Assembly (NCBI GenBank): GCA_001766905.1 | Contig: MEKI01000160.1 | Coordinates: forward strand, 9,097 to 48,476 | Direction of reading: 5' to 3' | DNA from: Acidobacteria bacterium RBG_13_68_16 | GTDB lineage: Bacteria > Acidobacteriota > Thermoanaerobaculia > Thermoanaerobaculales > Thermoanaerobaculaceae | Length of the DNA stretch: 39,380 nucleotides | Shown here: positions 1 through 39,380 of the stretch, piece after piece | Layout of the letters: every line of letters begins with the position of its first letter | Position numbering within the stretch: position 1 is the stretch's first letter | The notes under the pieces: model-generated | Seen by the model: only the letters and a program-made list of their open reading frames with translations | Databases searched by the model: none | What the model was told of the DNA's origin: nothing | Program-made: the position numbers and the translations under genes

Positions 1-2
1 CC

Positions 3-1718
3 GGCCCGCCGCGAATCGGCGTCATGGTCTGCCACTGCGGCGTCAACATCGCTGGCGTCCTGGATGTGGAAGAGCTGGCTCGCTACGCAGCAACGATTCC
101 GGACGTGGCCGTGGCCACGCACAACATGTTCGCCTGCTCGGCAACCGGGCAGGAAGAGCTCATGCGGCTCATTCGCGAACACAACCTGAATCGCATCGTC
201 ATCGCCGCGTGCACGCCGCGAACGCACGAGCCCATCTTCCGAGAGGCCTGCCTGCGCGTGGGCTTCAACCCGTACCTCCTGGAGATGGCGAACATCCGCG
301 ATCAGTGCTCCTGGGTGCACACGCGGCAACGGGGCGAGGCACAGGAGAAAGCACGAGCGCTCGTCCGAATGGCCGTTGCCCGCGCCCGGCACCTGGAGCC
401 CCTGCAGCAGGGTGATGTGCCCATGACCCCGGCGGCCCTGGTCATCGGCGGCGGAATCGCCGGGATCCAGGCGGCCACCGACCTCGCGGTACAGGGCTTT
501 CCCGTCACGCTGGTGGAGAAGACGGACCGCCTCGGCGGCCGCCTGGCCCATCCGAACCTCTGGCGCCTTTACCCGAGCCTCCGACCTGCCGCCGAGGTCC
601 TGCAGGAGAAGCTTGAACGCCTGCACGCGAGTGGCGCGCGGGTGCTGCTCAGAACCGAAGTGAAGCAGATCACCGGCTTCGTCGGCAACTTCCAGGCGAC
701 ATTGACGGGGCAATCCGAGGAGGCACTGAACGTGGGTGCCATCATCCTGGCCGTGGGCGCCGATCTTCACGATCCCCGGGGGGAGTTCGGCCACGGGCGG
801 CTGCCAAATGTCCTCACCAGCTGGGAGTTGGAGCGCGCATTCTGCGAAAACGATGGCGAGATCAAGGTGGAGAGCCGACGTCCGGCTGCCGCCGCCTTCA
901 TCCTCTGCGTCGGATCACGCGAACCGGAAGGGTTCACGGGCTGCTCCCGCTACTGTTGCCCCACCGCCATCAAGCAGGCGATGGAGCTGAGCCGGCAGGG
1001 GGCCGACACCACCGTCTTCTACCGCGACATCCGAACGATCTCCACCGGGGCGGAGGAGATGTACCGCGAGGCGCGCGGCATGGGCGTGCTGTTCGTCCGC
1101 ATCCCGCCCGATCGCAAGCCGGAAGTGGTGGGTGCCGAGCGCGCCGAGGCCGTGCGTTGCTACGACGAACTGCTGGGACGGACCCTGGAGGTTGCAACAG
1201 ACCTGGTTGTGCTCAGTGTCGGCATGCGGCCGCTGCAGCCGGAGACCGCGCGGTTCCACGACATGCTCAAGGCCAGTCTGGGGCTGGACGGGTTCTTCCT
1301 CGAGCGGCACCCGGAGCTCGCGCCGGTGGAGACGGCGGTGGAGGGGGTGCTCCTGGCTGGCACCGTCCAGGGGCCGAAGGACATCGTCGACAGCGTGGCG
1401 CAAGCCTCAGCGGCGGCGGCCAAGGCTTCCGTCTTCCTTGCCCACGACCGCGTGAAGCTTGATCCCGCCGTGGCGGTGGTGGATGAGGTCCGCTGCCGCG
1501 GCTGCGGCGGCTGCGTCGAGATCTGCCAGTTCCACGCGCCGGAGCTCGTCGAGCTGACCGACGGGAGCGCCGTGTGTCGCATCAACGCCTCCCTGTGCAA
1601 GGGATGCGGGACGTGCGCGAGCTGGTGTCCCTCGGGCGCGATCGCGGCCAGGCACTTCACGGACCGGCAGGTGTTTGCAGCCATCGACGCCTTCTTCGGG
1701 GAGGAGGCTGTCCTGTGA
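3..1718 (+). CDS. HdrA-like FAD/iron-sulfur subunit, short form (5' end outside window)
   Basis: Flavin and iron-sulfur electron-transfer subunit of an Hdr-type complex, probably cytoplasmic. The frame is open to the window edge, and Ile-Gly-Val before the first ATG (24) matches the start of the HdrA at 3432, so the true start lies upstream. Counting from the ATG: an N-terminal HdrA domain with a Cys-His-Cys pair, a Rossmann GGGIAG motif near residue 141 for FAD, a GSREP...CSRYCC segment, and two C-terminal [4Fe-4S] motifs of the CxxCxxCxxxC kind from about residue 491 (CRGCGGCVEIC, CKGCGTCASWC). It lacks two parts of canonical HdrA: the Asp-Cys-Ser-Ile-Cys motif, replaced by a cysteine-free stretch around residues 175-190, and the inserted double ferredoxin domain. 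It is therefore a reduced partner of the full HdrA at 3432-5903. The stop overlaps the GTG of the MvhD-like gene, indicating one operon. The family is clear; the specific substrate is unknown. Confidence 0.9.
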   Translation, partial: GPPRIGVMVCHCGVNIAGVLDVEELARYAATIPDVAVATHNMFACSATGQEELMRLIREHNLNRIVIAACTPRTHEPIFREACLRVGFNPYLLEMANIRDQCSWVHTRQRGEAQEKARALVRMAVARARHLEPLQQGDVPMTPAALVIGGGIAGIQAATDLAVQGFPVTLVEKTDRLGGRLAHPNLWRLYPSLRPAAEVLQEKLERLHASGARVLLRTEVKQITGFVGNFQATLTGQSEEALNVGAIILAVGADLHDPRGEFGHGRLPNVLTSWELERAFCENDGEIKVESRRPAAAAFILCVGSREPEGFTGCSRYCCPTAIKQAMELSRQGADTTVFYRDIRTISTGAEEMYREARGMGVLFVRIPPDRKPEVVGAERAEAVRCYDELLGRTLEVATDLVVLSVGMRPLQPETARFHDMLKASLGLDGFFLERHPELAPVETAVEGVLLAGTVQGPKDIVDSVAQASAAAAKASVFLAHDRVKLDPAVAVVDEVRCRGCGGCVEICQFHAPELVELTDGSAVCRINASLCKGCGTCASWCPSGAIAARHFTDRQVFAAIDAFFGEEAVL

Positions 1719-2248
1719 GCAAGGGGGCGAAGGTCGGGCGCTCCAAGCGTGCCGGAGCGGGGCCTCAGGCCCCGTGGAACCCGAGCATCGTGGTCTTCGC
1801 CTGCAACTGGTGCTCCTACGCAGGGGCCGACACCGCCGGTGTGTCGCGCATCCAGCACCAACCACACTTCCGGATGATCCGGGTCATGTGCTCCGGCCGG
1901 ATCCAGCCAGGCTTCGTGCTGAGAGCGTTCGAGAGGGGGGCGGACGGCGTGCTGGTGTCGGGTTGCCACCTCGGCGACTGTCACTACGTCTTCGGCAACG
2001 AGCGCGCCGTCGAGCAGTTCGAGAGAACGATGAACATGGTCAAGCTTCTGGGCCTTGAGTCGGGACGCCTGCGGCTCGAGTGGGTCAGCGCGGCCGAGGG
2101 AGCCCGCTTCGCGCAGGTTATCAACGAGTTCACCGACCAGGTCCGGGCACTGGGGCCGAGCCCCTTCGCGCGGCTCGGGGCCCGCGTGGCCCCGAGCCCC
2201 GAGCCTGAAGCTTCTGCGCTTGAGCAGGGCGCCACGACGGGAGCCTGA
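1715..2248 (+). CDS. MvhD/FlxA-like [2Fe-2S] electron-transfer subunit
   Basis: 177-residue protein of the methyl-viologen-reducing hydrogenase delta family (MvhD). Members carry one [2Fe-2S] cluster and pass electrons between an electron-donating module and HdrA. The five family cysteines are visible: CNWC at residues 30-33, then Val-Met-Cys-Ser, and finally GCHxGDCHY. The GTG start overlaps the upstream TGA by 3 nt, and the Hdr-like gene downstream begins within a few bases, so the three are probably translationally coupled. The first 25 residues and the last 20, rich in Pro, Glu and Ala, are not conserved. The same domain is fused to the C-terminus of the HdrA encoded at 3432-5903, so the cluster has two MvhD copies, one free and one fused. 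The family call is firm; the partner donor is not visible here. Confidence 0.9.
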   Translation: MSKGAKVGRSKRAGAGPQAPWNPSIVVFACNWCSYAGADTAGVSRIQHQPHFRMIRVMCSGRIQPGFVLRAFERGADGVLVSGCHLGDCHYVFGNERAVEQFERTMNMVKLLGLESGRLRLEWVSAAEGARFAQVINEFTDQVRALGPSPFARLGARVAPSPEPEASALEQGATTGA

Positions 2249-2251
2249 GTG

Positions 2252-3391
2252 ATGGTGGAGCTGGCGGAAGCTGCCAAGAAGGCGCGTACGTGGGCCTGCT
2301 ACGACTGTGGCAAGTGCACCGCCTCGTGCCCGGTGGCGCGGGTCGGGGGCGACACCACCCCGCGGCGACACGTGTTGGGCACCAACGCGGGCGGCGACGG
2401 TGTCCTCTCCGACGGGACGCTGTTTAGCTGCCTGACGTGCGGCCTCTGTGAGACCCGCTGCCCGGTGCAGGTGAGCTACACGGCGCTGGTGCGGACGCTT
2501 CGGGAACTCGCGTTCCGGGAGGGAGTGGAGCCTGAATGCCCTCACGGCGGTGCGTTGCAGTCGGTGATGCGGATGATGGCGAGGGGGGGAACGCAACAGG
2601 ACCGCCTGGGCTGGCTGGGCCAGGAGCTCAAGACGGAGAAGAACAAGGGCGCGGTGTTCTACTGGACCGGTTGCACGATGTACTACGACGCCTTCTTCTC
2701 CGACCTACAGGTGACGACCCTCAACGGCAGCCGGGCCGCGGTGCGGCTCCTTAACGCCCTTGGGATCACTCCAGTGGTGTCGCCGGAGGAACGCTGCTGC
2801 GGCCACGACTTGCTGTGGAACGGCGACCGCACAAGCTTCGAGATGCTGGCCAGGCATAACGTGCGGCTCGTCGCCGAGAGTGGAGCCGAGCTGCTGGTTA
2901 CGTCCTGCGCCGAGTGCCTACGCACCTGGAGGCTCGACTACACGCCCTACCTCGAAGGCAAGCCGCCAAGAATCCTGCACATCAGCGAGTTCCTTGCCGA
3001 ACACCTGGGCGAGCTGAAGCTCCGGGGCGATGGCTCGCGGCGCGTCACTCTCCAGGACCCCTGCCGGCTCGGCCGTCACCTCGGAGTCTTCGACCCCCCA
3101 CGACAGGTGCTGGCCGGAGTCCCGGGGATCGAGTTGCGCGAGATGCGGCACGCACGACAGGCGGCCTTGTGCTGCGCGGGAGGAACCTGGTCGAACTGCG
3201 ACCGCTACGCCAAGCGCCTCCAAGTTGAGCGGCTGCACGAGGCGCGCGCCACGGGGGCGGAGCTGCTCGTCACCACCTGCCCCAAGTGCCAGATCCATCT
3301 GCGCTGTGCAATGCACGACCCCAGGCGTGGGGACGAGATCGAGATCGCCATGCGCGACCTCGGCGAGGTGGTGGCCGGGGCGCTTGCATGA
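2252..3391 (+). CDS. HdrC-HdrB fusion (CCG-domain Fe-S protein), copy 1
   Basis: 379-residue fusion of an HdrC-like ferredoxin and an HdrB-like catalytic domain. HdrC part: two [4Fe-4S] motifs at C16-C19-C22-C26 and C60-C63-C66-C70. HdrB part: two complete CCG motifs (C...CC...CxxC). The first uses C141, C182-C183 and C219/C222; the second runs from DPCRLGRH through ALCCAGG to TTCPKC. In methanogen HdrB these ligate the paired non-cubane [4Fe-4S] clusters that cleave the disulfide, so both active-site clusters could form. No membrane helices are seen, unlike HdrE- or QmoC-type proteins. ATG 2252 is used; GTG 2249 directly before it is equally possible. The gene follows the MvhD stop immediately. 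The natural substrate in a bacterium without coenzyme M and B is unknown; a quinone- or thiol-linked reaction, or a purely electron-relaying role, is possible. Confidence 0.9.
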
Positions 3392-3431
3392 AGGCCGATG
3401 TCAGGAGAAGCAACATGAGGTGGAGGTCAAG

Positions 3432-5903
3432 ATGACGACGACCCATTCGAACGACGGTGAGCTGCGGATCGGGGTGTTTGTGTGCGACTGCGGGCTGAAC
3501 ATTGCCGGCACCGTGGACTGCGCGGCGGTGGCGGCGCACGCGGCCACACTGCCGGATGTGGTCTGCGTCGTGCGCAACAAGTACACGTGCGCCGATCCCG
3601 GGCAGAACGAGATCAAGAACGCGGTTCGCGAGCAGCGCCTGAACCGCGTCGTGGTCGCCTCGTGCACCCCGCGGCAGCACGAGCCGACATTTCGGCAGTG
3701 CGTGCTTGGGGCCGGCCTCAACCCCTACCTTATGGAGATGGCCAACCTGCGCGAACACTGCTCCTGGGTCCACCCAGGGGACCGCGAAGGCGCCACCCGC
3801 AAGGCGAAGGACCTGGTGGCGAGCGCGGTGGCCAGGGCGCGGTTCCTGCAGCCGCAGGAGGAGCTCGCCGTGCCGGTCACCAAGAGGGTGCTGGTCATCG
3901 GCGGCGGGGTGACCGGGATCGAGGCCGCCCTGCAGTTGGCCGACGCCGGGCACAAGGTCACGCTCGTGGAGAAGCAGGCGTCTATTGGTGGGATCATGGC
4001 ACAGCTCGACAAGAACTACCCCACCATGGACTGCTCGATATGAATCCTGGGGCCAAAGGCCATCGATGCCGGTCGGCATCGTAATATCGAGCTCCTCACC
4101 TTCAGCGAAGTCGAAGCGGTTTCCGGTTTCATCGGGAACTTCACGGCGACGATTCGCAGGAAGGCGCGCTACGTCGATCCGAGTTTGTGCAACGCGTGTG
4201 GCGACTGCGCCAAGGTGTGCCCGGTGGTCAGACCGGACGAGTTCCAGATGGGGCTCTCCTCCCGGAAGGCGATCTACATCCAGTTTCCCCAGGCGGTACC
4301 TTGTTCCTACATCCTCAACATGGACGATTGCCTGGGCAACAACCCCATCGCGTGTGGGAAGTGCGCCGACGCCTGCGACAAGCGCGCCATCAACTACGAC
4401 GATCGCGACCAGATCATCACTCGCGAGGTGGGCGCGGTCGTCGTCGCTATCGGTTTGGACGTCTACGATCCCACCGAGCTGGACGAGTACGGCTACACCC
4501 GTTTCGAAAACGTCATCTCCTCGATGGAGTTCGAACGGCTCATCTGCGCCGGTGGCCCGACCGGCGGGCACTTCGTACGTCCCAGCGATCAGGAGCGCCC
4601 GACGCGAATCGGCTTCATCCAATGTGTGGGCTCGCGCAACCCGAAAGTTGGTCGGCCTTACTGCTCCAACATTTGCTGCATGAATACGATCAAGGACACG
4701 CTGCTGCTTGCCGACCACTACCCCGATGTCGCGAACGTCGTTTTCTATCAGGACATCCGCGCCGTCGGCAAATCGTTCGAGGACATGTTCCAGCGCTCCA
4801 AGGAGGCGGGGACACGCTACGTCCGCGGGCTGCCGGGCGAAATCGAGGAGGACCCCGAGACGCGCAACCTCGTAGTCACGGTTGAGAACACGACATCTGG
4901 CAAGCTCGAACGGCACGAGCTGGAGATGGTGGTGCTTTCGGTGGGCGTGCAGCCGGCCAAGGACATGTCCAGGATTGCGAGCATGCTTACCCTCTCCAGG
5001 ACCTCCGACGGGTTCTTCATGGAGTCGCACCCCAAGCTCAAGCCGGTGGACGCGCCGACCCGGGGCGTCTTCCTCGCGGGTTTCTGCGAGTCGCCCAAGG
5101 ACATCAAGGACTCGGTGTGTCAGGCGGGGGCGGCGGCCTCCCGCGCCGGCGCCCTGCTCAATGCGGGACAGATCACCATCGAGGCGATCACCAGCCGGGT
5201 GGACGAGGTGGCCTGCACCAGGTGTGGTGTGTGTGCCAAGGTCTGCCCCTACGGCGCAATCGTGTGGAAGAAGGGCGAGGTGGCGTCGGTGGTGGAGGCT
5301 GCCTGTGCGGGGTGCGGGTCATGCAGCGCGTCATGCCAGTTCGGCGCCATCACCATGCGCCACTTCACAGACGAGCAAATCCTCGCTCAGGTGCATGCCG
5401 TCCTCGCCGAGGACCCACAGGACAAGGTCTTCGCGTTCGCCTGCAACTGGTGCTCCTACGCTGGTGGCGACATGGCCGGGATCTCGCGCATGACCTACCC
5501 GGCTAGCAACCGTGTGGTGCGGACCATGTGCTCGGCACGCGTCTCGGAGGAGATGGTGCTGGAGGCGTTCCGCTGCGGCGCCCCCGTGGTCCTGGTCTCC
5601 GGGTGTCATTTTGCCGATTGCCATTACATCAACGCCAACCGCCAGACCGTCCAGCGTGTCCACAAGCTGTGGGACAAGCTTGAAAAAGCGGGGGTGCGAC
5701 CAGAGCGACTGCAGCTCGAGTGGATCTCGGCCGCGGAAGGGCAGAAGTTCGCCAAGGTCATGCGCCAGTTGGAGGAGTTGCGCGGTACTGTTACCCGGGA
5801 CGAAATCGAGCACGCGAGGGAGGCGCTCAAGGCAAAGCCGGGGAAGAGACCCGGGGTCCGAGCTGCCGAGCCGGTGGTCGAGGCACCAGCGGCCCAGACG
5901 TGA
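3432..5903 (+). CDS. hdrA: Selenocysteine-containing HdrA-MvhD fusion (in-frame TGA at 4041-4043)
   Basis: 823-residue bifurcating-type flavoprotein when TGA 4041-4043 is read as selenocysteine, residue 204. Order: N-terminal HdrA domain; FAD motif GGGVTG near residue 158; the motif Asp-Cys-Ser-Ile-Sec-Ile-Leu-Gly-Pro-Lys; an inserted double ferredoxin from about residue 253 ([11 protein letters not shown] and CGKCADAC); two C-terminal ferredoxin motifs from about 595 ([22 protein letters not shown]); and an MvhD domain from about 667 ([23 protein letters not shown]). The reading frame is unchanged before and after the TGA, and homology continues directly through it. HdrA of some methanogens is known to carry Sec at this site, near residue 197. 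A hairpin at 4064-4081 fits a bacterial SECIS. ATG 3432 follows GGAGGT at 3422-3427. A conventional gene caller would split this into a fragment ending at 4043 and another starting at 4185. Alternatives are a nonsense mutation or base error; the SECIS makes these unlikely. Confidence 0.9.
4064..4081 (+). promoter_or_regulatory. Bacterial SECIS hairpin for the HdrA selenocysteine codon
   Basis: CGATGCC (4064-4070) pairs perfectly with GGCATCG (4075-4081) around a GGTC tetraloop (4071-4074). The stem begins 20 nt after the TGA at 4041-4043, and the loop starts after 27 nt. Known bacterial SECIS elements sit inside the coding region just after UGA, with an apical loop that begins with G about 16-37 nt away; the E. 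coli fdhF loop also contains GGUC. The hairpin codes for unconserved residues between Pro-Lys and Asn-Ile-Glu. This is predicted from sequence only. Confidence 0.85.
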
Positions 5904-5949
5904 GGCGGCCACACGCATTTCGGTCGCGGCGGTCGCCCTGGAGGGGAGG

Positions 5950-6105
5950 ATGGCGGAGACGACGATCGAAACGTTTCGCTGCATGATGTGCGGGCACGAG
6001 TACCAGGAGCCCGTGGTCAAGTGTGAGGACAAGGAGCGCTCCTGCCCCAAGTGCCGCTCGAACAGCATTCGCCACCTCAAGAAGAGGGTGACCAAGGAGG
6101 ACTAG
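5950..6105 (+). CDS. Small zinc-ribbon protein in the Hdr operon
   Basis: 51-residue protein starting at ATG 5950, preceded by GAGGGGAGG. It has two CxxC pairs, CMMC near residue 11 and CPKC near residue 32, the layout of a rubredoxin-like or FmdB-like zinc ribbon, and a basic tail ending HLKKRV. It lies 46 nt after the HdrA-MvhD stop and 5 nt before the second HdrC-HdrB fusion, so it is almost certainly co-transcribed with them. It might bind zinc or iron and act as a small assembly or electron-transfer partner, but this is inferred only from its position. I do not recognise a named family with certainty. Confidence 0.75.
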   Translation: MAETTIETFRCMMCGHEYQEPVVKCEDKERSCPKCRSNSIRHLKKRVTKED

Positions 6106-6110
6106 GTCCA

Positions 6111-7553
6111 ATGGCCGGCCCATCGATGGGGACGGACGGGGTCGTGCGGGTGGATTTCCGCTTCCGGCGGGAGCTCGCCAAGAAGGTCGAGGGGAACCTG
6201 GCCAGCTTCTGCTACCAGTGCGGGGCCTGCGTGGGCGACTGTCCGGCGGCAACCTACAGTGATACGTTCAACCCCCGCGAGATCATGCTCAAGGTTCTTT
6301 ACGGTCTCGGGGATGAGCTGCTTGGGCCTGATTCCGTCCTCTGGCAGTGCACCAACTGCTATAGCTGTCACGAGCGCTGCCCCCAGCAGGTCAAGCCGGT
6401 GGAAGTGATCATTTCCCTGAAGAACATGCTGGCGGACCGCGGGATCGTCCCGGCTGCCGTGGACCGGGTCATCAAAACGTTCGAGACCACCGGGCGGACG
6501 ACGCCGGCCAACCCGGCGGTGGACCGAATGCGCGAGCAGTTCGGGCTCTCGCCCCTCCTGGCCGTTCCAGTGGATGAGATCCAGGCCGTCATAGCGCCCG
6601 ACTCGAGCACTTCTGACTTCGGGGCGCCGCGTCGCGAGACCGTGCGGCCCCTTGCCGGGAAGAGCGACAAGCGCTTCGGGTTCTTTCCCGGGTGTCTGAT
6701 CCCCGCGCGTCACCCGGCTATGGAGTTCGCCATCCGCCATGCGCTTACCGCCCTGGGCATCGAGATCGTGGACCTGCCGGGCACCTCGTGCTGCCCGGAT
6801 CCCATCTACTTCAAATCCAAGGACAAGGTCGCCTGGCTGGCGGTCGCGGCCCGTAACCTTTCCCTTGCGGAGGATCTGGGGGTGGACGTCTTCACCAACT
6901 GCTCGGGTTGCACGGCCACCCTGTCCGAGAGCGTTCACCTGCTCGAGGACGAGGCGCTCCGGGCGAGAGTGAACGAACGGTTGCGCCGGATCGGGAGAGA
7001 GTACCGCGGGACCGGGAGGGTGAGACACATCGCCACGCTGCTGCGGGACGTGGTGGGGTACGAAGCGGTGCGCGCTTCGGTTGTTCGTCCTCTCACCGGC
7101 TTGAAGGTGGCCATTCACTATGGGTGCCACCTGCTCAAACCCAGCCGCATCATGCAGGTCGACGACCCCAACGACCCGACCATCCTGGAGAACCTGGTGA
7201 CCGCGCTGGGGGCCACCCCGGTGCGCCACCGCAACTGGTACCTGTGCTGCGGCAAAGCTTGCCAGACCGAGGAGATCCCGGCAAACATGATGCACGACCT
7301 CCTTCGGGCCGTACACGCCGAGCACGCGGACATCCTGTGCCTGATCTGCCCCACCTGCTTCGGCCAGTTCGACCACGGGCAGATGAAGGTCTCCCAGCAG
7401 TTCGGTGAGGACTACCACACGCCACCGGTGTACTACTTCCAGCTTCTCGCCTTCGCACAGGGCGTCCCCTACGAGAGACTCGGCTTCGAGCGACAGAGGT
7501 TCAAGCCGGAGAGCCTCCTCCGTTTCGAGACGGCTCCGAATCCGTCCGGATAG
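6111..7553 (+). CDS. HdrC-HdrB fusion (CCG-domain Fe-S protein), copy 2
   Basis: 480-residue HdrC-HdrB fusion, the last gene of the cluster. ATG 6111 follows AAGGAGG (6094-6100). HdrC part: C34-C37-C40-C44 and C80-C83-C86-C90, each followed by Pro. HdrB part: the canonical opening Phe-Phe-Pro-Gly-Cys-Leu-Ile-Pro, then Ser-Cys-Cys-Pro-Asp-Pro, NCSGC, Tyr-Gly-Cys-His, LCCGKAC and LICPTC, giving two full CCG motifs. This is closer to classical HdrB than copy 1 (2252-3391), whose second half has the GlpC/HdrD-like DPCRLGRH signature. Both copies keep every cluster ligand, so neither looks decayed. A linker of about 90 residues joins the two parts. The role is presumably the catalytic or terminal electron-accepting site of the Hdr complex; the substrate is unknown. 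No membrane segments are seen. Confidence 0.9.
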   Translation: MAGPSMGTDGVVRVDFRFRRELAKKVEGNLASFCYQCGACVGDCPAATYSDTFNPREIMLKVLYGLGDELLGPDSVLWQCTNCYSCHERCPQQVKPVEVIISLKNMLADRGIVPAAVDRVIKTFETTGRTTPANPAVDRMREQFGLSPLLAVPVDEIQAVIAPDSSTSDFGAPRRETVRPLAGKSDKRFGFFPGCLIPARHPAMEFAIRHALTALGIEIVDLPGTSCCPDPIYFKSKDKVAWLAVAARNLSLAEDLGVDVFTNCSGCTATLSESVHLLEDEALRARVNERLRRIGREYRGTGRVRHIATLLRDVVGYEAVRASVVRPLTGLKVAIHYGCHLLKPSRIMQVDDPNDPTILENLVTALGATPVRHRNWYLCCGKACQTEEIPANMMHDLLRAVHAEHADILCLICPTCFGQFDHGQMKVSQQFGEDYHTPPVYYFQLLAFAQGVPYERLGFERQRFKPESLLRFETAPNPSG

Positions 7554-7600
7554 CCGGTGTAGCCTGCGGTGGGGGCCGACGGGGAAAGAGGGGGTGAGAC

Positions 7601-8206
7601 ATGGAGAGGACGGTGACGCTGCAGGATGGGGGCCAGGTCGTCATCCGGCGTATGCGGCCCGATGACGGCGAGCGCTCGTTTGCCTTCTTTGCCGCCCTGC
7701 CACCGGAGGACAGAAAATACCTGCGCACCGACGTGACCCGGCACGACGTAGTGGAACGAAGGGTGAAGGAGTTGGACAGCGGTCGGGTTGAGCGGCTTGT
7801 GGCGGTCGTGGGCGACCGGATCGTGGCCGATGGCTCCCTCGAGCTTGTGGGCCACGGCTGGGGGGACGGCGTCGCCGAGGTCCGTCTCATCGTGGCGCAA
7901 CCCTACCAGCGGCGGGGTCTCGGCACCCTCATGGCGCGCGAGCTCTTCTTCCTCGCCGCACACCACAAGGTGGAGCGCGTCGTGGTCAGAATGATGCGGC
8001 CACAGAGCGGAGCCATCAGAATCTTCCGCAAGCTCGGCTTCGACGAGGAGTTCCTCATCCCCGAGCACGTGCGGGATCAGTCAGGCTCATGGCAGGACAT
8101 GATAATCATGCGCTGCAACCTCGAGGCGATGTGGCGAGAGCTCGAGGCCCTTGTCGAGGAAACCGACATGAAACGCCAGATTGAGGAGCGCACAGGCCTC
8201 GGCTGA
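7601..8206 (+). CDS. GNAT-family N-acetyltransferase (copy 1)
   Basis: 201-residue GCN5-related acetyltransferase. The acetyl-CoA binding motif A is clear as Gln-Pro-Tyr-Gln-Arg-Arg-Gly-Leu-Gly-Thr near residues 103-112, and motif B resembles Ala-Ile-Arg-Ile-Phe-Arg-Lys-Leu-Gly-Phe. The N-terminus (Val-Val-Ile-Arg-Arg-Met-Arg-Pro-Asp-Asp, then Leu-Pro-Pro-Glu-Asp-Arg) resembles the acetyltransferase domain attached to acyl-CoA synthetase-like protein acetylases (Pat), but no such partner domain is present. It starts at ATG 7601 after a G-rich site. It is convergent with a related gene at 8517-9116. The substrate is unknown; protein lysine acetylation is one possibility. Confidence 0.8.
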   Translation: MERTVTLQDGGQVVIRRMRPDDGERSFAFFAALPPEDRKYLRTDVTRHDVVERRVKELDSGRVERLVAVVGDRIVADGSLELVGHGWGDGVAEVRLIVAQPYQRRGLGTLMARELFFLAAHHKVERVVVRMMRPQSGAIRIFRKLGFDEEFLIPEHVRDQSGSWQDMIIMRCNLEAMWRELEALVEETDMKRQIEERTGLG

Positions 8207-8516
8207 TTCGTGGTTGGCATGCCCTGTGGGGCGCCCGCGAGCGACATCCCGGGTGGTGAGCGGACCATCCCCCAGAACGTGGGCGAGTGTGCTGCAACCG
8301 GCATTTCCATGGCATCCCTAGGGCAGCATGCGTTGGAGCACGAGATCACGAGTTCGCGCCTGAAAGCGGAGACTTCTCTAAGGTGTCCCTTGCGCAGGGC
8401 CCTTGCCCGAGAACCGCCTTCTCGAAGGCGCGTGGCGCAGTTTTTTGTAGTGAACGTGAAGAAAGTGAGCGCTTGCCGAGGGCGGGCGCTGCAGCGAGAA
8501 ACGGCCGCCCTCCTCC
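8207..8516 (+). other. 310-bp gap between two convergent GNAT genes
   Basis: I find no gene homology, tRNA or clear terminator. The first GNAT's frame stays open past its TGA, but the translation is unlike any family I know and runs antisense into the second GNAT, as expected by chance at this GC content. A short inverted pair (AGCGC near 8469 and GCGCT near 8490) is too weak to call. Confidence 0.5.
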
Positions 8517-9116
8517 TTAGCCCCCTATGGTCGGTGAGTAGTCGGCCACCAGCTCCGCCATCGCCTCCCAGAGATGGGAAACGTCGTTCGACATGACAAG
8601 GAGATTGCGCTTGATCCCGTGAATGTCCTTGACGTGGCCTTTCAGGACGGCCTCGTCGCGGAAACCGAGTTTCTCGAGGGCTCGTTTGGCCGCGATCTGG
8701 TTTTCGACCACGTGGACGATCATCTTCTCGAGTCCGAGGCCGATGGCGTGCCTGACGAGCACCCGACCCAGTGCAGTTCCTAGCCCCTTGTGCTGGAAGG
8801 GGCGTGCGACCGCGATGCGGATCTCGGCAACGTGCTTCGTCCAGCCGTGGCGGCTCCGGTAGAGCGTGGCGTTGCCTACCACGGTGCCCTCGTGCTCGGC
8901 GACCACGGGAATGACCGTGTCGTAATCGATGCTGCGGACAAAACGCTCGAGCCAGTCCCGTGAGGTCACGTCGTTTCGAAGGTACTGCCGGTCCTCCTCG
9001 GGGAGAGCGCCGAAGAACTCGAACACGGCCTCACCGTCCTCGAGCTCCATCGGTCGGATCACAACACGAGTGCCCTCCTGCAGCGACACCAACTGGGGAA
9101 ACCCTTCAAGCTTCAT
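8517..9116 (-). CDS. GNAT-family N-acetyltransferase (copy 2)
   Basis: 199-residue GNAT enzyme related to the one at 7601-8206. Both share the N-terminal pattern Val-Val-Ile-Arg-x-Met, the Phe-Phe-x-Ala-Leu-Pro-x-Glu-Asp-Arg segment, the Asn/Thr-Asp-Val-Thr motif, and a motif A here reading Arg-Pro-Phe-Gln-His-Lys-Gly-Leu-Gly-Thr. A Lys-Leu-Gly-Phe-Arg-Asp-Glu segment marks the end of the fold. The pair probably arose by an old duplication that is now in inverted orientation. ATG 9116 is the chosen start. The substrate is unknown. Confidence 0.8.
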   Translation of the reverse strand: MKLEGFPQLVSLQEGTRVVIRPMELEDGEAVFEFFGALPEEDRQYLRNDVTSRDWLERFVRSIDYDTVIPVVAEHEGTVVGNATLYRSRHGWTKHVAEIRIAVARPFQHKGLGTALGRVLVRHAIGLGLEKMIVHVVENQIAAKRALEKLGFRDEAVLKGHVKDIHGIKRNLLVMSNDVSHLWEAMAELVADYSPTIGG

Positions 9117-9221
9117 GTCCGCCTCCCATGGGCAGAGCCCCCTAGCACCCTTCGCGGCTGTCGGCCTTCTACTCCTGTTGCCATCCGCCCTGCCAGTCAG
9201 TAGGTTGCAGCTCGCGCCTAC

Positions 9222-9809
9222 TCACCCTCGACGCATGGTTGTCGGCGCCTCAAGCTCCGAGGTCGAGAGGATTTGCCGTCCGTACTCGTAGCCTCGGTGC
9301 AGCGCGCGCAGGTTGAGGTCCTCGGTGCCCCGGGGGACCGAGCTCTTGACTGCCCTCTCCGCGGCCTCGGAAGAAACCAACCCGGTGACCCCGGCGAAGA
9401 AGCCGGTCATCACGATGTTGAGCACCAGCTTGCGGCCGAGCTCCTCGGCGAGGCGGGTGGCCGGGATGCCGAACGCCTTCACTCCCGCGGGGAGCCTGTC
9501 GTCCACCTTGATCAGCTCGTTCTCGTAAAGGAGCACCCCACCCGGCTTGAGCTGCGGCGCGAACTGGGTGTAGGCGTCGGGGGACATCACGATGAGCACG
9601 TCGGGGTTCTTCACGTAGGGGTAGCCGATCGCCTCGTCGGCCACCGAGACCTGGGCGCTGCAGGCGCTGCCGCGCGCCTCGGGGCCGAAGGCCTGGATCA
9701 AGGTCGCGTGCTTGCCGTCGAAGATCGAAGCGGCCTTGCCGATGATCATCCCGCAGAGGATGACGCCCTGGCCGCCGAGGCCCCCCACCCGGATCTCAGT
9801 CTTGTCCAT
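9222..9809 (-). CDS. korC: 2-oxoacid:ferredoxin oxidoreductase, gamma subunit (KorC)
   Basis: 195-residue gamma subunit of a 2-oxoglutarate-type ferredoxin oxidoreductase, which interconverts 2-oxoglutarate plus CoA and succinyl-CoA plus CO2 with ferredoxin. Family signatures: Gly-Gly-Leu-Gly-Gly-Gln-Gly-Val at residues 8-15, Phe-Gly-Pro-Glu-Ala-Arg-Gly-Ser near 42, and Ser-Pro-Asp-Ala-Tyr. Last gene of korDABC; its start overlaps the korB end by 14 nt, so translation is probably coupled. Whether the true substrate is 2-oxoglutarate or another 2-oxoacid cannot be settled from this subunit. Confidence 0.9.
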   Translation of the reverse strand: MDKTEIRVGGLGGQGVILCGMIIGKAASIFDGKHATLIQAFGPEARGSACSAQVSVADEAIGYPYVKNPDVLIVMSPDAYTQFAPQLKPGGVLLYENELIKVDDRLPAGVKAFGIPATRLAEELGRKLVLNIVMTGFFAGVTGLVSSEAAERAVKSSVPRGTEDLNLRALHRGYEYGRQILSTSELEAPTTMRRG

Positions 9810-10680
9810 GCGACACCCCGTACGGGACGTACTTCTCGCCGAAGTGCTGTGAGTAGTGCTCGTTCATCGCGTCGAGCCAGGTCGGGCGCTCGCGGTCCAC
9901 GAACCTGCCCACGACGATGTCGCCCTGGAAGGTGAGCCCTACGTCCTTGGTGTCGGCACCGTTGACGATCTTGCTCTTCTCCTTGTAGTACTTGAGCTGG
10001 TCCACGCCGTCGCCGAGCCGGTTGCGGCGGGAGTACAGAGTCGGGCAGGGCGCCAGCGCCTCGATAAACACGAAGCCCTTCTTGCGCAGCCCTTCGAGCA
10101 TCGCCTTGGCGAGCTGCTTGACGTGGTAGACGGTCCAGCGCGCCACGTACACCGCGCCGCAGGCATCCGCTAGGAACGGGAGGTTGAACGGGTTCTCGAA
10201 GTTCCCGTACGGCATGGTGGTCTGGGTGGCGCCGATCGGCGTCGTCGGGGCGACCTGGCCCCCCGTCATGCCGTAGGTGAAGTTGTTCACGCAAATGACC
10301 GTCAGGTCCATGTTGCGGCGGGCCGCGTGCACGAGGTGGTTGCCGCCGATCGCCGAGAGGTCGCCGTCGCCGGAGTAGACGACCACCTTGAGGTCGGGGT
10401 TGCCCAGCTTGAGCCCGGTGGCGAACGGGATCGCGCGGCCGTGGGTGGTGTGAAACGAGTCGAGGTTGAGGTAGCCCGCCACGCGTCCGGTGCAACCGAT
10501 GCCGGACACGATCGCGACCCTGTCGAGGTCCATCGCCGACTCTGTTAGGGCGCGGGCGAAGCAGTTGACCGTGGTGCCGATTCCGCACCCTGGGCACCAG
10601 ATGTGCGGCAGGCGTTCCTGCCGCAGGTACGACGCCACGGGGTTCTCGATCTCGAGCTCCAGGAGATCAGTTTCGCTCAT
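9796..10680 (-). CDS. korB: 2-oxoacid:ferredoxin oxidoreductase, beta subunit (KorB)
   Basis: 294-residue thiamine-diphosphate-binding beta subunit. It has the early Trp-Cys-Pro-Gly-Cys-Gly motif and later Gly-Ile-Gly-Cys-Thr-Gly, which in this family ligate a [4Fe-4S] cluster, and the TPP/Mg motif Gly-Asp-Gly-Asp...Asn-Asn-Phe-Thr-Tyr-Gly-Met-Thr-Gly-Gly-Gln. ATG 10680 is chosen because it overlaps the korA stop (ATGA). The frame is open further upstream inside korA, but that extension has no homology. Works with KorA (thiamine/CoA side), KorC and the ferredoxin-like KorD. Confidence 0.93.
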   Translation of the reverse strand: MSETDLLELEIENPVASYLRQERLPHIWCPGCGIGTTVNCFARALTESAMDLDRVAIVSGIGCTGRVAGYLNLDSFHTTHGRAIPFATGLKLGNPDLKVVVYSGDGDLSAIGGNHLVHAARRNMDLTVICVNNFTYGMTGGQVAPTTPIGATQTTMPYGNFENPFNLPFLADACGAVYVARWTVYHVKQLAKAMLEGLRKKGFVFIEALAPCPTLYSRRNRLGDGVDQLKYYKEKSKIVNGADTKDVGLTFQGDIVVGRFVDRERPTWLDAMNEHYSQHFGEKYVPYGVSHGQD

Positions 10681-11834
10681 TGCGCGGCCTCCATGATCTT
10701 CGCCAGGATCACCTCCGGCTCGTGCACGGTGCCGCCGGCGTGGGGGACCGAGATCACCGCCGCCTTGCCGGCGACGGCGCGCTCCACCTCGAGCACCATC
10801 TGACCCATGTTCAGCTCCGGGACAACGAACGCCTTGGCGCCCCCGGTCAGCTCCTTGATGCGCTTGGCAGGGAACGGCCAGGTGATGATGAGGCGCAGGT
10901 GGCCGACCTTCACGCCCCTGTGGCGCGCCGCCTCGACGGCGGCCGCGGCGACACGGGAGGTGATGCCGAACGACACCACCACCACGTCGGCACCTTCGAC
11001 GCCGTCCTCCCGCACGTCCACCAGCTTGTCGCGGTTCGCGCGGATCTTGTTCACGAGGCGCCTGACGAGCTTGTCCTGCGCCTGCGGGTTCATCGCCGGG
11101 TAGCCCCGGTCGTCGTGGGTGAGGCCGGTGACGTGGATGCGATAGCCGTCGCCGGCCTTGACCATCTCGGGGACCATGTCGCCGTCGGTCTGGTAGGCAC
11201 GGTACTCGCCGGGTTTCTTCAGTGTCCACTTGCGCTCGACAATCTCGATCGCTTCCGGCGCCGGGATGACGACGCGCTCGGTCATGTGGCCGACCACCTC
11301 GTCCATCATGAAGAAGACCGGCACGCGGTACGTCTCGGCGAGGTTGAACGCCTTGACCATGAGGTCGAAGCACTCCTGCGGCGAGTTCGGCGACAGCGCG
11401 ATGATCTCGTAGTCGCCGTGCGACCCCCACTTCACCTGCATCATGTCCGCTTGAGCCGGGAGCGTCGGCAGCCCCGTGGAGGGGCCGCCCCTCTGCACGT
11501 CCACGATCACGCACGGGGTCTCGGTAATCGCGGCGAGGCCTACGTGCTCCATCATCAGCGACAGCCCCGGCCCGGAGGTCACTGTCATCACCTTCTTGCC
11601 CGCCCACGCGCCGCCGAGGATCGCGATGGAGGAGGCGATCTCGTCCTCCATCTGGATGAAGACGCCCCCGACCAGCGGGATTCGGGCGGCGAAACGCTCG
11701 ACCACCTCGGTGGACGGCGTGATCGGGTAGCCGGCCACGAACCGGCATCCGGCCGCGAGGGCCCCTTCACAGGCGGCGTGGTCGCCGTCGATGAAGTGGA
11801 TCCCTGTCAGTACTCCCTTCGGATCGGCGTGCAA
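10677..11834 (-). CDS. korA: 2-oxoacid:ferredoxin oxidoreductase, alpha subunit (KorA)
   Basis: 385-residue alpha subunit. It begins with the family pattern Gly-Asp-His-Ala-Ala-Cys-Glu-Gly-Ala...Ala-Gly-Tyr-Pro-Ile-Thr-Pro-Ser-Thr-Glu and continues with Met-Glu-Asp-Glu-Ile-Ala-Ser...Gly-Ala-Trp-Ala-Gly-Lys-Lys and Thr-Ser-Gly-Pro-Gly-Leu-Ser-Leu-Met. The Tyr-Pro-Ile-Thr-Pro-Ser motif is typical of 2-oxoglutarate and branched-chain 2-oxoacid enzymes rather than fused pyruvate oxidoreductases. Second in korDABC, with a 49-nt gap after korD. Its product, reduced ferredoxin, is a natural partner for the Hdr complex encoded earlier, although that link is inference. Confidence 0.93.
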   Translation of the reverse strand: MHADPKGVLTGIHFIDGDHAACEGALAAGCRFVAGYPITPSTEVVERFAARIPLVGGVFIQMEDEIASSIAILGGAWAGKKVMTVTSGPGLSLMMEHVGLAAITETPCVIVDVQRGGPSTGLPTLPAQADMMQVKWGSHGDYEIIALSPNSPQECFDLMVKAFNLAETYRVPVFFMMDEVVGHMTERVVIPAPEAIEIVERKWTLKKPGEYRAYQTDGDMVPEMVKAGDGYRIHVTGLTHDDRGYPAMNPQAQDKLVRRLVNKIRANRDKLVDVREDGVEGADVVVVSFGITSRVAAAAVEAARHRGVKVGHLRLIITWPFPAKRIKELTGGAKAFVVPELNMGQMVLEVERAVAGKAAVISVPHAGGTVHEPEVILAKIMEAAQ

Positions 11835-11883
11835 GATCTCCTCCGTGTCGGCCGGGACAGCCCTGTGACGCTGCCCCGGAGCG

Positions 11884-12177
11884 TCAGCCCCGGGCGGGGA
11901 TCAGCGGCTCGGGGGCGGGCTGCTTGCGCTTCTCGAGGTCCTTGAAGCGAACCCCGAAGATGGCGAAGTCGGGGCAGTAGAGTCCGCACAGGTCGCAGCC
12001 GGTGCAGTCTTCGGGTCTCCCCAACACGGGGTAGTGGTACCCCTTGCGGTTGAAGTCGCGCGAGAACTCGAGGCAGTGGGCGGGGCAGAAGTCGATGCAG
12101 TACGAGCACCCCTTGCAGACCTCGGTCTGGACGAAGACCGTGCCCTTCCCCTTCTTGACCTGTTCGCCCTCGCTCAT
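11884..12177 (-). CDS. korD: 2-oxoacid:ferredoxin oxidoreductase, ferredoxin-like delta subunit (KorD)
   Basis: 97-residue 2[4Fe-4S] ferredoxin-type subunit with CKGCSYCIDFCP and CTGCDLCGLYCP motifs. It is the electron exit site of the Kor complex. ATG 12177 is preceded on the minus strand by GGAGGGGG about 8 nt away. First gene of korDABC; a promoter-like pair lies at 12206-12235. Confidence 0.9.
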   Translation of the reverse strand: MSEGEQVKKGKGTVFVQTEVCKGCSYCIDFCPAHCLEFSRDFNRKGYHYPVLGRPEDCTGCDLCGLYCPDFAIFGVRFKDLEKRKQPAPEPLIPARG

Positions 12178-12483
12178 GATCGGGACCCCCTCCCGAAGCC
12201 GATCGATGCTACGCCAGCACCGCTTGTCTTTTCAAGCGTGCCGACTCAACACGGTATTCCATGTGTGAGACATCATCTCAAGAGAATCTCCGCGCCACAG
12301 GCTCTGGACACGGGCGCGGCGAGGCCACGGTTCGCGTGCTTTTGCGCGCACACCGAGCTACCATCTTGGACGCTCGGCACCGGGTGTGGCAACGGGCAGC
12401 GGTCGGACTCCTCGAGCAGCCAACGTTTGAGATGCCGCGGCGGATGTTCGCGCCGCGAGCAGACGACAAAGGAGGTTCCCCCT
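12178..12483. other. Divergent intergenic region between korD and fumarase
   Basis: 306 bp separating the leftward kor operon from the rightward fumarase genes. It carries a candidate minus-strand promoter for kor and a strong ribosome binding site AAAGGAGG (12468-12475) for the fumarase alpha gene. I see no gene, repeat or clear operator in the rest; no convincing plus-strand promoter is visible. Confidence 0.5.
12206..12235 (-). promoter_or_regulatory. Candidate sigma-70-type promoter for korDABC
   Basis: On the minus strand TTGAAA (12235-12230) is followed after 18 nt by TAGCAT (12211-12206), resembling TTGACA and TATAAT at 5 and 4 of 6 positions. It ends about 29 nt before the korD start. 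Predicted by eye. Confidence 0.4.
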
Positions 12484-13368
12484 GTGTTGACACGCGAACA
12501 GTGGACAGAGAAGTTCGTCGAGGTCATCGCGCACGCCTCCTCGCAGCTTCCACCCGACGTGCTGGAGGCACTGAAACGAGGGCGCGACGCCGAGGAGCCG
12601 GGCTCGCTCGCGGCCAAGGCGCTCGACTCAATCCTCACCAACGTCGAGATGGCGAAGGGGAACTGGCAGCCGATCTGCCAGGACACCGGAACACCGCTGG
12701 TGTGGATCCACCACCCCGTGGGAATGTCCACCCGCATGCTGACGGCCGCGTTCGAGGAGGCCGTCCGCCAGGCGACCGCAAAGCAGCTCCTGCGCCCCAA
12801 CGCGGTGGACACTCTCACCGACAAGAACACCGGCCACGGCCAGGGGCCGGGCATCCCCACCGTCCACTGCGAGGAGTGGGACTCACCGGACGCGGAGGTT
12901 CGAGTCATCCTCAAGGGTGGCGGCTGCGAGAACTGCGGCGCGCAGTACTCGCTGCCCAACGCCAAGCTCAAGGCCGACCGCAACCTCGACGGCGTGCGCC
13001 GCTGCATCCTGGACGCGATCGCCCAGGCGCAGGGCAAGGGGTGCGCACCGGGGATCATCGGCGCGTGCTTCGGCGGCGACCGCGGCTCTGGCTTCGTGGA
13101 GTCCAAGCGGCAGCTTTTGCGCCGGCTCGACGACCACAACCCCGTTCCGGAGTTGGACACGATGGAGCGCGACGTCCTCGATCAGGGCAACCAGCTCGGC
13201 ATCGGCCCGATGGGGTTCGGCGGCAAGACCACGGTACTGGGCGTCAAGGTCGGCAACCTCGCCCGCCTGCCCGCCTCCTATTTCGTGAGCGTGAGCTACA
13301 TGTGCTGGGCGAACCGGCGAGCTGGCGCGCGCATCACCCCGAAGGGAGAAGTGCAATGGCTGAACTGA
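12484..13368 (+). CDS. Class I fumarate hydratase / tartrate dehydratase-type, alpha subunit
   Basis: 294-residue catalytic subunit of a two-subunit [4Fe-4S] hydro-lyase that hydrates fumarate to malate. Cluster-ligand regions are visible: Ile-Cys-Gln-Asp-Thr-Gly near residue 64, Gly-Gly-Gly-Cys-Glu-Asn-Cys-Gly in the middle, and the later Gly-Ala-Cys-Phe-Gly-Gly-Asp-Arg segment. The start is GTG 12484 (TTG 12487 also possible), set by AAAGGAGG 8 nt upstream; the open frame runs further upstream without homology. Followed after 69 nt by the beta subunit. Such enzymes are oxygen-labile and common in anaerobes. L-tartrate dehydratase is the main alternative function; the kor neighbours favour fumarase. 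Confidence 0.85.
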   Translation: MLTREQWTEKFVEVIAHASSQLPPDVLEALKRGRDAEEPGSLAAKALDSILTNVEMAKGNWQPICQDTGTPLVWIHHPVGMSTRMLTAAFEEAVRQATAKQLLRPNAVDTLTDKNTGHGQGPGIPTVHCEEWDSPDAEVRVILKGGGCENCGAQYSLPNAKLKADRNLDGVRRCILDAIAQAQGKGCAPGIIGACFGGDRGSGFVESKRQLLRRLDDHNPVPELDTMERDVLDQGNQLGIGPMGFGGKTTVLGVKVGNLARLPASYFVSVSYMCWANRRAGARITPKGEVQWLN

Positions 13369-13437
13369 GGGGGGGGCCGGGTTCAGGCGTACGGGGTCAG
13401 GGAACGGATCTGGCATCCGTAGGCGTGGAGGTGAGCA

Positions 13438-14025
13438 ATGGCTAAACTGACGCTGCCATGTGACGAGGCCACGATCCGAAAGCTCAAGGTCGGGGACTTC
13501 CTCGAGCTCTCGGGACGCGTGATCACGGGCCGCGACTCCGCCCACCACTGGTTGATCCACGACTTCCGCAAGGAGGTCGCGCCGTTCCTCAAGGATTCGG
13601 TGATCTACCACGTCGGCCCGGTCGTCAAGAAACACGAGGACGGGCACTACACGTTCGTGGCGGCCGGGCCCACCACGAGCGCTCGTGAGGAGCCCTACCA
13701 GGCCGACGTGATCGGCAAGTACGGGCTGCGCGGCGTGATCGGCAAGGGCGGTATGGGCACCAAAACGCTCGAGGGCCTCGAGAAGTACGGGGCCGTCTAC
13801 CTCCACGCCGTGGGCGGCACCGCGCAGGTTCTGGCGGAGGCGATCAAGGAGGTCCAGCAGGTGTTCCAGCTCGCCGAGTTCGGGGTCCCCGAGGCGCTCT
13901 GGGTGATCCGTGTCGAGAACTTTCCCGTGGTCGTGACGATGGATTCCCACGGCAACTCGCTCCACGCCGAGGTCGAGAAGTCCTCCAAGGCTAAGCTCGA
14001 ACAGCTGCTGGGTTTGACCTCATAG
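13438..14025 (+). CDS. Class I fumarate hydratase / tartrate dehydratase-type, beta subunit
   Basis: 195-residue beta subunit of the split class I fumarase. Typical features: Lys-Val-Gly-Asp...Leu-Ser-Gly-Arg-Val-Ile-Thr-Gly-Arg-Asp-Ser-Ala-His, Tyr-His-Val-Gly-Pro-Val, Gly-Pro-Thr-Thr-Ser and Gly-Lys-Gly-Gly-Met-Gly. The ATG at 13438 follows GGAGGTGAGC. It partners with the alpha subunit at 12484-13368; in E. coli FumA the two are fused. Convergent with the NTPase gene at 14087; the gap holds an imperfect GC-rich inverted repeat (about 14052-14078) that may act as a terminator. Confidence 0.87.
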   Translation: MAKLTLPCDEATIRKLKVGDFLELSGRVITGRDSAHHWLIHDFRKEVAPFLKDSVIYHVGPVVKKHEDGHYTFVAAGPTTSAREEPYQADVIGKYGLRGVIGKGGMGTKTLEGLEKYGAVYLHAVGGTAQVLAEAIKEVQQVFQLAEFGVPEALWVIRVENFPVVVTMDSHGNSLHAEVEKSSKAKLEQLLGLTS

Positions 14026-14086
14026 CTCGGTGTCGACCCACGCAACCAACCCGAGGGGCGGCCGTCCCCCCGCCTCTCTCCTCGTA

Positions 14087-14620
14087 CTAGCGGGTTGCCG
14101 CAAGCCAGGCCGCGACCTCCGCCGGTAGGGACGATCGATTCGCGCGCGTCACCTGCCAGAGAACGGCGCCTGGGTGGGCCTTGACCTCGGCGATCAGCCC
14201 GCGACCGCGTGCGGCGACTGTGGCTACCAGGCGGACCGGCGCGGCGAGCAGCCCCCGCACGGCGGCGACCAGCGCCGTGGAGAGGCACTCCATTCTCCCA
14301 ATCTCGTCCACGATGTAGGCATCCGCCACGAACTGCGGGTCGAGGACCCCGGCGAGGTTATCGATCGCGCGCACGTCCACACCGTACTTGCCGACTCTCG
14401 CCGGGCCCGTGAACGAGACGTGCGCGATGACGGTCTCGAGGCCGTCCAGGGTGGTGCCCCGGAACCCGAGGCGGCGGCCTGCCTCAAGGATCTCCTCGGT
14501 CGTGAAGCCGGCCAGGTGCCATCCGGGCAGCAGCGCCGGCACGGCCCGGATCACCGTGGTCTTGCCCACGCCGGGATTCCCGGTGAGTAGCAGCACGCGC
14601 GCGAGGGTGGCAGGATCCAC
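14087..14620 (-). CDS. THEP1-type nucleoside-triphosphatase
   Basis: 177-residue P-loop NTPase of the THEP1 family (cancer-related nucleoside-triphosphatase fold), which hydrolyses NTPs in vitro; its cellular role is not settled. Walker A is Gly-Asn-Pro-Gly-Val-Gly-Lys-Thr-Thr at the N-terminus, then Gly-Phe-Thr-Thr-Glu-Glu-Ile, and Walker B Tyr-Ile-Val-Asp-Glu-Ile-Gly-Arg-Met-Glu-Cys, the family hallmark. GTG 14620 is chosen because it places the P-loop about 12 residues from the start, as in the family; the frame is open upstream without homology. Confidence 0.83.
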   Translation of the reverse strand: MDPATLARVLLLTGNPGVGKTTVIRAVPALLPGWHLAGFTTEEILEAGRRLGFRGTTLDGLETVIAHVSFTGPARVGKYGVDVRAIDNLAGVLDPQFVADAYIVDEIGRMECLSTALVAAVRGLLAAPVRLVATVAARGRGLIAEVKAHPGAVLWQVTRANRSSLPAEVAAWLAATR

Positions 14621-14737
14621 GACTTGGTTCGAGACTCCGGCACCAGTGGTACCAGAACGACGAGTCACGGTCCAGCGCGGGTGGCAGCCGACCGGCTCCT
14701 GGTCTACGATGGGCCCCACGACCCGGAGGCTTGTCGG

Positions 14738-14953
14738 ATGACGAGGAAGTTCCTGACCCTGGCCCTGATCTCGGCGGTCGCCGGCACCGTGAGCCTCGTG
14801 CTGCACACCTGCCTCGGCGACCTCCTGCACGCCGAAGAGCGACTCTTCCTCCTGATCGCGGTCGTCGTGGCGCCGCTGGGGTTGGTGGTCGGACTGGTCG
14901 GCGCCGCCGTCTGTGTGGTCGTGATCTGGAGGCGGCGGGCGCACAGGGCGTAA
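14738..14953 (+). CDS. Small membrane protein, two predicted helices
   Basis: 71-residue protein starting at ATG 14738 with CGGAGG 9 nt upstream. It has two hydrophobic segments (about residues 4-20 and 29-60, the latter possibly one long helix) and a basic Arg-Arg-Arg end, suggesting a cytoplasmic C-terminus. No family is recognised. It stands alone between a divergent NTPase gene and a convergent flavin reductase gene. Confidence 0.5.
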   Translation: MTRKFLTLALISAVAGTVSLVLHTCLGDLLHAEERLFLLIAVVVAPLGLVVGLVGAAVCVVVIWRRRAHRA

Positions 14954-14983
14954 CGCCCGGCGCGCGCGGCGGAGGGGCGCCCG

Positions 14984-15505
14984 TCAGTCGCCCTGGGGCA
15001 GGTATTTCTCGGCGGCGAACGCCATCAGCACCTCGCCCAGGAACACCCGGTGGTAGTCCTTCTTGGGGTACAGCTCCTGGATCGCAGGCTCGAGGAAGCG
15101 CGACGGGTCGAGGTCGAGCGTAGCGAGCACCCGGCACTCGAGCGCCAGGTCAGCCTCAGCCACCCGCGGGACGGGAACGGTCTCGCCCGGTACCCGCCCA
15201 AGGGACGTGGCGCGCCACTTGTCGGTGGTCCGCCCGGAGGTCGAGCCGCACAGGTCGAGCGCCGCGCGGTAGGGCTCGGACAGGAAGTTGAGGGTGAAGA
15301 ACGGCTGTGCCTCCAGCAACGAGAACGTGAAGCGGGTCGGGCGCACGTACACCGTCGCGACCGGGCGGTCCCAGAGCGTGCCGAGCCCTCCCCACGAGAC
15401 GGTCATCGGGTTGGGGTGCTCGCTTCCCGCCACCAGCAGGGCCCACTGCTGGTCGAGGATCGTGAACGGTCTCACAAGAAGGTCCTGGGGGGTGGTTCTT
15501 CGCAC
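14984..15505 (-). CDS. Flavin reductase-like FMN-binding protein
   Basis: 173-residue protein of the flavin reductase (split-barrel FMN-binding) family. Visible: Asn-Pro-Met-Thr-Val-Ser-Trp-Gly-Gly-Leu-Gly near residue 32, Pro-Val-Ala-Thr-Val-Tyr-Val-Arg-Pro, and Phe-Thr-Leu-Asn-Phe-Leu. A segment Cys-Gly-Ser-Thr-Ser-Gly-Arg-Thr-Thr-Asp-Lys matches the family's Gly-x-x-Ser-Gly-x-x-x-Asp-Lys. GTG 15505 follows GGAGGAG. Members bind FMN and reduce flavin or small substrates with NAD(P)H; the substrate is unknown here. Confidence 0.8.
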   Translation of the reverse strand: MRRTTPQDLLVRPFTILDQQWALLVAGSEHPNPMTVSWGGLGTLWDRPVATVYVRPTRFTFSLLEAQPFFTLNFLSEPYRAALDLCGSTSGRTTDKWRATSLGRVPGETVPVPRVAEADLALECRVLATLDLDPSRFLEPAIQELYPKKDYHRVFLGEVLMAFAAEKYLPQGD

Positions 15506-15557
15506 TGTCTCCTCCGCGTCGTGGCTCGTCCGGTGAGCTCCGGCTACGGCCGCGATT

Positions 15558-16520
15558 CTACGCCGAGGTGGGCAGGTCTGTGGCCAGCGTCGCCTCCTGG
15601 ACCTCGAAACCCGCCGAGACCCACGCCTGGAAGCCGCCCGCGAGCGGCCGGATGCGCTGGAACCCTTTCTCCTTGAGCTTGGCAGCCACCCGGGCCGCCG
15701 TGGCCTCGTTGGGTCACGTGCAGTAGAGGATGATCTCCTGCTCCGTCGGGATGCCCGCGAGCTTCTCGTCGAGCTCGTTGAGGTGAAAGCGTATGGCGCC
15801 CGGGATGGTGCGCGGATCGAACCGATAGGACAGGTTTGTCCGCACGTCGAGGATCAGCGGGTTGTGCCCTTCGACCAGCAGTCGCCTGAGATCCTCGACC
15901 GAGATGCGTGCCATGCGCAGAACGCGCTGGAACTGCACGAGCCTTGCCCAGCGCATCAGCAGGTAGAGCGCGAGCCCGAGCAGAAGGAGTGCGAGGCCCC
16001 AGGCACCCATGTGCTCGAACGCGGCTACCAGGCGGTCCACCTGGCGGTGGAAGAGTACGCCGCCTGCGACGGCGGCCCCCGCCCACACCGCCGCCCCGGC
16101 CGTGTTGTAAAGCAGGAACGTCGCCGTCGGCGTGCGCAAGATCCCGGCCAGCGGCGGTGCGACCGTGGAGTACCCGGGGATGAACTTGGCGAGGGCGAGC
16201 GACATGAGGCCGTAGCGCTCGAAGATTCCTTCGGTCTGGCGGACGCACGACTCGGGGGAAACGGACACCCGGCACACGGCCCTGAGCGCCCGATACCCGA
16301 AGCGCCGTCCGGCGAGGAACCAGGGGAAGTCTGCGATAACCGAAGCTGCAACGGCAACCGCAAGCACCAGGGGTGCCGACAGTTTGCCGTCCGCCGCCAG
16401 CGCGCCGGCGAGCACGAGGGTGGGAAGCGCGGGGATCGGCAACCCGCCCTGCTCGAGTAGGACGTTGGCGAAAACGAAGAGCAGTCCGTACCTGGCGATC
16501 AGGTCTACTAGCTGGTCCAT
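15558..16520 (-). CDS. DedA-family membrane protein fused to a rhodanese domain, probable selenoprotein (TGA at 15716-15714)
   Basis: 320-residue protein if TGA 15716-15714 is read as selenocysteine (residue 269). Residues 1 to about 200 form a DedA/SNARE-associated membrane domain with several helices and the Phe-Ile-Pro-Gly-Tyr-Ser motif. Residues 210-310 are a rhodanese domain: Leu-Ile-Leu-Asp-Val-Arg, Pro-Gly-Ala-Ile-Arg-Phe, then Ile-Ile-Leu-Tyr-Cys-Thr-Sec-Pro-Asn-Glu-Ala. The frame continues after the TGA with 51 residues of proper rhodanese C-terminus (Arg-Pro-Leu-Ala-Gly-Gly-Phe-Gln-Ala-Trp) to TAG at 15560-15558. Related fusions have Tyr-Cys-Ser/Thr-Cys-Pro-Asn-Glu, so Sec replaces the second Cys, two residues after the presumed persulfide-forming Cys267. 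Stopping at the TGA would leave the rhodanese without its active-site loop. ATG 16520 follows GGGAGC. A nonsense mutation or base error cannot be excluded. Confidence 0.8.
15685..15704 (-). promoter_or_regulatory. Candidate SECIS hairpin for the rhodanese selenocysteine codon
   Basis: On the minus strand GCCAC (15704-15700) pairs with GTGGC (15689-15685). GG (15699-15698) can pair further with CC (15693-15692), leaving a CGGC loop that starts 16 nt after the TGA and a two-base bulge. Spacing and GG-containing loop fit bacterial SECIS rules, but the stem is less perfect than that of the HdrA gene. Confidence 0.55.
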
Positions 16521-16660
16521 GCAACGCTCCCTTCGTACGAAAGTTCCGCGCCGAGCCCTGCCTTTGCGTAACGCAGCCAGCGGCCAGAATCATCCGGGTG
16601 CGGGCCGGGCCTGTCAACGGCATGAGCCTCCTCGTCGCCGTGTCTGCTATCTTCCGCCGC

Positions 16661-17284
16661 ATGGCCGAGACGCGCAGGCGCTGCTGGCTGGGAGCCCCCG
16701 ATCCGCTGATGGAGGCGTACCACGACACGGAGTGGGGCGTGCCCGTGCACGACGACCGCCGGCACTTCGAGTTCCTGGTCCTGGAGGGGGCGCAGGCCGG
16801 GCTGTCGTGGCGAACGGTGCTTCAGCGGCGCGAAGGGTACCGGCGCGCCTTCGCCGGATTCGATCCGCACAAGGTGGCGCGCTTCACCCCGGCGCGGGTC
16901 GAGAGGCTCCTCGCCGACAGCGGGATCATCAGGAACCGTGCCAAGGTCGCTTCGGCGGTCGGGAACGCCCAGGCGTTCCTCAGGGTCCAGGAGGAGTTCG
17001 GCTCGTTCGACGCCTTCATCTGGTCGTTCGTGGGTGGCAGAACGCGCGTCAACGCGCAGAGGTTGCTGAAGGACATCCCGGCCCGGACGCCGGAGTCGGA
17101 GGCGCTCTCGAAGGAGCTCGTCAGGCGGGGGTTCCGGTTCGTCGGCCCGACCATCGTGTACTCCCACATGCAGGCGTGTGGCCTCGTCAACGATCACCTG
17201 GTGAGCTGCTCACGGTACAGGGAGCTGGCGGGGCTCGCCGGGCGGGGTGCCGGCCCCGCAGCGCGCAGGGGACGGAAGAGGTGA
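16661..17284 (+). CDS. tag: DNA-3-methyladenine glycosylase I
   Basis: 207-residue base-excision repair enzyme that removes 3-methyladenine. Signatures: an N-terminal Arg-Cys-Trp with conserved zinc-ligand Cys, Tyr-His-Asp-Thr-Glu-Trp-Gly-Val-Pro-Val-His-Asp-Asp near residue 20, Leu-Glu-Gly-Ala-Gln-Ala-Gly-Leu-Ser-Trp, and near the end Phe-Val-Gly-Pro-Thr-Ile-Val-Tyr-Ser-His-Met-Gln-Ala-Cys-Gly-Leu-Val-Asn-Asp-His. ATG 16661 is preferred because the Cys-Trp motif follows at once, as in E. coli Tag; ATG 16622 in the same frame is possible. The stop overlaps the GTG of the EF-P gene. Confidence 0.92.
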   Translation: MAETRRRCWLGAPDPLMEAYHDTEWGVPVHDDRRHFEFLVLEGAQAGLSWRTVLQRREGYRRAFAGFDPHKVARFTPARVERLLADSGIIRNRAKVASAVGNAQAFLRVQEEFGSFDAFIWSFVGGRTRVNAQRLLKDIPARTPESEALSKELVRRGFRFVGPTIVYSHMQACGLVNDHLVSCSRYRELAGLAGRGAGPAARRGRKR

Positions 17285-17847
17285 TCGGAGCTACCGACAT
17301 CAAGCGCGGTGAGATCCTCGACCTGGACGGCGCGCCGTGGGAGGTCGTCGAGGTCGCGGTACAGACGCCCAGCGCACGAGGAGCCAGCCTGCTCGTGAAG
17401 ATCAAGGCCCGTAACTTGCGCACCGGACAGACGCTGGCCAGGACCCTCCGGGGCAGCGAGACGGTGCCCACCGCGGACCGCGAGAAGCGGTCCGTTCAGT
17501 ACCTCTACCGACAGGACGAGGAGTTCGTGTTCATGGACCAGGCGAGCTTCGAGCAGTTCGCGCTCTCGGCGGAGATGCTCGGTGACGCCACGGGGTACCT
17601 GACCGACGGGCTCGAGTTGCGCTCGCTCATCTACAACGGCGAGGTGCTCACCGTCGAGTTGCCCGTAACCGTTGAGTTGCGGGTGGTAGACACCGCGCCA
17701 CCGCTCAAGGGAGCGACCGCACAGGCGCAGCTCAAGCCGGCGCGGCTCGAGACCGGGATCGAGATCCTCGTGCCGCCGTACCTGGAGACGGGGGAGCGCG
17801 TCAAGGTGGACACCCGCGACGGCCGTTTCGTCGAGAGGGCGAAGTAG
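17281..17847 (+). CDS. efp: Elongation factor P family protein, EfpL/YeiP-like
   Basis: 188-residue three-domain EF-P family protein that relieves ribosome stalling at proline-rich sequences. It starts at GTG 17281, overlapping the tag stop. The loop that normally presents the modified Lys/Arg reads Thr-Pro-Ser-Ala-Arg-Gly-Ala-Ser, very like the Thr-Ala-Arg-Gly-Ala loop of E. coli YeiP (EfpL) rather than Pro-Gly-Lys-Gly of classical EF-P. Other matches to YeiP are Asn-Leu-Arg-Thr-Gly, Glu-Phe-Val-Phe-Met-Asp and Leu-Lys-Pro-Ala-Arg-Leu-Glu-Thr-Gly. The arginine at the tip may work without lysine-type modification. A second, classical efp may exist elsewhere. Subfamily placement is by motif only. 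Confidence 0.85.
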   Translation: MIGATDIKRGEILDLDGAPWEVVEVAVQTPSARGASLLVKIKARNLRTGQTLARTLRGSETVPTADREKRSVQYLYRQDEEFVFMDQASFEQFALSAEMLGDATGYLTDGLELRSLIYNGEVLTVELPVTVELRVVDTAPPLKGATAQAQLKPARLETGIEILVPPYLETGERVKVDTRDGRFVERAK

Positions 17848-17861
17848 CTGCCGGCTGCGGC

Positions 17862-18395
17862 CTAACCGGTCATGAGGTTCGCGGCGATCCAGTCCTCGAT
17901 CTCATCAGACGACGAGAAGCGAAGGGTGGGCTCGTCGGGCTGCGGCGCCTCGAACTCGGCGACGTGGCGCGCAAACACCGCGTCGGTGATGCTAGTGCGC
18001 GTCCCCTCGCGGGCGTTGGCTGCGATACGGGCGCGAATCACGTCGAGTGGCACATCCACGAAGATCACGGCGGTCGGAACGTCATAACGGAGGGCGTGTT
18101 CGCGGTAGCAGTCACGCAGCCAACGAAAGCAGCCGGTGTCGTCGAGCACGGCGCCTCTGCCCGAGGTGAATGAGGCCGCCAATCGGGACTCGGCGATGGC
18201 GCGGGAGCGCTCCCACTCTTCGACGGGCAAACCCTCGCCCCCGGGCCGGAGGCCGCGCTCGACGTTGATGTCGTCGAGGCTGACGTAGGCGAGGGAGAGT
18301 CGCTCCGCGACCGACCGCGCGAGGGTCGTCTTCCCGGAGAAGGCGAGGCCACACAGGAGGAAGAATCGCATCTGGCGACCGCCCGGGTCGGTCAT
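17862..18395 (-). CDS. P-loop kinase-like AAA protein
   Basis: 177-residue small-molecule kinase-like protein of the zeta toxin/chloramphenicol phosphotransferase-like P-loop group. Walker A: Gly-Leu-Ala-Phe-Ser-Gly-Lys-Thr-Thr. Then Ser-Leu-Asp-Asp-Ile-Asn, a likely substrate/Mg segment, Val-Leu-Asp-Asp-Thr-Gly-Cys-Phe, and a lid Arg-Ala-Arg-Ile-Ala-Ala-Asn-x-Arg-Glu-Gly-Thr-Arg. ATG 18395 has GGAG a few bases upstream; ATG 18371 is an alternative. The substrate is unknown. Convergent with the EF-P gene (14 nt apart). Confidence 0.7.
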   Translation of the reverse strand: MTDPGGRQMRFFLLCGLAFSGKTTLARSVAERLSLAYVSLDDINVERGLRPGGEGLPVEEWERSRAIAESRLAASFTSGRGAVLDDTGCFRWLRDCYREHALRYDVPTAVIFVDVPLDVIRARIAANAREGTRTSITDAVFARHVAEFEAPQPDEPTLRFSSSDEIEDWIAANLMTG

Positions 18396-18589
18396 GGCTC
18401 CACGCGCCGTTGGGGTCCTGGCCGTGCGGAAACGCAACCGGTCGGGCACAGGGCGTCTCCTGGCGGCCTGAACTCCTCGCCGCAGCACGTCAGGGCGCGG
18501 TGGTGCAATTGGGTCGACACGGGCACGGCGGAGTCTACCGATGGCCCGCCGCCCGCACAACCATCGTGCCAGCCGGGTAGGATGGGCCT

Positions 18590-19615
18590 GTGCGGACGGC
18601 GGAATTCGAGTACATCCTTCCCGAGCGGCTGATCGCTCAACAGGCACGGCCGCGAGGGACGTCCCGGCTGATGGTGGTGGACCGCGGCACCGGGTACCTG
18701 TCCCTCGACCGGATCTCAGCGCTGCCCGGCCTTCTGGCACCCGGGGACCTGATGCTCCTCAACGAGGTGCGGGTCATTCCGGCGCGCCTGCGAGCGCGCC
18801 GGCCGGGGGGCGGGGAGGCGGAGCTTCTCCTGGTGCGCCCGCTGGTCGGGTCGGCGTGGGAGGTGATGGCGCGCCCTGCGAAGCGGCTCCGTCCGGGCGC
18901 GGCGCTCACCCTGGCGCGCGGGTCCGCCGTCCCGCGTGAGCGGCTCACGGAGGGCACGTGGAGCGTGGAGTTCGACCCGCCGCTCGACGAGACCGCACTA
19001 GCCGCGGTCGGAGAGGTGCCGCTTCCGCCGTACATCCGGAGGGAGCACGGGCCCAGCGAAGCTGACCGCCTGCGCTACCAGACCGTTTATGCCCGCACCG
19101 GCCGGGCGGTGGCCGCACCCACCGCGGGCCTCCACTTCACCCCGGAGCTGCTGGCGGCGGTTGGGGAGCGCGGGGTCGAGATCGCTCGCCTGATCCTCCA
19201 CGTGGGGCCGGGGACGTTCAGGCCGGTGCAGGCGGACGATCCGCTCGAGCACACGCTGGAGCCAGAGGACTACGAGATTCGGCCCGAGGCCGCCGTCGCG
19301 CTGAACCGGGTGCTCGGATCAGGCCGACGCGTGGTGTGCGTCGGGACGACGACGTGCCGGGCGCTCGAGCACTCGCTCAAGGTCGGGTGCGGGCGCGTGC
19401 TGCCTGGGTTCCGCAGCGCCGACCTGTTCGTCCTTCCCGGCTTCCGTTTTCGCGGAACCGGCGCCCTGCTGACCAACTTTCACCTGCCGCGCTCCACGCT
19501 GCTCATGCTGGTGGCGGCACTCGCAGGGCGGAAGCCGGTGCTCTCGGCATACGAGCGGGCCGTGCGCGAGGGCTTCTCGTTCTACTCGTTCGGCGACGCC
19601 ATGCTGGTGCTCTGA
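18590..19615 (+). CDS. queA: tRNA preQ1(34) S-adenosylmethionine ribosyltransferase-isomerase
   Basis: 341-residue enzyme that builds epoxyqueuosine on tRNA by transferring the ribosyl part of SAM to preQ1. Typical blocks: Phe-Glu-Tyr-x-Leu-Pro-Glu-Arg-Leu-Ile-Ala-Gln near the start, Leu-Asn-Glu-Val-Arg-Val-Ile-Pro-Ala-Arg-Leu, Thr-Ala-Gly-Leu-His-Phe-Thr, Leu-His-Val-Gly-Pro-Gly-Thr-Phe-Arg-Pro-Val, and near the end Leu-Thr-Asn-Phe-His-Leu-Pro-Arg-Ser-Thr-Leu-Leu-Met-Leu. GTG 18590 is the start that leaves the normal short N-terminus. No tgt or other queuosine gene is adjacent. Confidence 0.95.
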   Translation: MRTAEFEYILPERLIAQQARPRGTSRLMVVDRGTGYLSLDRISALPGLLAPGDLMLLNEVRVIPARLRARRPGGGEAELLLVRPLVGSAWEVMARPAKRLRPGAALTLARGSAVPRERLTEGTWSVEFDPPLDETALAAVGEVPLPPYIRREHGPSEADRLRYQTVYARTGRAVAAPTAGLHFTPELLAAVGERGVEIARLILHVGPGTFRPVQADDPLEHTLEPEDYEIRPEAAVALNRVLGSGRRVVCVGTTTCRALEHSLKVGCGRVLPGFRSADLFVLPGFRFRGTGALLTNFHLPRSTLLMLVAALAGRKPVLSAYERAVREGFSFYSFGDAMLVL

Positions 19616-19671
19616 ACGTCCGCATCAATCGGGTACACTCTCCGGTCGTGAGTGCCTTAGGGGAGGCGACG

Positions 19672-21549
19672 ATGATGAGAATAGTCGTGTCGGCGATGCT
19701 GTTGGTCGGTGTCATGAGCGGATCGGTCGCGTTGGCGGCGGACGTCAAGGTGACGGAGAAGTACCTCTGGAACCTGGGCGACCTTTACCCGACGATGCAG
19801 GCGTTCGACCAGGCGCGCAAGCAGTTCGCCCAGCGGCTGCCGGAGGTCGATGCACAGAAGGGCAAGATCGGGACCTCGGCGGCGACGATGAAGCTAGCCC
19901 TCGATGCCTATTTCGGGATGGCCAAGGAGCTGGGTCGGATAGGGTCGTACGCGTCGATGTGGTCGGACGAAGACACCAGGATCTCGGAAGCACTCGGGGC
20001 GCGGCAGGAGATCCAGCAGCTCGGGGCGGAGTTCGCCGCGCGCTCGTCGTGGATCGCCCCCGAGGTACTGGCATTGCCCGCCGGGACGGTCGCCCGATTC
20101 CTGAAGGAGGAACCGGCCCTGGCGCCGTACCGTTTCTACCTGGAGGACATCGAGCGGACACGGGCGCATACCCTCACCCAGGGCGAGGAGAAGCTGTTGG
20201 CCCAGGCAGGGCTCGTCACGCCCGCTCCCGGCAGCATCTACGGCATCTTCTCGAACGCAGACATGCCGTTCCCCGAAGTGACGCTGTCCGACGGGAAGAA
20301 GGTCCGCCTCGACCAGGCTGCTTACTCCAAGTACCGCGCCCTCCCGGACAGGGCGGACCGCATCGTTGTCTTTCGCGAGTTCTGGAAGACGTACAACGAG
20401 TTCGAGCGCACGCTCGGGGTGACCCTGGATTCGCAGGTCAAGCGGGACTTCTTCTACGCGCAGGCCCGCAAATACCCCTCGTGCCTCGCGGCGGCGTTGG
20501 ACGGGAGCAACGTTCCTGAGGCGGTCTACCGCACGCTGATCGCCGAGACGAACAAGGCCCTGCCCACGCTGCACCGCGCGTTCCGCCTCCGCGCCAAGCT
20601 GCTGGGGATCACCGACCTCGCGTACCACGACATCTACCCGCCGCTAGTCAAACACGTGGACTTCAACTTCCCGATCGAGAAGGGAGAGGGTCTAGTGCTC
20701 GAGGCGCTTGCGCCGCTGGGGCCCGACTACGTCGGTGCTGTGAAGAAAGGCTTCGAGTCGCGCTGGATGGACGTCTACCCCCACACCGGGAAACGCTCGG
20801 GTGCGTACTCCAACGGCTCCGCATACGACGTCCACCCCTACGTGCTGATGAACTACAACGACGACTACGAGAGCGTCTCCACCGTGGCACACGAGTGGGG
20901 GCACGCCTTGCACTCGTACCTCGCCAACAAGGCGCAGCCGTTCCCGACGGCCGACTACTCGATTTTCATGGCCGAGGTGGCATCAACCTTCAACGAGGCG
21001 CTGCTGCTCCGGCGGATGCTCGATCAGGCTGGGAGCGACGACGAGCGCCTGTTCCTGCTCGGCAACTACCTCGAGGACCTGCGCGGCACGTTCTTCCGTC
21101 AGACGATGTTCGCGGAGTTCGAGCTCGCTATCCACGAGGCGGTGGAGAAGGGCGAGGCGCTCACCGGCGCCAAGCTCACCAAGATGTACGGCGAGCTGCT
21201 GCGGCGCTACCACGGGAGCGCCCAGGGCGTGGTCCGCATCCCCGATGAGTACACCGTGGAGTGGGCGTACATCCCGCACTTCTACCTCAACTTCTACGTC
21301 TACCAGTACGCCACCTCGCTGGCGGCCTCCACGCAGCTCGCACGCGAGGTCATAGACGGAAAGCCGGGCGCGCGGGATCGCTACCTCGGTCTCTTGAAGG
21401 CGGGGGGCTCCCGGTACCCGTACGAGCTGCTCAAGGAGGCCGGCGTGGATCTGGCCACGTCGGCGCCGTACCAGGCCCTCGAGGCGCAGATGAACTGGGC
21501 GATGGACGAGATCGACAAGATCGTCGCTCGCCGCGAGGCGAAGAAGTAG
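19672..21549 (+). CDS. pepF: Secreted M3-family oligoendopeptidase F
   Basis: 625-residue zinc metallopeptidase of family M3 (oligoendopeptidase F). The catalytic HExxH is His-Glu-Trp-Gly-His at residues 407-411, followed by Met-Ala-Glu-Val-Ala-Ser-Thr-Phe-Asn-Glu, which carries the third zinc ligand. Unlike the cytoplasmic lactococcal enzyme it begins with a signal peptide: a hydrophobic stretch from about residue 5 and a likely Ala-Leu-Ala-Ala cleavage site near 23, so it probably acts in the periplasm or outside. Tandem ATGs at 19672 and 19675 follow GGGGAGG. A strong terminator lies 39 nt after the stop. Probably digests peptides for nutrition. Confidence 0.9.
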   Translation: MMRIVVSAMLLVGVMSGSVALAADVKVTEKYLWNLGDLYPTMQAFDQARKQFAQRLPEVDAQKGKIGTSAATMKLALDAYFGMAKELGRIGSYASMWSDEDTRISEALGARQEIQQLGAEFAARSSWIAPEVLALPAGTVARFLKEEPALAPYRFYLEDIERTRAHTLTQGEEKLLAQAGLVTPAPGSIYGIFSNADMPFPEVTLSDGKKVRLDQAAYSKYRALPDRADRIVVFREFWKTYNEFERTLGVTLDSQVKRDFFYAQARKYPSCLAAALDGSNVPEAVYRTLIAETNKALPTLHRAFRLRAKLLGITDLAYHDIYPPLVKHVDFNFPIEKGEGLVLEALAPLGPDYVGAVKKGFESRWMDVYPHTGKRSGAYSNGSAYDVHPYVLMNYNDDYESVSTVAHEWGHALHSYLANKAQPFPTADYSIFMAEVASTFNEALLLRRMLDQAGSDDERLFLLGNYLEDLRGTFFRQTMFAEFELAIHEAVEKGEALTGAKLTKMYGELLRRYHGSAQGVVRIPDEYTVEWAYIPHFYLNFYVYQYATSLAASTQLAREVIDGKPGARDRYLGLLKAGGSRYPYELLKEAGVDLATSAPYQALEAQMNWAMDEIDKIVARREAKK

Positions 21550-21587
21550 CAAGACACACGCGGGCTTTCGGCGTGAAGGTCTCTGTG

Positions 21588-21620
21588 GGGCCGGCGCAGC
21601 ACGCCGGCCCGTTTCTTCTC
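21588..21620 (+). terminator. Intrinsic terminator after pepF
   Basis: GGGCCGGCG (21588-21596) and CGCCGGCCC (21602-21610) form a perfect 9-bp stem with a CAGCA loop, followed by GTTTCTTCTC. Good fit to a rho-independent terminator, with a modest T-tract. Confidence 0.75.
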
Positions 21621-21730
21621 CCGGGAGGCCGGCCTCGGGTCCCCGGTTCGCCGGTCACCGCGCCTGAGGCCATCGAACCGCGCTGCTCGAGCCGCGTATG
21701 ATTGGCCAGCAGGAATGCTGGGAGGAAGCC

Positions 21731-23452
21731 ATGACGTCTCGATCGAAGGCGTGGGTGGCGGTGGGCGCGGTCCTCATGGTTCTGGGCCTCGGCTTGCTGG
21801 CGATCATCCTGGGAACGCGGTACGCGACCCGGCACGTCCCGGGGAACACGCTGCTGACCGTGGGGATCTCGGGCCCGATCCCGGAGATGACGGCGGATTC
21901 GCCGTTCGGAGATTTCTTGGGCCCGCGGTTGGTCTCGCGGCAGGACCTCCGCGACGGCCTGGTGCAGGCCGCCTCCGACCCCCGGGTCCAGAAGGTGTTC
22001 GTCAAGGTGGGGGACCTGGAGGCCGGGTTCGCCACCATCCAGGAGATCCACGCGCTCCTCCAGAAGGTGCGGGAGGCGGGCAAGGAAACCTACGCGTACC
22101 TGGACACGGCCGGAGAGTTCTCGCCCGGCAACACACCGTACTTCGTCGCGAGCGCCTGCCAGAAGGTGGTGCTCAACCCCCTGGGTGACATAAACCTGAC
22201 CGGCGTAGCCGTGCGCAGCCCGTTCATCCGGGGCACGCTCGACAAGCTCGAGATCGAGCCCGACTTCCCCGGCATCGGTGACTACAAGACGGCTCGATTC
22301 CTGTACACGCAGAAGGAATTCACCCCCGCCCACAGAGAAATGATGCAATGGCTGCTGGACTCCATCACTCGGCAGATGGTCGCCGGCATAGCCAGTGGCC
22401 GGCGGATGGATCCGAAGCAGGTGGAACGCCTCGTGCAGGGCGGGCCCTACCTCGGCCCCGACGCGCTCAGGGCCAAGCTGGTCGACGAGCTGAACGACTG
22501 GGAGACGTTCGTCGAGGAGAACGGCACGAACCAGGCCAGGAAGCTGGAGCGGGTATCGCTCCGACGGTACCTCAGGGCCGGTCGGCCCGACCGCAGCGGG
22601 ACCGAGATCGCAGTCGTGGTCGCCGAGGGCACGATCCTGCGCGGCGAGAGCGGCTTCTCGCCGGCGCCGATCTTCGGCGGCGACGTCATGGGCGCCGACA
22701 CCATCTCCCGCGCCTTTCAGCAGGTGCGGGACTCGGGCGCGAAGGCATTGATCTTCCGGATCAACTCGCCGGGCGGCAGCGCAGTGGCCTCGGAGATCAT
22801 CCGCGCCGAGATGGTGCGGACCGCTAAAGAGATCCCGGTGGTGGTCTCGATGGGCGACGTGGCGGCCTCGGGCGGGTACTGGATCACCTGCGGTGCCAAG
22901 CGCATCGTCGCCGACCCGGGCACCATCACCGCGTCCATCGGCGTCTTCGGCGGGCACCTGGCAATGGCGCGATTCTGGGAGGACAAGCTGGGGATCACCT
23001 GGGGCAAGCTCGACGGTGCACCGAATGCGGCGATCTATGGCTCCCTCGACCCCTGGACCCCGGAGCAGAAGGCGGCCGTCCAGAAGTTCCTAGACCGCAT
23101 CTACGATCGCTTCCTGCAAAACGTGTCCGCCTCGCGAAACATGTCCCGCGACGCCGTGGACGCAATCGGGCGGGGACGAGTGTTCACCGGGGAGCAGGCG
23201 AAAGAGCGCGGCTTGGTGGATGCGGTGGGCGGGTTCGACGCGGCGCTTGTCGCAGCCCGTGAGCTGGCTGGCCTGAAACCCGATGCCCCGGTGGAGCTGA
23301 CCTTCTACCCACAGGCCCGCTCAATCTGGCAGCGACTGCTGGAGCGCAGCGACGACGCGGACGCCCGCATCGAGGCGATGCTGCGCGAGGTGCTGGCGGG
23401 CCGAGTCGTAACCCCGGGCCCGGTGTGGCTGGCGCCGATCAGGATCCAGTAG
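21731..23452 (+). CDS. sppA: Signal peptide peptidase SppA, long form
   Basis: 573-residue membrane-bound serine protease of family S49 that degrades cleaved signal peptides. One N-terminal transmembrane segment (about residues 6-30) is followed by two S49 repeats, as in the 67-kDa E. coli enzyme. The catalytic lysine is K186 in Gly-Asp-Tyr-Lys-Thr-Ala, and the nucleophile is S380 in Asp-Val-Ala-Ala-Ser-Gly-Gly-Tyr-Trp; Asn-Ser-Pro-Gly-Gly-Ser precedes it. ATG 21731 has GGAGGAA just upstream. Downstream genes are unrelated, so it is probably transcribed alone from the gap after the pepF terminator. Confidence 0.92.
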   Translation: MTSRSKAWVAVGAVLMVLGLGLLAIILGTRYATRHVPGNTLLTVGISGPIPEMTADSPFGDFLGPRLVSRQDLRDGLVQAASDPRVQKVFVKVGDLEAGFATIQEIHALLQKVREAGKETYAYLDTAGEFSPGNTPYFVASACQKVVLNPLGDINLTGVAVRSPFIRGTLDKLEIEPDFPGIGDYKTARFLYTQKEFTPAHREMMQWLLDSITRQMVAGIASGRRMDPKQVERLVQGGPYLGPDALRAKLVDELNDWETFVEENGTNQARKLERVSLRRYLRAGRPDRSGTEIAVVVAEGTILRGESGFSPAPIFGGDVMGADTISRAFQQVRDSGAKALIFRINSPGGSAVASEIIRAEMVRTAKEIPVVVSMGDVAASGGYWITCGAKRIVADPGTITASIGVFGGHLAMARFWEDKLGITWGKLDGAPNAAIYGSLDPWTPEQKAAVQKFLDRIYDRFLQNVSASRNMSRDAVDAIGRGRVFTGEQAKERGLVDAVGGFDAALVAARELAGLKPDAPVELTFYPQARSIWQRLLERSDDADARIEAMLREVLAGRVVTPGPVWLAPIRIQ

Positions 23453-23491
23453 CGACCGCCGGCTCTCGAGCGCTAAACGGAGGGAATCGAA

Positions 23492-23905
23492 ATGACCGGA
23501 GGACCGACTACAGGTTCGCGGAACCGGCCGACGCGGAAGCGGCGCGATCACGAACCGCCCGCCGCGGTCGCGGAGTGGGGCTGGCGGTATCACCACCTGG
23601 GCATCCCGCGTGAGAACCCTAGGCCCGGCGAAAGGAACCTCGAGCACCTGAGGATTCACGTTGCCGGCTTCGAAACGAGCCCCTACGGGATCGAGTGGAT
23701 ACAGTTCGGGCCCGACTGCGCGGTGTCCGAGCTCGCCAGGACAGTACCCCACATCGCCTTCGAGGTTGACGACCTAGAGGAGGCGCTCCGGGGCAAGGAG
23801 ATCCTGAGCCCGCCCAGCTCCCCCTCCGAAGGTGTCAGGGTGGCGATGATCGTCCACGACGGCGCGCCCATCGAGCTGCTCGAGTTCCGCAAACCGTCCC
23901 GGTAG
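23492..23905 (+). CDS. VOC/glyoxalase-like protein
   Basis: 137-residue protein with one vicinal-oxygen-chelate fold unit: Tyr-His-His-Leu-Gly-Ile-Pro near residue 34, His-Ile-Ala-Phe-Glu-Val-Asp-Asp near 87, and Pro-Ile-Glu-Leu-Leu-Glu-Phe at the end. The His near the start and Glu at the end are the usual metal-ligand positions. The first 25 residues are basic and not conserved. ATG 23492 follows GGAGGG. The substrate is unknown. Confidence 0.72.
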   Translation: MTGGPTTGSRNRPTRKRRDHEPPAAVAEWGWRYHHLGIPRENPRPGERNLEHLRIHVAGFETSPYGIEWIQFGPDCAVSELARTVPHIAFEVDDLEEALRGKEILSPPSSPSEGVRVAMIVHDGAPIELLEFRKPSR

Positions 23906-24013
23906 CGGACGGCTCCGAGCGTGCTGAGCCTGCCGGTGCCGGTGTGTCGTCCGTCGGGGCCATTGAAATACCGATCGGCACCTCACCGTTCTGTCCCGAG
24001 GAGGAGGCTCGCA

Positions 24014-24961
24014 ATGGCGAAGAAGATCATCGCGGTGGTTGGTGCAACCGGCGCTCAGGGCGGCGGCCTGGTCCGCGCAATCCTGAGCGACAAGGGCGGC
24101 CCGTTCGCGGCACGCGCAATCACGAGGGACATCAACTCCGACAAGGCGAGGGACCTGACGAGGCTGGGCGCCGAGGTCGTCGCAGCCGATGTGGACGACG
24201 CCGAGAGCCTGAAGAAAGCGTTCAAAGGGGCGTACGGGGCGTACTGCGTCACGTTTTTCTGGGCGCACCTCTCCGCCGAAAGAGAAAAGGCCAACGCTCG
24301 CGCAATGGCGGAAGCGGCGAAGCACGCCGGTATTCAACACGCGATCTGGTCCACATTCGAAGACACGCGCAAGTCGATCCCGTTGAGCGACACCCGCATG
24401 CCCACGCTGCAGGGCAAGTACAAGGTCGCACACTTCGACGGCAAGGCCGAGGCGGACCACTACTTCACCGACCTGGGTGTACCGACGACCTTCCTGCTGA
24501 CATCTTTCTACTGGGAGAACCTGATCTACTTCGGCGCGGGCCCCAAGAGGGGGCCGGACGGGAAGCTGGCGATCACGCTTCCGATGGGCGACAAGAAGCT
24601 CGCCTCGATGGCTGCAGAGGACATCGGCAAGTGCGCCTATGGGATCTTCAAGAAGGGCCATGAGTTCATCGGCAAGACCGTCGGGATCGCCGGCGAGCAC
24701 CTCACCGGCGCGCAAATGGCGGCCGCCCTCACCAAGGCGCTAGGCCGGGAGGTGCGCTACAACGACGTTTCGCCCGACGTGTACCGCAGCTTCGGTTTCC
24801 CAGGTGCCGAGGATATGGGCAACATGTTCCAGTTCAAGCGCGACTTCCAGGGGCTCTACAACGGGGCGCGCGACATCGCCTTTTCCCGATCCCTCAACCC
24901 TTCACTGCAGACGTTCGACGATTGGCTCGCCAAGAACAAGGGGCGCATCCCGCTCGAGTAG
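24014..24961 (+). CDS. NmrA-like NAD(P)-binding protein
   Basis: 315-residue atypical short-chain dehydrogenase of the NmrA/HSCARG group, proteins that bind NADP and act as redox sensors or reductases. The Rossmann motif is Val-Gly-Ala-Thr-Gly-Ala-Gln-Gly-Gly near residue 8. Ala-Asp-Val-Asp-Asp follows where SDRs bind the adenine, and Trp-Ser-Thr-Phe-Glu-Asp occupies the catalytic-strand region without the usual Tyr-x-x-x-Lys, as in NmrA. ATG 24014 follows GAGGAGG. The cupin gene downstream (75 nt) may be co-transcribed. The ligand is unknown. Confidence 0.82.
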   Translation: MAKKIIAVVGATGAQGGGLVRAILSDKGGPFAARAITRDINSDKARDLTRLGAEVVAADVDDAESLKKAFKGAYGAYCVTFFWAHLSAEREKANARAMAEAAKHAGIQHAIWSTFEDTRKSIPLSDTRMPTLQGKYKVAHFDGKAEADHYFTDLGVPTTFLLTSFYWENLIYFGAGPKRGPDGKLAITLPMGDKKLASMAAEDIGKCAYGIFKKGHEFIGKTVGIAGEHLTGAQMAAALTKALGREVRYNDVSPDVYRSFGFPGAEDMGNMFQFKRDFQGLYNGARDIAFSRSLNPSLQTFDDWLAKNKGRIPLE

Positions 24962-25035
24962 CCTTACACGCAGACGGAAACGAATCCTTGGTGGAAGCCC
25001 GTGTGGTGGCGGGCCGCAGCGAGAGGTGGCAGGCG

Positions 25036-25407
25036 ATGAGCAAGGTCGTCAACATCGAGCACTGTTTCGGGAGGTTCAACGACACCTTTTCTCCGAAGAT
25101 CGTCGGGGAGCTGAACGGCCAGCACGTCAAGCTTGCGCGGTTGGAGGGGGACAAGGTCCCGTGGCACACGCACGACAACGAGGACGAACTGTTCCTCGTG
25201 ATCGAGGGCGTCCTTGACGTCTTGGAGCGAGATGGAGCGGTGACGCTGCATCCCGGCGAGTTCACCGTCGTTGCGCGGCGTCGGGAGCATCGGGTGGTTC
25301 CCCACGGCCACGTCAAGCTGATCCTGTTCGAGCCGGCCGGGATCGCGCACACGGGGAAAGTCCGAGCTGAGATCACCAAGGATTACTACGACCGCCTCGA
25401 TACCTGA
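25036..25407 (+). CDS. Single-domain cupin protein
   Basis: 123-residue cupin. The metal-binding motif is His-Thr-His-Asp-Asn-Glu-Asp-Glu-Leu-Phe near residue 44, with a second motif Pro-Gly-Glu-Phe-x-x-Val-x-Arg-x-x-x-His near 73. Small stand-alone cupins like this bind a metal, but the reaction is seldom known. ATG 25036 is preferred over an upstream start that would overlap the NmrA-like gene. It is convergent with the phosphoesterase at 25410, with only 2 nt between stops. Confidence 0.78.
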   Translation: MSKVVNIEHCFGRFNDTFSPKIVGELNGQHVKLARLEGDKVPWHTHDNEDELFLVIEGVLDVLERDGAVTLHPGEFTVVARRREHRVVPHGHVKLILFEPAGIAHTGKVRAEITKDYYDRLDT

Positions 25408-25409
25408 CC

Positions 25410-26267
25410 CTAGGCTCCGGCCAGCGGTCCGCACCGCAAGGTGATCAGATCGACCTCTGGAGGCACTCCGAAACGGAGCGGCACTGCACCGACGCCGATC
25501 CCCCTCGAGACGTAGAGCAGTTGCCCGGCCTTCTGGTAGGCACCCGCGATGTAGGGGGTGGAGAGGCGCACGAGGTTGAGCCCGCGCGACGGCACCGCAA
25601 TCTGCCCACCATGGGTGTGGCCGGCAAGCGTGATGTTGGCTCCTGCGGCACGTCCAGCGCGCCAGCCGTTGGGCTGGTGGCAGAGGAGGATCCGGAACTC
25701 GGCCTCGCCCCGGTGGGCAGCGGCGAAATCGGGTCCCCAGCCGGGGACCGCGTCGAGGTCGTCGACCCCGGCGAGCAGAATGCACGAGGCGCCTCGCTCC
25801 AGTGTCGCGGACTGGTTGACCAGCGGCATCACGCCCACCGCCTCCATGGCGGCCACGGCTAGCCGGGGACCGGCGAGGTGGTCGTGGTTTCCGAGGATTC
25901 CGAACGCCCCAAGGGGCGCTTCGATCCCTGCGAAGCCGTGAACGAAGAAATCGGCGTCCACCTGACGCCGGTCGAGCTGATCGCCCGTGAACACGACCAG
26001 GTCGGGCGAGAGCGCCTCGACCAGGGAACGCACCCGAGCCAGGCGCTCCGGGGGCATGAACACCCCGGCGTGCACGTCGGCGACCTGGGCGATGCGCAGC
26101 CCGTCGAAGGCGCTCGGGAGGCGAGGGTGCACGAGAGTGACGCGCCGAACCATAGGCAGATCGGTGGCCTCGACCCAGCCCGAGCGCGCGAGGATGCCGC
26201 CGGCCACGAGCGCCATCGAGCCCTTCTTGAGCATGTTCCTGCGGGTAAGGTAGGTGACGGTCTTCAT
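25410..26267 (-). CDS. Calcineurin-like metallophosphoesterase with Tat-type leader
   Basis: 285-residue phosphoesterase. The N-terminus has Thr-Arg-Arg-Asn-Met-Leu-Lys followed by a hydrophobic segment, resembling a twin-arginine export signal or anchor. Metal motifs in order: Ala-Asp-Val-His, Thr-Gly-Asp-Gln-Leu-Asp, Gly-Asn-His-Asp and Gly-His-Thr-His-Gly-Gly-Gln. It belongs to the YkuE-like group, as does the membrane protein at 28915-30072. ATG 26267 keeps the Arg-Arg motif near the start; a GTG at 26300 is an alternative. The substrate is unknown; related enzymes remove lipid or nucleotide phosphates. Confidence 0.85.
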   Translation of the reverse strand: MKTVTYLTRRNMLKKGSMALVAGGILARSGWVEATDLPMVRRVTLVHPRLPSAFDGLRIAQVADVHAGVFMPPERLARVRSLVEALSPDLVVFTGDQLDRRQVDADFFVHGFAGIEAPLGAFGILGNHDHLAGPRLAVAAMEAVGVMPLVNQSATLERGASCILLAGVDDLDAVPGWGPDFAAAHRGEAEFRILLCHQPNGWRAGRAAGANITLAGHTHGGQIAVPSRGLNLVRLSTPYIAGAYQKAGQLLYVSRGIGVGAVPLRFGVPPEVDLITLRCGPLAGA

Positions 26268-26453
26268 CCGGCGCCAGCAGCGCGCCGCGGAGAATAGCAC
26301 GAGGCGTCAAGCGCGCCGGTCTCGATGTGACAGAACCTCCTCAGGGGGAGGATGTTACGAGGCATGGCGGTTTCCGGCGGCGGGCAAAACGGACGAAGTG
26401 CGGAGCCGTCGATCAACGGAGCCTGAGAAGCAGTCCTTTGCTAGACTTCCTTC

Positions 26454-28079
26454 ATGCCGCGCAAGGGAAAGAGTGAATGGAGCGCGCCCCCGGTCCTGGC
26501 GCCCCGCGAGCCCGGCCAGCCGGGGGCGAGGGTCCGGATTGCCCAACCCATCGTTCGGCTCGGTCGTGATCCCGGATGTGACGTGGTCATCTCGGAGGCC
26601 ACGGTGTCGCGCCGGCACGCCGAGGTGAAGTGGGACGGCCACGAGCTGGTGGTGGAGGACCTGGGGTCATCGGGAGGAACCTTCGTCAACGACGTGAGGG
26701 TTCAGCACGCGGTCGTGCAACCCGGTGACGTCTTGCGCCTGGGCCCGCGAACGGAGTTCCAGGTCGGCACAGAGGTCGTGAGCACCCCGCTGGAGATCGC
26801 AGCCGAGAAGACGGGCGGCGAGGAAGGCGTCAAGCACCTGCAGATGCTGCTGGACGTGGCACGCGCGCTCAACGCCGCCACGGTGCTCGAGGAGGTTGTC
26901 CAGATCGTGCTGCAATCGGCCGTCCGGCTGGTGCGCGCGGACCGAGGCTGCGTGATCCTGATCGAGAACGACGGGTCCAGGCGGACGGTCGGTTGGCATC
27001 CACCGGACCTGGGCAAGACCGCGTGGGCGGAGCGCAGCTCGCTGTTCGAGAAGGCGATCAAGGAGCGTCACGTGGTGTCCGCCGGCCTCGAGCTCTCCCC
27101 CTCCACGACGATGGTGGCACGGGGAGCCGCGATGGCGGTTGCCGCGCCCCTCGTCGTGACCCGCCGGCCGATGGGGCGCGCCGAGGACGCGTCCTTCGTG
27201 GCTTCGGTGGACGTCATCGGCGGCATTGTGGTGGAGAGGGCGCAGGCCGGGAAGCCTTTTGGACGTGAGGATCTGGCCGTCCTCGAGTCCGTCACCGCCG
27301 AGGCCGCCATCGCCATCGACAGCGCGAGGCTGTACCGCGAAGCACGCGAGAAGGCCAAGATCGACTACGAGATGTCCCTTGCCCGGACGATCCAGATCGC
27401 GCTGCAGCTCACACCACCGGACACGCCGTTCGGTGACGTCTTCGCCTTTTCGCAGCCAGCGCGCAGCGTCGGAGGCGACCTCTACCACGGCATCCTGCGC
27501 GACGACGGCGCCTTGGCGGTGGCACTCGGGGACGTCTCGGGCAAGGGGGTCGGGGCGGCGCTGATCATGGCAATGGCTCAAGGCCTCATCGGCCTCCTGC
27601 ACGAGCTTGGCCAGCCCATCGAAGCGCTGATGCCCGCGCTCAACCGCAGCCTCCTCAAGCACAACCCGGGAAACCGGTTTCTCACCCTCGCCCTCGGCTT
27701 GCTGCGAAGCGACGGGAGCCTGAGCCTCACGAACGCCGGCCACTGCCCGCTGGCAGTTCTGCGAGCCAGCGGCTCGGTGGAGCTCGTGCCGCCCCAGGGA
27801 CCAATCCTCGGCCTGCTGCCGATGGCCAAGTGGGCGGTCGCCGAGGTGAAGCTGTCGGCCGGTGACTCGATTGTCTTCTACAGCGATGGCATCTCCGAGT
27901 CGTTCTCGCCGGAGAGCGAGGAGTTCGGCGTGGATGGTGTTCAGCGCACGCTGGCCGGGCTTGGGGGCAGGGACGCCGAGGTTGTCGGGCGGGCGCTCCT
28001 CGACGCCGCGGCCAAGCACCGTGCCGGTCGTGAGGCCGACGACGACGTCACCCTGCTGGTGCTCCGCTATCGCGGCTGA
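26454..28079 (+). CDS. FHA-GAF-PP2C (SpoIIE/RsbU-type) phosphatase
   Basis: 541-residue signalling protein. An FHA domain at about 25-100 (Gly-Arg-Asp-Pro-Gly-Cys-Asp, Ser-Arg-Arg-His-Ala, Gly-Ser-Ser-Gly-Gly-Thr-Phe-Val-Asn) would bind phosphothreonine. A GAF domain follows at about 125-290, then a SpoIIE-type serine phosphatase at about 315-541 with Gly-Gly-Asp-Leu-Tyr, Gly-Asp-Val-Ser-Gly-Lys-Gly, Thr-Asn-Ala-Gly-His, Asp-Gly-Ile-Ser-Glu and Asp-Asp-Val-Thr-Leu. The metal-binding aspartates are intact, so it should be active. Such proteins usually dephosphorylate an anti-anti-sigma factor; none is encoded nearby. The stop lies inside a long hairpin (28074-28113). Confidence 0.9.
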   Translation: MPRKGKSEWSAPPVLAPREPGQPGARVRIAQPIVRLGRDPGCDVVISEATVSRRHAEVKWDGHELVVEDLGSSGGTFVNDVRVQHAVVQPGDVLRLGPRTEFQVGTEVVSTPLEIAAEKTGGEEGVKHLQMLLDVARALNAATVLEEVVQIVLQSAVRLVRADRGCVILIENDGSRRTVGWHPPDLGKTAWAERSSLFEKAIKERHVVSAGLELSPSTTMVARGAAMAVAAPLVVTRRPMGRAEDASFVASVDVIGGIVVERAQAGKPFGREDLAVLESVTAEAAIAIDSARLYREAREKAKIDYEMSLARTIQIALQLTPPDTPFGDVFAFSQPARSVGGDLYHGILRDDGALAVALGDVSGKGVGAALIMAMAQGLIGLLHELGQPIEALMPALNRSLLKHNPGNRFLTLALGLLRSDGSLSLTNAGHCPLAVLRASGSVELVPPQGPILGLLPMAKWAVAEVKLSAGDSIVFYSDGISESFSPESEEFGVDGVQRTLAGLGGRDAEVVGRALLDAAAKHRAGREADDDVTLLVLRYRG

Positions 28080-28133
28080 CTGCGACCCGCAGTGGTGCGG
28101 GTCGCAGTCAGCCTGAGCGGAGCGAAGGGTCCC
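28074..28133 (+). repeat. Stop-codon hairpin plus GAGCGGAGCGA-type tail (repeat copy A)
   Basis: An 18-bp perfect inverted repeat (28074-28091 with 28096-28113, loop GTGG) includes the TGA of the phosphatase gene. It is followed by GAGCGGAGCGAAGGGTCCC (28115-28133). The tail matches 17 of 19 bases of the one at 36668-36686, which also follows a stop-codon hairpin with a different stem sequence. This looks like a dispersed intergenic repeat that may also end or stabilise transcripts. Confidence 0.7.
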
Positions 28134-28223
28134 ACCACGTTGGGTTGGCGTTTCGTGCGCCTCGCGCAACATCCAGGACACATGCAGACTCTGGCGATCA
28201 CGCAAAGATTATTGGGGAAGGGC

Positions 28224-28229
28224 TACAAT
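28224..28229 (+). promoter_or_regulatory. -10-like element before the thioredoxin-like gene
   Basis: TACAAT, 5 of 6 matches to TATAAT, 32 nt before ATG 28262. No good -35 is seen at the normal distance. Confidence 0.3.
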
Positions 28230-28261
28230 CCGTGCGTCGCGCATTCGCGTCGGGGGGCCCG

Positions 28262-28744
28262 ATGCACCGCTTCGCACTTGTCCTTGGTGCGCTTGTGCTG
28301 GTGGCAGGGATCGCCGTGGCGGCGAGCGCCCCGGGTCCCGCGCCGTACGATCCATCCCTGGACGGATGGACGCAACTGCAGACGGCGGGCCGGAAGGCCG
28401 TCGCAGAGAACAGGCGGGTTCTGGTTATCGTCGGTGGCAACTGGTGCAAGTGGTGTCGGGCGCTTGGCCGCCTCATGGCCGGAGACGCCGCGCTGGAGGC
28501 CAAGTTCGGGCGGTACGACGTCGTGCACCTGAACTACTCCAAGGAGAACAAGAACCCCGAGGCGATGGCCCACCTTGGCAACCCCGATAAGTTGGGCTTC
28601 CCTTCGCTGCTGGTGCTCTCACCGCAGCTCAAGGTTCTGCACACCCAATCCAGCGAGGTTTTCGAAACCGGGAACTCTGCCAAGCCGGGCCACGACCCCG
28701 CGAAGCTGTTGGGGTTCCTCAAGCGGTGGGACGGAACCAAATAG
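28262..28744 (+). CDS. Exported thioredoxin-like protein
   Basis: 160-residue thioredoxin-fold protein with an N-terminal signal peptide (hydrophobic core residues 4-20, Ala-Val-Ala-Ala-Ser cleavage region). The redox motif is Trp-Cys-Lys-Trp-Cys, in the CxxC position after the first strand. The cis-Pro is in Phe-Pro-Ser-Leu-Leu-Val. Probably acts outside the cytoplasm as a thiol reductase or cytochrome-maturation helper; the partner is unknown. The nearest ATG (28262) is chosen because it gives a normal signal peptide. Confidence 0.83.
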   Translation: MHRFALVLGALVLVAGIAVAASAPGPAPYDPSLDGWTQLQTAGRKAVAENRRVLVIVGGNWCKWCRALGRLMAGDAALEAKFGRYDVVHLNYSKENKNPEAMAHLGNPDKLGFPSLLVLSPQLKVLHTQSSEVFETGNSAKPGHDPAKLLGFLKRWDGTK

Positions 28745-28779
28745 CGCCGTCCTGCGGGGTCATCCGGGGGGCGATCTGC

Positions 28780-28868
28780 TCAGCTTGTGGCGGTCCGGAG
28801 CGTAATCCTCACGATCTCGCAGGGGAGCCAGAGCCGCATGCGCGGGGCCCAGGTGCCGGTGCCGCGGC
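28780..28868 (-). pseudogene. Remnant of a metallophosphoesterase gene (C-terminal fragment)
   Basis: On the minus strand this reads Arg-Gly-Thr-Gly-Thr-Trp-Ala-Pro-Arg-Met-Arg-Leu-Trp-Leu-Pro-Cys-Glu-Ile-Val-Arg and ends at TGA 28782-28780. It nearly repeats the C-terminus of the intact phosphoesterase just upstream on that strand. At DNA level 28801-28866 aligns without gaps to 28966-29031 (offset 165 bp, about 85% by eye). No start or other motifs remain, so this is probably a leftover of a tandem duplication. Confidence 0.75.
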
Positions 28869-28914
28869 CGGGCGAGTTCCGCCTCCGGCGGAACGAGCGG
28901 GGGGCACGGGGGGT

Positions 28915-30072
28915 CTAGAGCGGCCGGTCGGGTGGGGGAGCGGACGCGGGACCCCCCGCACGTAGAGTTATGCGCACGATCTCGCTGGGCAGCCAAAGGC
29001 GCATGCGCGGTCCCCAGGTGCCGGTGCCGCGACAAACGATCACGGACATCCCACCGACCTCGTAGCGCCCGCCGAGCAACGGGTAGGCGAACCGCACGAG
29101 GTAGCCGAACGGCCAGATCTGGCCGTCGTGGGTGTGGCCCGAGAGCATGAGACCGGCCCCGGACGTTGCGGCCGCGTCGGCCTTCAGGGGCGAATGCGAG
29201 AGCAGCACGGTTGCACCGGCCGGGCGACCCGCGAGCGCCTTCTCGACCGGGTGGTCAACTTGGCCGAACTGGCGGCGCGCGGTGAGGTCGTCCACACCGG
29301 CCAGGACGAGACCGGGACCGGCCTCGGCCCAGCGGTCACGCAGAACGGTGTACCCCGCGTCCTCGAGGAGTTGCACGCTGCGGTCGATCCCGGCGTACCA
29401 CTCATGGTTGCCGGTGACCGCCCAAACCCCGAGCGGGGCGTGCAGGCCCTTGAGAACAGGCAGCAGCGGCGCGACTTCGTGGACGTTGCCATCCACGAGG
29501 TCGCCGTCCACGACCACCAGGTCCGGTTTCATCGCGTTGACGCGATCCACGAGGCGGGCCATCCAGCGCTCGCCGATGAGCGTGCCGAGGTGAATGTCCG
29601 AGATCTCGACCAGCACGGTACCGTCTCGCTCGGCCGGCAACCCGGCAAGGCGGACCTCGTAGTCGCACACCACCGGCCCTCGAAGCCCCTGCACCAGCGC
29701 GACAACCGACAGCACCAGAGCGCCAGCGACCGCCCAGCCCCTCAGTGCCGACCCGGTGCCGCGCAAAAGCAAGCCACCCGCCGTTACCACGTCCACGGCC
29801 AGCAGGGCGGCGAAGAGGAGGAACAGCACTCCCATCCAGGTCGTGCCTGTGTACTCCAAGGGGCGAGCGACCGGGCTCAGCCTCCAGTGGTAGAGGAAAC
29901 GAGAGAGGGGATAGCTCATCCAGAGGAACACCGCGGCCACCACGAGCACCCTGTGCGCAAACGGCGTGTTCACCGCCGGCAAGCGCCATACCCGCCACAG
30001 CACGTAGGCGTGGACTGACGTCCACACGCTCAGGACGGTGATCACGAACACGGCCATCCTCCATGCGCTCAC
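28915..30072 (-). CDS. Membrane-anchored calcineurin-like metallophosphoesterase
   Basis: 385-residue protein with about four N-terminal membrane helices (residues 1-145), then a phosphoesterase domain: Ile-Ser-Asp-Ile-His, Val-Asp-Gly-Asp-Leu-Val-Asp-Gly, Thr-Gly-Asn-His-Glu-Trp, Leu-Ser-His-Ser-Pro and Ser-Gly-His-Thr-His-Asp-Gly-Gln. All metal ligands are present. It resembles YkuE/YaeI-type enzymes with an extra membrane module. GTG 30072 gives the longest form; ATG 30057 is possible, although GGAGG abuts it. The substrate is unknown. The remnant beyond its 3' end suggests it was once duplicated. Confidence 0.87.
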   Translation of the reverse strand: MSAWRMAVFVITVLSVWTSVHAYVLWRVWRLPAVNTPFAHRVLVVAAVFLWMSYPLSRFLYHWRLSPVARPLEYTGTTWMGVLFLLFAALLAVDVVTAGGLLLRGTGSALRGWAVAGALVLSVVALVQGLRGPVVCDYEVRLAGLPAERDGTVLVEISDIHLGTLIGERWMARLVDRVNAMKPDLVVVDGDLVDGNVHEVAPLLPVLKGLHAPLGVWAVTGNHEWYAGIDRSVQLLEDAGYTVLRDRWAEAGPGLVLAGVDDLTARRQFGQVDHPVEKALAGRPAGATVLLSHSPLKADAAATSGAGLMLSGHTHDGQIWPFGYLVRFAYPLLGGRYEVGGMSVIVCRGTGTWGPRMRLWLPSEIVRITLRAGGPASAPPPDRPL

Positions 30073-30179
30073 GCGCCAATGCTACTCGATCCTTTGTCCT
30101 TGCGTGATCCGCGGGGAATCGCGGCACCCTTTTCCGTGTACGATACCGGACGGCCCGCGGCTGCGGGCGGGAGGACGCC

Positions 30180-32228
30180 ATGTTTCGGTTGCTATCCCTG
30201 ACTGTTTTCCTTGGGCTACTCGCGGGAACGGTGCACGCGGCGGAGACGCACCCGTTCTCGGTTCACGACATGCTTGCCATGGACCGAATTTCAGATCCGC
30301 GGGTCTCGCCCGACGGCAAGGTTGTAGCGTTCTCTGTGAGCGTCACCGATCTCGAGAAGAACAAGCGGCGCAGCGACCTTTACCTGGCCGCCCTGGACGG
30401 TTCCTGGGTGCGCCGCCTGACCGCCCACGACGCCAGCGACACACTGCCACGCTGGAGTCGCGACGGAAAGAGCGTCTACTTCGTGTCCACGCGCTCCGGA
30501 TCGTCCCAGGTCTGGCGCATTCCCGTTGACGGCGGCGAGGCGGAGCAGGTGACGAGCCTGCCGCTCGACGTGGACGCCCTTGAGGTCGCACCCGCCGGTG
30601 ACTTCCTGGTGTTCTCGATGGCGGTCTTTCCCGGCAGGGCCCCCGAGCAGACCAAAGAAGCCCTCGACGAGAAGGAGAAGACGAAGGCGTCGGGCATGGT
30701 TTTCGACCGGCTGCTCGTGCGCCACTGGGACACGTGGGAAAACGGCACGCGCAACCACCTCTTTGTGTATCCGTTGCCGTCCGGCCCCGCCCGTGACCTG
30801 ATGCTTCCGATGGACGCAGACTGCCCGAGCAAACCGTTCGGCGACAGCAACGACTACTCGATATCCCCCGACGGGAAGACGGTTGTGTTCTCGGCCAAGG
30901 ACGTGGGGCGCGAGGAGGCTTGGTCCACGAACTTCGACCTCTTCGCGGGGCCTACCGACGGTTCCGTGCCGCCCCGCAAGTTGACCACCAGCCCTGCCAC
31001 CGACAGCGCACCCAGGTTCTCCCCGTTTGGGAAGACCCTGGCCTATCTGGCGATGAGCCGTGCCGGGTACGAGGCGGACCGCTACGAGATCGTGTTGCGC
31101 GACGTGGCCACCGGCGTCGAGCGCAAAATCACGCTTCGCGCCGACGACTCCGCGCGCGGGGATCGGTCGCCGGGCGGTCTGGCGTGGTCGCCCGACGGCA
31201 AGGAGCTCTTCTGCGCGGCCGAGCACCTCGGGCAGAGCGCGATCTTCGCTGTGGACGCGGCCTCAGGTAAGGCGCACATCGTGGTGGGCGAGGGGACGTG
31301 CACCGAGCCGCAGGCGTACGGCGGCAGGGTCCTCTACGGGATGAACTCGCTGCTCGGCCCCGCCGAGCTGTACACGGTTGCACGGGACGGCCGCGACGTG
31401 AGGCGCCTGACGCACCTCAACGATGCCAAAGTCGCGGCGACCCGCCTTGGCAAGCCGGAGCGGTTCTCCTTCAAGGGGGCCAAGGGCGACACGGTGTACG
31501 GCTACATCATCCACCCGGTTGACTTCGACTCGGCGAAAAAGTACCCGGTGGCGTTTCTGATCCACGGTGGCCCTCAGGGCAGTTTCGGCAACGATTTCCA
31601 CTATCGCTGGAACCCGCAGGTCTATGCGGGCGCGGGATACTCCGTGGTGATGGTGGACTTTCACGGCTCCACCGGCTACGGACAGGCGTTCACCGACGCC
31701 ATCAACAACGACTGGGGCGGCTCACCGTTCGAGGACCTGATGAAGGGGCTCGACTTCGCCCTTGCGAGGTACCCTTTCATGGACAGGAACCGCGTGGGGG
31801 CACTCGGCGCCTCGTTCGGCGGGTACATGATCACGTGGATCGAGGGCCAGACCGACCGGTTCAAGTGTCTGGTCTGCCACGACGGAAACCTCGACGAACG
31901 CGTCGCCTACTTCGACACGGAGGAGCTCTGGTTCCCGGAGTGGGACCACCGCGGCCTGCCTTGGGTCGACTCCGAGAACTACGCCAAGCAGAACCCCATC
32001 GAGTTCGTGAAGAACTGGAAGACGCCCATGCTGGTGATCCATGGGATGAAGGACTTCCGCGTTGTCTACACGCAGGGGATCTCGACGTTCACCGCGCTGC
32101 AGCGGAAGGGTATCCCGTCGAAGCTGCTGGTGTTCCCGGATGAGAACCACTTCGTGCTCAAGCCGGCGAACTCGATCCAGTGGCACGAGACCGTGATCGG
32201 CTGGCTGGACCAGTGGCTGAAGAAGTAG
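30180..32228 (+). CDS. Secreted S9-family prolyl oligopeptidase-like peptidase (DPP5-like)
   Basis: 682-residue serine peptidase with a signal peptide (about residues 1-21, Val-His-Ala-Ala). Residues 30-400 form a beta-propeller with repeated Ser-Pro-Asp-Gly-Lys and Trp-Ser-x-Asp-Gly-Lys motifs. The alpha/beta-hydrolase domain follows, with S545 in Gly-Ala-Ser-Phe-Gly-Gly-Tyr-Met, D625 in Met-Lys-Asp-Phe-Arg-Val and H657 in Asp-Glu-Asn-His-Phe. Length and the His-Gly-Gly-Pro-Gln-Gly-Ser motif resemble bacterial dipeptidyl-peptidase 5. With the secreted M3 peptidase (19672) it suggests growth on peptides. A GC-rich hairpin follows the stop. Confidence 0.9.
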   Translation: MFRLLSLTVFLGLLAGTVHAAETHPFSVHDMLAMDRISDPRVSPDGKVVAFSVSVTDLEKNKRRSDLYLAALDGSWVRRLTAHDASDTLPRWSRDGKSVYFVSTRSGSSQVWRIPVDGGEAEQVTSLPLDVDALEVAPAGDFLVFSMAVFPGRAPEQTKEALDEKEKTKASGMVFDRLLVRHWDTWENGTRNHLFVYPLPSGPARDLMLPMDADCPSKPFGDSNDYSISPDGKTVVFSAKDVGREEAWSTNFDLFAGPTDGSVPPRKLTTSPATDSAPRFSPFGKTLAYLAMSRAGYEADRYEIVLRDVATGVERKITLRADDSARGDRSPGGLAWSPDGKELFCAAEHLGQSAIFAVDAASGKAHIVVGEGTCTEPQAYGGRVLYGMNSLLGPAELYTVARDGRDVRRLTHLNDAKVAATRLGKPERFSFKGAKGDTVYGYIIHPVDFDSAKKYPVAFLIHGGPQGSFGNDFHYRWNPQVYAGAGYSVVMVDFHGSTGYGQAFTDAINNDWGGSPFEDLMKGLDFALARYPFMDRNRVGALGASFGGYMITWIEGQTDRFKCLVCHDGNLDERVAYFDTEELWFPEWDHRGLPWVDSENYAKQNPIEFVKNWKTPMLVIHGMKDFRVVYTQGISTFTALQRKGIPSKLLVFPDENHFVLKPANSIQWHETVIGWLDQWLKK

Positions 32229-32248
32229 GCATGTGGCAAGAGGCAAGA

Positions 32249-32270
32249 GGGGGAGGGGAAGCCCTCCCCC
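32249..32270 (+). terminator. Hairpin after the S9 peptidase gene
   Basis: GGGGGAGGG (32249-32257) pairs with CCCTCCCCC (32262-32270) around GAAG. There is no T-tract (GAATTCTTCC follows), so it may be a weak terminator or mRNA-end stabiliser. Confidence 0.5.
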
Positions 32271-32394
32271 GAATTCTTCCTCCGGCTCAAAGGGCTGTGG
32301 CGGGCATCCTCAACCGTTACTCCTTGGGGGCCGGAGCCGACGGCGAGCACCCCGGAAAGGCCATCGCAAGGCAGGGCGGAGGCCGCAAGCGAGC

Positions 32395-32424
32395 TTGACA
32401 GAAGGTCGCTCCTCGCGGTAGGAT
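32395..32424 (+). promoter_or_regulatory. Promoter for the rplM ribosomal-protein operon
   Basis: Perfect TTGACA (32395-32400), 18-nt spacer, then TAGGAT (32419-32424). It lies 62 nt before the rplM start. The leader can fold CGCGAG/CTCGCG around 32436-32460. This is the best promoter match in the window. Confidence 0.7.
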
Positions 32425-32486
32425 CTCCCCCCTTCGCGAGTCGAGGTATGCCTCGCGGGGCTTTCGTCAAGCGAGCGGAGAGCGAG

Positions 32487-32921
32487 ATGAGGACGTACGT
32501 ACCGAAAAAGGGCGAAATCCGCCACGACTGGTTTGTCGTGGACGCAGCCGATGTCGTGCTGGGACGGCTTTCAACTGCCGTTGCCTCCCTGCTTCGTGGG
32601 AAGCGCAAGCCGACGTTTACGCCGGGAGTGGACACCGGCGACTTCGTGATCGTGGTCAACGCCGGCCGCGTCAAGCTGACCGGCAACAAGTGGGACGACA
32701 AGCGCTACTACCGCCACTCCGGTGACCCTGGCCATCTCAAGCAGGAGACCGCCCGGGAGCTGCGTGATAGGGCGCCGGAGCGCATCGTGCGCTACGCGGT
32801 CTGGGGCATGCTGCCGAAGAACCGCCTGGGCCGGGCGTTGCTCAAGAAACTCAAGGTGTATGCGGGTCCCGAGCACCCGCACCAGGCCCAGCAGCCCCAG
32901 GCCATGAAGGTCGAAGGGTAA
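32487..32921 (+). CDS. rplM: 50S ribosomal protein L13
   Basis: 144-residue ribosomal protein L13. Recognised by Trp-Phe-Val-Val-Asp-Ala-Ala-Asp...Leu-Gly-Arg-Leu-Ser-Thr, Gly-Asp-Phe-Val-Ile-Val-Val-Asn-Ala, [12 protein letters not shown] and [11 protein letters not shown]. ATG 32487 gives the standard N-terminus Met-Arg-Thr-Tyr-Val. First gene of an operon with rpsI and probably rpsB onwards. Confidence 0.97.
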
Positions 32922-32932
32922 GGAGAGGAACA

Positions 32933-33325
32933 GTGGTGAGCATCCAGTACTACGGGACCGGCCGGCGCAAGACCGCCGTGGCGCGCGTCTACCTGCGTCC
33001 GGGAACCGGCAAGATCACTGTAAACAAGCGTGACTTCGAGGTTTACTTCCCCAACCGCGTGCTCAAGATGATCATCCGACAGCCACTACTGATCACCGAG
33101 AACGCTGAGAAGTTCGACATCCTCATCAACGTCGCGGGCGGAGGAATGAGCGGCCAGGCCGGCGCGATCCGGCACGGCCTCTCTCGCGCGCTGCTCGAGT
33201 TCAACCCGGAGCTGCGGCCGAAGCTGAAGAGCGCGGGCTTCCTGAGGCGCGACGCCCGCGAGGTCGAGCGCAAGAAGTACGGTCAGCCCAAGGCCCGCCG
33301 CCGGTTCCAGTTCTCGAAGCGCTAG
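32933..33325 (+). CDS. rpsI: 30S ribosomal protein S9
   Basis: 130-residue ribosomal protein S9: [13 protein letters not shown] at the start, [14 protein letters not shown] in the middle, and the conserved C-terminal Phe-Gln-Phe-Ser-Lys-Arg that reaches the P site. The start is one of two adjacent GTG codons (32933 or 32936) after AAGGAGAGG. 11 nt downstream of rplM. Confidence 0.97.
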
Positions 33326-33352
33326 AGACCAGAGAGTCGAAAGGAGAAGGTC

Positions 33353-34216
33353 TTGGCTTCCATCTCAATGAAAGAGCTGCTCGAGGCTGGCGTCCACTTT
33401 GGTCACCAGACCCGGCGCTGGAACCCGAAGATGCGTCCGTACATCTTCGGCAAGCGCAACGGGATCTACATCGTTGACCTGCAAAAGACGCTGCAGCTCT
33501 TCGAAGAAGCCTCCAACTTCGTCCGGGACGTCGTGGCCTCGGGCGGAACCGTGCTGTTCGTCGGCACCAAGCGTCAGGCACAGGACGTGGTCAAGGAAGA
33601 GGGCGGCCGGTGCGGCATGTTCTACGTCGCGAACCGGTGGCTCGGCGGCACGCTCACGAACTTCGTGACCCTGCGCCGGTCGGTGGACCGGTTCAAGGAC
33701 GTGGAGCGCCAGCTCTCCAACGCGGACGCCCAGATCACCAAGAAGGAGCGCGTCCGCCTCGAGCGCGAGCGCATCAAGATGGAAAAGAACCTCGGCGGTA
33801 TCCGCGACATGGAGTCCCTGCCGGACGCGCTGTACGTGATCGACACCAACCACGAGCACAACGCGGTTCACGAAGCCAACCGCCTCGGCATCCCGGTGGT
33901 GGCGGTGGTGGACACGAACTGCGATCCCGACGTCGTGGACTACCCGATCCCCGGCAACGACGACGCCATCCGCGCGATCAAGCTCTTCACCGCGCGGGTT
34001 GCGGACTCCGTGCTGGAGGGTCTGGCCATGGTTGAGGGCCGTAGCCAGGCTGAGGTCGAGCTCGTGCGTGCGCCCGCCCCGCCAGTCGAGGTGGCCGCCC
34101 CCGAGAAGCCCGAGAAGCCCGAGAAGGTCGAGGAGGTCGAAGAGGCGGCGCTGCCCTCGCTCGAAGAGACGTTCGAGGAGTACGACGAGGAAACGGAGCA
34201 GTACGAGAAGCGTTGA
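33353..34216 (+). CDS. rpsB: 30S ribosomal protein S2
   Basis: 287-residue ribosomal protein S2. Start TTG 33353 with AAAGGAGAAGG upstream, giving [19 protein letters not shown]. Other blocks: [10 protein letters not shown] and Asp-Thr-Asn-Cys-Asp-Pro. The C-terminus has an extra acidic tail (about residues 240-287) with repeated Glu-Lys-Pro, longer than the E. coli protein. The rare TTG start and 27-nt gap after rpsI are the only oddities. Confidence 0.97.
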
Positions 34217-34245
34217 GAGGTTTTCCCTAGCCACAGCGAACAAAG

Positions 34246-34276
34246 GGCCAGGGGCGATGCGCTTCCTGGCCATTTT
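34246..34276 (+). terminator. Terminator-like hairpin between rpsB and tsf
   Basis: GGCCAGG (34246-34252) pairs with CCTGGCC (34265-34271) around a 12-nt loop and is followed by ATTTTC. It lies in the 74-nt gap before tsf and may partly end transcription or act as an attenuator; the stem is short. Confidence 0.5.
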
Positions 34277-34290
34277 CATGGAGGGTCCAG

Positions 34291-35151
34291 ATGGCGATTT
34301 CTGCTGCCAGCGTGAAGGAGCTTCGCGAAAAGACGGGCGCCGGGATGATGGACTGCCAGCGCGCGCTGCAGGAGGCGAACGGGGACATGGAGGAGGCGGT
34401 CAAGCTCCTACGCAAGAAGGGCCTGACTGCCGCCGCCAGGAAGGCCGGCCGCGCCGCCAAGGAAGGCGTCGTCGCGCTCGCAGTGATCGAGGGTAACCTG
34501 CGCGGGGGCATGGTTGAGCTCAACTGCGAAACCGACTTCGTTGCCCGTACCGAACAGTACCAGGCCTTCGCCCAGGCAATTGCGGACCAAGTCGCAGCCG
34601 ACGGCGCCAGCGACGTGGAGAAGGTCAAAGGAACCCGTTACGTCGGGGACCCGCTGCACACCGTGGCCGACGCGATCTCCTCGCAGGTCGCCACCATCGG
34701 CGAGAACATCCTGCTCTCGCGGGTTGGTTTCCTGGCCGCGAGCCACGGGATGCAAATAGCCTCCTATCTCCACATGGGTGGCAAGATCGGCGTGCTGGTG
34801 GAACTTTCCGCCTCAGCGGACGGCGAGACCGCCAAGGACGTGGCGATGCAGGTGGCGGCTGCAGAGCCGAGCTTCGTGTCGCGCGAGGCCGTGCCGGGCG
34901 AGGTCGTCAAAGAGGAACTCGACATCGCAAAGGCGCAGGCCGCGGTTTCGGGCAAGCCCGCCCACGTGATCGCGAAGATCGCCGAGGGAAAGCTCGGCAA
35001 GTTCTACGAGCAGGTCTGCCTGGTCGATCAGCCGTTCGTGAAGAACCCCGAACAGAAGGTCTCCGACATGCTGGCGGCGCGCGGTGGGGTCGCCGTTAAG
35101 AGCTTCCTCCGATTCAAGCTCGGCGAGGGGCCGGGGGTCGCCGAAAAGTGA
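34291..35151 (+). CDS. tsf: Translation elongation factor Ts
   Basis: 286-residue nucleotide exchange factor for EF-Tu. N-terminal UBA-like segment with Val-Lys-Glu-Leu-Arg-Glu-Lys-Thr-Gly-Ala-Gly-Met-Met-Asp-Cys, then Glu-Thr-Asp-Phe-Val-Ala-Arg at the EF-Tu contact, and a C-terminal repeat with Glu-Gln-Val-Cys-Leu-Val-Asp-Gln-Pro-Phe-Val. ATG 34291 follows GGAGGGTCC. The stop overlaps the pyrH start by 4 nt. Confidence 0.97.
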   Translation: MAISAASVKELREKTGAGMMDCQRALQEANGDMEEAVKLLRKKGLTAAARKAGRAAKEGVVALAVIEGNLRGGMVELNCETDFVARTEQYQAFAQAIADQVAADGASDVEKVKGTRYVGDPLHTVADAISSQVATIGENILLSRVGFLAASHGMQIASYLHMGGKIGVLVELSASADGETAKDVAMQVAAAEPSFVSREAVPGEVVKEELDIAKAQAAVSGKPAHVIAKIAEGKLGKFYEQVCLVDQPFVKNPEQKVSDMLAARGGVAVKSFLRFKLGEGPGVAEK

Positions 35152-35870
35152 GCGTGCCCACCGCGTACCGACGCATCGTGCTCAAGCTCTCGGGCGAGGT
35201 CCTGATGGGAAACCAGCCCTTCGGGATCGCGCCCGAGGTTCTCCCCCAACTTGCCTCCGAGATCGCGGAGGTCCGGGCCCTGGGCGTCGAGGTGGCTGTT
35301 GTGATCGGCGGTGGGAACATCATCCGTGGAATCGCCGCAACCGAGCAGGGGCTGGACCGCGTTACCGGCGACTACATGGGGATGCTTGCAACAATCATCA
35401 ACGCGCTGGCGCTACAGGATGCGCTCGAGAAGCGTGGGTGCTTCACCCGCGTGCTCACCGCAGTGGAGATGCGCGAGGTGGCCGAGCCGTTCATCCGCCG
35501 CCGCGCCATCAGGCACCTCGAGAAGAACCGGGTCGTGATCTTTGCGGCGGGCACCGGCAACCCCTTCTTCACCACCGACTCCGCAGCCGCATTGCGGGCC
35601 AGCGAGATCCGTGCGGACGCCCTCCTCAAGGGCACCAAGGTTGACGGCCTGTACACGGCGGACCCGGCGCGGGACGCAGGTGCCCGTCTGCTCAAGCGCG
35701 CGAGTTACCAGTACCTCCTGGAGCACACCCTGCAGATCATGGACGCGGCCGCGGTTTCGCTCTGCCAGAACGCAGCCATACCCATCCGGATCTTCAACAT
35801 CCGCGTCCCCGGCAACATCCGCCGCGTGGTCCTTGGCGAGGATGTTGGTTCCACCGTCTCTGACGCCTGA
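35148..35870 (+). CDS. pyrH: UMP kinase
   Basis: 240-residue uridylate kinase of the amino-acid-kinase fold (UMP + ATP to UDP). Motifs: Val-Leu-Lys-Leu-Ser-Gly-Glu near residue 10, Val-Ile-Gly-Gly-Gly-Asn-Ile-Ile-Arg-Gly, Asp-Tyr-Met-Gly-Met-Leu-Ala-Thr, Gly-Thr-Gly-Asn-Pro-Phe-Phe-Thr-Thr-Asp, and Lys-Val-Asp-Gly-Leu-Tyr-Thr-Ala-Asp-Pro. GTG 35148 overlaps the tsf stop, so it is translationally coupled. Confidence 0.97.
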   Translation: MSVPTAYRRIVLKLSGEVLMGNQPFGIAPEVLPQLASEIAEVRALGVEVAVVIGGGNIIRGIAATEQGLDRVTGDYMGMLATIINALALQDALEKRGCFTRVLTAVEMREVAEPFIRRRAIRHLEKNRVVIFAAGTGNPFFTTDSAAALRASEIRADALLKGTKVDGLYTADPARDAGARLLKRASYQYLLEHTLQIMDAAAVSLCQNAAIPIRIFNIRVPGNIRRVVLGEDVGSTVSDA

Positions 35871-36013
35871 AGGACAGATCACGGCTGACAGCGCACAGCT
35901 AGCGGCAAACAGCACCTGTCTTAAGGGCGCGTCCCTTCGGCTGGGAGGGGGAACGGTCCGCCGTGAGCTGCGTGGCGGGGTGGGGGATGGCTGTCGGCTC
36001 CTCCACAACCGGA

Positions 36014-36019
36014 TACAAT
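36014..36019 (+). promoter_or_regulatory. -10-like element before frr
   Basis: TACAAT in the 200-bp pyrH-frr gap, about 58 nt before the frr start. The -35 region (TGTCGG at 35992) is poor, so a separate frr promoter is only possible. Confidence 0.35.
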
Positions 36020-36040
36020 AGGGCGCGTTGAAATCTCGAC

Positions 36041-36065
36041 GCGGTCCCTTCCACGGCGGGACCGC
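36041..36065 (+). other. Leader hairpin just before the frr ribosome binding site
   Basis: GCGGTCCC (36041-36048) pairs perfectly with GGGACCGC (36058-36065) around a 9-nt loop. AGGGGG (36067-36072) follows at once and would be the Shine-Dalgarno site for ATG 36078. The stem could influence initiation. Confidence 0.55.
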
Positions 36066-36077
36066 CAGGGGGTGGCG

Positions 36078-36632
36078 ATGCACGACACGGTCAAGAGAAC
36101 CAAGGCGCACATGGACAAGGCGGTCGAGGTCCTGCGGGACGAGCTCAAGACCCTGCGCACCGGCCGCGCCTCGCTGGGGATACTCGACGCGGTGCGGGTG
36201 GACTACTACGGCACCCCGACACCGCTCAACCAGGTAGCCAACCTCTCCGTGCCCGACCCGACGCTGATCGTGATCCAGCCCTGGGACCAGACCCTGATCT
36301 CCGCGATCGAGCACGCAATCCAGAAGGCCAACCTCGGCCTCAACCCCATGAACGACGGAAAGGTGATCAAGCTCCCAGTCCCCTCGCCGACGCAAGAACG
36401 GCGCAAGGAACTGGTCAAGGTCGCACACGAGTACACCGAACGCGCCCGCACCGCCGCGCGGAACGTGCGCCGCGACGGCAACGACGAGCTTCGCAAGCTC
36501 GAGAAGAACAAGGCCATCTCGGAGGACGAAATGCACCGCGGCTTGGACGAGGTGCAAAAGCTCACCGACGAGCACATTAAGCTCATCGGGGACGTGCTGG
36601 CCTCCAAGGAGAAGGAGATCATGGAGGTGTGA
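36078..36632 (+). CDS. frr: Ribosome recycling factor
   Basis: 184-residue ribosome recycling factor, which splits post-termination ribosomes with EF-G. Blocks: Leu-Arg-Thr-Gly-Arg-Ala-Ser, Val-Asp-Tyr-Tyr-Gly-Thr-Pro-Thr-Pro-Leu-Asn-Gln-Val-Ala, Asn-Leu-Gly-Leu-Asn-Pro, and Pro-Thr-x-Glu-Arg-Arg-Lys-Glu-Leu-Val-Lys. ATG 36078 is chosen because AGGGGG sits 5 nt before it; GTG 36072 would add two residues. The stop lies in the hairpin repeat at 36628-36663. Confidence 0.96.
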   Translation: MHDTVKRTKAHMDKAVEVLRDELKTLRTGRASLGILDAVRVDYYGTPTPLNQVANLSVPDPTLIVIQPWDQTLISAIEHAIQKANLGLNPMNDGKVIKLPVPSPTQERRKELVKVAHEYTERARTAARNVRRDGNDELRKLEKNKAISEDEMHRGLDEVQKLTDEHIKLIGDVLASKEKEIMEV

Positions 36633-36686
36633 AATGTGCCCGCCTTGGCGGGTGCATTTCACATTCCGAGCGGAGCGAGGGATCCC
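36628..36686 (+). repeat. Stop-codon hairpin plus GAGCGGAGCGA-type tail (repeat copy B)
   Basis: 36628-36644 pairs with 36647-36663 in a stem of about 16 bp that includes two G-U pairs and overlaps the frr TGA. GAGCGGAGCGAGGGATCCC (36668-36686) follows, 17/19 identical to the tail at 28115-28133. Stem sequences differ but layout and tail agree, as in dispersed palindromic repeats. Confidence 0.7.
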
Positions 36687-36758
36687 ATGGACCGGCGATC
36701 GGGCGATTCACAACCTGGGTCCCGCGCAGGCGGGGCGAAGGGTCTCGCTGACATCGCC

Positions 36759-37910
36759 ATGACCGATCACCCCATCGTAATCATCGTCGTCGCCGCCGGC
36801 TCGTCCGCTCGCTTTGGAAAGGACAAGCTCGGTGTCCAGATCGCCGGGCAGTCGGTGCTCGAGCGCGCGGTCGGAGCGGTGCGGGCTGCGTTCCCGGATG
36901 CCCCGACGGTTCTGGTCGTGCGTGCGGACCAGGTGGACGCGGCGCAGCACCACTGGCAGCCGCTGGGGGTGAAGGTCGTGGCGGGGGGTGTTCATCGCCA
37001 GGACTCGGTTAAAAGCGGGTTCTCTGTGCTCCACCCGCCTGACGATGCGGTAGTCCTGATCCACGATGCCGCGCGGCCTTTCGTCCCGGTGGAGGACGTG
37101 CGGCGCGTAGCGTCGGTGGCCTCCGAGACGGGCGCCGCCTTACTGGCTGCACCGGTAGTGGACACCGTAAAGAGGCTGCGGAGCGACGGCAGCGTCGAAT
37201 CGACCGTGCCACGGGACAGGCTGGCTCGGGCGCTGACCCCGCAGGCGTTCCGTGCCGGTGTGCTCCGGAGAGCGTGGGAGGTCGCCGGCGAGGCGGTGTG
37301 GAGCGACGAGGCGGCCCTGGTGGAGCGCGTTGGCGGGGAGGTGATGGCCGTGGCCGGGGATCCCAGGAACGTGAAGGTCACCCACCCTGAGGACCTGGAG
37401 ACCGTGTCCGGCGTCCTCCCGAGCCGGGTGCGGGTCGGGCAGGGGATCGACGTGCACCCCTTCGCGCCCGGTCGGGCGCTCTGGCTCTGCGGCGTCGAAC
37501 TGTCCGGGGAGACCGGCCTCGCCGGTCACTCGGACGCCGACGTGGCCCTGCACGCAGTGACCGACGCCGTTCTCGGCGCGTGCGGCGCGGGGGACATCGG
37601 CGAGCACTTCCCCCCGAGCGACGAGCGCTGGCGGAACGCACCCTCGGAGGTCTTCGTGCGACACGCCCTGGAGCTGGCCGCGGCGCGCGGCTGGCGGGTC
37701 GTGTGCTGCGACCTCACGCTGCTCGCGGAGGCGCCACGGATAGCCCCCCACCGTCAGGCTATGCGGGCGAGGCTGGCGCAGCTCCTCTGCCTCGCGGCGG
37801 ACCAGGTTAACCTCAAGGCCACGACCTGCGAGGGAATGGGTTTCGTTGGACGGGGCGAGGGCATCGTGGCCCTAGCCATCATCACGCTCGACTCGGCCGC
37901 CCACTCCTGA
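36759..37910 (+). CDS. ispDF: Bifunctional IspD-IspF isoprenoid enzyme
   Basis: 383-residue fusion of two steps of the MEP pathway. Residues 1 to about 220 are IspD (CTP:methylerythritol-4-phosphate cytidylyltransferase): Val-Val-Ala-Ala-Gly-Ser-Ser-Ala-Arg-Phe-Gly, Asp-Ser-Val-Lys-Ser-Gly and Ile-His-Asp-Ala-Ala-Arg-Pro-Phe. From about residue 225 it is IspF (MECDP synthase): Gly-Ile-Asp-Val-His-Pro-Phe, Leu-Ala-Gly-His-Ser-Asp-Ala-Asp-Val, Asp-Ile-Gly-Glu-His-Phe-Pro-Pro-Ser-Asp and Thr-Cys-Glu-Gly-Met-Gly-Phe. ATG 36759 puts the IspD motif at the N-terminus; ATG 36687 upstream would add a non-conserved leader. The stop overlaps rlmB. Confidence 0.95.
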   Translation: MTDHPIVIIVVAAGSSARFGKDKLGVQIAGQSVLERAVGAVRAAFPDAPTVLVVRADQVDAAQHHWQPLGVKVVAGGVHRQDSVKSGFSVLHPPDDAVVLIHDAARPFVPVEDVRRVASVASETGAALLAAPVVDTVKRLRSDGSVESTVPRDRLARALTPQAFRAGVLRRAWEVAGEAVWSDEAALVERVGGEVMAVAGDPRNVKVTHPEDLETVSGVLPSRVRVGQGIDVHPFAPGRALWLCGVELSGETGLAGHSDADVALHAVTDAVLGACGAGDIGEHFPPSDERWRNAPSEVFVRHALELAAARGWRVVCCDLTLLAEAPRIAPHRQAMRARLAQLLCLAADQVNLKATTCEGMGFVGRGEGIVALAIITLDSAAHS

Positions 37911-38704
37911 TGCGCGACCAGCACTCGTCTCGGACCCCGGACTCCGGGCCCCGGACCCCTGGTGGGGGTTCGGAATGGGTGGTCGGCTTCCACGCGGTGC
38001 TCGCGGCCCTCGAGCGTGAGCGCGCCCGGGTCGAGGTCGTGTGGCTGGCAGAAGGGCTCTCGGGGACGCGGGCCAGGCAGATCTTGGAAGCCGTGCGCGC
38101 GGCCGGGGTGCGCTACGCCTCGGTCCAGAGGCGCAAACTCGACCTGGTCGCGGCGGGCGTGGCCCACAACGGGACCGCCGCCCGCCTCGCGCCGGCACCC
38201 TTTGCCGATCCGGGGACTCTCCTCGAGCCCGCTGGTCCGCTGTGCCTGGTGGGTCTGGACGGCGTGGAGGATGCGCACAACCTCGGGGCCGTGGTGCGGA
38301 CGGCGGCCGCGCTGGCCCTTGGGGGCGTGGTGGTGGCCGGCCCCCACCCGCCGCCCCTGGGTGGCGCCGCCGCCAAGGTGGCCGCCGGCACCTTGTCGCT
38401 GGTGAGGGTGGCCCACGTGGGGTCGCTGGGTGACTTCGCCGTGGCGGCTAAGCGCTCGGGGTTCTGGGTGCTCGGCGGGGACAGCCGGGGAACGCCGGTG
38501 GACGAACTGGAGCTGCCGGAGAGGCTTCTGCTCTGCCTGGGCGGCGAGGCTGCTGGCCTGCGGGCCAAGACCCGCAAGGCGCTCGACGGCACCGTGTCGA
38601 TCCCGCTGGCACCCGGCGTTGAGTCAATGAATCTCTCGGTGGCCGCCGGGGTGCTGGCCTGGGAGTGGCGGCGGCGTTTCGCCCGTCTGCCCCCGGGGTC
38701 TTGA
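37910..38704 (+). CDS. rlmB: SpoU-family 23S rRNA 2'-O-methyltransferase (RlmB-like)
   Basis: 264-residue SPOUT methyltransferase of the TrmH/RlmB group. An N-terminal substrate-binding domain (Gly-Phe-His-Ala-Val-Leu-Ala-Ala-Leu) precedes the knot domain: Leu-Asp-Gly-Val-Glu-Asp-Ala-His-Asn-Leu-Gly-Ala-Val-Val-Arg-Thr-Ala, Leu-Gly-Gly-Glu-Ala-Ala-Gly-Leu-Arg, and Ile-Pro-Leu-Ala-Pro-Gly-Val-Glu-Ser-Met-Asn-Leu-Ser-Val-Ala-Ala-Gly-Val. The first 22 residues are low-complexity. ATG 37910 overlaps the ispDF stop. E. coli RlmB methylates G2251 of 23S rRNA; a tRNA target cannot be excluded here. Confidence 0.9.
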   Translation: MRDQHSSRTPDSGPRTPGGGSEWVVGFHAVLAALERERARVEVVWLAEGLSGTRARQILEAVRAAGVRYASVQRRKLDLVAAGVAHNGTAARLAPAPFADPGTLLEPAGPLCLVGLDGVEDAHNLGAVVRTAAALALGGVVVAGPHPPPLGGAAAKVAAGTLSLVRVAHVGSLGDFAVAAKRSGFWVLGGDSRGTPVDELELPERLLLCLGGEAAGLRAKTRKALDGTVSIPLAPGVESMNLSVAAGVLAWEWRRRFARLPPGS

Positions 38705-38728
38705 TTTTTACTTGAGTAGTGGTATCAT
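38701..38728 (+). promoter_or_regulatory. Promoter for the tRNA-tuf operon
   Basis: TTGATT (38701-38706), 16-nt spacer, TATCAT (38723-38728), in an AT-rich patch at the very end of rlmB. It lies 82 nt before the first tRNA and fits a strong stable-RNA promoter. Confidence 0.6.
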
Positions 38729-38809
38729 CTCCGTTCCCCTTCCGGGGTAGGTGTGCGCCGGGGGGAGATCTTTGGCAGAGGGGAACGACGGGTGCTCCTT
38801 CCCGCGCAG

Positions 38810-38885
38810 GCTGGCGTAGCTCAACTGGTAGAGCAGCGGATTTGTAATCCGCAGGTTACGGGTTCGAGTCCCATCGCCAGCTCCA
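38810..38885 (+). tRNA. tRNA-Thr (anticodon TGT)
   Basis: 76-nt cloverleaf. Acceptor GCTGGCG pairs with CGCCAGC, anticodon stem GCGGA/TCCGC holds the TGT anticodon, the T loop is GGTTCGAGTCC-like, and CCA is encoded. Reads ACA. First of four tRNAs before tuf. Confidence 0.97.
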
Positions 38886-38941
38886 GGGCGCTGCGGCAGC
38901 CTGTTTTCCATGCGTCGTGCGACGCCGACGAGGTCCAGCGT

Positions 38942-39028
38942 GCGGGTGTGGCCGAGCGGTCAATGGCAGCAGACTGTAAATCTGCCGGGCAATGCCCTAC
39001 GGTGGTTCAAATCCATCCGCCCGCACCA
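38942..39028 (+). tRNA. tRNA-Tyr (anticodon GTA)
   Basis: 87-nt class II tRNA with a long variable arm. Acceptor GCGGGTG pairs with CGCCCGC (one G-U), anticodon stem GCAGA/TCTGC holds GTA, and CCA is encoded. Confidence 0.96.
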
Positions 39029-39041
39029 CTTTTCTGCATCT

Positions 39042-39116
39042 GCGGGAGTAACTCAGGGGTAGAGTCACAGCCTTCCAAGCTGTTGGTCGCGGGTTCGAAT
39101 CCCGTCTCCCGCTCCA
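39042..39116 (+). tRNA. tRNA-Gly (anticodon TCC)
   Basis: 75-nt cloverleaf. Acceptor GCGGGAG pairs with CTCCCGC, anticodon stem ACAGC/GCTGT holds TCC, and CCA is encoded. Reads GGA. Confidence 0.97.
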
Positions 39117-39139
39117 GAGCATCGCAGGCTATGTCGTGG

Positions 39140-39215
39140 GCCCAGGTAGCTCAGGCGGTAGAGCACGTCCTTGGTAAGGACGGGGTCACCAGTTCAAATC
39201 TGGTCCTGGGCTCCA
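39140..39215 (+). tRNA. tRNA-Thr (anticodon GGT)
   Basis: 76-nt cloverleaf. Acceptor GCCCAGG pairs with CCTGGGC, anticodon stem CGTCC/GGACG holds GGT, and CCA is encoded. Reads ACC and ACU. Last tRNA before tuf. Confidence 0.97.
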
Positions 39216-39268
39216 CCGTGTGCACTTTGACCAAGGACTTGAACCAGGCCTGTTGACCTCGCAGGCCG

Positions 39269-39286
39269 GGGCCGCTTCGGCGGTCC
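39269..39286 (+). other. TTCG-loop hairpin in the tuf leader
   Basis: Bases 39269-39275 pair with 39280-39286 (one G-U) around TTCG, a very stable loop. It lies 37 nt before tuf and may be a processing site or stability element between the tRNA and mRNA parts of the transcript. Confidence 0.5.
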
Positions 39287-39323
39287 GGAAAACTAAATCG
39301 GGAGAGAGGGAGGCGAAGGGAAC

Positions 39324-39380
39324 ATGGCCAAGCAGAAGTTTGATCGGACGAAGCCGCACGTGAATGTTGGGACGATTGGG
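39324..39380 (+). CDS. tuf: Translation elongation factor Tu (5' part only)
   Basis: The first 19 codons, Met-Ala-Lys-Gln-Lys-Phe-Asp-Arg-Thr-Lys-Pro-His-Val-Asn-Val-Gly-Thr-Ile-Gly, match the EF-Tu N-terminus up to the first residues of the GTP-binding P-loop; the gene continues past the window. GGGAGGCGAAGGG lies upstream. The order tRNA-Thr, Tyr, Gly, Thr, tuf is the same as in the E. coli tufB operon. EF-Tu is the partner of the EF-Ts encoded at 34291. Confidence 0.95.
   Translation, partial: MAKQKFDRTKPHVNVGTIG

Follow-up and report, generated by a model that had tools for sequence, protein, structure and literature searches.

The DedA-rhodanese gene and its internal TGA

The window analysed here, a stretch of 39,380 nucleotides from Acidobacteria bacterium RBG_13_68_16, carries on its minus strand an open reading frame for a DedA/VTT membrane domain followed by a rhodanese domain, with a single internal TGA at residue 269 in the context ILYCT-U-PNEATAARVA (Table 1). 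Both Pfam domains lie in one frame and score above their gathering thresholds, and the rhodanese match spans the TGA, in agreement with an earlier note on this DNA that had described an open frame of 51 residues with rhodanese homology past the codon. The frame closes at TAG 15560-15558, and standard annotation would end the protein at 268 aa. The AlphaFold2 model of the protein (pLDDT 84) displays a rhodanese fold resembling solved rhodanese structures. Cys267, located directly after the strand of residues 263-266, aligns with the catalytic persulfide cysteine of solved rhodaneses, and the predicted Cys-x-Sec loop reads YCTU. A flavin-reductase-like gene is located downstream on the same strand.

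Table 1. Positions in the window of the DedA-rhodanese gene, its parts and a second TGA site
Feature	Position	Strand	Basis
CDS, predicted DedA-rhodanese selenoprotein, 320 aa including Sec269	15558..16520	-	ORF, Pfam, orthologues
DedA/VTT membrane domain, residues 29-154	16059..16436	-	Pfam PF09335, 6.3e-13
Rhodanese domain, residues 208-302	15615..15899	-	Pfam PF00581, 1.4e-13; model resembles rhodanese structures
Cys83 codon; residue conserved in all 83 fusion proteins	16272..16274	-	Alignment
Cys92 codon; residue conserved in all 83 fusion proteins	16245..16247	-	Alignment
Cys267 codon, rhodanese persulfide cysteine position	15720..15722	-	Profile alignment to solved rhodaneses; invariant
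TGA codon, predicted to be read as Sec269	15714..15716	-	All homologues have TGA or Cys in this column
SECIS-type hairpin GGCGGCC-CGGGU-GGCUGCC, 14 nt past TGA	15681..15699	-	Folding and comparison
Second predicted Sec TGA, HdrA CSIU motif (gene about 3400-5903)	4041..4043	+	

TGA and cysteine at codon 269 among relatives

Comparative analysis of 100 related genomes, the own genome counted in, revealed TGA at exactly codon 269 in 26 of the 27 full-length copies, the relatives being 40-83% identical to the window protein. Those same-genus members that named collections include are MAGs of uncultured Acidobacteriota. The lone exception (L043), from the same genus, carries a cysteine codon, and SelA was not found in its genome, which is 84% complete. 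A wide scan of 84,980 species, with one genome per species, extended this pattern: the best 80 loci comprised 55 with TGA and 25 with Cys at this codon and no third state. Among these, TGA loci belong to Acidobacteriota, two 'Rokuibacteriota' MAGs and many Betaproteobacteria MAGs, and Cys loci to Nitrospira, Herminiimonas, Nitrosospira, Alcaligenes, Massilia and others. Nearly all of the Sec members seen come from uncultured genomes. Residue 269 was Sec or Cys in each of the 83 aligned proteins, and on the tree at least two Sec/Cys exchanges are forced, with five as the simplest history. The proposal of the earlier note that the TGA interrupts the rhodanese loop where related fusions have Cys is thus borne out by the alignment, and the Sec/Cys exchange that it suggested looking for occurs among the relatives.

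The same comparison bears on the possibility that the TGA is a true stop behind which the rhodanese tail of a shortened DedA gene is decaying, or that it arose as a sequencing error. The standard code indeed yields a 268-aa product, and the hairpin behind the codon has a single-sequence z of about 0. Pairwise identity, however, is highest in the 40 columns past the TGA (0.67, compared with 0.54 in the DedA domain and 0.48 in the rhodanese part ahead of the TGA), so that the stretch downstream of the codon is the best conserved part of the protein and the decay expected behind a random stop is not observed. An assembly error is likewise contradicted, since dozens of genomes, assembled independently and spread over at least two phyla, share TGA269. 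The presence of TGA269 in the DedA-rhodanese gene is therefore confirmed, and a true stop or sequencing error appears extremely improbable. A few MAG copies (L085, L086, L103 and L108) show a further in-frame stop inside the matched stretch, perhaps representing a true gene end or an assembly error.

No conserved operon partner was found for the gene in Acidobacteriota. Genes for pirin, a LigB-type dioxygenase, a WrbA-like flavodoxin, DoxX, nitroreductase or YceI were present within 6 kb of 23 of the 33 betaproteobacterial-type Sec loci, of 2 of the 25 Cys loci and of none of the 22 acidobacterial-type Sec loci, these counts being rough as some contigs are short. Such neighbours, often accompanied by a LysR regulator, are seen for example at L061, L081, L085, L093, L095, L101, L102, L107, L115, L120 and L125. 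The betaproteobacterial neighbourhood gives a hint of redox or electrophile stress.

SECIS-type hairpin and selenocysteine machinery

The hairpin with a GG-containing loop that the earlier note had placed at SECIS distance is present with a CGGGU loop, and was found to be weak when considered alone, its folding energy in the single sequence being ordinary against shuffles (z about 0.1-0.6). Comparison across genes was consequently needed to make it convincing. A minimum-energy test on synonymous shuffles was uninformative (mean z -0.23), as energy tests are in this GC-rich coding sequence, and codon-level covariation was used instead, with 72 distinct Sec genes set against 22 Cys genes.

The Sec genes share the consensus GC(G/C)GC(C/G)-CGUGU-(G/C)GC-N-CGC at codons 6-11 past the UGA (n = 72). 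Three apical pairs form in 72/72 Sec genes versus 10/22 Cys genes and the complete 6-bp stem, interrupted by a bulge of one base, in 65/72 versus 1/22, counts that include related sequences and do not represent independent events. The template together with the CGUGU loop occurs in 64 of the 72 Sec genes, compared with 1.9% expected when the amino acids are held fixed and synonymous codons are drawn from the Sec genes' own usage. The arginine codon CGT is found in 67 of the 72 genes, compared with a usage of 10%. As the counts are not independent, the weight rests on the two-sided pair change between clades and on the Sec/Cys tree. At the top pair, 39 genes, mostly of Acidobacteriota, have C-G and 33, mostly of Betaproteobacteria, have G-C, and no gene breaks it (n = 72). 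At the next pair, a C on the 5' side is matched by an opposite G in 12/12 genes, compared with 2/60 otherwise (Fisher 6e-12). In the genus of the window the hairpin deviates slightly, with CGGGU as its loop and a continuous stem of 7 bp in which one G-U pair replaces the bulge. A small apical loop containing G has been described as the criterion for bacterial SECIS elements (PMC1088965), and both CGUGU and CGGGU are of this kind, on an apical stem that is conserved throughout the Sec genes.

Furthermore, the genes required for selenocysteine insertion accompany the TGA. The own genome encodes SelA (465 bits) and SelB (302 bits). With weak EF-Tu-like matches left out, SelB was detected in 22/25 Sec genomes as compared to 4/24 Cys genomes (p = 5e-7); the 3 of the 25 Sec genomes in which a clear SelB was not found are all draft MAGs. 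Betaproteobacterial Sec genomes contain tRNA-Sec with anticodon TCA, as do four genomes of the same genus as the window's (G001, G002, G005 and G008).

An alternative reading, in which a near-cognate or reassigned tRNA inserts Cys, Trp or some other amino acid at the UGA, draws on the own draft genome, where a tRNA-Sec gene was not found, nor in the SelA and SelB neighbourhoods. The first match to the Rfam tRNA-Sec model there (G000:C18:14675-14766, L001; 50 bits against a cut-off of 47) proved to be tRNA-Ser CGA; such false positives of the model on tRNA-Ser were also seen in relatives. The own contig C151, however, tracks the corresponding region of G005 and stops at 16858 with the bases GGTGGC, which in G005 straddle the start of the tRNA-Sec gene, and an assembly gap at this locus is the simple reading of the missing gene. 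Together with the tRNA-Sec genes of the four congeners, SelA, SelB, the covarying SECIS and the strict Sec/Cys exchange speak against readthrough with another residue, which we consider highly improbable, though slightly less so than a true stop. Given a TGA column in at least two phyla with Cys as the sole alternative, a covarying hairpin missing from Cys genes, and the co-occurrence of SelB, SelA and tRNA-Sec, Sec is almost certainly inserted at UGA269, as judged from these comparative data, in line with the genuine Sec use proposed by the earlier note. In the likely course of decoding, the hairpin directly past the UGA would recruit SelB and Sec-tRNA.

In bacteria, decoding of UGA as Sec competes with release factor. 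A regulated dual product may thus be envisaged, with a DedA protein of 268 aa, devoid of the active-site tail, at low selenium, the full enzyme in the presence of selenium, and the codon acting as a selenium sensor. Stopping at the UGA would leave the membrane domain intact; no sign of selection on the short product was seen, though, and the idea fits any selenoprotein, making it quite improbable.

The second Cys-to-TGA site that the earlier note had reported within the window is as well real: it lies in hdrA, in the context TMDC-S-I-U, and HdrA CxxU is an already known selenoprotein family and site (PMC13188914). Many separate rhodanese genes with one in-frame TGA were observed in related genomes (e.g., G048:C187, G065:C7 and G077:C13), and one fragment (L046) reads YCTUPGEG and has NF041203 as its best match (101 bits); several Sec rhodaneses may therefore coexist in one genome.

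Membrane domain, active site and known families

Taken as a whole, the gene very probably encodes a selenoprotein in which a membrane DedA domain is joined to a rhodanese with a Cys267-Thr-Sec269 loop. The protein might function mainly as an undecaprenyl-phosphate (UndP) flippase of COG0586 with a merely regulatory rhodanese, in accordance with its DedA/VTT Pfam match and with the counting of rhodanese-fused COG0586 proteins, a known class, among putative flippases (PMC10127716). UndP flipping is reported to require Glu39, Asp51, Arg130 and Arg136 (YghB numbering; PMC10127716). In the alignment with E. coli YghB and YqjA, the fusion proteins have lost Asp51 and Arg136 through substitution or deletion, Arg130 is Lys in 82/83 and Glu39 is kept in only 51/83, so the flippase residue set is incomplete in the window protein. 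A main flippase function is accordingly unlikely, and the DedA part is probably not a canonical undecaprenyl-phosphate flippase. YqjA and YghB share the homologous membrane domain and, unlike the window protein, possess the flippase residues but neither a rhodanese nor the C83/C92 pair. Both cysteines are also missing from the three aligned DedA proteins that are unfused. Net positive charge surrounds C83/C92 and follows the last helix, a distribution suggesting that this pair and the rhodanese reside on the cytoplasmic side; a role of the pair itself may be proposed from its conservation.

The best reading is a membrane-anchored cytosolic Cys-x-Sec enzyme of persulfide/thiol redox chemistry. 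Cys267 would take up sulfane sulfur, and Sec269, which at +2 should reach the Cys267 persulfide, would attack it with release of sulfide and formation of a Cys-Sec bond. Re-reduction could be performed by thioredoxin-type thiols or by Cys83/Cys92 on the same cytoplasmic face, the DedA part serving mainly as an anchor or as a redox-coupled transporter. Selenenylsulfide and persulfide chemistry at Cys267-Sec269 is what we infer from the loop, and a Cys-Sec redox cycle of persulfide reduction or transfer has, in our estimate, an even chance of being the main chemistry. An ordinary sulfurtransferase, in which Sec269 merely tunes the persulfide loop, would agree with the classical persulfide position of Cys267 and with the NCBI name 'thiosulfate sulfurtransferase GlpE' for the Cys homologues. 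The restriction of residue 269 to Cys or Sec in 83 proteins points instead to direct chemistry at this position, and we regard the ordinary sulfurtransferase as the less probable, tentative option. Somewhat more doubtful is a membrane chalcogen relay, in which C83/C92 would exchange electrons with Cys267-Sec269 and a repurposed DedA domain would couple persulfide or selenium redox to transmembrane substrate movement; if such a relay were true, the substrate moved would be a lipid, a sulfur or selenium species or an electrophile.

Among known systems, E. coli YgaP resembles the window protein as an inner-membrane-anchored rhodanese whose solved domain matches both profile and model; it has no DedA domain, no Sec and no CxC or CxU loop. 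TsoB (NF045694), a rhodanese/DsbD fusion-like family, by its name likewise combines a membrane-type part with a Sec-containing rhodanese-like domain, but has a UxxxxU motif and a DsbD-like rather than DedA part, and the window protein scores 17.5 bits against its cut-off of 805. The best NCBIfam match is NF041203 (rhodanese_LYCAU, 81.7 bits), which shares the Cys-x-Sec in the rhodanese loop; unlike the window protein with its N-terminal DedA domain, NF041203 is a rhodanese-only model of 126 positions, and its cut-off of 115 bits was not reached by the window protein or by other fusions (74-76 bits). The rhodanese CxU site has already been catalogued as 'rhodanese-like form 3' under this model (PMC13188914, PMC9312934). 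Proteins annotated as 'DedA family protein/thiosulfate sulfurtransferase GlpE' in Burkholderia and Xanthomonas have the same domain order, and Cys83, Cys92, Cys267 and residue 269 are conserved in the Cys homologues aligned; they differ in having Cys at 269, no SECIS and usually no SelB. PA1209 of P. aeruginosa has the DedA-rhodanese architecture too (PMC12893004).

What is new is thus the DedA fusion with Sec, the CxU rhodanese site and the Cys-type fusions being already known. The DedA-rhodanese selenoprotein is absent from the 119 selenoprotein families of PMC13188914, and our literature search found no paper naming a DedA selenoprotein; an earlier mention is possible in a groundwater MAG survey (PMC13188914 ref. 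66) or in PMC12013261. The review PMC13188914 mentions a MAG of Methylomirabilota, from a groundwater survey, that carries 63 selenoprotein genes.

The finding adds a well-supported membrane selenoprotein architecture to the catalogue of those 119 families, one that occurs in dozens of uncultured bacteria and is widespread among Acidobacteriota and Betaproteobacteria of soil and groundwater. The occurrence of Sec and Cys orthologues at one codon makes the contribution of selenium to a CxC rhodanese testable. The link between DedA and rhodanese has been called unclear (PMC10127716), and the altered DedA residues together with the fixed cysteine pair bear on the role of rhodanese-fused DedA proteins.
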